NCBI GenBank assembly: GCA_947568835.1
Contig: OX387608.1
Span: forward strand, 7,912,001-7,976,000
Length of the DNA: 64,000 bases
Source: Protonemura montana
Lineage: Eukaryota > Arthropoda > Insecta > Plecoptera > Nemouridae
Reading direction: 5' to 3'
Positions 1-64,000 of this stretch are shown in pieces; the first letter of the stretch is position 1; every line of letters begins with the position of its first letter. Position numbers and translations under genes: made by a program. The notes below the pieces were generated by a model. It saw only the letters and a program-made list of their open reading frames with translations, was not told where the DNA came from and did not search any database.

Positions 1-351
1 ACTATAATGTGAATCTTGATTGTAAGTAATTTTGTCTGGTACCAAATTTCACGTCACCTGTTTCGGGGGAATGTTTACAGTGCACATGTACCAGAGCCCG
101 TGGTCGAAGAGTTTAAATACACGCAGAACATTTGCATTCTCTGAGAGGACGACGTGCAAACTCGCGAATCTTCGTGGAACCTCGTGAATCTTCGTGAAAC
201 AGAGAGCCTGCGCCACAAGTCATTTATTATTGTAACCATGCATAAAATGGGCATTTTATATATTTATATTTATAGGAAACAACCACAGTCTTCGTTTTCT
301 CAGCTCGTTTATAGCAATTTCATTAGTTGGAAATAAGAATTGACAGCTGTC

Positions 352-600
352 TTTGCAAAGAATTGCCGCAAAATAACTTCTTTACCGAAGAAAATAAGCA
401 GATTCATCGCATTTGAGTTTAGTTTTTGCTCAATTAATTTGTATTAGTGCTAAACTCAACTATTCATATGCATGTCTCAATATTGTATGCAGTGATAAGT
501 TTAATTGTATAGATTTTCTAAAAAGGACGGCTCAAGCGCCTACCGTTACCACGTGTTGCCGGCACGTTTCCTCAGCAGAAAGTTTAAAAGTAACGCTGAC
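352..600 (-). repeat. R1 interspersed repeat, copy 1 (inverted)
   Basis: Read on the minus strand, this has the R1 5' core (gccggcaacacgtggtaacg, then the gcgcttgag block) and ends near 360 with the R1 3' signature, ggtaaagaagttattttgcgg. The middle holds the diverged Caaaatatcgat-like block. R1 is a non-coding family of about 350 bp with nine copies in this window. Confidence 0.65.
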
Positions 601-1788
601 CTACATACTCATTACTTGAACTATTTTACAACTAAAAAAAGGATGCAGTTTTGCTTGTTTTTTAAGTTACCGGCTGTTACTAAACTTACCAGATGTTTTT
701 TGGCTGTCTATGCCAAGGCAAAGGTACAATGGTGTAGAACTTTTCCTTGGTTTATCAGCAGGAAGATCTTTACAGTGCTGTTCCTCCGTCAAAACCTTAA
801 AGACAATGGTATGGATTATCTGTTCGTTTTAATAATGTGACAGTACCATATTCTATCAAACAATATCATCTGGTAGGATACGGACCATCAAAGTAGGTAC
901 GGATAATAATACAGATTACCTTTATCAGAAATCCACGTGAACTGATTTATAAACTAAACTAAAGGGTCATTAGAAACCTCGTATACAACAACAGAAAAAC
1001 AACGCAACTGTGCTGCAACGGTCATAATTATTTAATCCCAAAAGTAAATTGCAACTGAGTTGAGACAATGGAGGCTGTGTGAAAGTACGATAATTGTTGA
1101 CAAAAATAAGCAATCACTGTAATAATTTGTTTAATTGGAAATATTTTTACGTGCATGTGTGAAAAAATATGTGTTTTTTTCTCTTAGCTGAAGAGATTTT
1201 TTTTTTGGTTTTAATCAAATTGCGCTTTCTTTGAATGCATCTTGCTTGGAGTTGCATTCTACTGCAAGTGCATCGTGCAGTGCTTGCACTTCAAGAAGCT
1301 GTACACGTTCTGCTAAGATAAGTGAAACGTCTTAAGTATAGAATTCTGTAACCAGCTCACCGAGGTTTTCTTCTCTCCTGCTAATCCCATAATCCTATCT
1401 CGGGGATGTACGACGTTGGGAGGGGCTGGGGGGAGGGCGTTTCACGACCTCCACTCGACAAACTGTCCGGTAGAATTTAGCCGGTTTGCGTGATGTAAGA
1501 AGGTAACTGCAGCGCGGACATGATTCATCGATAAATCTGATTAAGATTGATTGGGATCATCACATGACCTGCAAAGCCAGGGCAGGATTGTCCATAGTTC
1601 CTAAAGGAGATAAGTGTTTCTTGAGGTCAGTTTCATGAATTTAATTTCCAAAATGTAATGTGGCACATAATTTTACACGTCTTGAATTATTTTTGCTTAA
1701 CCTGCTTTTTCCAAAAGTGTTTATCTTCTTCCAAGAATCAAGTGAAGTAATTCCCAGTATTTCAATTTTATTAAATCCTAGATAAAGT

Positions 1789-1873
1789 GGGAGTTAAATC
1801 AATTGCCATGGCAACAATCAATCTCATGCAGTGAAAGTCAGCTGTTTCTGTGAGCTAGGAGCTTAACTCCGGA
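1789..1873. mobile_element. Mini-MITE of about 85 bp, copy 1
   Basis: It has short terminal inverted repeats (GGAGTTAA and TTAACTCC) around a conserved core, tcaattgccatggcaacaat. A near-identical copy sits at 16840-16920 in the odorant-receptor gene. It has no coding capacity. Confidence 0.5.
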
Positions 1874-2939
1874 AATCAAAAATTATTGTTCTATCGGCCC
1901 TTAGGCATTTTCTTATATAATTCATGTCACCTGTTAGGATGCCCCGGAATTTATTGAAGGTGTTCTTAACTAAACTAAGTTGCGGTTTTTTTGTGACACG
2001 TTAAGTAATTAACAAACCGTTAACATAAAAAAAATACAGTTGTTTGATTGGCTGTTGCCGGGAAAATAACAAATTAACTGACTGTTAGGGTTTTAACAAA
2101 CCACTGATGAACCGGGATTACAGGAGCCTGACCCACAAACCAGAATTTAAGCCGAATCCTCGTAAGATCAGAAAATCATAGACAGTGGTAACACATTTAT
2201 TTACTAGGGCTTTGCAACGCAATAAGAGTTGCGTTGTAGATGAGCGTGGCTTATTTTTTTCTTAAATCCTTAATTTTGCTCTGAAAAGTGGTACCCTGCA
2301 TGTTTCCTTAAGTGTTATCTGTTCATTGAATTTTACATTAAATTTGTGAAAACCTCTGTCATGGAAATTGTTGACGAACTACGAAAAGGGTATATAAAAT
2401 CTAAAATTTCCTTGTTATGATCATTATTTCTGCAAATTTAAACAAGAATGTATCTGTAATTTATAAACCCTAAAACTTGACTTTATAAAACATGACAATG
2501 TTCTGTAAATTTTGAATAATACCACAAATATTTGACAGATTTTTCTCAAAAACGCGGCAGGTCTATTTCTAGAACAAACAAATGTGCTCTACAAATTTGG
2601 TTCGAATCAGTGCAGTCAGTTGGCCGCTAGAGCGTGAATAAACAAAGAGACAGACAGAAAAAAAACACATACACACAGAAGTGCTTTTTTCTAAAGGTAT
2701 GAGAAATATAAGATTTCACTTCGCTAGCTACGCTCATCAATCAGCAGCTAGGCAATCAGCAGTTTTAATCCAGATAACTCCCAATAACCTTATAATATCA
2801 CAAGTCCATCCAAGAACTGTTTCTTAGCCCCACCCTTCAATAGCAAATGCCGCTTGGCACCCCTGGCCGATCTCAGAAGCCATCCTAGTGCAGTCAATCA
2901 CTGTTAAAAGTGGGTATAAAGACGACGACGTCAACACCG

Positions 2940-3067
2940 ATGCCCCAGTGCAGCGACGTCGAGCAGCCTCCGTCTGGCACCGGCGCCGCCTACTCCGCCA
3001 TGAACGCTTCAGCCCATCTGCTGGGGCCTCTGGCGATGGCATACGGAGACCCCAAGAACATACAAGG
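2940..3067 (+). CDS. Opsin exon 1
   Basis: N-terminal extracellular tail (residues 1-42 plus two bases), with the sequon N22-A-S. The donor is GG|GTGCGT and leaves phase 2, which matches the next exon. The ORF is open back to a TAG at 2886 with no other ATG. Confidence 0.88.
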
Positions 3068-6000
3068 GTGCGTACAAATTGTTCTTCTATCATTTAACGA
3101 ATTTTATCATTTCTAGACTATCAAATTACTTTAGGACCACTGTCATTTTAGATGTATTGTAGATGTATTGTATTGTAAATGTACCATATCATTATTTTTA
3201 GATATGTTTTAAGACATGACTGTCTGTATATCCCTAGGGACCAAAATCGACAATAAACTGTATTGTTATTATTATTAATATTTAGCTAGATTGTCTGACT
3301 TTTAGGATTTTCTTTATTTTTTAAATTATTTTCTATCAGTGCTCTCAACGTAGTGGGGGAAACCTGTTGTTCGAGTTGTACCACCCTTCGGAAGGGACAT
3401 AAATCCGATGGTCCCCTTGGTGCTCTTCGACAGGAGTAGACTGCGTGCCGTCAACGGGTTTCCCCTCCACCCTTCTAGGCTAGGTTAAATCCTTCATTAT
3501 CATCATTATTGTCATCATCATCCACTCATTCGTTTACATCATTAGACTAGTACCACAGATTCTGTTGTCAAAACAGTGCGTCGTTAAACACAACAATTAA
3601 TCATTCAACATAGTAGAGACCTTTGATGGTTTTCATTCACCGTGGCCGGAATGTATTGTTTTGTTTTTGCAGGTATGTAGTTAGTCCAGTATATGTAAGA
3701 TGATTTGAGTGATGTAAGATGATTTGATTGTTTACTGCGCCAGGAATAAAATCCAGCGCAGGAAGTAAGATACATTTTTGTTTGTCACGTCCACGAAGAA
3801 TCTTCACAGCCCATTCATAGCCCAAGTTTCCTCATGAACAGCTGTTCTGAACTTGCGTTGACATGATCTTTCGGGCTTAAGAATGTTGTTAAATTTGTAT
3901 ACCGAAAAAACGCGTCAATTTTTTTGTAAAAGATAGAATCAGGGGTGTGTATTTGTTTACCCTTAAAAATTTACATTTGTTGACACCCCTTGCGGGTCAA
4001 AATTTGTCACCCAAATCCCCCCTTAAAATATTCCTGATTTTCCGTTTTTTTTTTTTAAGATTTGAACCCCTAGCACGGTGGAGTATTTGTATTTTACCAA
4101 CATAAAGATTATAAACATTAAAACTGAGAAACCTTCCTCGATTTGTCATTGTATCTTATCTTGGGTATGAATTTAATTTTATATGAAATGGGAATCCGAT
4201 TGACAACTTTTGATCCGCAACGAGTGTCAACAGGGGAAAAACTTGACGAAGTGTTGAATGCACGCTCGTCTTTTTATCTGCTATGGATTTTTTTATCTGC
4301 GAATCTTGTTTTTTTTTTCTGAGAAGTACCTTAGATGGTGGACTTTCGATGCCTACGTTGTAGACTTGCCATCAATGCACACGTGTACGATGGGTGGCCT
4401 ACCTGTCGGGATTCACAAATAAATGTTACCGCTAGAAATAATTTATTTACACCTAGTTTTATTTACTTCCTATGAAAGGTTCAATCAACTACAGAAGATA
4501 ATTTTACTAAGTAATGTTTATTATTATTAATATGTGTTTATTGATAGTTATTTTCACTTTGGCTGTGTGAGAAAAATGTTTTTTTCAGGATTGGAGACGA
4601 AAAAAGTCAGGGCAGGGTTCGTATCCCGCCTGGTATGCTTTATACATTTGAGAAACAATGATACTGATGGTAATGTTAGATAAATGATTATAATTAAGAT
4701 TAGCGCCTACTGCGCTCCTAGCAAGCACGCTAACCACAGGACTACAGCGCACTGATTAACTTGGAGGTTGATAGAGGCACAATTACATAAATATTTTATT
4801 ATTTGTCACAGCAAGTCTTTTTTCCCATAAAAAAGTAACGTTTTCCCGCCGGGATGCGAACCCAGACTTTCTGCGTACGAAGCAATAATCCAGTCGCCCG
4901 GCCACGGAGCAATAACCGGTTTCATCTGTTATTTTGTGCCTATAAATTGGTACGTGACAATGCCAGACTGCGATAGCCGAGCGAGTAGTATCTTGTTACC
5001 GATCGATGTCCAATATTAATTGATCAAGTTCGTTTGATACCCAACAGGTAGCGCTAACGTCAATTTTGCGAACTCTACTGCGGGTTCGGTGATACTTGGT
5101 ACAAGACTAGAGGACGAGTGATCAGTTTGCAGTATCAGGTGGCTAACCACCAGTCGGGCTCCGACGTTTGGTCAGTAACGTCGGACTTTGACAGACGGTG
5201 GAAGCCCTTTTTGGTGGAAGGTTCAATTGGAGTACGGAAATTTTCTCTCCTTGCACGTAGTGCGGGGATTATTAAAATTTGGTCGGATTTGGGTCGGATG
5301 CACGCATGATTCGTCCGTAATAGGCATGCGAAGCATCGCCTTAGGTCATGCGCCCTGAAGACTAATTCTCGAAAAGACATTAGCGAGGTCTGACATCATC
5401 GCCAGCTGAGAGCAAAACTTGCGATCGCAAATAATTTGTTTCATTTCAAAGTATGACCTTGGATGGCATCGCGACGCTTACGACGGCGCCACGTGGTAGC
5501 CAGGCTGGAACTAACCGATTCTGGAAAAATTTATCTGAAAATTATTTTTTCCTCTGGAGAACGAATGATGTGATTTATAAAAAAAATGGAATTGGACGAG
5601 GATCGAACTTGGTCCATACTGCACACGATCCAGCCACGCTAACCGCTCGACCACGCTAGTCGCTCTGCTGATGAAAGGTTTTTTGGGATTAATAAACTGT
5701 TGAACTGTGACGACAGCAGCAAAGACATCGATCAGATTTCGACCACTGCATTGATGATTTGTCAATCAAAAATATTTCGGCGACATTAATATATTTCATC
5801 AGCTTCGATTGCCGTTCATCAAAGAACGGAAAAAATATTTTCCAAGTCTTGTTCAGTAACCGCACTACCCACGCGATTCGAATCTTGCCGCCGCCACCAG
5901 CGGTGAAGCACATCACTGCACTTCACCACACAGACCACGACCGCGTGCGACGAAACGCCGCCGGGCCTTCTTGACATCACATAGGAATATTGGATCGGGT

Positions 6001-9000
6001 TGTTGTGCCTCAACTTGACATTTTTGTTGCAATCAGCGCTACCTGTTGGCAGATTCTGTCATTCACTCTGGACAGCATCTCAGTTCACTGATATGATACC
6101 AGAGTCACTCGAGCTTTGCAAAGCCAAAAAGCTGCCCGACCGGGAATCGAACGCATGCGTTCAGGTTATTAAGCTAGCACTCTAACCGCAGAGCTACAGC
6201 TTCCCTTTGATAATTGTTCATACATAGGGACGCCATGTCACCGATCTGTGGTCAGCATTCAAGGAAGATATTCAGGTCATTAATTACTACATCAAAAATA
6301 TTTCTTCGCAACATGGTCGCTAAGCGGTTCACAGTTACTTTTTTTTCCAAATTCAAATATAGCCCCAATGTCGGTATGAGTACCCGGACCCCCTGCGCTT
6401 GAAGCAATGATTCAGCCGCCCGGCCACTGATTGAGAAATGATTCAGAGAAATTCAGCCGGCGATAGCCGAGCGTGTAGTATCCTGTTACCGATCGATGTC
6501 CAATATTAATTGATCAAGTTCGTTTGATACCCAACAGGTAGCGCTAACGATCATTTTGCGAACTCTACTGCGGGTTCGGTGATACTTGGTACATGACAAG
6601 AGGACGAGTTCTCTAATAAAATTACGGGCTGGCTCACCACCAGTCGGGTTCCATCGTCTTGGCCATTTGTGACGGAATTTGGCAGACGAGAGAAGCCCAT
6701 ATTTTGGTAGTGGGTGAAAGCTTCTGCACCTCCTCGCTAGAGGCAAGGTCCACTTGCTTCGACGAAAAAGTTTCGTCTCTCTGCACTTTGCGCGGGGAAT
6801 TTGGAAAGTGTACGTTGGATCTGTCGTGCAATAGGTATTCAAATTCACGCATGCGTGATGTGTGAAGCACAAGCGCTACCATGCCAGCGCAGAAAATTGA
6901 CGCCATTACTGCTCGAACGCTAATCCGTAAAAAAAAAAAACATTTCTTCGTAGCATGACCTTGGAAAGTATCGCGACGACGACGCTACCTGGGAGCCAGG
7001 CTTGAACTAACTCATCCTAGAAAAAATTTTGGATTTATTTTATTTGGCTCTGGAAAATAATAAATATGATTTATAAAAAAAAAAGGTTCTGATGATGGGG
7101 ATCGAACGCACGTCCTTCAGCACACGAATCACTGACGCTCTCCGCACGACCACTTGCTCCTCTAGAGAGAAGGTGTTTTTTGAGGTAGATAAATTGTAAA
7201 ACTGTGACGACAGCGGCAAAAAAATCCGAATAAATCTCGACCACTGCATCGATGATTTTCAATCAAAATTATTTCGAATGCATCATACACATCATCAGCT
7301 TCAATATTGACAATAATCGTAGAACAGACAATACATTTTCGAAGTCTTGTTCAATTCACTCATCCTGGATCTTCCGCCATGGATAAACAAACAGCCATTC
7401 AGCACAACCATGCATCCAAATAATGTACGGAATTTGGGACGGAATTCGTACTGGTCGTATTGGTCGACTAATTTGAGTCGAGACCTTTGACTCGCCCTGC
7501 CCATCTGATTCAAATCTTGCCGCCGCCACCAGCGGAGAAGCACATCACTGCACTTCACCACACAGGCCACGACCGCATGTAAAGAAACGCCGCCGGGTCT
7601 TCATGACATCACATAGGAATATTGGATCGGGTTGTTGTGCTTCAACTTGACATTATTGTTGCAATCAGCGCTACCTGTTGGCAGATTCTATCATTCACTC
7701 TGGACAGCATCTTAGTTCACTGATATGATACCAGAGCAACTCGAGCTTGGCAAAGTCAAAAAGCTACCCGATCGGGAATCGAACGCATGCCTTCTGCACA
7801 GTAATCAAGAACGTTAACCACAGAGCTACAGCGACACTGCATATAGTCTTAGCCAGGCTGGAACTAACCTATCATGGAAAAATATATGAATACTTTTTAA
7901 GTCTCTGTTCAATACCCGTCTGCGGAACATTTTTTTTTAATACGTCAGTATGTCTTAAAAGGTAAACGTCATTGGATGTTTCTGAAAATTGTGAAAATCA
8001 AAATGAAAATGTAGTAATTTCGAAATTTTTAACCCCGCTATATTCTTCTTTCTCGTTTCATTATCAAATTTCCCACTTCATTTTGTAAACTGTGAAAATT
8101 ATTTGGCTTATTGGGGTAAGTGGAATAAATATTTCTCAACCCCTCGTGAGCCGGGTCAGTCAACCATTTCAACAATTCATTTCGAGAAAACAGTGGTGTC
8201 ACCACGGGAGGTGGTGACACCTCTACCAAGTTCTACCAATTTGTTTAGTATTGTTCCAAAATGTTACTTTTGGTTTCTGTGACAGTTGATACGTGACCAA
8301 CAGGAAAAATAAGTTGAGAACACAAAAAAGCATACCTGTGCTATGGCACCCAAAGACAAAGGACTTTTTGGGGTTAAATAGTGAATAGTTAAATGACATT
8401 TTTCACTTCTCTAGCTTCTATAAAAATAAATTGGCCCTGTTCACTTAGTATTAAAGAAGATTTTATTCTATCTCTGACTTCCAAATTTTCACCATGCTAT
8501 AAGTGAATCGCGAAAAATAATTAGAGAATCTTTGTCATGGTGTGCCGTAACATTTCCCTTCTCGACGGCGTCGTTTGCAGCGGATTCGATGAGGTGAAGC
8601 TCCTCGGCTGGAACGTCCCACCAGAGCACAGCTACCTCGTCCATCCCCACTGGCGGCAATACGAGGAACCCGGCATCCTCTGGTACGGCGCACTCGGCCT
8701 CATCTACTTCGTCCTGATGATCGTCTCGTTAATCGGCAACGGCGTCGTCATCGGCATCTTTGCCGTGTGAGTAAGAGGTTTATTAAACTACCGGAACTAC
8801 TGTCAAGACTTCTGTCAAAAAGCGCCTCCTGCTAACAATGCAATCTCCTTGTGTCTCTCAGATCAAAGCCTCTGAGGACGCCGTCGAACCTATTCGTCGT
8901 AAATCAGGCGCTGTTCGACATCCTGATGATGATAGAGATGCCAATGCTAATCATCAACTCATTCATTCGGCGACCCATCGGCTGGCAGACCGGATGTGAC

Positions 9001-12000
9001 GTGTATGCCATACTTGGTGCAGTTTCCGGCATGGGGTCGTCCATCAACAACGCCGCCATAGCGTTCGACCGATACCGGACAATCGCCTTCCCGCTGGATG
9101 GCAGGCTCGGCATGAAGCAGGTCACGAGATGATTCCAAAATACATCCAGTTTTAAGAGCATTGGATTGATTGCCTTAGTCAGGGTCCCAGCTCTGATTTT
9201 ATTCTGCTCTGAGGATACCAGCCGGCAAAATGTGGTAACGGTAGGTGCCACCCGATGGTGCTTGCAGCCGTCACTTAAAAAAATTAATTCATTTAAATAA
9301 TTACTAATCAAAATATCGATAAATCGTTGGTGTTAGCATTCAACTTTTCACAAATACTATTTTTGTCGGAAATTGACATTTTTTTCTTCACGAAGACAGT
9401 TTCTTTAGCGCCGGGGCTCTTGACTAAACAATAAAGCCCAATGCGAGGAGTATAGTTAAATTAGTGAAACATCTGGATTAAATTCTCCTTTAGTGAATGT
9501 ATATATTTCTAAAACGCCATGGCTTTTATTTGTTTATCGTTACTCCACAGGTCATCGCCCTCGTCACTCTTACCTGGCTTTGGGCCACCCCGTTCTCTGT
9601 CCTACCACTTTTCCGAATCTGGAACCAGTACATTCCCGAGGGCTTCCTTACCACCTGCTCGTTCGACTACCTCACCGAAGGCGACAACACCCAGATGTTC
9701 GTCATCAGCATTTTCGCCTGGGCCTATTGCTTCCCACTGCTCCTCATCGTCGTCTTCTACTGGCAACTCTTCGGCCACGTCTCGCGTCACGAGCAAATGC
9801 TCCGCGCCCAGGCGAAGAAGATGAACGTCAAGTCGTTGCAAGCTAACACTGACGAGAACCAGGAATCTGTTGAGATCCGCATCGCCAAGCTGGCGTTTAC
9901 GATCTTCTTTTTGTTCCTTTGCTCGTGGACGCCGTATGCGATTGTGGCGCTGGTGGGAGCGTTTGGAAACAAGTATGTGAGATAGTGTTTGGGATTATCA
10001 TGCCGGATCAAAGTTCACCTGCGCTGGAAGTATTTAAAAACATGGAGATACTCTGACTTGGTGAGAGGCAGCAGACAGATCCTGGAATCGAAGCCCGGAA
10101 TAGTCCACTCTGAAGAGTTATTTATCTCTGTTTATTACTATCAAAGCGAACTTAAATCATATTTTCTTTTACATACCTTATACTATTTTTCAGCAATGTT
10201 GCAATTATCTAAAAGTTTTAATGTGTAGGATTTTGTATATGGCAATGACTTCACGATGCACGAGCAACGAAAGTAAGAGAACAGAAAAAATAATTTCAAA
10301 CACATAATTTAGAAAAAAAAGTACGATTATTTTGCAAATTTAATTCCTGCTTAAGAAGTAAGTTTTGATAAGAATGAATTAAAGATGTCTTAAGAACTCC
10401 AGGCTGTATTTGACTAAGTCAGACAATAACGCCACCAGCCCACGGTGTATTAAGACGCTCCCTTGCGGTCTTCAAGAGAGTATTACCTACATCTTGTATC
10501 TTGTGTTCTTCGGCAGGGCGTTGCTGACTCCTGTGGTTACCATGGTGCCGGCGGTGGCCGCGAAGGTCGTTTCCTGCATTGACCCCTGGCTGTACGCCAT
10601 CAACCACCCGCGATACAGGCAAGTCACGCAGTCCGCTCTTCGGCAGTCTTCCTCGTTTTACTGAAGGACACAAGAATTTGTCGAAGAGATCTTAAACAAG
10701 TTATTTTAGTGTTTATTAATTGAACTTTATGACCGTATCTCTGATCGTGTTTATTGGATCAAAACAAACCTCTACAATGATATAATAATGACTCAAAATA
10801 TCGATACATGTATATCAATCGTTGAGGTTAGCATTAATTAGATTAATTAAACGTAAACTAGTCGCAAATGTGAGTAACCAGCAAGAAATAACAATATGAA
10901 ATTGCGGTGACCCCACCTAGTACCATCCTCCATATTTGTCTCGGTAAATCAGTTATTTGGCAGCCATTTTTCGTGAAAACTGTTGAAAGTAAGCGTTATG
11001 GTAGTACGGCAGAACTGAAAATTAGTCAAAAGTAAAGCGTCGGTGGTTAACTATTCAAAATGATAAGAAAATTATCCATTTCTTAATGAGTTGTTTTCGC
11101 TCAAAATAGCAACCGAGTTTAAGAATGATAAGAGGTCTAGTAAAGGGCGTAAATACTAAACTAAAAGTATTTTTCAACCGTCTCACGTTTCGGGCGTCTA
11201 TGCTATAGCTGTACTAAAGTCTGCCTGCGCCCAGCTCTTTCTACCTCTAGTAAAACTCTTTCTACCTTTTAATTGGACCCCGTTTGCAAAAGTTTTAGCG
11301 TATCGAGTTCACCGTTTCCGTCGGGCATTGTTAATTTCCTAACATTTTAAGCTGCGCCCGCTCTCTGCCCGTTGAAACAAATTAATACCGGTTTAGCGAG
11401 CCACCCACGCACAATTGTTACCTTGCCAGGCACATAGTTTCTACGCACATGTTATAATTACTTGCGGCGTTATTCCATTAGTGAAATTGTAACGCACTGT
11501 TTATTAAAACCCCTCCTGCGGCAACCAGAAAGGTGTCATGCGTTTGGTACTTTGTCAGTAACGCTGTAATTTAAAAACAAATTGAGGTGGGTATATCCTC
11601 ACTACCGGATGAAACATTCGTAGGGTTTGACACAATTCTAGGCAGTGTCCTGCCGTCGACTACGTGCTAACACCAGTTTCACCCACGGGTAGACCAAGTG
11701 ATGCCAAAACCGTGGGAACTTCATGAAAAGCACAAATTAAGTCAGGACAAATCATGGATTGGCCAATCCTTTGCCATCGCTGAGTTGACTCTTAAATCTC
11801 ATCTTGGCTAAGCAAGGTTTATCAGCAATTTGTTATTTACGGTTTACCGAAATCGAACTGGACAGCATACAGGTTGATTGAGAAAGATATAATTGTCAGT
11901 GATGGCACTTGCTAGGTGCTGTCAGAAAAGATCAAGCCCCTGCATTTCATCAGCCCAGTTAGTCGTCGAACAGCATGTAATCGCTAGCGGTATCCGTTTT

Positions 12001-12133
12001 CTGCTACAGGAAAGAGATCCAGGAGCGATGTCCATGGCTGCTGGGTGCTCCACCTGCATCCAAATCCAAGTCGGACGGGGCCTCGGCGACGAGCGAACGC
12101 ACCGTCGTCTCCAAGGACGACGCCCAGGCGTAG
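2940..12133 (+). CDS. Blue-type visual opsin (arthropod UV/blue clade), six exons, 406 aa
   Basis: Rhodopsin-family GPCR of photoreceptor membranes; it binds 11-cis-retinal-type chromophore and couples to Gq. Coding joins are 2940-3067, 8581-8766, 8862-9120, 9551-9972, 10517-10618 and 12010-12133 (1221 nt, every phase fits). Features seen: N22-A-S glycosylation site; GWN/PPE and VHPHW blocks before TM1; NQALFD in TM2 (NLAxxD in most relatives); E130 in MMIEMP; disulfide pair C150 and C227; DRY at 174-176; QAKKMNV in loop 3; SWTPY in TM6; retinal Schiff-base lysine K348 in AAKVVSCIDPW; NHPRYR; and a short Ser/Lys-rich tail. Start: an in-frame TAG at 2886 and no other ATG before 2940. UV opsins have Lys where E130 is, and blue opsins have Glu (known for Drosophila Rh3/Rh4 versus Rh5), so blue sensitivity is inferred. 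The last intron begins with GC. Confidence 0.96.
3350..3600 (+). mobile_element. 5S-SINE copy 1, 5'-truncated
   Basis: It lacks the 5S-like head but keeps the body (ccttcggaagggac, then tggtgctcttcgacagga), the TCA-rich stretch and the 3' end (cagtgcgtcgttaaac) of the SINE family whose full copies are at 32759-33200 and 56371-56776. Confidence 0.85.
4846..4918 (-). repeat. tRNA-like fragment
   Basis: On the minus strand it has a B-box-like GGTTCGCATCC and a GGCCGGGCGACTGGAT block typical of tRNA-derived SINE heads. A relative without the B box lies near 6378-6428. It does not fold into an intact cloverleaf by eye. Confidence 0.4.
5585..5665 (-). repeat. tRNA-like module inside RU copy 1
   Basis: Minus strand: an A-box-like stretch (tagcgtggtcgagcggtta) and a B-box-like AGTTCGATCCTC about 40 bp later, resembling a Ser/Leu tRNA head. 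The corresponding region of RU copy 2 (7090-7165) is also tRNA-like but diverged. Confidence 0.5.
6129..6204 (-). repeat. tRNA-like module at the right end of RU copy 1
   Basis: Minus strand: GCTGTAGCTCTGCGGTTAGA (A box) and GCGTTCGATTCCCGG (B box), about the spacing of a tRNA. The same module ends RU copy 2 at 7763-7835. The anticodon arm is not convincing, so I treat it as a tRNA-derived repeat head and not a functional tRNA gene. Confidence 0.55.
6463..7835. mobile_element. RU element copy 2, about 1.37 kb
   Basis: Same order of blocks as 4972-6204 and same orientation. The first 145 bp and last 320 bp are closely matched, while the interior has diverged and gained about 140 bp. The interior tRNA-like module (7090-7165) and the terminal one (7763-7835) are both on the minus strand. 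Confidence 0.7.
8581..8766 (+). CDS. Opsin exon 2
   Basis: Starts after tttgcag and ends GCCGT|GTGAGT. Encodes the end of the N-terminus (LLGWNVPPE, VHPHW) and TM1 with the conserved GNG of helix 1. Phase 2 on both sides. Confidence 0.96.
8862..9120 (+). CDS. Opsin exon 3
   Basis: Starts after tctctcag and ends AAGCAG|GTCACG, a weaker donor that leaves phase 0. Encodes TM2 with E130, the first disulfide cysteine C150, TM3 and the DRY motif. Confidence 0.96.
9185..9420 (+). repeat. R1 repeat copy 2, in opsin intron 3
   Basis: Carries the R1 core (gtaacggtaggtgccacccg, then gcttgcagccgtc) and the 3' block (tttttgtcgg, then gaagacagttt). Same strand as the gene. Confidence 0.75.
9551..9972 (+). 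CDS. Opsin exon 4
   Basis: Starts after actccacag and ends AACAA|GTATGT. Encodes TM4, extracellular loop 2 with C227, TM5, loop 3 with KKMNV, and TM6 with CSWTPY. Phase 0 in, phase 2 out. Confidence 0.97.
10517..10618 (+). CDS. Opsin exon 5
   Basis: Starts after ttcggcag and encodes TM7 with K348 and the HPRYR motif. The exon must end TACAG followed by GCAAGT, a GC donor with otherwise perfect consensus. A GT alternative 4 bp downstream breaks the frame with exon 6. Confidence 0.95.
10780..11005 (+). repeat. R1 repeat copy 3, 3' part
   Basis: Begins at the tcaaaatatcgatacatgta block and runs to atttggcagccatttttcgt. The 5' core (cacccgatggcgc) is missing. Lies in opsin intron 5 (10619-12009). 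The rest of that intron (11006-12009) shows nothing I can name. Confidence 0.75.
12010..12133 (+). CDS. Opsin exon 6 (C-terminus)
   Basis: Starts after tctgctacag. Completes RYR, then KEIQERCPWL (helix 8 region) and a cytoplasmic tail rich in Ser, Lys and Thr, which is the usual substrate of receptor kinases, ending at TAG 12131-12133. Confidence 0.93.
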
Positions 12134-13619
12134 GCGGCGCGACGCTTCTCCTATGCACGTGCTGCCTTCTTGCAAATTGACTGGGTGGTCGGGGTGGTTG
12201 GGGTGGCAAAGTGGGTAAATTACATGCGTTTCTTTTTATGTCTTCTGATTAAAGAACGCCATTTTTAGGTTGATTTTGTCACTAGACTTTTGCTGTTAGA
12301 CATTTTGTCATAGACTTTGATTACACAAATCAAAGCCGAAAGTAAATTTCACTTAAGTGGAAGCTAAATAAGCTTGGTTATTTGAAAATTGCGCTCCAAT
12401 GCCATTGGATTCTGGACCAGCCAGTTGTATGATCGGAATTTGCACATATAAAGCAGAGGTGTTGAATAGTTTGTCTTTTTCTGTGAAGGAAAGATCGTTC
12501 GAGATCGTGAGTAACACAGAAATCACATATAAGCTATCACTGATGTAAGAGATCACTTAGCGATTTAGTGGTAGTCCCTATTTCTATTGAAACTGACTCA
12601 TTTTAAGTGTGAAATATTCTATTTTTGCTGTTTTAGTTGTGTTTCAGCATATCAATCGAGTGAATAGATATGAGTGAGTTGTCTGACATTTTTTCCCACG
12701 CCATCTAGCTTGGTATCAGTTTAAATGTTGGGGGGCAGCACGTGCTAGAGAAGAGGAAATATGCATTGGAGCGATGATTTGACTGATTTTTCTGATTGAC
12801 GACTTATGATAATCTAATTGTGGTTCAAAGAGTATGGATAATTGTTATATCTTAAAGATATAAAAAAAAACCCAGATGTTCCTTACTTTAGAAATATGTA
12901 ACTACACATTGTTTGGTGCCGTGAAAAAAAAACGAGAATGATAACAATTGTTTGTTAATTTGGAAAGTGCAATAATATTTATTTTGTGCCTAGGTTTTGT
13001 ATCGATGTTTTTCAGAACACGGACCAATTTATGTATTGACAGTGGTAGCAATAAATCAACCTGCAAATGTTTGTAATATCGTTTTAATGTTGCTGAAAAC
13101 CCTGCTTTTAGGGCATAATTGCCTAGAATAATTTGCGTCGAGGTCATCATTTTCTGGGATACCTAGCTCATAATTTACTGACCGGTCATCTCCTAGACTG
13201 GTAATTAACGACCTAGTTTATGTCCCTCCCTTACCTTCACCACTTAGAGTAACTACACCCAGCATTTTAACTTTAATTGATATTTTATTTTATTGCTTTT
13301 TCATTTCACTCGCTAGTACACAGATGTACCTAACACTTAGCACTTGGCCATGCACCAGTAAATACAGTAGTTTTTACGTTTCTCAGCAGATAGCAAGTTT
13401 TTGCGAGAGTGGTTACCCAAGACGCAACCACAATTGACGATGGACGCTTCGGCTCGGTGCCGTACTTGGAAGGACATACAAAAATGAGCTATTTCAGGCC
13501 TAGCGCCTTTACTTTGGCTTATTCGTAGAGAATCCGGTTTGGCCATTCCTCTTCAAATGACAGATCACGTTTTTGGCCACTGTGATTGCAATATAATAAG
13601 TAATAACGTGAGTGCTGTT

Positions 13620-13775
13620 TCACGACGCCAATCCACGACGCAGCAGAGACACCCGACGCCAAGACTATCCGTGCCGTACGTTCGAAGCCTGTTCTCAACG
13701 CCGACGCCACGCCTGTCCGAGTCGTTCCAACGCCCTAGCGCGACGACGCCGCCGCCGGCATCGTTTTTAATGGTA
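13620..13775 (+). other. Possible exon of an unknown gene
   Basis: A GC-rich island in AT-rich DNA with one open frame reading RQSTTQQRHPTPRLSVPYVR and onward, rich in Pro, Ser, Thr and Arg. A possible acceptor (cgacgcag) lies near 13645 and a weak donor (ATG|GTACCT) near 13770. No domain recognised. It could also be a 5' UTR or chance. Confidence 0.25.
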
Positions 13776-14089
13776 CCTATTCTCTGCCTTGCTAAGTATT
13801 TTTATCATTCGCTTGCTGGTTGAAGCTCGCTCATGGATCATAGATCATAGCCATGGAATTTGTCGGTAGTTTGTAAAATAGCGCGACTTTCGATTAAAAA
13901 AACAACAGTACAATAAATATACAGACATGGCAAAGTTAAAATGTTCAGTTTAATAAAATATTTAAAACACGAGTCCTTGTAAAAGATTTCAGCACATGGA
14001 TCCTTGCTGGCCCGAACCATTGACCTGATTTTTTTTTTTTTGGAGTGCAAAAAGTCTTTTTGTATAGGGTGACCAACCCCAAAGAATTA

Positions 14090-14410
14090 TACCATATAGT
14101 CCTTCATCATTCTGGTTATTAAAAATACTAATAATAAATATTAATACTAGTATAATATATTTTTATTAGTACTAATAATGAATAAAGAAATTAATTGGTT
14201 GAATTGTTTGCATTGTTTAAATTTAGTTTTTAACTAATTAATTATTACCTATAATTATTCAAATACAAGTATTAATTAACAAAGTTAGTAGTTATTATTA
14301 TAAGTTAGCAGTATTAATATAGTTTGTTATAATAATTAAGTAATTATAATTAATAATTACTCTTAATAATCAGTAATGTAATACTCTGGTAATTAAAATT
14401 GTTGGGTTTG
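14090..14410. repeat. AT-rich low-complexity block
   Basis: About 320 bp composed almost wholly of TAATTA/ATTAAT-like words, including tattaatactagtataata. No coding signal. Confidence 0.7.
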
Positions 14411-15837
14411 ATTTTTTTTCTTTGTATGCCACTGTTTAACTCTAGATTGTGAACCAAGATACAAGAAAAGTCCTGTAAAACTTACCTTTAGAGCCATCCT
14501 TACAGCAAATTATTATTAAGGACAGGTTTGTGCATTCCGTCCACCTATATGAAGACTACTTAATAGACTATTATTCCGTGACCGATTAGCAGGGCTTGAA
14601 TAACTAATAGTGCGTACTTTTCATGTGACATCACCTCCTACTTCAATGCGACTTCTCGACTTCTGATTCATTATCACCCTCACTCACTACCAATAAAATC
14701 CTGATCAATCCATCTCTTTCATTCCACGCACGAGACAGCTACGAGACAGCCCATTGTATTATCTATTCTCCTACACCTGCATGCAAAAAACGAAAACACA
14801 CAAAAAAAAAAAACACCTATTATACCGAAATCCACAGTCATTCATATTGTACTCCCATTGTGCTATACCTTTTGAGAGTTTTCGCTGAAATCTCGATGCA
14901 GCGTTCGAGCGAGACTGAGCTCTGAAAATTCATAAATACATACGAGCAGCGTCGTCTATAGGAAAAAAAGCAAAATACGCGAGTTTTTTTTTTTTTTTTG
15001 TTTTTGCGCGGCGCGTACGAGACATTGATGGAAGCGCGCTCTCAGTCGCCGATCCATCATAATTTTCCGGGGAAACTCTCTTCAATATACGACGGCGCAC
15101 TACTCTGAAAGGAAAAGGGGGACAAAAAAACCCGTGTTTCAAGCATCGAGTACATAGTCTCGTGATCTGAGTGATTCATATTCTCGTATGAATCCCCTGC
15201 ACCTAGGGTGCATTATTGCACGCTGCAATTCAGAGTTGCATCCTTTGATCTTTGCAGAGCTGTGAGACGTCTTGGAGAATGGCTGCGCTTCGGTTTGGGT
15301 GAGTGTTTGCATCCTTCTATAGTGATTATTATAAGATGATTTAAGATTGGTGGCTTGTTAATAACAGTGTTTTTGTTATCAGTCGATCAAAAACATGGGG
15401 GAACAAACTGGGATCTCTTTGCCTCAAAATGTATTTGCTGTCTAGAACTTAAATTCCCTGGATACGAATGCAAACTGCACGATATCTTAGCAATCTTGTG
15501 CTGCATCTGCTTGGGTATCTTTTGTATACCTTGATAACAGCACAAGTCTATCAACTCTGGTATGACAGCACAAGAAAATTTGTGCTTTGGGCAATTGTAG
15601 AAAAGGTCAGGGACATTTAAACTATAATAATAGGATGAATAATAGGGCTATAATAGGGCGTTGAAGAATAAGTAACCGTCGTTCAGTGTGGTTTCAAGGA
15701 TTTATTCGATTGAAAGTTGCACATGAAAATCCGTGATTGAAAAACAGAGGAAACACCCGGAAATGTTGTGTAAAACTTGATTGCAGAGACTTGCTGGTCT
15801 ATAATTTTTAGATATATCACGTCTTGACGACGTATAC

Positions 15838-16030
15838 ATATTAACAAAAAACTATTTGAAATGGGTTTTGAATGCTAAGTAAAGGACAACTAAATTTCCC
15901 GACGTTTCGTAACTTGTACTAGTTACTTCTTCAAGGGTTAGAGCAGTCCTGACAATTTTCCTGACAATTATTTTTGTTAAAACTTTTGCTAAGGATAAAT
16001 CAAGTAGACATGAGTCTAAAAACCATCATA
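15838..16030. mobile_element. Penelope-like fragment (arm A plus block B)
   Basis: Arm A reads tttcccgacgtttcgtaact, then ttcttcaagggttagagcag. Block B (aggataaatcaagtagacat) follows. Arm A recurs at 60340-60450 and, as an inverted pair, at 61420-61720, where block B also appears inverted. The GAAACGTCG signature in a fold-back setting is, from memory, common in Penelope-like elements, so the family call is tentative. Confidence 0.45.
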
Positions 16031-16435
16031 AGATATACTTATTTGCTAAATTTGGTTTAGATTTCTGAGTCCTTGACAATTAGCAAGTAGGTATTTAAGT
16101 TTTACAATACCTATAGGTACGATTTAAAAAAAACTAATTGTAAGAACTAAAACTTTTGATCTATCGTACAGAATATTCTAAAAAAAAAGTAGCAGATACA
16201 AAATAAGCAAATTAAAACTAAATTGAAATTGAAAACTTAAATTTAAATTCAAATTAAAAAAAAAAAACGGTCGAGCTGTTAGGTCAGTAGAAATCGAACA
16301 CACAAACACACACACACACATCGTTTTTTTTGCATGAAGTCTTTGTTTTGTTCGTTTTGCTTCTTCAATAATATGAATAGTAACACAGTGATGCTAATAA
16401 TGATCGTTGTTTCATCTTTCGGCAGTTGGCAACTA

Positions 16436-16498
16436 TTACAATGAATTATTGTCCAAGTCAGTCATTACTGTATAGTAAGAATAGGCAGTCTTGATGAC
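16436..16498 (-). CDS. Odorant receptor exon 7 (last)
   Basis: Twenty amino acids and a TAA. Begins after gaatttgcag in phase 0 and encodes the end of TM7 (AYSYYTVM), matching the AYSYF-type ending of the family. It is easy to miss because it is 63 bp long. Confidence 0.88.
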   Translation of the reverse strand, partial: VIKTAYSYYTVMTDLDNNSL

Positions 16499-19400
16499 CT
16501 GCAAATTCCAGACAAAACTTAATTAGTTACCAGAATATTGCATCGACCGCTCAATTAGTGTGGCAATCGACGCATTTTCCATTTCTGATAAAATATCTTT
16601 TCTTACTTCATTTTAAGATAGACGACCTAATTTCAGAAAATACTACATTAAAATTTGGAGAAAAAGTAGGATCAAAAATTTTTTAAGGGCAGGTTTTACC
16701 AAAATGTTCAACTATAAGTTGGATTCTGGCTCACAGAAACATCTTAATTTTACTGCATATGATTGGAAGTCGTCATGGTGATAGTTTCACCAATCATTTC
16801 AACTAGGAGACGAGATTTTTGTAAAACGGCAAAATTTGTGAGTCAAATCAATTGCCATGGCAACAATCAATCACAGACAGTGAAAGTCAGCTGTTGCTGA
16901 GATCTGGAAGGTTAACTCATCGTTGAAACGTATTTTAATACCAGACCTATGGAAAAACTTACATCTTCAAAGGTTCTGATTGAAAAGTCAGTGAATCCGA
17001 GGCCAGAAAGCACAAAGGGCACATTAGCTCTGGTGATGACCACTCGCAACGATCGCTTGAACTCTTCGGACGCATCCGGCCACTCGCAGGAGTAGGCGGA
17101 GTCTCGCACGTCGGACGTCTAAAAAACGGACACAGATTTGAATTTAAACTTCGAGCAAACTTGACGTGCAATTTTCTTAAAGGTTAGGAAATAAAATGTC
17201 TTACCTCAGATGAAAGTTGATCAACTAAATAACACTTGATATGAAGCGAGCCGAGGAAAGCAAAACTGGCTACGACCACCATCATGTCCAATAAGTTTTT
17301 GGATTCAATCTGATCAAATCAAAACATATTTATATTCATAAAAAAGAGCCGTAAATTTAAAGCTTATTTCAAGGCAATAAGGTAAAGTAACATATTTCAT
17401 ATTTAGAAGAAGAGCTCGACTGGAAAAATGCGCAACCGAACCAGGTTACGAACCTTGGACTTTTCGATTGCCAGTCAGGTTTCGGCAATCGGTATGTCCC
17501 GGGATCGTATCCCGGTTCGGGATACGAATAAGCCTAGCCAACATCTCATCCATCGCTTGCTGGTTTCAGCTCCCTAGTGGAACCACCAGAAAAACCATTT
17601 ACCTCTCTACATTTTTGATCATGGAATTGTGAGACGGGCTTCTAGACATTTACTGAATAAATAACTAAATAATATAATTGTATTTATAATCGGTTGACCA
17701 CCAATGTCAAATAAACAATTGATATATAGCCAAGACTTTTTTTTACCTTTCTAATTAAAAATGTATTCAAGACGCACGTGCGGAGACAAAACAAGGTGTC
17801 GATCAGAAGCAAACATCCCAAGAAATCTCCGTGCTGAGACAAGTATCTAAATTTCAAAAGTTAGTAAGTAAATTTGAAAACCATTAGAAATAATAATTTC
17901 GCTACTCGTTTGTAAAATCAGAGTACGATGAAACTTACTCGAGAAGAATTTGATGCTCCCGAATATATTTCCGCAAAAGTGATTCCATTTCATGGTTTAT
18001 GTTGACGTCTGTCGGCACTGCTGTGATTTCAATATCTATGATTTCTTCACCGAATACTCTTTCAATAATTAAGTCAGATTCACCGACACGTGGAAATTCA
18101 GATGTTTGTGGAAATTTATTTTCTATGCCACTCTGTTTGAAGTTTTCCAAAACTGGTTGAATTGAGCTATTCTTCGAAACGTTTTCTATAGACGTAGAGC
18201 GAATATTCTCTAATTTAAATTGCAATATTTTAAATTCTCCGATCAGAAAAACACAGAGATATATTTGGAAACACATAGCCCAATTCATGAATGCCAAATC
18301 AAACAATGATATGTATACGGCAAGGATCACTGTGATTTCAAAATATGGCGACACAGAGGCATCGTATGGCAGCCAAAATCTGCAAAGGTGTGGTTTCAAT
18401 CAGTTTCAGTGTGAATCATTGTTGAAAATAATGTATGTAACTAGGGCTTAGCGAACGCAATTTGAGTTGCGTCACTAAATGAGCGTAGCGATATTTTGGG
18501 ATGATTAAATAAGAAGCTGGTCTATTGTATAAATTTCAGCAAAACGTTCCAAAATTCACAAAATTAAGTGGGAAATTGGTAGTACAGGTGAAAAAGCAGA
18601 TGCGAGCTTCACAACTTCAAAAGTGTATACAAAATCTGAACATTTTCGTAAATATTAAGTAGTTGCAAAACTATTAAACTGTTTTTTTAGACAGAAGATT
18701 TTTTATCCTCGGATACTACGCTAAACAACTTGCAGGTAGCCAGTCAAAACATTCAATTGTTACATGACTTAAAGTCAAAGTCAATAAGAAAGATTCAAAT
18801 TTTTTTTAACCATAAAAATAATTCAAAGATTTCTACTATCAGTATTCTGGATTGAGCGATATTACTTACTTGACGGGATATGATCTTGTCTCTACACTAT
18901 CATTGATCATTAGGACTAATCCCATGAATGCTCCAATCAGAAAAGTGGTTTGCATTACCACCCAAGCAGTTGTCAAGCGCTGAACAAATCTGCGGGTCGA
19001 TTTCTCAAAAACGCTCATGGACTCTTTAGGCTGGCGAATTCGAGTAAGATTTTCGATGCTGGTCTTCACGTCGTCCATACGTAGGAACATGACAAAAGTG
19101 TAGGAAGATGTCACAACCGCAATGAGAAAACTAAACGCGGCTTTCACAAGATCAATCACGCCCTCCGTTTTAGGGGTGAAAATAATTACTGGTGAGAAGA
19201 ACGCCGCGGCCAGATTGAAATAAATTGTGCATCTTCTTAAGTAATAGAAAAATCCAGTCTTCTCTGTTGGCCAAAAACCTAAACGAAAATTGCAAAGCGT
19301 TACTCAAGAGAGGTATCGGTAAAATGACAAAATAAATTTGATAGAAGATTATATTCTTTTAGCAGTTAGAAGAGAGTTTGTGAGTAAATTCAAAGATGAC

Positions 19401-19786
19401 CATCAACTAATTTCGAAAACTTTTATAAAGAAGCAATGCGAGTGCTAAAAGAATGATACTTCGGAAAAAAACTAACGGCTTCTAAATTAAATCAATAAAA
19501 TAAAATAAACTAATTACCAGATCCTGGTCTTTTTACTAGTTTTCTTTAAATTAACGCTTGGTGATGATGTAATTCAAAAGCCTATGCCTATGCTTCTTAC
19601 AATGCCTATGTTATGCCTATGCTGATTCCTATGCCTTTGCCTTATGTTTTACAGTTCCAGCCTTCGATCGCTAGCCTTGCCCACCAACAATAACTTACCA
19701 AACATCCTAAACATCTTCTCAAACCACCACAAGGTGAAATTTTCATCCTGGAGCCGACTCCTGACTTTCGAAATCCACAGTCCCAT
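16436..19786 (-). CDS. Insect odorant receptor (7tm_6), seven exons, 453 aa
   Basis: Ligand-gated cation channel subunit that pairs with Orco in olfactory neuron dendrites. Joins on the minus strand are 19786-19699, 19278-18870, 18379-17939, 17846-17747, 17309-17205, 17118-16963 and 16498-16436 (1362 nt, every phase fits, all GT-AG). Family features: an N-terminal intracellular WWFEKMFRMFGFWP segment before TM1; the loop ending REHQILLEYLSQHGDF; CYLVDQLSSETSDVRDSAYS; CEWPDASEEFKRSL; RANVPFVLSGLGFTDFS; TFED and a final tiny exon VIKTAYSYYTVMTDLD. Length is normal for the family. It is not Orco, which is longer and far more conserved. The ligand cannot be inferred. Intron 6 carries two small MITEs. 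Confidence 0.93.
16688..16830. mobile_element. MITE-A copy 1, in odorant receptor intron 6
   Basis: About 143 bp with terminal inverted repeats (ggttttaccaaaat and gattttTgtaaaac) and core tgattggaagtcgtcatgg. Related copies at 24410-24559, 29937-30077 and 58230-58360 (inverted), and a one-end fragment at 36333-36362. Confidence 0.7.
16840..16920. mobile_element. Mini-MITE copy 2
   Basis: Near-identical core to 1789-1873 (tcaattgccatggcaacaat, then gtgaaagtcagctgtt), with TGAGTcAA and TTAACTCA ends. Sits directly beside MITE-A. Confidence 0.5.
16963..17118 (-). CDS. Odorant receptor exon 6
   Basis: Begins after gttttttag, ends GAAGAT|GTAAGT, phase 0 on both sides. Encodes the conserved C-terminal block from TSDVRDSAYS through TFED. 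Confidence 0.95.
17205..17309 (-). CDS. Odorant receptor exon 5
   Basis: Begins after gatttgatcag, ends TCTGAG|GTAAGA. Encodes TM6 and the CYLVDQLSSE motif, phase 0 on both sides. Confidence 0.93.
17430..17625. repeat. Interspersed repeat with tRNA-like head, in intron 4
   Basis: Minus strand: B-box-like GGTTCGTAACC at 17450-17460. Next to it is a motif, ccatcgcttgctggtttcag, followed by an inverted accaccagaaaaacca. The latter motif recurs at 25757-25815 and, inverted, at 48650-48712. Confidence 0.5.
17747..17846 (-). CDS. Odorant receptor exon 4
   Basis: Begins after gaaatttag, ends AGAAAG|GTAAAA. Encodes YLSQHGDFLGCLLLIDTLFC and the start of TM5. Confidence 0.9.
17939..18379 (-). CDS. 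Odorant receptor exon 3
   Basis: Begins after cctttgcag, ends CTCGA|GTAAGT. Encodes TM3-TM4 and a long hydrophilic loop 2 with a variable acidic insert, ending in the family motif REHQILLE. Confidence 0.95.
18380..18869 (-). other. Odorant receptor intron 2
   Basis: A 490-bp GT-AG intron. It contains the gaacgcaatttgagttgcgt motif (18442-18500) that also occurs near 2205 and 49700, suggesting a small repeat. Nothing else seen. Confidence 0.7.
18870..19278 (-). CDS. Odorant receptor exon 2
   Basis: Begins after cgtttag, ends GTCAA|GTAAGT. Encodes FWPTEKTGFFYYLRRC, TM1, TM2 (SFLIAVVTSSYTFVMFL) and the hydrophilic loop after it. Confidence 0.95.
19579..19640 (+). repeat. Imperfect hexamer repeat (TATGCC)n in odorant receptor intron 1
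   Basis: Repeated cctatg units with slips, for example gcctatgcctatgcttctta. Lies between exons 1 and 2. Confidence 0.75.
19699..19786 (-). CDS. Odorant receptor exon 1
   Basis: Start ATG at 19786-19784. Encodes MGLWISKVRSRLQDENFTLW and WFEKMFRMFG, ending TTTG|GTAAGT in phase 1. The splice joins to GFWP, the typical family N-terminus. Confidence 0.87.
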
Positions 19787-21076
19787 ATTGTTTCTTGCAA
19801 CTAGTAGTTATCAGGTGTCAAAATCAACAGTTAGTCAGCGTCGGTATCGTCAGCGAGAGCTTTGTGCACGGAATGGTTTCAAAAACCTTGCGCAACCGAA
19901 CTTACAGAAGGCTATAAGTAATATATGATTACATAAATATTTTAAAACTGTCGTCTTTCCAGACACATTAACAATGTGTTTTTCGATTGAAATTTCTCGC
20001 GGGCAGTAAACTGGGTACTTTGAGACATTTTTTGAAGATTAAATAATATATTGGTTCGGCGGTAAGAGTAAAACATGCACAGGTTCGAAGAAAAGGAAAA
20101 CTTCGCTCACGAATTATTGAATAGAAGGACATGAAAGCCAACGATAATAAAGGTCAGATTTTTATTTTGTAACAATGTGAAAATCCAAAGAAAATTATTC
20201 ATTTCAAATGAGACACAGAAAGCTTAAAATATCAATTTCACCTTGAATTTAGTGAGAAAATAACAACATTTCACAACTCGATAAAAGAACAAAAATAAAT
20301 TAAGAAACGAAAACGTCTTGTGGCGTTGTCTGGTATTTATAAATTTTCAACTTGAGTCCAAAAACCAAGGAAGCTAAACAGCCCTTAATCTAAACTAATT
20401 CATGCCATAATAGTTTTTTCAGACTTAAAAGATTGTTAGAACGTTTGAACGTTGACAAGCACCATCAAAGTTTTTACCAAAGAATCCTGAAATTCACATG
20501 CGATGTTTTTACGGAAAATGTACATGTTATTTATCACTTTAAATTTGGGGACGCTGTAACTTTTGAACAAGAGCAGTGCTATTATCGGAACAAACGGCAC
20601 TAACCAGTGATATTAAAGCACTAACGATCCCAAAAGTGAAAGTTTTGAAAATTCCAAGTAGCTTTTCTACCGAAAAAAATTGGGGTGTTTATTACCTTAG
20701 AATAATTGCACATCACTTTTAAGGCCAGAATTACAATATCTAGAAAGATACCTTGCGATTAGGATGAATATGGAAGCACCTGATTGGCTTCAACCACGGA
20801 CGTGAGTTGTAAACTGACGGATATATTTTGATCTAGACATTGTAATTCTGGCCCTTAGCGGAACAAACAAATTGCGTTTTCGACTGGGATGTACCAGTAC
20901 TCGTTGGAAATTGCTCGTTGACGTCTTGCTCTCCACCAGGTCCGAGCGAGAGCGCTCCCACTCCAACCCGTGATCACTAGCTGTCAGTGCTCTAATTTTG
21001 TTTTCTTATTACTGAAACGAAAATTTCATAGCAAGAAAAGAGCACCGGGAGTGACCCGAGAGCGAGCAAATCTGTC
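19787..21076. other. Intergenic DNA upstream of the odorant receptor
   Basis: It should contain the odorant receptor promoter. The only structured element I see is the MITE at 20720-20857. GC rises at 20900-20975 (gcgagagcgctcccactcca) next to the satellite. Confidence 0.6.
20720..20857. mobile_element. Small MITE with 25-bp terminal inverted repeats, TA-rich target
   Basis: Left end taaggccagaattacaat.tctaga and right end its complement, tctaga.attgtaattctgg ccctta, differing by one base. About 138 bp. A TTA/TAA-type target duplication would suit the PIF/Harbinger-Tourist group, but this is inferred. Confidence 0.65.
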
Positions 21077-22279
21077 AGTCGAACACGTGAAAGTTGCACT
21101 GGGGCAGAGTCACATGCCCAGTCGAACACGTGAAAGTTGCACTGGGGCAGAGTCACATGCCCAGTCGAACACGTGAAAGTTGCACTGGGACAGAGTCACA
21201 TGCCCAGTCTAACACGTGAAAGTTGCCCTGGGGCAGAGTCACATGCCAAGTCGAACACGTGAAAGTTGCACTGGGGCAGAGTCACATGCCCAGTCGAACA
21301 CGTGAAAGTTGCACTGGGACAGAGTCACATGCCCAGTCGAACATGTGAAAGTTGTACTGGGGCAGAGTCACATGCCCAGTCGAACACGTGAAAGTTGCAC
21401 TGGGATAGAGTCACATGCCCAGTCGAACACGTGAAAGTTGCACTGGGGCAGAGTCACATGCCCAGTTGAACACGTGAAAGTTGCACTGGGGCAGAGTCAC
21501 ATGCTCAGTCGAACACGTGAAAGTTGCACTGGGGCAGAGTCACATGCCCAGTCGAACACGTGAAAGTTGCACTAGGGCAGAGTCACATGCCCAGTCGAAC
21601 ATGTGAAAGTTGTACTGGGGCAGAGTCACATGCCCAGTCGAACACGTGAAAGTTGCACTGGGGCAGAGTCACATGCCCAGTCGAGCACGTGAAAGTTGCA
21701 CTGGGGCAGAGTCACATGCCCAGTCGAACAAGTGAAAGTTGCACTGGGGCAGAGGTACATGCCCAGTTGAACACGTGAAAGTTGCACTGGGGCAGAGTCA
21801 CATGCCCAGTCAAACACGTGAAAGTTGCACTGGGGCAGAGTTACATACCCAGTCGAACACGTGAAAGTTGCACTGGGGCAGAGTCACATGCCCAGTTGAA
21901 CACGTGAAAGTTGCACTGGGGCAGAGTCACATGCCCAGTCGATCATGTGAAAGTTGCACTGGGACAGAGTCACATGCCCAGTCGAACACGTGAAAGTTGC
22001 ACTGGGGCAGAGTCACATGCCCAGTTGAACACGTGAAAGTTGCACTGGGGCAGAGTCACATGCCCAGTCGAACACGTGAAAGTTGCACTGGGGCAGAGTC
22101 ACATGCCCAGTCGAACAAGTGAAAGTTGCACTGAGGCGAGTCACATGCCCAGTCGAACACGTGAAAGTTGCACTGGGGCAGAGTCACATGCCCAGTCGAA
22201 CACGTGAAAGTTGTACTGGGGCAGAGTCACATGCCCAGTCGAACAAGTGAAAGTTGCACTGAGGCGAGTCACATGTCCA
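21077..22279 (+). repeat. 43-bp tandem satellite, about 28 copies
   Basis: The unit starts gtcgaacacgtgaaagttgc and ends cagagtcacatgccca. The first two unit starts are at 21078 and 21121, exactly 43 bp apart. Copies differ by one to three bases. Two near the end share aacaagtg and gaggcgagtc changes and one missing base pair block, so they were copied together. Most units carry the palindrome CACGTG. The period is not a multiple of 3, so long frames across it are artefacts. Confidence 0.97.
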
Positions 22280-22700
22280 GTAAAACTCGCAGATCGCCCC
22301 CAATGGACATCCGGGGCGCACCGGGGCAGCCAGGTGAATACGCCGCCATTGTTCACATGGGATTGCATCCCGTTGTTTCTAGAGTGGGATGTTTTTCGTC
22401 CGAACTGACTTCGGCACTGTTCCATCGACGTCGACGCCATTGTTGAGAATCGGGGCGGATGCAAACGCCGGGTGGAAAACTCGGGAAATTTCTCTGGCCG
22501 CTCGAAAAGTCATCAGGGAAAAAGAATGGCGATGGATTTTTGCGTGAATGTACTTCGGATGCGATTTTTTTAAAACGATGGCCTGTTTTGTGGCCGTTCC
22601 GTTGGTCTGTGGTCGCCTGTGTTGGTCACGTTGTGACAATTAATTTATTGGTTTCCGTACTTTCACTGGAGCGGAGAGATTTGTGATTCGACGGTGTGGT
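22280..22700. other. GC-rich, CpG-rich block beside the satellite
   Basis: Contains a short possible first exon, an ATG at about 22302 reading MDIRGAPGQP then a GTGAAT donor, and CpG-rich text around gttccatcgacgtcgacgcc. It could be a promoter with 5' exon. I see no domain and cannot place a downstream exon in frame. Confidence 0.3.
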
Positions 22701-23611
22701 GACAGTTATTTCTGAATCAGTTTTTATTTACAAAAGAATGTACTGCAGAATAATTTTCTTTTGACAGGCGTGGACACAAATAGAGTACGATAACATGAAA
22801 CAAAACATTGCATAACTTTAAATAATATTCATGATATTAATACTATAATATAGTTAAGATAGTATGGAATTATGTTGAAAAAAAAACCACAAATTTTAAC
22901 CCTCACACAGGTTCTAATAGATGTCAAATACATTTGGATCGCAGCATAAACAAATTAATAGCCGACGGATTTTAATTTTCCATAGTAGTTGCTCGATGCA
23001 TTTTTGGTTTAAATATCTGTACGAATAACAAACAATCCAACGTTTTGAAACTGGAAACATACAAGAAATCTTATGAAGAGATCGGAGAAGATAACGAAAT
23101 GAGAATTGAAACAGGAAAATATAGTAGGTTATTACCATCAGTGTTCCTGGTGGCCGTTTTCGTCAGTAAAATTAACCATCTTTAGGTTAACTAGTTGAAA
23201 AAAATGTGAACAGATTGAAATTGCACATCACATTTCTCAAGAAATTTCTCTGAAAGTGTGTCAGTAAAATGTGTTTCAAAACGAGTATGAAAACGTGTAA
23301 AACTCCACAAACGTTAGATATTTTTAAGAATTAATTTTTTTCCACATTGAAAATAATGATAAGAACACTAATCATGTAAGCAGCTAATTTCGAGAACTCA
23401 TAATGTTCAATTTTTAGCAAACCATACTATATTTCATATAAAAATGCCACCAATTTAATCATAGAAAAACGAAATTGGGCTTCTCCCAATAATAAAACTT
23501 TTCATTAACTTTCTATCACATTTCTTCTCTCTCGTTCCAATACAGCCCAACAAAGCATCCTGTGGGAAACAACTCTCCATCTCTGCCATTTCTCTGGCTT
23601 TGTCTGAACAG

Positions 23612-23703
23612 GTCAGTTCAAATCGTCTACCGCTTGATGGTTCATCTGCCCGCCGCCGGCGTCCCGGGCACTCGAGGAAAAGTCCAAGTCTGGCGAGCCG
23701 TGG
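23612..23703 (+). other. Possible internal exon of an unknown gene (92 bp)
   Basis: A GC island (ctgcccgccgccggcgtccc) between a strong acceptor (a pyrimidine run, then gtctgaacag) and a GTAATT donor. All three frames are open. One reads SSNRLPLDGSSARRRRPGHS, another VQIVYRLMVHLPAAGVPGTR. No domain recognised. Confidence 0.3.
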
Positions 23704-23988
23704 GTAATTACACAGGCAGTGAGTGGTCAAACACTGGGGGGGAGAAGGGGGATATTGTGCTGTGGGGAGAGAGTTGGAACTTGAGATTCAGGGACCTTTT
23801 GTGTGCTGTTAGAGCAAAATGGCTGACAGTAGTAGTCTAGAGTCTGTTAGCCATTGAGATGCATGGTACGCTCAATGATTCAATTGTACACTAAGTCGAG
23901 AAACTAAATATTTGAGGCGTTTGATTAGAGTTGCTTTTCGGATACGAAAAAAATATTTATTTAAAAGTTGTGTTAATATATCTGCGTG

Positions 23989-24270
23989 CTGTTTTGATAA
24001 TGTGCTCTGTGGCTTTGGTGGCTTAGGTGAATGAGTGGATGTTGATGAGGATGGCAATGAACCTAAACTGCCATAGAATGGAGAAGGGAAAATCCTGTGC
24101 TGGCATATAGCTTAGCATCTTTGTAAATCACTGGTTTATTGCGTCCCTTCTGAGGGAAGGTACAACGCAAACAACTGGACTCCTTCACAAGTCCCCGCTG
24201 TCAAGAACAGAACTGGTCATGTTCATGATGGTCACCCATTCTAAACCTGGCTCAGCGCTGTGTTGCTTAA
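23989..24270 (-). mobile_element. 5S-SINE copy 2
   Basis: Minus strand: degenerate head (aagttaagcaacacagcgct, then aggtttagaatgggtgacca) and body with gggacgcaat. The 3' end has the gtgaatgagtggatg.tgatg block. Confidence 0.85.
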
Positions 24271-24409
24271 CTTTAGTGTTCAAAATCCGAGTAAAATACA
24301 TATCTCATCTCCAAAATCATGTGAAACTAAAATTAAAGCAATATATTCTTCAAATCTGACAACGCCTTTGAATCAGGATGATTTTCGGCGACGTCTAAGC
24401 GCAATACTT

Positions 24410-24559
24410 AGGTCAGTTTTAACAAAATGTTCAACTGTAATTTGGACCCCTTATTCTCAGAAACACCTGAATTTCTCTGTATGTGATTGGAAGTCGCCAT
24501 GGCAATAATTTCAACTAACACTTTAACTAGTTGTTGAGATTTTGGTAAAACCGGACCTA
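24410..24559. mobile_element. MITE-A copy 2
   Basis: Ends aggtcagttttaacaaaat and attttggtaaaaccggacct. Core gattggaagtcgccatggc. Both terminal repeats are preserved. Confidence 0.8.
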
Positions 24560-25990
24560 GGTGAACCATCGTACTTGCTCAAACAGGGCGTTTGTAACTA
24601 CTGAAAGGTACTGGAAGTGTCAACAGACTTTAGCTTTATTTATCTCCAGAAAACGGCGCTTTAAATCCTCCAAGCGCCATCTCGCAGTTTCCCCAAATAT
24701 TTGGCTGCGTCTCGCTAATTGCAGGGTGCATCGTTGCGTTATTATATTTGTAAAATACTTGACTGTAGCGCGAGGTTTGAGTTGAGGCGAAATGAATTTT
24801 GAGTAGTGTTGCAATTTTTTTCCAGTAGCTGTACGTTTTTATGATATTGACTTAGTATTCTAATGACTTTTTATAAGAACCCAGTATTTTCATTTAATTT
24901 CATTGAATTTAAACATGAACTAGGATAGTGTATTCCTTTTTTTCACAAGTTTCTCACAAAGAATATTATTTTAGTAATTGCTCTAAAGATTTTACTTTCA
25001 GATGAGCTCATTGCGCAATCGTTTACTTATATAAGTTTCAAGAATTGCCAAAAAAACCCAAAGAAAGTTCCACAAAAAATACATCTGCAAGATAGTCTTG
25101 AGTCTATTCTACCGTGCCTTACACACAAAAAAGAAGTTATTGATTTATTTTAAGGAATCCTTCTGCATTTTTTATATTAGTATTTAAATATCATGCCCTT
25201 TGCAAGCTTCTGCAATTCAAATACAAATTTCCCTAGAAAATTTGCCTGAAAATTAACGCTTGTTGAAACGATCTTTACTGATTGTGCCACTTCCTCAGCA
25301 AAATTCTCCTTAGAATTGAATTGACGTCTGAAGTATTTCCTAAAAATTGACAGACCAACAAAAAGCTAGTGCAAGTTTAAGAAAAAAAAAATATTTTACT
25401 AAAAAATATGATATTATTTTTTGGTCTTTGAACCGTCTTGATGTCTCTAACACAGAAAACGGATGAACACTACAAAGTAATTGAAAATCGATGCATTCCT
25501 CGCAGCCTTGTGCCGAGCGAACGTCTGTTCAGATATCCAATACGAGACAACAAAACACTATCCAGTTCTTTTTATGATTTTCCAATTTTCCCAATGAGTT
25601 ACATTCAGGGCGATGACCTACATGAATGACCTCTCTCTTTCCGTCTAATGTATGAAGGAAACATTTTCCAAAGCCTGCACTTTTATGATTGGTTTGTTTC
25701 GTAAAAATTTAAACGCTGTATTGCTTGCACTACAACGTCATTTTTGAATGAGTACAGACATCCATCGCTCACTGGTTTCAGCTTGTGTGTTCATTAAGCA
25801 GAAACACCAAACATTTTCTTTATAAATAAAAAGGAAAAGTTTGGTAAAAAAAAAAAAACACAGATTTAACTAAGTTAAGTTGAACCTAAGTTAAACTGCA
25901 CACTAAAGTTGTCTAAACTAGAACTGTTGCACTAAGTTAAATCTGCTTTGACAACAACCATATAGCCTAATAAGTAGAAATAATTATAAC
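24560..25990. other. No gene seen
   Basis: AT-rich sequence without a frame I trust. At 25757-25815 there is a copy of the ccatcgct.actggtttcag motif found at 17550 and 48700. A short run of diverged aagttaa words lies at 25865-25940. Confidence 0.6.
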
Positions 25991-25995
25991 CTGAC

Positions 25996-26175
25996 TGAGC
26001 CTAAAGGGTGGAGGGGACGCCCGAAGGGCGGTATAATGTTTCCAACTGGATAAGCAAGGAGAGTAAAGTTTTTGGATAAACTTTTATAACTCTAAATTCT
26101 CTGCGTTAAAAGTAAGTTGGTCACCCATCCAATAATTGACCTAGCGCTGTGCTCGACTTTGTTTATGGTCTCATA
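25996..26175 (-). mobile_element. 5S-SINE copy 3, fragment
   Basis: On the plus strand it reads cccgaagggcggtataatg, then gataagcaaggagagtaaag, ggtcacccatccaataattg and acctagcgctgtgct, all complementary to the SINE body and head. Parts are missing in between. Confidence 0.75.
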
Positions 26176-26179
26176 TGCC

Positions 26180-29118
26180 GAGTCGTTAGGTTGAAATCGC
26201 CAGTTCAAATCAATTTCACTTTAAACTTTATAGCGTCACGTTTTGTTACAGCCATATATTATTTTATTTCTTTCGCTCCTTTGCGGCTATGCCTGTGAAA
26301 CCTAAAAAGTACACGGGAAACAAGAGTTAGCTACAAATTATTCTCAGTGAGTCTATTTAGTCAAATAGTTTGATAAGAACCATGGTTTGACAACGCTCTG
26401 TTCGATTCAAAACCTTTTCATTACCTGCTTTTCTATATCAAGCCTACAGAATAATTATCGTCAACCCTGGGTAAACCTACATAAACATTTTGCTATAGAT
26501 ATTGGCCCTCATTAATTGTTCGTTATGTTTGAATAAACCCGTTTTCAAGAGACAGCTGACTAGTAGCTAGTAGGTTGGCAAGTTATAGAACGTGCTACGT
26601 CAGGGGTCAGTCTATGGTTGGTTGGGATTGAGTCGAGGTCGAGCAGTGAAAGAGCCATTCGTTTCTGTGAGGAGCTTGGCAATTGCGAACCGTGTCTTAC
26701 AGCTTCGACATTTATAGCATTCGATCTGGTCATTTTTTGTCGCTAGCGTGGAACAATGTTTTATTCAATGTTTTTATTGCGTGTGTTATTTTAGTTTTTG
26801 AACTATAATAGTGAAATCTGTGCCTGTGAATTAAGTGAGCATGCCCCAAGGAATATGTAACCTTGGAGTCTGCTTTTCGGTGGTGGCTAAGAAATAACTC
26901 GTTGGAAGATGAAGGAAAAAACACATCGATGAACGTCTTCATGTTGAAGGTCACACAGTATGCCAGGTCAGTCTTATTAGTTACCTTCCATGTTCCTTCC
27001 TCTAAGCAAACCGGTTGTGGGGAAGTTGTGACGAGATTTCAGCCAAATGAAGAATGTCTCTATTTAATTTTTATGAAAAATGTAGGTATATATAAATTAA
27101 CCAATGACAAAGCGCTAAGATATTAGTTGCTGATAGTTTATCTTAAGGTCTATTTGATTGCATAATTTAATATTACCTTGTACTTCATTCAGCGCGAGAT
27201 CAACGCAGCGTTGAACACCACCGGTCGTTCAGTAGTACAGGTCACTTTTAAAAAACACAACTAATTATTTCCGCTGATGTTCGCCATGTTCCTTTCACTC
27301 TACAGCTCTTGTCATGCCAAGATGTTTTGATTTTCAAGCTATTATAAGAAATATTCTAGCAATTAAAACAATATTGAAAATTATTTTTCAGAAATAACAT
27401 GTATTTAGAAATCCCGCCATTAAAATCAAAACTGAAATAGGTATAGTTTCTTAGTGGAAAACAATGCTGCGGTGGTATCCCATGAGCTGGTATATTCTCT
27501 CACAGACTAGAGAGTACATTTACTTTAAAAACATTACAGCCAGAAAGCAACAACCTTTCGCAAAGGTAAATAACTTCCCGACGACAAGTTTAAAAATTCC
27601 CAATACTGTAACGAAACCAATTACTGGAAACGCGATTCAGATCCACGTGCTTCGTGAAATAGTCGTTCCACATGCAAATAAAGTCGCTAGCGAGGCGAAA
27701 TAATTGCTAGACGCTTCTAGCGTTCTCTAACGGTGACTCTCTAGGTACTCGAATATGTCACCTCTCTCCTATCTGGTTCTGTGCCGCTCACTCGCTATCC
27801 CAGGCACGGGGCCCAGGGGTCCGCGGAGGCGCTAAATCCTCTCCACGCTACGGAGTCTTCAAATTGAGCCAATCGGACCCAGCGTTCTGAACCCAGTGGC
27901 GTTCGGAACCTGTGTTCTTTGCCTGTATAGATTTTAACCACTCAGCCTAGCTGTCATATTTATTCATCGACGATTTTTTAAATACTCTGGGTGTCTTGGA
28001 GTCACTCGAGGATCACTCGAGGATCTGAGTGGTTTTATATATAAGTTATCAGTATTATATATATAATTTTAGTTATTTTGGGTTTATGAAATCCAAAATT
28101 CAGCATTAAAGTATATGTGATCAATTTTTTTTAAAGTAATCTAGAATGAAGTTTATCTTAAATTGAAGCTATTTTTCATTGAAACAGGAAGGTATTTTAG
28201 TAAAAGCAAACAGCAAATAATTCAAACTTTATATATACGTTTAGTTTGGCTGCTGTCAATTTGTTTCTTGTATGTGCGTTCTTAATTCAATTACACACAG
28301 GCCGAATTCTTAAAAAGCTGTCACATTTAAGTCATTGAACATCGACAATTTTAAAGTCATTTGCTTTCAAAATGGTCTTTCAGCAAGAGAGAACGACCGG
28401 TTATATTTGATCCTCAGGTAAAGTGATGAAGTTCGCCGCTACTGTTGCTATGCACACGTTACCTGCCCGAGGGGGCGACGATTAGGCCTGAGCCACATGC
28501 TCGTTTTGCATGGGGTATGTTTGATATTGGAGAACCTACATAGGTACATCAAACACACGCACAGTTTTGTATGTGTTCAACTCGCTCACCTTCGTATAGA
28601 TTATTGGACGAAATTCAAATATATTCTCGATTGGCGTTGTGGTTGTGTTTGTTTTTTAAAGCAATACATTTACAAATGCTTGTAAGTTTAAAATTTTAAC
28701 ACTTGCAACGGTAATGTAAGAAGGCCTTCTGGTGCAACATCAGAAAATTCAGAGGTCAAGTAAAGAGAGAGAAAATTCTATGGAATGCAATTGGTTCCGG
28801 ATTCGAATAGGTTGATGTAAATACACAAGCGACGACGGTGAAAACTGAAAAGTATGTGCAATCAAAGATTTGGCCAAAGAACAGAATCAAAGCTACAATC
28901 AAGCTCTAACTTCAGGCGAGTGAGGTCGCCCTAAGCAATGTTATATACCTCGATATTAATAGTACCTATTACCAAATGAAAATTACATTTAAATGCAAAA
29001 CACCGTCAGCCAAATGAGAGTTAAGCCGTAAAGAGGTTACAAAATAACAGACGGACCCTCCACCTCCTGTCAGTTTACTAGAAATCGTTCCCGTAATGTT
29101 TCCAAATGGTTTCTTCAC
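26180..29118. other. No gene seen
   Basis: Mostly AT-rich unique sequence. A GC-richer strip at 27700-27900 (cacggggcccaggggtccgc) has no consistent frame. Short ATG-led frames near 26863 and 27464 look like chance. Direct gagtcactcgaggatcactc words occur at 28000-28025. Confidence 0.55.
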
Positions 29119-29120
29119 AG

Positions 29121-29505
29121 ATTGATTGATTGTTTTGTTTAACGACGCACTGTTTTGACAACGGGCCCTGTGGCACTGGTCTAATGGCGTCGGTGAATGA
29201 AGAAGAAACCTAGTTTCGGCATGTAGCCTAGTCCTGTCGATTAGCACCAAGGGGACCACCGACTTAACGTCCCTTCCAAAGGACGGTACAAAGCGAACAA
29301 CAGGATTCCTCCACAAATCCATGCTGTCAAGAGGTTGATAAGCAAGGCGAGTGAAGTTACCGTACTAACTTTCATACCTTCAACCTTTCTCCTAAACAGA
29401 ACTGGTCATGTGTATGTTGGTTACCTATCCAATAGCTGACTCAGTGCAGTGTTGCTGAACTTTAGTGATCTCATGAGAACGGGTGTTTCCAACACGCCAA
29501 CCCAT
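29121..29505 (-). mobile_element. 5S-SINE copy 4, full length
   Basis: Minus strand order: gttggcgtgttggaaacacc, 5S-like control region (agttcagcaacactgcactg), gttcggag-type linker, body, and 3' end gtcgttaaacaaaacaatca with a short AATC tail at 29121-29133. Confidence 0.93.
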
Positions 29506-29936
29506 TTCTTTTCAGGGTTTAAGATACTCTCATGATAATTGCTGGTGAGGCCGCGTGTTCTTGCACCCAACCATTTTAACGACTCTCTAGAATCACTGCC
29601 GTAAAAGTCTGCGCTATAAGATGAAGCGTCTTGACTGTGCAAGTGCGAATTAGAATTTCTGTGCACTCAGCAATTGCATGTCGTCAGCGTGTTCTTGATG
29701 GTAATTGCTCGTAATTGCTCCTAGTTTTTTTTCCCCCCAATTTGCGAACTGTTTTTGCATGACGTAATTCGCATATGACGTCAAAGGGTTGGTTCATTAA
29801 TGGTGAGGTAATATTGCGTTGATTTGCAATAGTTTTGCATTATTTTTATATTTATATATTAATTGAAAATTGTAAAGCAATTTTAATTTACAAGCATATC
29901 TTCTTAAGACCTAGTAAATGCAATTATGTTGGGTGT

Positions 29937-30077
29937 AATCAAAATTTTCAACTATAAGTTGGATCTTTATCTCACAGAAACATCTGAATTTCACTGCATG
30001 TGATTGGAAGTCGCTATGGCAATAGTTTCAACTAACACTTCAACTAAGAGGCGAGATTTTGGTAAAACTGGACCTTA
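29937..30077. mobile_element. MITE-A copy 3
   Basis: Core gattggaagtcgctatggca and right end attttggtaaaactggacct. The left end has lost its first bases (aatcaaaattttcaac). Confidence 0.75.
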
Positions 30078-30272
30078 AACCCCTTATTAAGACAATTGGT
30101 TTCCAAAATATTACATTATTTGTCAAATATCTAGAAAATCTTACATTTTATCAAACTAATTTTCTTCGAGAACGATCTCAGTCTTGGTTTTGAAATTATG
30201 GTACTGATAGATTCTGAAAATTCTACGGCAACACATCAAAAGGTGTAACTTGCGTTGTGAGTAAAGGAATTT

Positions 30273-30385
30273 TGAACGGTTTGGTGTGTTGGCAACACTA
30301 GCACTCGTGCAATCAGCGAAGTTAAGCATCACTGAGCGCGGTCAGGTATTGGATGGGTGACCATCATACACATGACCGATGACCT
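30273..30385 (+). mobile_element. 5S-SINE copy 5, head only
   Basis: gaacggtttggtgtgttggc, then atcagcgaagttaagcatca and ggtattggatgggtgacc, ending in a duplicated catgacc motif. Body absent. Confidence 0.85.
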
Positions 30386-30444
30386 ACCATGACCATGACC
30401 TACCATGTAACCCATGATCGTACTAGCTCAACGATCATTTGACT

Positions 30445-30745
30445 TTCTTTGCGAAAAATGACCGCCAAATGACTACTTTAACGGCAAATATTGAGGATTT
30501 TTCAAGGCGGAGTCGCTTTAGCTTTGAGTTCTCGCACATTCCTCACATTTTAATCTGGTTTACGCTAAATTATTCTATTTTAATGCTAACCCAAAAGATT
30601 GATACACATATGCCAATATTTTGAGTATTAATTCTTTGATTTTAGAGGTTTGTTAAAAAGCTAGCTGCAAGCGCGATCAGGTGGCACCTGCCGTTACCAT
30701 GTGTTTCCGTCTCGGTTTCTCAGTAAAAGCTTAACATTGACGTTG
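30445..30745 (-). repeat. R1 repeat copy 4 (inverted)
   Basis: The plus strand starts with the complement of the R1 3' block (aatgaccgccaaatgactac) and ends with the complement of the core (gatcaggtggcacctgccgt, then taccatgtgtttccg). Confidence 0.75.
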
Positions 30746-31583
30746 GCTCACTGACTACTAACTTTGACTTTGAACTAAAGCTAAAACTGCTTTAAGCTCT
30801 TGCAAATTAGCAGCCACTTCATCCGTCTTACTTGCTTTTTTTCCTCAACCTCGTTCGTTTCCTTCCCCAATACTAGTTTCTTACCATATTTCTCCGTCCT
30901 TTCTTTTCTTCCTTTTCTTCTTCATTATAGTTTCTACAGTTATCTCTTCTGCTACGAAGGTTATTTTTATGCTTAGACATCACTTTATTTTTTCAGTCTT
31001 TTTCCCTCTTTTTGCAAACTCTACCGATCGTTCTTGGTGATTTTTTTTTGTATAGTTTACAGCGATTCCCTAAAAACGATTAAAAACCATTTTCAATTTT
31101 AGATCTTCGCCACTCTGCCATATAAATTAGGACAATTTTCAGGAACGGGTTTTTACCAATTATATTTTCTGCATAAAAATGAACCTTTCCAATTTTTCGC
31201 CCTTCGAAAAATTATTGAACGATTGAATTTATATTTCCCAAGAATTTAGAAAGCTACGTTTGCTGTTAAAAGTAGCGTACGGGTTTTAAACCCATCAGCT
31301 TTGAAATATAATGCACGCTGGTTGTTTAGAGAAAATATCCGAACCTGCTATAGAAAGAGATATTGTTGCATTGTTATATTGTTAGCCTGTTAAACGAAGA
31401 AGAAAACAAAACGTGAGCCCCAATCAATTTAATAATGAGCAAACCCAAGCGGGAACTGGTCAAAAATTTGCCAAACATTTGCCTGTCAGGAAAACCAATG
31501 TATTTTCAAAAGTCTCATTCATGTTTTAGCAAAACTGCTTATGATATTCATTTCAGAAAGCCTTCAGGTACCGATTTTACGTT

Positions 31584-31832
31584 CTATTTATACCGTATTT
31601 TACACAATTGACTCCCAGTTTGAGCAAATTTTACCACCAACATGATTTTAAAATAAAATACACAAATCCCCCAAGCCAAAACAAATAAGCGGTAGAATCC
31701 ATCGAAATATTCGTCAAGTAACATAATCCCTTTTGTATTCCTCAATACCCACGGACCGCGAACGAAGGTAAAGTGCGTAACACCAAAAACATAGCTGTAT
31801 CGTTTCGTAACAATGGGGTTTTGTTTACGCAT
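31584..31832 (-). CDS. Possible single-membrane-span smORF, 82 aa
   Basis: Uninterrupted frame from ATG 31832, in context gcaaaaATGC, to TAG. The protein is basic at the start (MRKQNPIVTKRYSYVFGVTH), has a hydrophobic span at about residues 48-68 (FYRLFVLAWGICVFYFKIML) and a short basic end (CKIRYK). No intron needed and no family recognised. It could be a real single-exon small membrane protein, a processed copy or a relic of a mobile element. No neighbouring gene supports it. Confidence 0.3.
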   Translation of the reverse strand: MRKQNPIVTKRYSYVFGVTHFTFVRGPWVLRNTKGIMLLDEYFDGFYRLFVLAWGICVFYFKIMLVVKFAQTGSQLCKIRYK

Positions 31833-31839
31833 TTTTGCC

Positions 31840-32758
31840 AAATTTACCCCTAGAACATGTCAGTTGTCAGATTTATTGATTGGGCTTTGTTCTCGAAAAA
31901 ATTGCATTGTTTTGGCATGATATTTCCTTTCTTTTACCTGATGGGAAGGGTTTAGAGGTTTGTGATTTGGCAACGCAGCTTTTTGATTCAAAATCAAATT
32001 CAAATTCAAAAGTTTGTTTATTGATAACTTAAGATTACTCTGGTGGTTATAAGATTTATTACATCGATGATCTTTCGTACGAAACGTTCTTAGATATGAT
32101 ATTGATCGTTAGATGATTGATAATTATGATGTCATATGAATGAAGCTATACAGCTAAATAGTCGTGAGGCAATAGTTTAGCATTTGCCGAGAAATTGAAC
32201 TTAATTGCGAAGTCATGCCAACCTGACAAGGTGAACACATACCGAACCAATACCCCTCTAATGACCACTTTCAACCCTAAAAAAAATCAATGCTCATGAG
32301 TTTTTGGTACGTACCATAAACACTCAACGAATCTCCGACCATCTTGCGCTATCTGATGCCATCCGCTTACCAAAGTTTACCAAATGAATAATTAAACAAT
32401 CTGCCAAATAGATTTCTAATTAACTTCTTCCGAGAAGAAACAGTGCGGAGAGGTCTCGAGAACTTTTAAACTTGGATTAGACTCCGGCCGTGGTTAATTA
32501 CAGCTCGGGTTAATTGAAACTTTTTGTACATTGCTTGCTTGCCTAAGCACGAGAGAATTCGATATCGGCTTGGATTCTGGTCAGTTCAATACTGAACCTC
32601 ACTCACTGTTTGTGGTATAAGTTTCAACTGCAGGATTAGAAATGAATGGCCAATTATTAGGGTACCGTTGGAGATAATAAGTATTCAGATGGATTACTGT
32701 CTACAAATCTTAATATTTGAGATATCAGAAAGTAAACATGTCCATGTTTTTCGTTGCC
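31840..32758. other. No gene seen
   Basis: AT-rich sequence with no repeat family or exon that I can recognise. Confidence 0.55.
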
Positions 32759-33200
32759 ACCGAACGGTTTGGCGTGTTGGAAACACCGGTTCTCGTCAGA
32801 TCACCGAAGTTAAGCAACACTGCGCTGAGTCAGGTATTGAATGGGTGACCATCATACACATGACCAGTTCTGTTCAGGAGAGAGGTTGGAGGGATGAAAG
32901 TTAGTACAACAACTTCACTCGCCTTGCTTATCAACCTCTCGACAGCATGGATTTGTGGAGGAATCCTGCTGTTCGAGTTGTACCGTCCTTCGGAAGGGAC
33001 GTGAAGCCGGTGGTCCCCTTGGTGCTCTTCGACAGGAGTAGGCTACGTGCCGGCACCGGGTTTCCCCTCCTCCCTTCTAGGCTAGGTTAGGTTCATCATC
33101 ATCCTCATCATCATCCACTCATTCACCGACGCCATTAGACCAGTGCCGCAGGGCCAGTTGTCAAAACAGTGCGTCGTTAAACACCACAAATAATAATAAT
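32759..33200 (+). mobile_element. 5S-SINE copy 6, best full-length copy
   Basis: Head cggttctcgtcagatcaccg, then aagttaagcaacactgcgct and aggtattgaatgggtgacc, aligns with the 5S rRNA region covering box A to box C. Then comes a linker (agttctgttcaggagagagg), the body (ccttcggaagggacgtgaag, then ggtgctcttcgacaggagta), a TCATCA microsatellite and the 3' end cagtgcgtcgttaaacacca. About 440 bp, no coding frame. Pol III transcription from the retained internal promoter is inferred. Confidence 0.95.
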
Positions 33201-33315
33201 TTTCGTTGCCATGAACAGTTTTTTTAAAATAAAAAACGCTTCAATTGTAACTATGGAATCTTAAAAGTAATACACAATCGATTTCTCAAACACCAATCAA
33301 TTATACGCAAAGTCG

Positions 33316-33775
33316 CAATGTTTTGACTACGAGTCCTCTGGAATTTGAGTAATGGCGTCGGTGAATGATGGAATGATGATGAATCTAGCCGAGCCTAGAA
33401 AAGAATGGAAAAACGTTGCGACTTGAAGCCTACCTTTGTCTTTTGTTCCACCGGCTTAGAGTCTTTCCAGAAGGACGATATAATGCGAACAACAGGATCC
33501 ATGCCGTCTAGAGGTTGATAAGCTAGGGGAACTTACTAACTTTCATCCCCCGGCATCTCTCCCGAACAGAACTGCTTTAGTACCACAAGTAAATTGCAAC
33601 AGAGCAGGTCCGTCACTCACCACAACATTCAACCACGGCTCTGAACCACTTCACCTAACAAGGACTGCTTATGTTTATCATGGTCACCCATTCAATTATT
33701 GACCTAGCTCAGTGCTGCTTAACTGCAGCGACCTCACGAGAAACGTCGTTTTCGACACGCCAAACCATTCGGTTC
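33316..33775 (-). mobile_element. 5S-SINE copy 7, with an 85-bp insertion
   Basis: Full family order on the minus strand, but about 33575-33660 (taccacaagtaaattgcaac and onward) is foreign to the family and splits the linker from the head. Confidence 0.88.
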
Positions 33776-33926
33776 AAAACGGCACAACTAAAACTGTTTA
33801 AAGTTTGAAGTGAAAGGTGAGAAAAAATCTTTGATTTTTTTTAGTCTCATCCAACACATGGCCTACTGCCGTGTTATTTACAGCTTGACTTAAGACAAGA
33901 TATCAAGCCAAGGTTTTCGTAAAGTG

Positions 33927-34010
33927 TCAACTAGGTCCCCGCCAATTGATGTCGTTCACATTGCGGTCCTCAACAGAAGTAGCAAACGCGTCGGCCAAGT
34001 CCAAAAATCC
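33927..34010 (-). other. Possible last exon, 27 codons plus stop
   Basis: Minus strand: a good acceptor (gggctttcataccccag), then GFLDLADAFATSVEDRNVND and INWRGPS, then TGA. Frame and acceptor agree, but no upstream exon is assigned and no family is recognised. The plus strand of the same block also has exon-like boundaries, so the strand is not certain. Confidence 0.25.
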
Positions 34011-34069
34011 CTGGGGTATGAAAGCCCAGTGACAGTTTGGTCAATTGAATCCAAAGAGGTACACACACA

Positions 34070-34430
34070 CACAGGGGGGCGAGGCGTTTTCGCGAGCTCT
34101 TTCGCACGCGTTGCCCTTCGAAAGGTCGCAGTCCTTCCCTACTCTGGTCATTATTCTTGTGCGCGTGGACTTTGCCGTGCCGAGTTTTGCTATAGCGGTG
34201 CGGGGGGTCTGAAGTTTAAATGGGAAAGTTTGGCGTCTGGGGTCGAGGACTTCGCACTGTCGATCGATACCGACGTGTCTCTTATATATCCGCAAACGCG
34301 AAGACGCCGGTTCGGCGATGGGTGTTAACAAAGTGTTGACGTCGTGACGTCATCTTGACGGACGTTGGGTGTGAGCGACGCTTTGTGCCTCGAAGCGACG
34401 GTGCGTGTTGGGGGTGGGCGGAAGTGAAGT
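34070..34430. promoter_or_regulatory. CpG-rich promoter-like island with CRE sites
   Basis: A dense CpG block starting at a CA run (34063-34072). It includes a full CRE palindrome TGACGTCA within gacgtcgtgacgtcatcttg near 34340-34360, flanked by a half site TGACGTC and another TGACG. No ORF is convincing. It may be the promoter and 5' UTR of a gene running out of this block in either direction. Confidence 0.35.
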
Positions 34431-34712
34431 TACGTCTCATCATAGGAGATATCACTGTGTTTATCTTTGAAAGTGTCGAGAAATACGTGAGAATATCTAA
34501 CGAATGTTTATATTTTCTGTAATAATTATTTGAATTACCTAAAATGTCTCTTATTTTAGAAAGCTTTGTGATTGGTAATCACCTTTCAAACAATGGCAGT
34601 GGTCAATACAGATGAAATGGAATTGGATAACGTCGGAACTACCTTTTCACAAATACACAGGTTTATTATTAATCTAACTTTTACTGTGCAGATTACAGAT
34701 CACAAGTTGAGG

Positions 34713-35150
34713 ACTGATTGATTAATGAGGTTTAACGACACACTGTTTTGACAAAGGGTCATGTAGCACTGGTCTAATGGCGTCGGTCAGATGATGGTGA
34801 TGAAACCTACTTAGTTAAGAAAAAGAGATCGGAAACTGCGGTGCTCTTTTGAAGTATATACTCTTGTCGAAGAGCACCAAAATAACCACCGGCTTCGCGT
34901 CCCTTCCAGAGGACGGTACAACGCAAACAGCAGAATTCCTCAATCAATCCGTGCTGTGGGGAGGTTAATAAGCAAGTTAAGTCATGTTGCCGCACTAACT
35001 TCCATCCCTCCAACCTCTCTTCCATCCCTCCAACCTCTCTTCCATCCCTCCAACCTCTCTTCCGTACATTATCATGGTCATGATGGTCACCCATTTAATA
35101 CCTGATCCAGCGTTTATTACTTAACTTCGATGTTATCACGAGAATATTTT
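34713..35150 (-). mobile_element. 5S-SINE copy 8, with an internal triplication
   Basis: Full order of family blocks on the minus strand, with AATCAATC-type tail at 34715-34724. A 20-bp linker piece, tccatccctccaacctctct, is repeated three times in tandem (about 35001-35060). Confidence 0.9.
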
Positions 35151-35325
35151 CCCGTGAAATGAAAGGAAATTAAATAACTTTTTTCTAATTATTAAAACGG
35201 ATCAAATGAAGGTTATCTCATCCCATCTCATATCATCAATGGATAAAACTAACAATATTGCACCCCAGCATCTCTTTTTCTAATTTCAACGCCATTGGCA
35301 ACTGTAGTGATTTCTACACCCCTGT

Positions 35326-35415
35326 CTATTGGCTGCCAATCAATATGGCGCTGGTTACAATCGATCCTATCATGTGGCCGGCCACAGCCAGCCAAGCGCT
35401 CGCCGTCACCACGGC
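35326..35415 (-). other. Possible last exon encoding a membrane helix
   Basis: Minus strand: a long pyrimidine tract and tag (ttcctctccgcttcgagtag), then AVVTASAWLAVAGHMIGSIV and TSAILIGSQ, then TAG. A 29-residue hydrophobic segment starting in phase 0. It could join the phase-0 exon at 42833-42684, which would put the LINE in the intron between them. An alternative frame (RGDGERLAGCGRPHDRIDCN) is also open, so the call is weak. Confidence 0.25.
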
Positions 35416-35477
35416 CTACTCGAAGCGGAGAGGAAAAAATCAACCCCTAACCCCTCCCAAAATCCACCCCATTACGA

Positions 35478-35502
35478 CGACGACGACGACGACGGCGACG
35501 GG
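35478..35502 (+). repeat. ACG/GAC trinucleotide run
   Basis: Eight consecutive acg units with one interruption at the 3' side. Confidence 0.85.
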
Positions 35503-35504
35503 AA

Positions 35505-36997
35505 AAGTTGAGAGACTTTCGCGGCGTCGTCCCAAAGCGTCGGCGAGTTGACGTCGAATTCGTCGACCTCGGCGCGTTCCAAACATTTAATCGCATTTGA
35601 CTTTTTGTCTTTTGACGGAAAAGTTGGACTCTGCTGCGTTTTAGGGAGAGGTTTGGGGCTCTGTCCCATCCAATTGAATTACTTCGTCGAACATTTCATT
35701 GATCGCTGATTTTTTTATTATTATTTGTGTTATTTTAATGAGTTTTTTTTTTGGGGGGGCTGCCGGCAGTTGAGCTTGAATTGGCATATTCGGGCAGGGT
35801 TACTTTCGCATCGAGGAAATTTCTCCCATCCGAGCGAGTTTATTTATTTTGCAAATTAGAACACTGTTTATGCCGCTTTGTATACGTGCCACAAAATTAA
35901 TTCCGTGGATGAGTTCTTTTTTTTTTTTGGTTTCTTTTTCTGCCCCGAGTAAATTGTTCGCTGCAAATTGTGTGCGTTCCGTCGGCCATTATGAACGCAT
36001 AAATCTGTGGAGCACAATGCGAGGACAACGTTTAGTTGCCAGGCTGTACTGTTACACAGAAACAACGGCTTGATTTATATTTGATTGTTAGTAATTACCA
36101 TTCTCTGTGCACGTAGTTCCTAGTCGAAACCTGACTCGAACCGGTTGGCATAATTAATATACCTAGATAATGATTGAGACGAACCTTTTTAGTCAAACAT
36201 ATATTACTACCTGCTGATAAATTCAACTATTTGAATATATGGTCATTTTTAACACAATTTGTGGTGATTTTAATACAGCATGAAAATATTCAAATAGCAA
36301 CTATTTAAATGCGATAGGTTTATATTTCACTTAGGTCTGGTTTTACCAAAATCTCAAACCCGTTTGGAAAGTGTCAAAACATCACCTTGCCAGTCAATTT
36401 CAGATAAAATTCTTCATTAAAACCCAATCGAATCGCTATAAGAAATTGTCGATGGTAAAAAATAACCTAAATATCTCCTCAAAGCTAGTATCGAAATCGA
36501 ACACTGAGAGCGTTTCGAGCGCGTGGTTCGCGGTTTCAGCCGCAACCAGTCAGGCTGTTTCCTTGCTATCAAGCTGAAAAAAAAAAAATCCCGGAGAAAA
36601 TAACGGCAAACAGCTTTGAACATGACGTGAGCTACTAAAAGCTGGGTGAGATAAATAGCTCTTTTATTGACGTTTTCTTGCAGACAAATCGATTTTAAAC
36701 GCCTTTTTGTTTCCCCTCGCAATGGATGAATACGCTGCTGGTGGAAACGACATGCACACAAAGTGCATTGCCTCTTAGACACTTGGCAGAGTCACGCCTC
36801 GGTGCTGGAATCTCGGTGGCTGTGGGGGAAAAATAAGGTGATCGATTGTTTTTCTCACATCGTTGCACTTGCAGCAATTGCATTCGCGGCGTCGGTAAGG
36901 TCGTAATGTTGAAGTGCACTTTCACGATGTGCCCGGGAAATGTAGCTGGATCCTTGTGAGTGAATAATCACCGACACAGTTGAAGTAATAGGGAATG
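35505..36997. other. No gene assigned
   Basis: Two GC-richer strips (35510-35580 and 36770-36920) without a clear frame. A one-ended MITE-A fragment lies at 36333-36362 (aggtctggttttaccaaaat). Otherwise AT-rich. Confidence 0.5.
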
Positions 36998-37018
36998 GTG
37001 AATAAAGAACAAGATGGT
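36998..37018. repeat. Target-site duplication of the LINE, 3' side
   Basis: A 21-bp sequence (gtgaataaagaac, then aagatggt) identical to 41605-41625 at the other end of the LINE. A further partial copy of the target, aacaagatggtata, lies at 37022-37035. Confidence 0.88.
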
Positions 37019-37166
37019 TTTAACAAGATGGTATATAGTGTTTGTTTGTTTGTTTATTGTTTATTTTCCATTGTAAAAAATGATTACATGCCATGATCGT
37101 TGTCACATAAAACAGTAAAAACAGGCTTTGGAAATTGTCAATTGCTAATTAAAATTTGTACATTGA

Positions 37167-40100
37167 TCATTTTTGTTCTTTCACACAATATTTACAATCG
37201 CAACCATTCAGACTAGTATATTCTAAGATAGTGTAAAACGAATGTTGAATTAAAAAATCTTTGACCATTCCTTTAAAGCTTTCCATGCTAATTGTTTTTT
37301 CCTTTATCTTGCGGGGTAATTTATTGTATAAAATTGGTCCCATAAATGTTACATTCTTTCTCCCTATTTCTAACAAGCTTTTTTTTTGTCGTATATCGTC
37401 TTTTTTTCTAGTATTTTTATTGTGAATATTTTTGTTTTCTTGAAACATGGTCGGGTTGTCTCTAACATATAAAATTGTCTCTAGTATATAAAGGGAAGGT
37501 AATGTCAGTATGTTAAGGTCTTTGAACGCTTTTCTGCATGTGCCTCTTTTCATGATTTTTCCAAGTATTCTTATTGCCCTTTTTTGTTTAATGAATATTT
37601 TGTTGGACTCGGCTGATATTCCCCATACCATTATCCCATAATTTAATTTCGACTGTATATATGCGTGATACATTAATTTTAGTGTATTTTTGCTAACTTG
37701 ATGAGATAGTCTTTGTAACATGAAGGATGCTGTGGCTAACTTTTTGCTTAGGATGTTGATGTGTGCCTTCCATTTTAAATTACCATCTATTTGTATTCCA
37801 AGGAAAGGGCTTTGGTACACTACTTTTGCATTTAATTTCTTGCTTGACGACACTGTCATTTTTCCTTTGTTTTTGAACACTATGATGTTTGTTTTTTGAC
37901 AGTTTAGTTTCAGCTTGTTTGGTACGAACCATTCGTTCAAGTCTATAAGTGTGCTGTTTACGTTTTTTATTAATGTGTTATCATCGTCAGCGGTCAATAA
38001 AATGCTTGTGTCGTCTGCGAATAGAATTGCTTTCCGGTTGTCATCTCTGATATAATTGGGGAGGTCATTTACGTATAAACTAAAGAGAATTGCCGCTAGT
38101 GGGGCGCCTTGCGGGACTCCGGTTTTAATATCCTCTAAATCCGATAGCACACAGCCATTATTAGAGTTTATCGACACTCGTTGCTTTCGCCCCGTCAGGT
38201 ATGACTCGATCCATTCCCCTGTCGTGCCTACTATGCCGTATCCTTTTAATTTTTCTAGAAGTATCTTGTGATTTATTGAATCAAAGGCTTTCGATAGATC
38301 GCACATGATTGTTGCGATTGCTTTTTTATTTTCTAGTGCATCAGTGATTTGCCTTATCATACTGACAATTGCTGTATTTGTTGAGCGTCCCTTCCTGAAT
38401 CCGTGTTGTACTTCGTCTATAATTCTATTATTTTCTACATACTCATTTAGTCTGACAAGAAAAGCTTTCTCAAAAATTTTTGCAAAATTTGTTATGAGTG
38501 CTATTGGCCGGTAGTTCTGCATCTCTGAGGTAGCCCCTTTTTTCAGAATCGGTTTGATTATAGTAAGCTTCGCTAACGATGGGAATTCACCTGATCTAAA
38601 CGAGAAGTTGCAAATTTCTGACAGTGGGTAGGCTATTTCGTTACATACTCTCTTTATTACTTGGATCGGGACTTCATCCCACCCGGTTGATTTCTTATTT
38701 TTCAATTTTGTTATTATTTCTATAATTTCGGCCCTGTTCGTGTTCCTTAAAGTCATCGTTGTTTCGATTCTTGACATTCCCGTCTTCATTTTGGTGAGGC
38801 ATTCATCCAGGGTATCTTCCATGTCATCTGTTGTTTTTTTTGCTATTGTCGCAAAAAAATTATTGAAGTGGTTTGCCACCTCTTTTGCGTCTTTGATTTC
38901 TTTTTCCTTGATTTCTAGGACGATGTTCTTTGTTCGATTTTTCTTGAATTTTCCAGTGTGTGCGTGTATTATTGTCCAAGCCGCCTTCATCTTCTTGTTT
39001 GCTTTATTGATAAAGCTGTCATTGCTTTTCTTTTTTGCTCGACGTGTTTGCTTGGTGACCATTTTCTGTGCTGCTTTAAGATCTTTTTTAAATCTTGCGC
39101 CGCCCTTTCTCCTAGTGAGTATCAATAATCTCCGTTTTAATTCGCATGTCAATTTTATTTCGGCTGTTATCCAGTCATTATTCTTCTTTCGTTGTCTGAC
39201 TTGACATCGTTTCTTCGGAAAGTGTTTGTTAAAGGTGTCTAGAAAGATTTCCAGGAAATTTCGGAACTTTTCATCTGTGGTGGTTCTCGCTAAGACACCT
39301 TCCCAATGTTTCCCTCCAATATCTTTTGCAAAGTTTTCCAGGTTTACATCGCTTATATTTCTAGTGTAGGTTAACTCTCGTTTTTTAATTATCGGTGAGA
39401 TTGTGATGTTTACCAGTAGTCCCACGTGGTCAGATAGCCCAGCTTCAATGGGGTGTGGCTCTTCGTCTAGTGTGAAGTTGGTAATAATGTTATCTATCGT
39501 TGTTCTTGTCCCTTCCGTAATTCTGGTGGGAAAATTGACATTGGCCCACATATTAATGTCTGCGAGGAGGTCTTCAAACTTCTCTCTGGAGTAGCTGTTT
39601 GTGTTTCCTAGCAGGTCAATGTTTATGTCACCTATGAGCACTATTCTTTTATCTTCTTTTTTGAGTTGCTTTATTAGTCGTTTTATTTTAATAATGAAGG
39701 CGTTGATATTTTTACTATCGGGTGTCCGGTACACCACAATAATAATTATCGGGTTGCTTTCTTTCAATTCGATGCTACATACTTCGAATACCCTTTCTTT
39801 TGCTAATTGGTCTATGTCAGGTCGGTTTATCCACTTTAATGTGGTGTCGCGGATGTATATAGCAGTCCCGCCACCTTTTGCCTTGTTTCGCGCATAGCAT
39901 GCGGCGAGTTCATAATCTCCAATTATTACTGCGTTCTCGCGTCCTCGTGCCAGCCAGTGTTCAGAGAGACATAAAATATCAATTTCCTTTTCTGGTGTTT
40001 GTGAGTCAATGAAAACTTCTAGCTCCTCTACCTTGTTTTGGACACTACATATGTTTAGGTGCATTATAGTAATGTTTGTTGACTTACGTGTATCAGTCTT

Positions 40101-40352
40101 CTTTTCTTTATTCTTATTCTTATATCGATCAGTCTTCTTCTTATCAGTCTTACTTGAATCAGTCTTCTTTTTGTTTTTGTCAGTCTCTTCAGTTTCTTCA
40201 GTCTCTTCAGTTTCTTCAGTCTTTTTTGTCTCTTCAGTCTCTTCTTTGTCTTTCTCCTGCTTTTCAGTAGTTTTTTCATATGTATATGGTAACGTTGTTT
40301 CACTAACGTGTGTGACTGTGCTAATCTTGCGTGGCCTATTAATAAGTAATTG
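37167..40352 (-). CDS. LINE ORF2: linker, APE endonuclease and reverse transcriptase
   Basis: The replication enzyme: nicks target DNA and copies element RNA from the nick. The frame is open from directly after the ORF1 stop. Its first ATG is 40064, from which 965 aa follow. Numbered from that Met: EN residues N4 (HLNIC), E35 (LSEHW), VYRTPDS near 110, IGDIN 144-148, TIDNIITN near 195, SDH near 211. RT motifs: RPIALITNFAKIFEKAF, QHGFRKGRSTNTA, CDLSKAFDSINH, GVPQGAPLAAILFS, and the catalytic FADD near 682. A CR1/jockey-like C-terminal domain (YIQSKLNYGIMVWG, then LTLPSLYILETILY) follows, with a final CDCKYC. The Met at 40064 is in the first EN strand, preceded by in-frame STNITI, so it is unlikely to be the natural start. 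Expression by readthrough of the ORF1 UAG is inferred. Confidence 0.93.
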   Translation of the reverse strand, partial: QLLINRPRKISTVTHVSETTLPYTYEKTTEKQEKDKEETEETKKTEETEETEETEETDKNKKKTDSSKTDKKKTDRYKNKNKEKKTDTRKSTNITIMHLNICSVQNKVEELEVFIDSQTPEKEIDILCLSEHWLARGRENAVIIGDYELAACYARNKAKGGGTAIYIRDTTLKWINRPDIDQLAKERVFEVCSIELKESNPIIIIVVYRTPDSKNINAFIIKIKRLIKQLKKEDKRIVLIGDINIDLLGNTNSYSREKFEDLLADINMWANVNFPTRITEGTRTTIDNIITNFTLDEEPHPIEAGLSDHVGLLVNITISPIIKKRELTYTRNISDVNLENFAKDIGGKHWEGVLARTTTDEKFRNFLEIFLDTFNKHFPKKRCQVRQRKKNNDWITAEIKLTCELKRRLLILTRRKGGARFKKDLKAAQKMVTKQTRRAKKKSNDSFINKANKKMKAAWTIIHAHTGKFKKNRTKNIVLEIKEKEIKDAKEVANHFNNFFATIAKKTTDDMEDTLDECLTKMKTGMSRIETTMTLRNTNRAEIIEIITKLKNKKSTGWDEVPIQVIKRVCNEIAYPLSEICNFSFRSGEFPSLAKLTIIKPILKKGATSEMQNYRPIALITNFAKIFEKAFLVRLNEYVENNRIIDEVQHGFRKGRSTNTAIVSMIRQITDALENKKAIATIMCDLSKAFDSINHKILLEKLKGYGIVGTTGEWIESYLTGRKQRVSINSNNGCVLSDLEDIKTGVPQGAPLAAILFSLYVNDLPNYIRDDNRKAILFADDTSILLTADDDNTLIKNVNSTLIDLNEWFVPNKLKLNCQKTNIIVFKNKGKMTVSSSKKLNAKVVYQSPFLGIQIDGNLKWKAHINILSKKLATASFMLQRLSHQVSKNTLKLMYHAYIQSKLNYGIMVWGISAESNKIFIKQKRAIRILGKIMKRGTCRKAFKDLNILTLPSLYILETILYVRDNPTMFQENKNIHNKNTRKKDDIRQKKSLLEIGRKNVTFMGPILYNKLPRKIKEKTISMESFKGMVKDFLIQHSFYTILEYTSLNGCDCKYCVKEQK
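40065..40352 (-). repeat. ORF1-ORF2 linker with charged repeat
   Basis: Ninety-six codons after the UAG, with no stop and no ATG. Starts QLLINRPRKISTVTHVSETT, then a Lys/Glu/Thr stretch with repeated TEE units (about five) followed by KKTD units (about four). It looks like a flexible charged tether. Codon-level repetition (actgaagag, aagactgat) suggests it grew by slippage while keeping the frame. Confidence 0.85.
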
Positions 40353-40361
40353 CTATATTTC
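40353..40361 (-). promoter_or_regulatory. Candidate leaky stop codon (its +4 to +9 context is 40352-40347)
   Basis: Minus strand: GAA ATA TAG CAA TTA CTT. UAG followed by CAA UUA fits the CAR-YYA rule of tobacco mosaic virus-type readthrough stops. The downstream frame is the ORF2 frame. Confidence 0.7.
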
Positions 40362-41594
40362 CGACTCGCTGTTGTCTTCGTTTTCGTTTTCTTCTTCCAG
40401 TGCTTCATCCACTTTCTCTAATATAAGTTGGCTAAGGTAGAACCCACCTCTGCGGTTTAGATGCAGTCCATCTTTTGCTCTTTCGTGTGCTGTGACTCTC
40501 GTGTTCGGATTATAGAATATTGCACCTCTTTCTTCACATAGCCACTGTAGGCCGTCGTTGAGCTTGTCAATGGTCGAGTCGAATACATTGCGCCTATACA
40601 CCAGTCCCCCAATGACCCACTTTGCGTTTTTCCACTTCCTGGACACTGTTTCGACGAGATCGTCGAACTCGGTCACCAGATGAACCTTGGATCTGGATTT
40701 TATGTTATTGGTACCTGCATGTACGACGATAACCTTTGGTTCACTTTCACTTTCTTGTTTCAAGCATAGTTGCTTCTTTAGATCTTTCACCCGAATGCCA
40801 GGAAACACAGCTACTTCGCACCCTTCTCTAGTGCATATTTCGCCTGCGCCCCTTATAATGGAGTCACCCACTAGCATCGCTGTGCTTGACGCGTATTTTG
40901 GAGCTTGATGTGTTTCCACTACTGCTTCTGCCTGGGAAGTTTTTTGTTGAATTAACCTTCTGTACTTGTTGTCTCTTATAATTTTGATCTCATCAGGCGT
41001 GAATTTGTTGTCTGTGCCTTGCAATTGCCTCGGTTCATCGCTTTCGTGGTCTTTTATGGACATTTGCTTGTCATTTACTTGATTGTTTGTTTTTGAGTTT
41101 CTTTTCGGCGGGGGGGTTTCAAATCGCTCCACCATTTTGTGCACTCGCGATTGTTCTGCCTCCTGTAGTCGTTTGACAGGACTACATTTTTCTTCTATAG
41201 CTGGTGATTTATCAGCGAGTGGCTTATCACTGAAAATGTCTACGTTTTTTGAAAGCTCATCTACTTTAAATCTAAGTAGCTCGTTTATTTCTTCTAGGTT
41301 TTGTATTCTTTTCTCTTTTTCGTTAATCAGTCTGTCATTGTATCTTTGATTGTTTTGGTTTCGTCCTACCTCATCAGCTGTTTCTATGTTTCCGTTTGCT
41401 CTGACATGCTCTTCCAGTAGATCGAATCTTGCTGCCTTCATTCGTTCTACTAATTCTTCCTTTCTTCCACCTTTGGAGAGGCCAAGTTTCTCCAGCTCCT
41501 TCTGAAGTTCGCACTTGTTTAATTTCACTAAAATCTCGGTAAAACCGCAAATATCACGGAGCACACACAAAGCTGCACCACTCTCGTCGGCCAT
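40353..41594 (-). CDS. LINE ORF1: SAP domain, coiled coil and SGNH esterase, 413 aa
   Basis: Structural (gag-like) protein expected to bind the element RNA. Order: SAP-type helix-extension-helix at about 23-57 (LNKCELQKELEKLGLSKGGR), a Glu/Lys-rich coiled coil at about 83-120 (LINEKEKRIQNLEEINELLR), a polar spacer with PPPKRN, then an SGNH/GDSL hydrolase fold at about 238-400. Catalytic blocks are intact: VGDS with S245, a Gly block (FPGIRV), GTNN at 294-297, and DGLHL with D375 and H378. ORF1 esterases are known from CR1/L2 LINEs; I see no PHD finger or zinc knuckle, so the SAP domain would be the nucleic-acid binder. The start is the first ATG after the target duplication. Ends UAG CAA UUA. 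Confidence 0.93.
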   Translation of the reverse strand: MADESGAALCVLRDICGFTEILVKLNKCELQKELEKLGLSKGGRKEELVERMKAARFDLLEEHVRANGNIETADEVGRNQNNQRYNDRLINEKEKRIQNLEEINELLRFKVDELSKNVDIFSDKPLADKSPAIEEKCSPVKRLQEAEQSRVHKMVERFETPPPKRNSKTNNQVNDKQMSIKDHESDEPRQLQGTDNKFTPDEIKIIRDNKYRRLIQQKTSQAEAVVETHQAPKYASSTAMLVGDSIIRGAGEICTREGCEVAVFPGIRVKDLKKQLCLKQESESEPKVIVVHAGTNNIKSRSKVHLVTEFDDLVETVSRKWKNAKWVIGGLVYRRNVFDSTIDKLNDGLQWLCEERGAIFYNPNTRVTAHERAKDGLHLNRRGGFYLSQLILEKVDEALEEENENEDNSESEI

Positions 41595-41604
41595 CTTGTC
41601 ACTC

Positions 41605-41625
41605 GTGAATAAAGAACAAGATGGT
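41605..41625. repeat. Target-site duplication of the LINE, 5' side
   Basis: Identical to 36998-37018 over 21 bp. Confidence 0.88.
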
Positions 41626-41667
41626 ATAACTTATTTTTGCAAGGTAGTGGAAATATATTGAAATCAA

Positions 41668-42172
41668 CCGAATGGATTGGCGTGTTGGAAACACCGATCC
41701 TCATGAGATCATCGAAGTTAAGCGACACTGCGCTGAGTCAGGTATTGGATGGGTGACCGTCATACACATGCCCAGTTCTGTTTAGCAGAGAGGTTGGAGG
41801 TATACAAATGAGTACAGCAACTAAATTAACTTTGTTATGATGTGTTTTTCGGATATGCTATGCATTGAAGAGGTTTGCGGCCCTCGAAAGGGTCTCATGT
41901 CTCGACGTTTCGACGAGGCACGGCTCGTCATCTTCAGGAGAATAATTAACTTTCCTCATCAACCTCTTGACAGCATTGGTTTGTGGAGGAATCCTGTTGT
42001 TCGCGTTGTACCGTCCTTCGGAAGTGACGTTAAGCCAGTGGTCCCCTTGGTCTTCGACAGGAGTAGGCTACGTGCCGGCACCGGGGTTTCCCTCCTTGTT
42101 AGGCCAGGTCAGCTTCATCATCATCCTCATCATCATCCACTCATTCACCGACGCTATAAGACCAGATCATCA
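41668..42172 (+). mobile_element. 5S-SINE copy 9, with a Penelope-like insert
   Basis: Head (gcgtgttggaaacaccgatc, then aagttaagcgacactgcgct) and body present, but about 41835-41947 is foreign: it contains ctcgacgtttcgacgaggca and ctcgtcatcttcaggag, a Penelope-type fold-back motif. Confidence 0.9.
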
Positions 42173-42324
42173 CAAATTGACATCAGTCGGGTTTATCATT
42201 TGAAGAAAGCCGGATTTTTATACTTGGAATATGAAAAAATGTGCAAAATACATAGAAACAAAAATATTGCTTTTAAAACGTATGAGCATTGAGTTTATAG
42301 GCTAAGTCAGAGGGCCATCGTTAA

Positions 42325-42640
42325 TCTTGTCCTTTTTGCTGAGCAAACAAGCCGGCAACACGCAGAAATGGTAAGTGCCACCCGATGGCGCTTGCGGCCG
42401 TCTTTTCCAATGAACCTTTGACAGTTCAATAATTGCAACTCAAAAGACCGATACATGAACATAAATCGTTGAGATTGGCATTAAACTAGTCTCAATCGCG
42501 GGTAACCTGCGAGAAATTATAAAATTAAATTACTTATAACACTCAAAAAGACTGTGATTCCACCTGGTAGCATCTTTCATTTTTGTCAGTAAAGTAGTGA
42601 TTTGGAGATTTTTTGCGAAGACAGTTTGATATAAGTGCTG
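42325..42640 (+). repeat. R1 repeat copy 5
   Basis: gctgagcaaacaagccggca, then gtgccacccgatggcgcttg and the 3' block tttttgcgaagacagttt. Full length. Confidence 0.85.
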
Positions 42641-42683
42641 TAATTTGCTAAGAAATTCTGGAAAAAATTGACAAAATACTTAC

Positions 42684-42833
42684 AATCCCCAACAATATTG
42701 AGTCTTGAAAACTTTGTTGCACACCCAAAATGCCTCCAATCCCCACTGTCTTGCCGCTATCCACCAAGAAACTAGCTACGAAAAGCGTCTCGCGCCGGGG
42801 ATTGAAGCCGGGCACTAAGAAGTCATCGACCAC
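42684..42833 (-). other. Probable internal exon of an unknown gene, 50 codons
   Basis: Minus strand: acceptor aatccattag, then exactly 50 codons, VVDDFLVPGFNPRRETLFVA through GVQQSFQDSILLGI, then a strong donor ATT|GTAAGT. Phase 0 on both sides and GC-richer than its surroundings. The second half (TVGIGGILGV) is moderately hydrophobic. I do not recognise the protein. A downstream partner could be 35415-35326, beyond the LINE. Confidence 0.4.
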
Positions 42834-42834
42834 C

Positions 42835-44125
42835 TAATGGATTCCCGCGCCAGTTTATTCGGTACAAAGGACAGGGCGTGCCCCTAAACGCCGCCGCGTT
42901 ATCGCGAGTGCAGTTGACAAACCGCCCGAGTCGGTTTCGGGTCCAACTTTCACCCCCCCCCTCTCGCGCTAATGACGGAGATAGTGGAGGGCGTTAAACA
43001 ATCGCCGCGTCTTGAAGACTTCTCTGCGGCGATTGTTGTGATTTATACACTCGACAGTTTAAAGTTTTGGAGGTCGGGCAGGCCGGATGGGGCGTTTGAA
43101 TTGTTTAGAATGGTCGTGCGACCCTGTTTAAACTTCAACGCTCTCTGGTTCTGTTGTTGTGGAGTTATTTATTTCTATCCACGGCTTCGTTGAAACAAAC
43201 GGGTTAATTTTTCAGTCCGTAACTGAATCCAAATTCGTTTCTTTTATTGTGCGCTCAAAAAATGGTCCAAATTTGCGCGTATGTGCGTTGAAACGTTCTT
43301 TGTTTTCCGCGCTGGATAGGGTGCTTGTTTCACTCCTATCAAACATAGTGGATACTTTTAGTTGCTTCTGTATTGGACATTTCGTGACTGGATGATTTTT
43401 TTTCGTAAAGAAGCGCAAAGAAGCGGACACATGCCGCTATTCCGTAAGGAGTGGGACACTTGCCATCACTTTGGTGCTGGCCACTCCGTGATAGGGTGCT
43501 TGTTAATATCACTTAATGATATCTTTCGAAAATCGTCTATTTCCTTTTTAGTGAGTGAAGTCCAAAGCAAAAAGCAATAAAGGCTCCTAAGCGCTTTCTT
43601 GTGAGTCATTTTCGTAAGGAGCTAGATCAACGTGTTTCACGGTTCGCGCGGTATTTCTCTTTTCTCCGCGGACGGCGCACCACGAGACTCACTCGGCGTA
43701 CACGAAGCGAACCGCTCGCGGCGCACAAAAATCTCATCATTTAACAATTTTCGTCGTCGTGCTCGCAGCTTTTCCGACTTCCTGTAGCTCTCTGCCGCCC
43801 TACCTCTCACCGCCGCCGCCGCCGCCGGAGGCCGACTCGATAAAATTGATACGATTTATAAAGCGATTCGAGCTCGCTTACAGATTTATAGTTCGGTAAT
43901 GATTTCAAGAAGCTTGGCGCTGATTCTTTTGAGAGCTCAGCGTTTGATAGATGTGCGCTGCTGCAGAACTTATTCACGCATTCAGCACCCGATGAATGCG
44001 GTGCCGGGTGAGATGTGATCAATGTTGGTTCAAACAATACTGACGTATTTGTTATTTTTCTTCCCTCCACGTGTCCTTAATTATCTGTTAAATCTGTAAG
44101 AATCAAGCACGTTTAGTGACAGTGC
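42835..44125. other. Gene-free stretch with two CpG-rich islands
   Basis: 42850-43020 and 43630-43840 are CpG-rich and include a C9 run and a short (CCG)n at about 43811-43829. The blocks at 43420-43500 contain two diverged copies of a ggacactTgcc.tcactttgg-like motif. No reliable coding frame. They could be promoter or 5' UTR sequence of the unknown minus-strand gene or of another. Confidence 0.45.
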
Positions 44126-44129
44126 TGTC

Positions 44130-44710
44130 TAAAATGCTGGAAATACCGGTTGTTGGGAGATCTCCAAAGTTAAGCAACACTGGGCTGGGTCAATTATCGG
44201 ATGGGTGTACGCCATACTCATATCCAGTTCTGTTCGGGTAGGAGGTTGATAAGATTAAATTTCGTACAACCTCTCGACAGCATGTTTTGTTTGGAGGATC
44301 GAGACCTGTCGTTCGATTCATAACACTCCTGCAAAAGGGACTTTATGCCGGTGGTCCTCTTGGTGCTCTTAGACAAGAGAATGCTGCATGCCGGCACCGT
44401 GTCACTCCTTACTTCTATTCTTGGTAAAATGTATCGTAATGTTCATCTTTGCCCACTTATTCACCGACACCACTTGGCTTTTGTTTTAGCAAATCGTCAA
44501 TAGACACTAGTCTTTATTGATACCGCACGTCAGCTCCAAGTCACACTGTTTATACCCAATGGTCAAGCTATGACAGGATCTCCGCTTCGTTGTAGTGGTT
44601 TTGACTATAACCTGGCGACACCGGATGCACCTCTGGCTGTCTTTTAAGCTTTGCCAGCCTTACGTTGTCTTCCATCAATAGCATCTTGTCGTTAAACACC
44701 ATCACGAAAT
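44130..44710 (+). mobile_element. 5S-SINE copy 10, diverged, with insertion
   Basis: Head (aagttaagcaacactgggct) and body are recognisable. About 44500-44680 is foreign and separates the body from the final cttgtcgttaaacaccatca. Confidence 0.8.
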
Positions 44711-44759
44711 TGTTAATCAATCAAGGTCACTAAAAAGGATCTAAATTATCGCGCAATGT

Positions 44760-44950
44760 CTCTCACCAGCACCCACGATTCCCTTCTTAAGACGTTCGAA
44801 CGCCTCCATCGTCCATGTATCAAGCATGGCGTCGTACCCGATGGAGCGAGACCGTGAATTATCTCCATCGGATACGGGAACAGCGTTGCGGGGTCCGCCT
44901 CGGCAGGGTAATGGATGGTACGGGATGGTTTCTAGCCCATCCGGTTTCAC
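44760..44950 (-). other. Possible exon of an unknown gene
   Basis: Minus strand GC-rich frame: PVSDGDNSRSRSIGYDAMLD, then TWTMEAFERLKKGIVGAG, with a GTGAGA donor at 44765-44770. No acceptor is clear and no domain is recognised. A short plus-strand ATG frame overlaps it. Confidence 0.22.
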
Positions 44951-45194
44951 ACCTCGCGAGTAGCGAACTTGATCAAGAAGCGCGGCACCGCGATACCTCG
45001 TGACCGACGAGAGATTTACGGGTGGTGGTCGCGATGGGTTTATTGGTTGGAGGGTGTTCAGGTTGAAGATGTCTGAGTTTAAGGTGAGAAGATGAACGGC
45101 GAGTTCTGATAGAGGGGTTTATTTTTTATTGTTTGTGCTGGTTTTATTCTAAATGATCTGAAACCGGTTAGCTTACAGGTATCGTCATAGGGCC

Positions 45195-45525
45195 AGAGTT
45201 AATTTTATACTTTCTGTTGAGCCAACGAGCCGGTAACACTTTGTAACGGTTGTGACCACCCGATGGCGCGTGCAGCCGCTAAAAACACACTCTACAATTA
45301 AATAATAACTTCTTAAATTATCGAAACATGTATCAATCGTAGAGGTTAGCGTTAATAAAAATTAAGAACACGTTAACCAGACTCAAATGCAAATAATCTG
45401 AGAGGAATAACGAAATTCAATTTATTAACTCTCCAAACGACGGTGAATCCATCTAGGAGCATCCTTAATTTTTGTCGGTAAAGTAGTTACTTGGCGGCTA
45501 TTTTCCGCGAAGACAGTTTAAAGCG
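45195..45525 (+). repeat. R1 repeat copy 6
   Basis: gttgagccaacgagccggta, then cccgatggcgcgtgcagccg and tacttggcggctattttccg. Full length. Confidence 0.85.
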
Positions 45526-45529
45526 CTAT

Positions 45530-48130
45530 GGAAGTATGCTGAAACAATGTTGCAAAATTGAACTAAATTTCAATGACAACAGATATGTACAGTTTAATTA
45601 TGTTTTGTTCTAAACAGATAATTGAAAAGCACGTGCTAGAATTTGCTAGAACGATCCACTTATATCGTGTGAGAATTGGGTATCCTTCAGGGACTTATTT
45701 CTTCACACCGAGAAGCTATGAAACATGATAACTTACAACTATAATTACATCGTCTATTGCTTCATAGAAACATAGTTAGTAGCGAGTAATTATATCTGTA
45801 GTTGCTGTCTCAGTAGTTTTGCCGTGAACTCCATTATAAATACTCAAGTCTCATTAAGGAGCAAACCCTTTCCAAAATGTTCTCAATCACATTGCCCCAG
45901 TTTCGGTGCCATCCGAAATTCCAGCGATCCTCTTCGTCTCGGTTTAAAACTTCTCTTGAAACAGATATCTCCACTTAGTGTCTGGAGAATTTGAATCGGA
46001 CACAATTGGTTTTTCCTCGATGCCACGAGTTGGCTGATTTTAGAATTGGTTAACAAGCGAGACAGACGACGGGGATTTGTGCTTGAAAAATAGGGCGCGC
46101 CAGAGTGAAAGAGAGAGATAACTTGACTCACGATAATTTGCAGCTAGTCGTCTTACGAGCTGAGAAAATAGTTGACTAGTCGGAGAGACAATTGGATGCC
46201 AGACGTGAATTAATTACAGATATTTCTCAGCGAGAATTTCAGTCGCTTTGCACGACGACCGCATCAAGTCGATTTGAATGAGCGCCTTTCAGGTCAGTCG
46301 CGGTGATGAGCAGAACAATAATGTACATTAACCTTTGTTCGTATTTGAATTGCAAAATTCTTGGAATTGGCGGTAAATTTTTCTATTTTATAATGTACTT
46401 TTTACATTTTTATAAAATGTCAGTTCATGTGGAGAATCACTCGAAAGTTTTCTCACTAGCTTATAAATTGTCGTTAGCAAAAACTATGGATCGATATTGT
46501 TGTTAAAATCTTAAACAATTCTAGTAACGTCAACCGTTAAACTCGTTGTATTTCTAAAATGAGATTTTTTGACCTCTTCTTGTTTCGCCCCCTAAAAAGT
46601 TGTGGACCCCTTGACAAATGATCAAGTAATCAAGAAATAAAATATTTTTCATTTAGCACTTAAAATGTGTCTAGCTGTTACTGCAATTTTAGCCGGAGCC
46701 TCTGTCGACCTGCAAATTTAATTGGAATTTGTGAAAATCAGACACATTGCTATAGTTTTAACGAAACTTCTGATTTAAGCATCCTTTTTGTGTTGTGGCC
46801 ATCGACAATCAATGTATTTAAATATAAGATTTTTTCCCATACTGTTCAAGGTCCGAATACATAACAGTGTTAATTTTATGTGCAAGTTATTTTCTAAGCA
46901 CCGAAAAAAATGTAAAACTAATCATTTTTGCTCTGGTCTGGTGAGATAAACGATTTGTAATAGTAATCGCTCTGTTCAGAGCAAGGGAACATACATATTT
47001 GGTAAAACCAAATCGTTAAAAGTAATAATATCCTCTAAAGTTTACTGTGATTTCGACAAGTGGCCGCTCTGGCGAGATCCTGCTACAAAATGTCCACCCA
47101 AAGGCGACGTAGCGCGCACCTCAAATAGGAAAGATCTCTGATAAAAGCTACACCCACCATTCACCAAGCCAATTATCCTCTCGAGAACCTGAAACAGAAA
47201 GCGATCGCAGCTAGCCGAGTGGCATCAACTGAGTGCAGGATTGTGATCGCCTCTCACCCCACAGCCCCCTGTAATCTAAGCAAGGAGCGGCGTTTCGACG
47301 CTGTTTTGCATCGCATGGTGGCGTCGGTGCTTCATCATCGGCTGTCAACAAGTCTGCGAACGAGGCGCGCTCGGCTACATCCGGCAGCACTCGGCACTCT
47401 TCGTAAGACTGACGAGTTGCACGCCTTTTTGGTGGAGTGTGTCGCTTTTTGCAAGAGAAATACACCAAATTTCCCTGAACCTTTTGTAAAGTATAACAAA
47501 TGCAGACTGTTTTTTTCTTTTTGTACCTTTAGATGTTCAGTTATTTAGTATTTTACCGAGTAATGATGCTTTTTCAATATAACAGCATATCAGAATGAAA
47601 TTCGGTATTGGTTTTTAATTTTAAAGTTTGTTAGCATTAGCCACTGCTATTTTACTTTGGCATTTAGTTGCAAGCAAACTGAAACGAAAACACATTGCAA
47701 GAAAATAGAGTATTTAAACAATTCATTACGCAATAAACGCAATACACAACGCGGTATGTAGTACACTAAATAGGCACAGAGTAAACCAAAGTCAACGGAC
47801 ATAAATCACCATAACTTGTACGCAATATCATTGGACCTCGAGGGAGTTACAGCTCTAAAACACCCTACAAATGTTTGCAGAGTTGAACTGCAACGCGACC
47901 CAACGTCATACTATAGCTGCGTTTACATTGGCGAATGCACCATCATGCATTGTTGCATATATAGGAAATTAAATTTCGAGATTCATTGTTTCTGGTACAT
48001 GAATTTATAATGTAATACCAGCTCGTGGAGGACAACTATAAATCGCGTCGGTTGCTAGTGGATATCTCTGTTCAATGGCAGCCATGTTTTGCAGTTGCAA
48101 TGGCTGCCAATTTTTAGAACTTGATGCTCA
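45530..48130. other. Mostly unique DNA, no assigned gene
   Basis: A GC-rich block at 47205-47430 reads, on the minus strand, RQSYEECRVLPDVAERASFA and onward to a GTGAGA donor; it may be an exon but no family is recognised. The rest shows no exon or repeat that I can support. Confidence 0.4.
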
Positions 48131-48133
48131 TTG

Positions 48134-48445
48134 GTGTTTAGCGACGCACTGTTTTGACAACTGGTCTTGCGGCACTGGTCTCATGGCGTCGGTTGATGAG
48201 TGGATGATGATGAATCTAAAACAGCTTAAAAGGAAAGAGGGGAAACCCGGTGTCGTCACGTAGCCTACTCCTGTGGAAGAGCACCAAGGGGACAACAAGC
48301 TAATCGTCCCTTCCGAAGGACAGTACAACGCGAAGAAGAGGATTCCTCCACAAATGTATGCTGTCGAGAGGTTATCAAGCAAGGTATCTCTCCCGAACAG
48401 AACTGTTCATGCGTATGATGGTCACTCACCCATCCAATACAATTC
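48134..48445 (-). mobile_element. 5S-SINE copy 11, head truncated
   Basis: The plus strand has the complement of the 3' end (gtttagcgacgcactgtttt), body (gcaccaaggggacaacaag) and linker (tctctcccgaacagaact), ending at gatggtcactcacccatcca. Confidence 0.88.
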
Positions 48446-48449
48446 AACG

Positions 48450-50930
48450 AACTAAGCAACAGTTTGTTTAATTTTCATTAGTATTCATGCAATTTCTTCG
48501 ATTTGCAACTTTGGTGGTAGAACAACACAGACGGTACAATTGTAGATTCCAGTAGATAACTGTGTTTTTATAAAATTTGCTAAAAAGTTTATGGGATGCG
48601 ATTCAAAAAACTAAATTCTGAGCAAAGCATGTTGTTGCAAGGTTTTTTGTTTTTCTGGTGATTCTACTAGGAAGCTGAAACTAGTACCTACGCGATGGAT
48701 GGAAGCTAGACTGAAAAAATAGACAGAACACACGGTTGTACATTTTCCAGTCGATATTAGTTTAAGCGAAAATGTTAATTAATTAAAATCCCTAGCTGAA
48801 AAGTACTTATTTTGATAGTTTCAACTAGTTTCGTGGAAATTCAGCTTTTCTTTGATAATGTCTTTACAATTTCTTTGACAATGTACACACTATAGCTTCG
48901 GGCGACTTAAAACTTTAAAGCGATACTGTTTGAATATAAGGTTCTTACATAACCTAAATAGCCTGGTGGTTTTCAAACTTACTCGTTCGGCCTTAGGGAT
49001 TTGGGAATCGTAAAATGTGGTCTTCATTAATTAATTGCAGACGAACGCGATGCCGCTGGGCTTGGGTGGCAACTTTCGCAACTCTGCGCGTTATTCGCAG
49101 CAAAGTTGCTCGAAAGATAGTTTATTTGTATTGAATGTACAAGTTACCTCGCACCTTCTTACCAAGCCCAAGCCAACATGATCCCAACCACGACCAAGCT
49201 GTTGCCAACACGATGAACTCATTTCAATATTGGTTGTTTGTGACCATTGTTAATTTTAGATGGTCGTAGCAGACTTTCAGTTTTGCAGTAAATAGCGTTT
49301 TGCTGCCGCGATTGAACCCACGTCGTAGATGTGTTTTAAATTATAATATATATATTTTTAAAGGTGTTGCCCCTAGTGCTTTTTGCAGTACTTTAGGTTA
49401 TCAAAGGCATTTTTAAATTCGTACCGTAAAACTTTTACCATGGCATTTATGTCTTCGAATTGCAACCCTCCAATTTTTATGGACTTTTTTTTTGATGAAA
49501 ATGTTGACAAAAGTTTGTAAACTATTTAATGGCATTGTTGAAAAAATGTAAAGCTGATTTTTTTTTTACTTACCTACTAAACAGACATTTTTTTAGTGTC
49601 CCGAACATATTATTCAAAAAGGTTTAGCCGTTTGGTCCGTAGATATCAAACAAACACCCACAAAAAATTTACATTTTCTTCTTGTAGTCTAATTAAGTAT
49701 TCGCTTTGCTCGCAACGCTCATCTAAGTAGACTCTCAGACTGCACCTTGCAAACATTTTCTTAGCGAAGAAATTATACATCACTTTTTTCAGTTTTACCA
49801 GAGAAACAGCCACTCTGGTAAAAAGCCATTCGACAGCTAGGACAGCACTCCGGATTTTATGTCATTTTCGCTCTTTTTTGTTTTTTGATCTAAGACTTAT
49901 TAGCGCAGGCTTTAAGAAGACAAGAGAAAAGGTCATTCTGCTAGCGCAGAATTATCTTTATTTTTATCTACTGATTGGACGTTTGTGCCATTCTTTAAGC
50001 TTGAAGACATGCAACATAAAATCCTATCGGACTGGCATATCTGCTTTGATCAGAGTTTTTAACCACAAGATTACCTGTGATATTCATTCTTAAATATTAT
50101 AATTCCCTTCTTAGTTAAAGCAATATCATCACAGCGTTAAAAAATATGGCTTGCTGTTTGTAAAGCTTAAGTGACAAAACTATTTTTATGTCACCAATGC
50201 TTTTTGTTTTTTAAAGTAGTAAACAACCTCTCTGATTTTAAGTGCTTGGACCTAACAATGACCTTTACAGTAACATTTCTATCATAAACAGAAAAGAGCA
50301 TTATGCACAACGGACTCCAGTAAACAAGCGTCAAGTACCGAGCAACGAGTATTAAGCAATGTGTGTACCGAGTCACTGATTACATTTCAACGGGGCAAAT
50401 AACGGCGCACGTAGCCGCCGAAGCCGCGGGGTCGCATTATGTTTAGCGATATGAGTGACCCAGTTCTGTTGGGGGGGGGGGTTGACAAACTAAGGGGTGC
50501 GCACAGGGCTAAGGGTCGTTAAAGTGACAAATTGTCTGGATGGTTAAGCAAACGTGCCGCGTACAATTGTTTCCCCTTCGTCTCTAATAGCAGTCGCTTA
50601 CGGCGGTAGGGATGGGGAACCAGGAAGATGGAAATATGGGAATTTTTCTCGGCGATAAAAAGAACACAACCCGTTTCTTTCGTCTTGACGTCAGATAAGG
50701 GAATACGTGTTCTTTTAAAATGGTGAAACGAACCCCGGTTTCTAAGCCATATGACAGCTAGGTCAAGTAGCTAGCAGTGATTTCACAGAATCTGTCTGCA
50801 TTTCAGCTGCAAAAGCTGCGACACAAAAGTCCCATGACAGCTAGGTCACGTGGCTAGCGGGGATTACAAAAAAAATCAGGGTTCATTACAGATGTTTTAA
50901 TATACTAGCGAGACTAGTTTAGTAAATTCA
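48450..50930. other. No gene seen
   Basis: Includes the inverted motif near 48650-48712 shared with 17550 and 25757. At 49600-49735 there is a LINE-tail-like stretch (ttagccgtttggtccgtaga, then caaacaaacacccacaaaaa). A 9-10 G run lies at 50471-50480. A direct repeat of tgacagctaggtca(a/c)gt lies at 50752 and 50834. Confidence 0.45.
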
Positions 50931-50959
50931 ATCAGAATTTAAAGATAAAAAAGGCTCTG

Positions 50960-51115
50960 CAGGCTGCTTGTACGGGCAATGGCGGAAGGGCCACGATTTC
51001 TTTGCGGGTTGCGTTCAGTGGCGATGGTAGAGGTGCCATGATTGCTCTGCGGGTTGCGCTCAGGGGTAATGGTGGATGTACCATGATTGCTCTGTGGGTT
51101 GCATTCAGGGGAAGA
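50960..51115 (-). repeat. 45-bp tandem repeat, about three copies, coding-like
   Basis: Units start at gggttgcgttcag (51006), gggttgcgctcag (51051) and gggttgcattcag (51096), exactly 45 bp apart, with a diverged unit before. A minus-strand frame (51211-50939) reads these as 15-residue repeats, RNPQSNHGTSTI and variants. No start or partner exon is certain. Confidence 0.7.
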
Positions 51116-51214
51116 CCGCAGGATATGGAAAACATATCTTAAAAACGTTAGTGAATTCATAAATAAGCTCTTTCGAGGTGCAAGCGTCACGGCCGACCTC
51201 ACGTGTTTCAACTA

Positions 51215-52940
51215 CGTGCACACGTTTGATTAAACAAACAGTCGTTAATATTTAATCACGGTTATTGTTTGTGTGTGTGGTTGCCAGAGACCCACGTGGC
51301 GTGTGAATAGCGCCGTCTAGGGGCACGTTTCACCTCGCGCTGTGCAAAGTCTGGAAGTGTTGTTTCTTCGTTAATTATTGCTTCCAAGAAATACAATTTA
51401 CCGGCAGACAATTCTACTAGTTTCTTGTTTAAGCGTCGATACGTATTGAATTACACAATAATGTGGTCTGGTTGCTTCGATATTCAATCTAATATGAGTT
51501 GCAGTAATAGTTGGGGTAATGTCTGCTTAACTATTGATAAAGACACAAAGTTGTTTGTTGTTGCCATGTTGGCAACGATCGTGTAGTCTGCCCGCGGCCA
51601 ATAATTAATGATTATCAAAGTGCACTGATTGAACGAGGCGAACTTCAGCTGTTTGCGAATAGAAACGTCAGAAAGAGAATGGTTCGGCGAAGTCGGAATT
51701 AGCTTTGAAACTGTTGCCGTTGTTGGTAGAATTGATGCAGTTGGCGAGCAATTGCTTTTGTTTTATGTTTATTAGGTGATCGTAATGGGATTTCTATTTT
51801 CTAGCATCGGAAAACCGCAAGAGTTTGAATAAACCAAGCTTTAACACGTTGGGAATTTGCCTGAAAATATTTTTGGAGACGTACTTCTTTTATAAGTCGG
51901 TCAATTTGAAAATTAATTTTGTAGCTCCAATCGCGTTCTCAATAATAGAGGCTACTGCAAATAATATTTTAAATATTTAACTTGCGAGTTAGTTAAAAAT
52001 CTTTTTTATCTACATTGAAGTGAAAAAAAACCTTGCTTAATTTTGGTAAACACGGTCACAAAATTAGCAGATAAAGATAATTAGAAAAAAACTGCAAAAT
52101 TATGTTACCTATCGTGATTGGAAAACGATACAATATTGTTTTGCACTTTAGCTTAAGCTTGACATCTTTTAGTCTACAAAATATGCATCGACAACGACGA
52201 TTTTAGAAAAATATCAGTATACACCTAAATATAGTTCTCCATGAGCTGACATGTACGTCTTCCATTATGCTGAAGTCAATTTCGAGTCCTGCTTGAAACC
52301 GTACACTGTCAACCTCTTACCAAGCCCAAACCAACGATGTCAATCAGCTCTATGATTGCATCAAAACTAGCCAATCCCGAGCCAACTGTATCCTGTCAAA
52401 GAGCGGATCATGTTCGCAGTATACTGTCTGTTGAACTGACATCAAACTCTCGAGTCAAATTCGCGCTAATGACCTGCAAAACGAGCAATCACAGTCTGTT
52501 GGTTACACAGAGTTGTGCATGAATCGGCGATAATATGTACGTTCGGAGTAGTTTACTTTGCCCCGTGAATCGTATTCGGCAGTGTCGCATTACTCGAGGA
52601 CGAGGTAACGGAGTAAGCAAATAGCAACCTTCGGGGCATTCAATGCGTTACCAATACTGAGTTAATCTGTACGGACATTTAGGACGCATGAAGTGATGGA
52701 GTGAATTCAAATCAATGCAAATTGTTGCTGATGGTATAGGGAATGGTTTGAGTGTGGGTGATTTGGTGAAATTCCAAATGAAATGACCGCCATGGTAGGA
52801 AATATCGGTTGAATTTCAAGCAAAGGCTAGAAGTTTCGTGAGAAGTTTCGAGTTATTGACGTTAGAGGCAGTGCAGGCTCTTTTGATTGAATCGGAAAAG
52901 CAAGTAATTTGGCATTGAGTTTGCTGGTTTAGTCTGAAAG
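51215..52940. other. No gene seen
   Basis: AT-rich, except for 51260-51370. cttaccaagcccaa.ccaac near 52315 repeats a motif at about 49158. No exon supported. Confidence 0.5.
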
Positions 52941-52944
52941 CCAG

Positions 52945-53260
52945 CGTTAACTTTAGCAAACGAGCCGGGCATCATGTGATGACGCAAGGTGCCACTAGAT
53001 GGCGCACGTGGCATTCTTTTTTAACAAAACTTAAAAATATTAGGACTTAGAATCTCCATAAATGTATATCATTCGTTAATATTAGCATTAATCAAGATCA
53101 ATTGAGTGTCAGCCAGTCACTCACATATGCAAGTGATTTTCGAGAAATCATTTCTAAACACACGAAACAACGGGGACGCCACCTAGGTTCATCCTTCATT
53201 TTGTCATAAAAAGAATTTGGCGGCCATTTAAGATAGTTCAACATAAAAGCGCTATGCTTG
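52945..53260 (+). repeat. R1 repeat copy 7
   Basis: aacgagccgggcatcatgtg, then gtgccactagatggcgcacg and gaatttggcggccatttaag. Diverged but full length. Confidence 0.8.
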
Positions 53261-53319
53261 AATGGTAACTGTGATGATGCGGAACTATGAAAGCATGGTA
53301 AATATTATTTTACATATAT

Positions 53320-53735
53320 TCGACCGAACGGTTTGGCGCGTTACAAAAACAGGTTCTTTTTCAAATCACCGAAGTTCAGCAAACCTACGCTGGGTTAGGT
53401 ACCGGATGTGTGGCTAGTGCAATCATGGCAGATTCTGTACGGGAAAGAGGTTGGAAGGATAAAAGTTAGTAAATTAACTTAACTTGATTTGCTTATCAAC
53501 TCATTGAAAGCATGGATTTGTGGAGAAATCCTGTTGCACTGCACTGTACTGTCCTATTTTCTTAGGTATGGGATATTAAGCTGCTGGTCCGTATGGCTAT
53601 CTTCAACTTTAGACATGCCTGCTTAAGATGACAACTAATTTCGTCAACATGTTATGTTCATCATCATCCACATCATTGCCCACTCATTCACCAACACTAT
53701 TATCGCAGTGCCATAGGAATCATTGATAAAACAGC
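53320..53735 (+). mobile_element. 5S-SINE copy 12, diverged
   Basis: gaccgaacggtttggcgcgt, then aatcaccgaagttcagcaaa, gattctgtacgggaaagagg and the TCATCA block. The 3' end is degraded. Confidence 0.8.
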
Positions 53736-54080
53736 AACATATTGCTGTCATATTATTATCATATAACAGTCAACATATTGGTCAATTTACAAATTATCTC
53801 GACATGACCAATCACAGAGTGGGTATTTCTGCCCGAAATCAGAAACAAACAAAAAAAGCTTCAAGAGCGATACCATTTTTGAACATGGAAATTGGAATCA
53901 CCCACACTTTCAAAACAGCTGCATTTTTATGACTTAACAGTTTCATTGCAGAAGCGTCTCTTGTCAGGGAAATATTCTACATCGATGGCAGGTTCATAAA
54001 GGGTTTATTTTTTCGTTAAAATCGCTCTGATTTATGCTCGGCTAGATAACAATAAGTAGGAATTTGCTATTATTTTTCAG

Positions 54081-54311
54081 AAACCTAATACGATTTTATG
54101 ATCGCTTGCGATTTGATAAAATATATGAAACTAGTTCACATTCATTCGTTGTGAACGCGCATTGGTTGGCCGCTTGCAATGTGGGTCACGTCTGCCAGGG
54201 GGAAGAATCCGAGAGAGCTGACGATCATTTCGCCGAGCCAGGGGTGGGCAACAATGGGACAGTACATTTGGACCAATTATTGGCCACGACAGTAGTAAAT
54301 ATTGGCGACCT
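54081..54311 (+). other. Possible internal exon of an unknown gene
   Basis: Strong acceptor (tattatttttcag) and strong donor (CT|GTAAGT) around an open frame ending HWLAACNVGHVCQGEESERA, then DDHFAEPGVGNNGTVHLDQL and LATTVVNIGDL. The second half is GC-richer than its surroundings. No domain recognised. The sequence could instead be 5' UTR, since it contains an inverted CCAAT box. Confidence 0.33.
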
Positions 54312-54416
54312 GTAAGTCATTTATGAACTGTAAAATAACGATGAGATATTTCAATTAGTTGTTATCATATCTAGTGAGAATGACATAAAGTATGACTAAC
54401 ATAGCGCTAATGTTAA

Positions 54417-54525
54417 ACTTTCTTTGCCAAAAAATGGCTGCCAAATGACCACTTTATTAACAAAAATTGTGGACGCTACAAGGTGAAGTCACCGTTGTTT
54501 TGTGTGTGAAGCACATTAATTTTGT
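54417..54525 (-). repeat. R1 repeat copy 8, 3' fragment (inverted)
   Basis: The plus strand reads aaaatggctgccaaatgacc and onward to caaggtgaagtcaccgttgt, the complement of the R1 3' 100 bp. Confidence 0.65.
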
Positions 54526-54815
54526 AGTTTCTCGCAGATAACTTGCATTTGAGTCTGATTTATGCAAATTTAAAATCTACTGTCTTTATTCTTCTTTACT
54601 TGAACCCCGATCTCCGCCTATCGCGGGTGTTGCTCCCACCAATTTACCAGATATCCGTGTGGTCATCAATTTTTGAAAGGTTAGTTGTGTTCCTAATACT
54701 TAAATACTTTGCGCATTGCGAGCGTTTGCAATTTAAATCAGATTTCACACAATTCTACACCTTGGAGCTCCGTCATTCTCATCTAATGCACTAAAACCCT
54801 CTTGAAAATTATGTG

Positions 54816-54895
54816 TCCAAGTAGCTCAATGGGTTAAAGCAACACCTGTGGAAGGTGGAGTATCGAGGTTCGAGATCCCATTTGGGCATCCATTT
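54816..54895 (+). repeat. tRNA-like sequence, degenerate
   Basis: GTCCAAGTAGCTCAATGGGT (acceptor strand and A box), then GAGGTTCGAGATCCC (B-box region) and TTTGGGCATCCA. The acceptor arms can pair over 7 bp, but the D and T arms have mismatches and the anticodon loop lacks T33. Sequence after it (gagaggatagcagtgttcct) resembles 54672-54695, so it is more likely a tRNA-derived SINE head than a working tRNA. Confidence 0.5.
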
Positions 54896-54899
54896 TTGA

Positions 54900-56185
54900 G
54901 AGGATAGCAGTGTTCCTAATAATAAAATAGTGTTATCATGCATTAACATGGTCTACTATTGCCAGAGAGAGAAGGACGTACAAGAGATCCCTTGTAAAAA
55001 TGTGTCATGCCACCATGGCTAAAGTCGTCAGATCTCTGTAACTTTGAGGTTGATTTCTTCTTTGTGCTCATGCTTGTGATTGTGGATAGGTAAGTGACTT
55101 GCATCGCCAAACGTACATCCTTTTCAGGATGTCTCTGTCCGGTTTCAGTCCCTTTTCACATAATTTCCGTCGCTGCAAAAGCAAACTTCTGCATCGTCTG
55201 GCGAGGAAATTTATCATGCGAACTACTTTGGAAGTTTGAAAACTATGTCTAGCTTAAAAGTAGAAGAAGAATCAAAATGCATTTTACAGGGTATCGCAAA
55301 AAGTGAGAACGCTGTCCGATTCGAAAGCATTCGCTTGCATTTCTCCAAACTAGGGGTCAGCCTACCAAAATAGCAATCGGCTGATGATAAAATTTGAGCA
55401 AATTTCGGTGAAACATGCCGCCACCTAACATAAATATAAATTATTTAAGACCTGAACCGATTTATTATGATCCAACAAAGTCTTTATTTTAATTCATGTG
55501 CTAAATTTTATTTTTAAAAATTTATTGAAAACAAAACCATATGACAGCTTTGAAAACAATGCTTGGTTGCAAAAAAACTGTATGCACAAACTTGAAAATT
55601 CAACCCAAGCCAATTTCCTAACAAACGTATTGTAAGAAGTAATGATACCGTTACCTCAACAACAAATCAATCAATTGAGCAACTATCTAAATCTAATCAA
55701 TCAAACCATCAGACAAACTTCACCCATCTTCTAAACGTAATTCAGAGGTCCACGAACCCGTCGATAGAATGCCGCTGGTCACCCCTGTCTAGTGCATGCG
55801 CTCGGCTTATCTATCTCTCTATCGTATTATTCTTATTATTACTATTATTGTTATTATCTTCGTAGGTATCATTGCTCCATCCATGTCTCGCTATGGACTT
55901 CTAGCATGAACCTCCAGCTCGATAGCATTTCAGCAATGAGCAACGATCGCTATATGCTAGCATGGCGCGTCGATTTTAGAGTCTTGATTGAACTAGCTCC
56001 GAACGACGGCCATTTTGTGGCTACCAATTACTGATGAGAAAATCGGGTATGACCGTTATAATTCTGTCAAGTTTAAACGGGTGGCGATGTTTAGAAGTCG
56101 CGTAGCTCTGGAAAATTGTACGATCCCTTAACTTACGGTATTTCTTTTGTGGTTATATCATAAAGTTTATAGGTGCTATAAGAGA
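54900..56185. other. No gene seen
   Basis: AT-rich, with a short frame at 55860-56034 (ending APNDGHFVATNY) that I do not trust without splice support. Confidence 0.5.
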
Positions 56186-56189
56186 GCCA

Positions 56190-56845
56190 GTCTATATGTT
56201 ACGCTTTCTGCTGAGCAAACGAGCCGGCAAATCGTGTTTACGGTTGGTGCCACCCGATGGCGCGTGCGGACGTCCTGTTTAAAAAAAAATTATAATTTAA
56301 CAGTTGTGACTCAAAATATCGATGCATGAATATCATAGATGAATTGTTCATAAATCAGTCTCAAATGCGTCTAGCGTGTTGGAAACACCGGCTCTCGCGA
56401 GATCGCCGAAGTTAAGCAACACCGTACTGAGTCAGGTATTGGATGGGTGACCATACCATCATACACATGACCAGTTCTGTTCGGGAGAGAGGTTGGAGGG
56501 ATGAAAGTTAGTACAGCAACTTCAGTCGCCTTGCTTATCAACCTCTCGACAGCATTGGTTTGTGGCGGAATCCTGTTGTTCGAGTTGTACCGTCCTTCGG
56601 AAGGGACGTAAAGCCGGTGGTACCCTTGGTGCTCTTCGACAGGAGTAGGCTACGTGTCGGCACCGAAATTCCCCTCCTCCCTTCTAGGCTTGGCTAGGTT
56701 CATTATCATCCTCATCATCATCCACTCATTCACCGACGCCTTGAGACCAGTGCCGCAAGGCCAGTCGTCAAAACCTTAATTTTGGTCGATAAAGTAGTCA
56801 TTTTGTGGCCATGAAGAGAGTTTCGAATAAGCGCTGGTCCTCTTG
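56190..56845 (+). repeat. R1 repeat copy 9, split by a SINE
   Basis: R1 5' half at 56190-56370 (aacgagccggcaaatcgtgt, then cacccgatggcgcgtgcgga) and R1 3' half at 56777-56845 (ggtcgataaagtagtcattt). A full 5S-SINE lies between. Confidence 0.85.
56371..56776 (+). mobile_element. 5S-SINE copy 13, full length, nested in R1
   Basis: gcgtgttggaaacaccggct, then ctcgcgagatcgccgaagtt and the full body through accagtgccgcaaggccagt and cgtcaaaacc. Its insertion inside R1 shows the SINE moved after that R1 copy had landed. Confidence 0.93.
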
Positions 56846-58229
56846 ACTATATCTATTCACTCTATGCTTCCAGATAACTTTCGTGAAATATAATTTGATT
56901 GTTTTCGTGTCAAAGCGCTCCTCTGCGAAGGACGTACGATATCTTCTATGCAGAGATAGAAAGAGAGGGGAGACTGATAGCTAAAGAGTACATTTTCTTT
57001 TGAGGTACAGATTGCATTTTCTTACTTTGTCATCAGGACACAAAATTGCCGGGGAAGATTGCGTTCTGCGACGTTTGAAGGTCTGTGGATGCTTTCAGGA
57101 CCGGTGTACGTCATCTTCCCACCAGTTTTCCTTCCGGATGGTTTGAAAGTTGATAATACCTGGGATTTCACTTTGAAATGCCTCGTTGTTATCCGACCGC
57201 TAGCATGGATGCTTGATATACCTAAAGTGAATGATTTTTAAAGCAGACATCAAAGTGAAATATATTTTAATTTAGTCCCAATGCGTGTGTTTGCATCGCA
57301 CGATTATTTTATCTATAATTGACCACAAAACTGTACGATATTGGAATTGGTCAAAAGCTAAATAATACAAAGATGAACATGATATATATTTTTTTTAGCA
57401 TTTCTAGGTCTGTTTTTGAATTTTGTTATTAATAACAATACCCTCAGGTGTAATAAATTTGTAATCGGAATATTATTTTGATATAAACAGGTAAAACATA
57501 TGAGATTGTATATGGTTTTAATAAATACGTGTTACCAGAAAGGTTAGACAAGTAAGAAAAAATAAATACCTTAAATATTCTAAGCTCTTTACCGACAAGC
57601 AAGGATTTTGTGCCATCCAACTAGGATATTACACTCATGAAACAGTCTGACAAATCTTTCGGCTCAAGTTTCCTATACCGTTTGTTTGTCAGGTTGTTTG
57701 TTTGCTTGTTTGCAACGCTTGACAATTCCTCGACTATAGCGACTTGTCTATTGAAGCCAGTTTCTGTTTCTGACACACGTGCTTCGCGAGTAACTTACGT
57801 ACGTCAAAAGGAAATCGAAACGATCTCGAGAGAAATTCAAATTTGAAACAAATTTCTCCGCCTAATTCCCTGCACAGTTGATGGCGTGGTAATTACCAAC
57901 TGGAGGAGGCGGTGATGATGGTGAAAACAATGCCGGGCACTCGATCAAAGTCAATGTACATGAGTGAAGGAGTCGAGATTTAGACAACTTTGTCTTTCGG
58001 CTACGTCGTGTTTATCTCTGATGGAAAACGTAATAAGCAAGAAGTAAAGTTTCGATTCTCGTTGCTACCTCGCGAGCGGTGTTTGAGAGGTAAGACTTTA
58101 ATATCAGAAGTTGGGTCTGATAGTAAAGCAACTTCTTTGGTAAAGCAAATCGTTTCTAATCCTGAATTTTGACATGGAGTCGGTGAGTGGTGTTAAGATT
58201 AAATATTACAAATTTCTAAACTCCTATAG
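56846..58229. other. No gene seen
   Basis: Short frames near 57059 and 57637 lack splice or domain support. AT-rich in 57240-57600. Confidence 0.5.
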
Positions 58230-58360
58230 GTGTACCAGGAGCTAGGAAAATTTCCACGACGACTTCCAATCACATGCTATGAAATTCAGATATTTCTGTA
58301 AGTTATAAACTTAGCTTGGGGTTAAATAATTTTATGATACCGGGTCTTAGCAAAATATCT
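58230..58360. mobile_element. MITE-A copy 4 (inverted, diverged)
   Basis: gacgacttccaatcacatgc, then atgaaattcagatatttctg, is the complement of the MITE-A core. It ends in gataccgggtctta. Confidence 0.6.
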
Positions 58361-58417
58361 CCTTGGCTGCTAAAAGAATTTTCCGGTTGGATATTATCCT
58401 AAAAGACATCCGAACAA

Positions 58418-58600
58418 CTGAACGGTTTGGCGTGTAGGAAACACCGGCTCTCGCGAGATCACCAAGATTGAGCAACACTGCGCTGAGTCAGGTATTGGAT
58501 GGGTGACCATCATACACATGACCAGTTCTGTTCGGGAGAGAGGTTGGACGGATTTAAGTTAGTACAACGACCGTTTTCGCCTTGCTTATCAACCTTATAG
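58418..58600 (+). mobile_element. 5S-SINE copy 14, head and linker only
   Basis: ctgaacggtttggcgtgtag, then gagatcaccaagattgagca and ttctgttcgggagagaggtt, stopping after cttgcttatcaacctt. Confidence 0.9.
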
Positions 58601-58604
58601 TGAC

Positions 58605-59260
58605 ATTTTTTTTACAGGGACCGTTTTCTTCGTTTTTGACATTTTGGATAGTTCAGAAAATATACAAAAACAAAAATAAGCTAAAACAAAAAAAACGTAC
58701 ACAAGTGATTTTTCTGGGGTAATTTCGCTCCACTCGCTTTGCCCGCTTTGCTCATTAATAATTTGAGTATTTGTGTACAGAATATATTTGTGTGTAAGGG
58801 AAACCAACTTACGGCTGTGTAAACTGTAGATTCTAAACATTGTTTGCAAGGTTTTTACCAAACGTATCCAAGGAGACGTCCTCTAGCAGCTAATATCCAA
58901 ACTAAAGACTTGATTAGCAAAACTATGTAAACCTTAGCAACAAAAAGTGGTTGAAATACCCACTATGTCTGACACTCTTCGACTGGGAGTGGTAACGCCT
59001 CCCGTTAACGCAGCCAAAGCGGGTCTGCGATCATGGCCCTGGGACCTCGATAACTCAGCTTCATCTAAACCCGGGTTATAATAATGAAATACATTTAGCT
59101 ATGAATCCGAAGCGAAAAAAAAATATTTTACACATTTGGAAATTTGTACAATAATCAAATAGGTTAAATAATAATTTTTGGCAAAACCAGTACAAATAAA
59201 ACTTAAATAAATAATTGAAAACACTTTAATTTTCACCTCGAACTTGAACTCGAAATTAAA
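58605..59260. other. No gene seen
   Basis: AT-rich. A tRNA-like or structured GC patch at 58985-59060 (ggtaacgcctcccgttaacg) is unexplained. Confidence 0.45.
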
Positions 59261-60339
59261 AAGTCGAAAGAGCGGGCAGACCGCAGTACCCGCATGCAGG
59301 GGCGTAGGCATTCATGTAGCGGTCGCCTGGGCCCTTTTGACAGGGAGCTCCCAGACCTCATGAAGTTCTTAAAGGCCCTCAACCTTCAGCGCCAGTGGCG
59401 TGGTTGAGGGGCACCTGCTACGCCCCCGCTGGTAAAGAAGGGGAAAATGTAAGGTATTTCTTCGCCTTTTTTTGTTTCTATGAAAACTAAATTTGGAATC
59501 TATTTTAATACCATTTTAGCTGCTAGGTGAACTTTAGTCTAGCCTTTTTCAACGTTACATAACACTGCATTGTCCCATCGACTGTCATTATATCAAAACT
59601 TGATTGAAATAGACTGAATTGTTTGGACATTGTTCAAATGAAAACAGCCGAAATTGACAAAATGACACCTGAATCCCTACAATAAAAAAAAAAAAAGCAC
59701 ATATATGGGCTCAAAAACATCACAAATACTTACTTTTAATATATTTCACATCTTTGCTAAGTTTGGTGAAAAAATATTTAACACTTTCGACGGTACAACT
59801 CCAAAAGAGCTGTACAAAAAAAATTTAAAAAAATTAAATTAAAATATTAAAGAAATTAAAATAAAAAATCCAACCGTTAAAATCCTGACGTTAACTTTAA
59901 CCTAGAACATCACCTTGAAAGTCAAAAGAGCTGGCAGATCGCTGCAGGTACCCGCGATAGGCCTTCATGTAGCGGCCGTTAGGGCCCTTATTAGGTTCCA
60001 AGAAGACCAATAGGTCCTCAAACGTAAGCGCCATTGTCATGGTTAAGAGGCCCGTCCCTTAAAAAAAAAAACTTTTATATTCTCTTTAGGACCACAAGTC
60101 AGTTTAAACAGAGCACATCTGTTTAAATTTTATTTAAAATGTATGTTTAAATTTTAGTAAAAAAGCAAATTTAACTGGGGTTTTTATGCCAGTAATAAAA
60201 AGTCGACCTAATTTTTCTGACACATAGTAACAGTTGTGCCCGTTCCGTTATCAAGGAATAAAGCTGATCTGAACTTGAGAATCAAAATATTAAACTATTA
60301 TTTGCAATGGCAACCTAACGCATAAAGATAGACCTTGGC

Positions 60340-60450
60340 AAAAACTGTTTGAACTGGGTTTTGAATGCGAAGTGAAGAACAATTAAATTTCCCAACGTAT
60401 CGTAACTTGTACCTGTTACTTAATCAAGGGTGAAAGCGGTCCTGACAATT
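60340..60450. mobile_element. Penelope-like fragment (arm A)
   Basis: ttgaactgggttttgaatgc, then tttcccaacgtatcgtaact and ggtcctgacaattttt, a diverged copy of 15845-15960. Confidence 0.6.
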
Positions 60451-60715
60451 TTTCGATAATGAAACCACAAAAAATTAAAACAATTACCTAGTTCAGGCAT
60501 CCGAAATGCACGGTGCTAAGGTTAGATGAAGAAGACCATCACAAGGTAGATCTAAATAATATTTGGATTTTTTATTTACGTTAAAAAGCCCAAAAATGAT
60601 CACAAATCACAAAATAAAAAGCCCCAAAAAGTGGGCATTCAGCCTGCCCGCCGTTGGGACTCGTAACCCCCCGGATAGCGGTCGTCTGAGTAGGTCCAGG
60701 AGCCTTTTAAAATCG

Positions 60716-61090
60716 TCATGAAACCGTGCATTTTCTTAGCTCTGAACGAACATTTTCAAACGCCCTCCATCCCAACCACGGCCCCAACGAAAGATTTGAA
60801 TTTGTAAATGAGGTATATGTTCTCTTTTCGTTTCTATGGTTACCGAATGTTTGAAATTCTTCAGTACCAGTGTTAGCTGCTAGGTGTACGCGTTTCCATG
60901 GTGACTTAAACAAAAAAGTATGAAAACGGTGATATTTTAAAAGTGTATAAGCTGCTAGAGATTTGAGAAGTTTTTCCTGTGGAACGCCAGTAATTTGGCT
61001 ACTTTTACTAACTGGCTTGGAGCTGGGAGTACTGTACTGCCTTGGCATGTAGTGTGCCTTTTTTAATAAGCCACCTAAGTTGGGTGCCAT
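60716..61090 (-). CDS. Possible small protein or relic ORF, 124 aa
   Basis: ATG at 61090; reads MAPNLGGLLKKAHYMPRQYS, then a Ser/Lys/Pro-rich stretch, KSLAAYTLLKYHRFHTFLFK, HLAANTGTEEFQTFGNHRNE and ends RSELRKCTVS. Basic N-terminus rich in Ser and lacking acids, which would suit a mitochondrial presequence, but no family is recognised. Its C-terminal part lies in the tandem element, and the copy at 59.5 kb is broken by stops, so it may be a relic of a mobile element. Confidence 0.28.
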   Translation of the reverse strand: MAPNLGGLLKKAHYMPRQYSTPSSKPVSKSSQITGVPQEKLLKSLAAYTLLKYHRFHTFLFKSPWKRVHLAANTGTEEFQTFGNHRNEKRTYTSFTNSNLSLGPWLGWRAFENVRSELRKCTVS

Positions 61091-61354
61091 GAATGAGAAG
61101 CATTACCTTGTTGGGCAGGCAAAAATATACAGAATTTTTAAACACTTTGATTAGACTGTTCATGCAACTTACATATTTTTGTTTTGCTGTCGCTGAACAA
61201 AATCAACTGAAATGCTTTGACAGCCATGGTTAGAAACTATTTACGGCACTGTAATCCGACATTTTTGAGGTAAAAACTTGCTTGCTTCGTTAATATTAGG
61301 TAAATACATTAGGGTCGAATGTCAATATATTTCTGGAGGGAACTAGATTTCTTC

Positions 61355-61720
61355 CTGATAGTTTTTAGACTCATGTCTACTTGATTTATCCTTAGCACTA
61401 GTTTTAAGAAAAACTATTTGAATTGGGTTTTGAATGCTAAGTAAAGGACAACTAAAATTTCCCGACGTTTCGTAACATATACTAGTTCTTCTTCAAGGGT
61501 TAGAGCAGTCCTGACAATTTTCCAAAAACAAAAGAACCACAAAAAAATTGTCAATCTATCTACTAACTTCCCACGTTTCTCCCCATAATTTTATGTGGTT
61601 CTTTTGTTTTTGGAAAATTGTCAGGACTGCTCTTACCCTTGAAGAAGTAACTAGTACATGTTACGAAACGTCGGGAAATTTTAGTTGTCCTTTACTTAGC
61701 ATTCAAAACCCATTTCAAAC
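61355..61720. mobile_element. Inverted pair of Penelope-like arms
   Basis: Left arm 61430-61530 and right arm 61596-61712 are near-perfect complements, separated by about 65 bp. Both contain the fttcccgacgtttcgta-type motif (tttcccgacgtttcgtaac on the left). Block B lies inverted at 61363-61405. The transcript of this region would fold into a hairpin of about 115 bp. Confidence 0.75.
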
Positions 61721-61724
61721 AATT

Positions 61725-62990
61725 TTTCTTAAATTTCTTCCTTTTCACAAATCTAGTTCGGGCATCTGGTCTGTGCCTAATAGGATGCGGATTGGTCAAC
61801 CGAAACACTGTGATGTCCTCCGGGCAACGAGTAGATTTGTCTGGCGTACATTTTGCACAAGCAAAGATAATTTCAATTTAGTTCATTTCCATGCAGTTGC
61901 TCTAGTGGAATTGCATGGCAAAGAAAACGCGAATTAAAAATAATCACAAGAAAATAAATGCAATTCTTTGAACAATCGAGGTTAGTTTTTTTTTTTTTTT
62001 TTTTTTTTCACTGTCAAATTGAAACAGCGCAAGACAAGAGAGCGTGCAGCTGACACCGCTTTGTAGTTTCAATTCAGTCGGATGCATCATTTTTCTGGCT
62101 AGCGAAAACATTCAGAGACATACTTTTCTGTTGCATTACAAACGTATTCAAAATAGACGACTACATGCACCGGTTTGCCCTGTTTTTCTCGACTGGGGCA
62201 ATGGGAAAATGTTTCCCCCTAAGCCAGCCGGCTGAAACCGCAGCCGCATTCTGCGGGTTGCGGCCTAGAGGGTTGTGTGCTGTGGAAAACAGCCCCTATG
62301 TCATGAAAGTACCCGCTACTGACGGCCTGTTTGCCTTTCAGAGACACAGACCTCAACGCAAAGAGGCGTGGAAAAATTAGGATTTTATTTAATAATCGTC
62401 TATGGCACTTTTTTCAGATCTTACCAGTTATTTTTTTCCATTTTGATCCGTTTAGATATTACTTCAGAAATGTCTGTGTCGCCACAACTTATAGACAAAT
62501 TTATAGCAAATATCTAGTGCTTCGAAAAGTACATACCCTATAAGATAAAAACAAATACTTTTTTTGACCGCTAGTTGGTACCAAATTTATTGGACTGCTT
62601 AAGAAAAAAATAATTTTCAATGTGATGTTTGTTGATGTTTCAAGAGCACAACAAATTTTTTTTTTTTTGAAGTGTCGTTCAGAAATCGCAACCTATTAAC
62701 AATGTGTCAGATTTTGAGTGAATTCTTAAGCTACTTTCTTGTCGATAGAGGTGCCGTATGCTAACTTATGTATTTTTATTTTCAATTCCAGAGCCTGCTG
62801 GATACACTTTCGTTGAAAAGGTAAAACCCTCTACAGTGCCATGCGTCATCCTGCTCATCTGAAAGAACCATTTGCCTTAAAATGAAGGGACACCAAAACA
62901 AATGAACAGAAGAAAGAGGTTGTCAGGTATGTTATGCTAGTTTTAACCTCTCCATTGATCAGGAACGTAACTCTGTTTGTATTCATTATA
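61725..62990. other. No gene assigned
   Basis: A poly-T run of about 21 lies at 61989-62009. A GC-richer strip at 62165-62360 (aatgggaaaatgtttccccc, then gaaaccgcagccgcattctg) has a frame but no splice evidence. A short exon-like stretch (gagcctgctggatacacttt) after an acceptor lies near 62792. Confidence 0.4.
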
Positions 62991-62992
62991 AT

Positions 62993-63511
62993 CAGTGGTG
63001 TAGTCTAGGGTATACGCAGGTTTACGCCGTATACCCAAAAAAACTTTTTGACACCGAGAGTATTCCCAAAAAAAAAATACAGGGTATACGCCCAATAAAT
63101 ACTCTTTGCAAAACTTTCAAAATGCGTTTTGCGGCGACAATTCTTAATCTCCCTACAACCTGCACTGTAAAAACTCGAAAAGCAAAGTTTATTCCGAAAA
63201 ATGGGTAGTCCGTGTATAAAAGCGGTTCGTATGATCTGGATGGGTTAAAATGGTTTTTCCAAACAGTCAACGTACACATTCAACCCACCGAGGAAAGCGC
63301 GATTGCAGCTACCCCAACGCCAAGTAGTAGTTTTAGTGTTGATTGGAGTGAACTATCTATGAGCTACAACTAGTGAATAGACTAAAGATAAAGAATTAGA
63401 AAGACCCTCCCCCCACCCCCCAGTGCCTAACCTAGTGATGACCGCGGCATTTGGAACTCACAGCCTGATAACCCAGCGTATACAAAAAAAAAATGTAGGA
63501 CTACACCACTG
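62993..63511. mobile_element. hAT-like MITE, 519 bp
   Basis: Ends CAGTGGTGTAGTCTA and its complement TAGgACTACACCACTG. Flanks attataat (62985-62992) and attattat (63512-63519) match at 7 of 8 positions, the 8-bp duplication expected for hAT. Near each end the sequence contains gtatac motifs (gggtatacgc; gcgtatac). No transposase frame, so non-autonomous. Confidence 0.82.
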
Positions 63512-63635
63512 ATTATTATACCACCCTAATTTCAAGCCTTATAACTGTAGTAATGAACATTTTATTTTTAATCAAACTAAACGTACTCTTGAGTTTTTGT
63601 CAGGTCAAATATTAGACTGTTAATCCTTAAAACCA

Positions 63636-64000
63636 AATAGTGTTAGAAACACTGCGCTGGTTCAGGTTTTAGGTCGATGGCCATTATAACACACGACCAG
63701 TAGTTCCGTTCGGGAGAGAGGTTGGTGAGATGAAAGTAAGTTTAGTAACTTTATTTACCTTGTTATTAACCTCTTGACGGCATGGATTAGTGGAGTAATT
63801 ATTCTGTTCTTTGCGTTGTATCGTCATTTGGAAGTCACTTTAAGCTAGTGGTCCCTTTGATGCTCGTCGACAAGACTAGGCTACTTACCGGCACCTTCGT
63901 GGCTATGTGAGGTCAATCGTTATCCTCATCACCATCCACTCATTCTCCGACGCCATACGACCAGTGCAACAGGACCCATTGTCAAAAATTGCCTCGTTAA
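63636..64000 (+). mobile_element. 5S-SINE copy 15, runs to the window end
   Basis: Degenerate head (aacactgcgctggttcaggt), linker (gttccgttcgggagagaggt), body, and 3' end reaching aaattgcctcgttaa at 64000. Confidence 0.85.

Follow-up and report, generated by a model that had tools for sequence, protein, structure and literature searches.

How low levels of ORF2p are made from a bicistronic LINE RNA is an old open question, to which the answers proposed for LINE-1 and SART1 invoke unusual initiation. In tobacco mosaic virus (TMV), the polymerase is carried on a long in-frame readthrough extension. A number of plant viruses, TMV included, owe their readthrough to the hexamer CARYYA; the type I context of TMV is UAG-CAR-YYA, and the context of murine leukaemia virus (MuLV) is of type III and has a 3′ pseudoknot (PMC3542737). 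In an OPRL1 reporter, CARYYA gave ~15% readthrough, all six of its bases seemed important, and UAG and UGA were far above UAA (PMC4132726). The ORF2 of LINEs has been discussed as reinitiated or unusually initiated (PMC5972666, PMC5009743); a coupling of the reinitiation type has been described in SART1 and put forward for LINE-1, both of them two-ORF LINEs whose unusual translation yields a separate ORF2p and not a fusion (PMC5972666). For the ciliate Paramecium, read-through of the ORF1 stop was suggested for Group 3 LINEs, and +1 frameshifting or reinitiation for Groups 1 and 2, in a report whose available part presents neither a TMV-type context nor a conservation test (PMC5405496). In the Copia-type LTR elements VdLTRE5 and Tca2, GAG and POL lie in frame across a stop, and both elements are reported to lack CARYYA (PMC3441728). 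Two papers on esterase ORF1s (PMC4120745, PMC3905857) mention neither a stop codon nor readthrough nor a frameshift. In the open-licence literature, to the extent that the papers were available and with other reports possibly missed, we came across no description of a TMV-type signal in LINEs, or of such a signal being conserved, nor of LINE readthrough beyond the Paramecium suggestion, including in PMC12810828 and PMC6875170.

The window, the whole 64-kb stretch of Protonemura montana DNA analysed here, carries on its minus strand a LINE copy (Table 1) whose 5′ end reads GAGTGACAAGATGG and whose 3′ tail is (AAACA)n. The 5′ start GAGTGAC is found in five of the six copies that reach the 5′ end, L015 being the exception (places in the genome are numbered with the prefix L). 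The ORF1 frame spans 425 codons from stop to stop (41630-40353, minus strand), and the ORF1 product alone has a computed mass of 47.3 kDa. The closest solved relative of its esterase is PDB 4c1b, titled 'ORF1-encoded protein', which is presumably the zebrafish ZfL2-1 ORF1 esterase. At E 0.001 in Pfam, the ORF2 domains are PF03372 and PF00078 only, with no RNase H. The class is marked by a GDSL/SGNH esterase ORF1 homologous to ZfL2-1, which is present here (PF13472, 4c1b), and by its ORF1, endonuclease (EN) and reverse transcriptase (RT) the element probably belongs with the LINEs with esterase ORF1 (Jockey superfamily, CR1/L2 lineages). Like ZfL2-1 and the CR1/L2 LINEs, it combines an esterase homologous to 4c1b with an APE-type EN and RT; unlike them, it has an N-terminal SAP domain and ORFs joined by putative recoding signals. 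An opsin-like frame and a weak odorant-receptor-like frame, the latter below the Pfam cut-off, also lie in the window and point to an insect.

The original prediction, drawn from the window, had read the minus-strand end of ORF1 as TCG GAA ATA TAG CAA TTA CTT, with a frame that continues beyond the UAG through a 96-codon linker into 965 further codons, no ATG in that frame before the EN, and a TMV-type context at the stop. These readings were confirmed throughout. The TAG lies at 40355-40353 with CAATTA directly 3′ of it, the frame past it amounts to 1061 codons in the register of ORF1, and its first ATG is codon 97 (40064), close to an EN asparagine that we take to be the catalytic residue of APE-type endonucleases. 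An ORF1-ORF2 fusion would have a predicted mass of 169.8 kDa.

Table 1. Features of the LINE copy in the window (positions in the window)
Feature	Positions	Strand	Basis or remark
LINE copy	37039..41604	-	Element limits common to other genomic copies
5′ UTR, ~10 nt	41595..41604	-	Comparison with genomic copies
ORF1, 413 codons + stop	40353..41594	-	First ATG at 41594
SAP domain, ORF1	41442..41528	-	Pfam PF02037, E 7.8e-7
GDSL/SGNH esterase domain, ORF1	40446..40805	-	Pfam PF13472, E 3.9e-8; PDB 4c1b, E 6.1e-12
ORF1 stop TAG, presumed leaky	40353..40355	-	TAG-CAR-YYA in 29/54 readable related places
CAATTA, matches the TMV-type CAR-YYA hexamer	40347..40352	-	Sequence reading
Linker, K/E/T-rich, in frame, 96 codons, without in-frame ATG	40065..40352	-	Frame reading
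First in-frame ATG, codon 97 of the ORF2 frame	40062..40064	-	Three codons 5′ of the presumed EN catalytic Asn
ORF2 frame, 1061 codons, terminus TGA TCAATG (not CARYYA)	37167..40352	-	Same register as ORF1
Endonuclease domain, apurinic-type	39426..39995	-	Pfam PF03372, E 2.6e-6
Reverse transcriptase domain	37821..38549	-	Pfam PF00078, E 1.8e-31; R2 RT structures, E 2.5e-7

The genome (258 Mb, 34 contigs) was searched with the ORF1 protein, which gave 80 listed matches, and the DNA 3′ of ORF1 was read for part of them; further places came from matches to the ORF2 protein, where the DNA 5′ of ORF2 was read. The matches were fetched in part and the search scores the best candidates only, so that all family counts are counts among the matches listed. 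In total, 67 distinct places (L009-L016, L023-L063, L071-L088) were read at the junction and 54 are readable; the 13 set aside are fragments, truncated or without visible ORF1 (L062, L073-L078, L082, L084-L088). The window family was found with its junction at eight genomic places, and all eight read ATATAGCAATTACTT. The original prediction had asked for this alignment and had named a sense codon, another stop context or a linker frameshift as signs against it; each is absent from every copy of the window family. The copies are 99.7-100% identical in long matches, which by itself shows no more than recent activity, and ORF2-only truncated copies of the same LINE also occur in the genome.

The 54 readable ORF1 ends comprise 29 with TAG-CAR-YYA, 23 of a -1 class described below, and L047 and L083. 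The 29 represent 12 families of related LINEs in one genome, the motif thus being kept in 11 families besides that of the window, and the hexamers across families are CAATTA, CAACTA, CAATCA, CAACCA and CAGCTA. From the TAG the frame is open into the endonuclease at 26 of the 29 places; the three others have an insert past the junction (L037), a linker stop (L043), or an unrecognisable ORF2 with in-frame stops downstream of the junction (L036). L047, a decayed relative of family D, reads TAA-CAATTA and counts against the pattern, since UAA is the weaker stop for readthrough. L023 and L042 have a frameshifted ORF1, and the ORF1 of L013 and L016 is 5′-truncated. The junction exceptions L047, L043, L036, L037, L023 and L042 are damaged copies, and a sense codon at the stop position is found at none of the 54 readable places. 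The twelfth family, L081, has TAG CAACTA in frame and an ORF2 64% identical to that of the window, and its upstream ORF gave no BLAST match to the window ORF1 over the 480 nt read. The ORF2 frame is fully open in five families (1031-1096 codons) and uninterrupted also in family H (998 codons) and L081 (986), which makes seven families with an intact ORF2; it is broken in the copies read of F (L030), H (L038) and K (L040).

When representatives of 11 families are aligned, CARYYA stands 3′ of the TAG in 11/11, whereas none of 440 other offsets within those 60-nt windows matches; the flank composition gives a chance match of p ~0.0021 per site. As the families were grouped by the junction itself, the stronger test is the contrast with saturated neutral sites. 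Every TAG-CAR-YYA column is fixed or varies within its class, and most columns beside the motif are of low information content. The 9-nt signal has a mean pairwise identity of 0.86, compared with 0.30 before and 0.29 after it, and ORF1 fourfold sites are 0.277 identical in seven families, with 0.262 expected at saturation. The YYA triplet occurs as TTA, CTA, TCA and CCA, so that the second codon past the stop encodes L, S or P; the residue changes while the motif holds, which implies a constraint on the nucleotides. TAG-CAR-YYA is evidently kept by selection, since the neutral sites are saturated. The linkers of nine families contain no in-frame stop in 646 codons, and 21 and 89 stops in the other two frames; this count was made without L036 and L043, whose EN motif is unrecognised and which both have in-frame stops past the junction, and with L038 for family H instead of L037 with its insert. 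As a control, the stops that terminate ORF2 match CARYYA in none of five families, which use all three stop codons. No significant RNA structure was detected 3′ of the TAG in the 11 families folded (z -1.15 to 1.54), and we know of no requirement for such structure in type I readthrough. L081 is outside the signal alignment, the linker count, the RNA folding and the identity statistics.

The window LINE and at least 11 sister families thus very probably rely on programmed translational readthrough of the amber codon of ORF1 for the production of ORF2, the TAG-CAR-YYA evidence coming from one genome. The fusion by readthrough put forward in the original prediction appears well supported by signal, frame and conservation, and the case is larger than was stated there. 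Most ribosomes would terminate at the TAG and release ORF1p (SAP/GDSL, 47 kDa). In a minority, a near-cognate tRNA would decode the UAG and translation would proceed along a linker that is flexible and charged to EN-RT, and the resulting ~170 kDa fusion would be the working ORF2 protein. A fixed ratio and a covalent link would bring a single enzyme together with many copies of ORF1p on one RNA, in the style of Gag-Pol; in gammaretroviruses, which use UAG readthrough, the structural protein is likewise made mostly alone, with a low-rate fusion to RT. Stop and adjacent hexamer are those of TMV type I (PMC3542737), but the host is a cellular LINE and the extension would be EN-RT rather than an RNA-dependent RNA polymerase. 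The window LINE differs from MuLV with its type III context and pseudoknot in having CARYYA and no detected structure. The frames are arranged across a stop as in VdLTRE5 and Tca2, which are LTR elements. For the esterase-ORF1 group, a conserved recoding signal would be a directly testable answer to how ORF2p is supplied, as mutation of one hexamer should abolish the fusion. If the proposal is true, ORF1p and ORF2p are parts of a single chain, a link relevant to cis-preference and particle assembly.

The readings that compete with readthrough make different predictions for this junction. Reinitiation at 40064, the alternative named in the original prediction, would have ribosomes stop at the TAG, scan ~290 nt and restart at the ATG to give a separate ORF2p, by a coupling of the kind described for SART1. 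An ATG three codons 5′ of the EN asparagine is indeed present in the window and in families A, B, G, I, K and L081, and an earlier linker ATG exists in D, F, I and K, so that reinitiation could operate in all these families. Families E (74 codons to the asparagine) and H (30 codons) lack an ATG in all linker frames, their first in-frame ATG lying beyond the presumed catalytic asparagine, and reinitiation is therefore disfavoured; the position of the methionine is taken by F or L in E, H and D and looks like a strand residue. Reinitiation also predicts neither the conservation of CAR-YYA nor an open in-frame linker, both of which are conserved, and we consider it unlikely. The other alternative of the original prediction, that a CAG codon of one fused ORF recently mutated to TAG, has a negligible probability, as does an inactive copy, because the TAG is present in 8/8 copies of the window family and in 12 families and no readable place has a sense codon; the recent nonsense mutation is ruled out by the same counts.

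Other routes past the TAG would be A-to-I editing of UAG to UGG, for which the amber/W site of hepatitis delta virus is a known parallel, an amber suppressor tRNA, or reassignment of the code. None of the three predicts the CAR-YYA hexamer, the ORF2 of family E terminates at TAG, which argues against code reassignment, and a tRNA gene search of the 64-kb window found none; such a bypass is very improbable. That the junction is conserved by descent only, as a passenger on ORF1 modules that elements exchange, finds some encouragement in ORF1 being more conserved than EN (GDSL 47-74% versus EN 27-49% in 28 pairs from eight readthrough families) and in the disagreement of the ORF1 and EN trees. 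This disagreement suggests that ORF1 and the junction may move as a module and that the families are not fully independent. Passenger bases would, however, have been erased, given near-random bases on both flanks of the 9-nt signal and saturated fourfold sites in ORF1, and descent alone is scarcely credible as the explanation.

The -1 class consists of 23 places in ten families, eight of which have ORF2 in the -1 frame. This was established by tblastn in six (L024/25/48, L051, L058/72, L061/63, L057 and L059/60/71/80) and by a long open frame with EN-like sequence by eye in two (L052/53 and L044/45/46/49/79). A canonical heptamer (X_XXY_YYZ in the zero frame of the overlap) is present in seven of the eight families, at a chance of ~0.003 for one given site. 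In six of them (L024, L051, L058, L061, L057, L052) A_AAA_AAC or G_GGA_AAC stands directly 5′ of the stop, as in the junctions of L024, AAAAAACTGA, and L052, GGGAAACTAA. The L059 family has T_TTT_TTA (UUUUUUA) in the zero frame, 108 nt 5′ of the stop and inside a 127-nt overlap, and the L044 family has the non-canonical GGAAAAC. Elsewhere in eight ORF1s, within 600 nt before the stop, heptamers occur at 7/1090 sites, the L059 site included. In 13 of 21 places (L045 and L046 left out) no stop interrupts the -1 frame before the stretch read ends; this frame runs for 497/503 codons in L025, 423/425 in L053, 390/401 in L061 and 324/411 in L052; it is broken early in L051, L054, L055 and L041. The two decayed families, L054 (GGGAAAC) and L041/L055 (GGAAAAC, GGCAAAC), have only a putative -1 ORF2. 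No significant nested RNA structure was found downstream of the -1 junctions at ten places (z -2.17 to 1.96, nested folds only). L083 has an ORF1 that is RRM-like by eye and a -1 overlap without heptamer. GGGGGCA occurs shortly 3′ of the stop in L024, L051, L055 and L041.

ORF1 and ORF2 of the eight sister families thus appear to be joined by retrovirus-like -1 frameshifting, by which the same outcome would be reached mostly at a slippery heptamer abutting the ORF1 stop. The case for readthrough does not rest on this class. In an EN tree of 15 rows there are at least four changes of mode, of which well-supported branches force two, and the clustering of the modes does not exceed that of shuffled labels (145/500 as low); an ORF1 tree of 17 rows has two changes, one forced. 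The EN tree omits L023, L036, L041, L054 and L055 and has L039 in place of L038, L057, L059 and L081 are in neither tree, and there are several long branches and some short rows. The trees suggest only that the readthrough and -1 modes are not two clean clades. It is likely that ORF1-ORF2 fusion by programmed recoding is a property of the esterase-ORF1 LINE group, with an interchangeable device, amber readthrough or -1 heptamer slippage, that has switched in evolution. The co-existence of both devices in related elements would imply that the fusion and its ratio are under selection rather than any single mechanism, and parallels the retroviruses. The idea of several devices in related LINEs is not wholly new, given the Paramecium suggestion, which concerned a ciliate and +1 rather than -1 shifts (PMC5405496). 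If interchangeable recoding is true, non-LTR elements reached the retroviral Gag-Pol solution to stoichiometry, and many LINEs may have stop-and-go junctions between ORF1 and ORF2. Gene annotation that stops at the first stop codon will overlook such junctions.

Outside this genome, scanned viral contigs yielded no confirmed relatives, and an RT-alignment scan of a prokaryote genome collection found six contigs whose RTs are LINE-like and which presumably stem from eukaryotic contamination in MAGs. Two (L091, L094) are uninformative, and in the other four (L089, L090, L092, L093) an upstream frame and ORF2 are in register across one stop. L089 and L090, whose ORF2s are 52.6% identical, read TAG GGG and TAG GAT at the junction and have zinc-knuckle-like motifs (by eye) in the upstream frame. 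L092 and L093 form one family (DNA 99.7% identical) with the junction TGA CAA ACC. The stop contexts of all four are not CARYYA. These contigs hint that in-frame ORF1-stop-ORF2 junctions may be wider in LINEs. TAG-GGG, TAG-GAT and TGA-CAA in L089, L090, L092 and L093 are possible further stop-and-go cases.

In six sister families of the window LINE, the ORF1 stop is immediately preceded by AAAAAAC or GGGAAAC, both canonical -1 slippery heptamers, and ORF2 lies in the -1 frame relative to ORF1. This set comprises eleven related LINE places in the same genome (L024, L025, L048, L051, L052, L053, L057, L058, L061, L063 and L072). A further family (L059, L060, L071 and L080), whose ORF2 is 46% identical to that of the window element, has a zero-frame TTTTTTA, a heptamer of the HIV type, inside a 127-nt overlap of ORF1 and ORF2. 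A run of five G residues is found a few nucleotides 3' of the ORF1 stop at L024, L051, L055, L041, L054 and L044, reading GGGGGCA in four of the six, and this run could form the stem of a pseudoknot.

Four LINEs on contigs of metagenome-assembled genomes (MAGs) labelled Arcobacter, Aquifex, Thermocrinis and Thermoprotei (L089, L090, L092 and L093) have ORF2 in register with the upstream frame across a single TAG or TGA, the junction contexts among them being TAG GGG, TAG GAT and TGA CAA ACC. These contigs are presumed to be eukaryotic contaminants.

The trees of the endonuclease domain of ORF2 and the GDSL esterase domain of ORF1 disagree, and between families ORF1 is better conserved than the endonuclease, which together suggest that ORF1 modules have been exchanged between elements.

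A 5' UTR of about 10 nt is common to five of the six element copies that have a 5' end. The stretch directly upstream of the window element is 84-90% similar to stretches in two related places (L009 and L012) and represents a second repeat close to insertion sites.

Features in the window
Feature	Position	Strand	Remarks
Opsin-like 7tm_1 coding frame	9497-9985		outside the LINE
Element 5' UTR	41595-41604	minus	~10 nt only, GAGTGACAAG then ATGG
Upstream repeat	41952-42165		

A family with ~41%-identical ORF2 sits within about 55 kb of the ends of contigs C2, C4, C11 and C12 and is possibly subtelomeric. No ORF1 was visible in the two places of this family that were read (L084, C2:56600; L085, C11:18818000, both in assembly G000), and a G run lies upstream in both. 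Near the end of contig C15 of the same assembly, equal-score ORF1 matches occur at 14372, 25793, 37213 and 57152, three of them spaced at 11.4 kb and the fourth 19.9 kb beyond, as if arranged in a tandem array.
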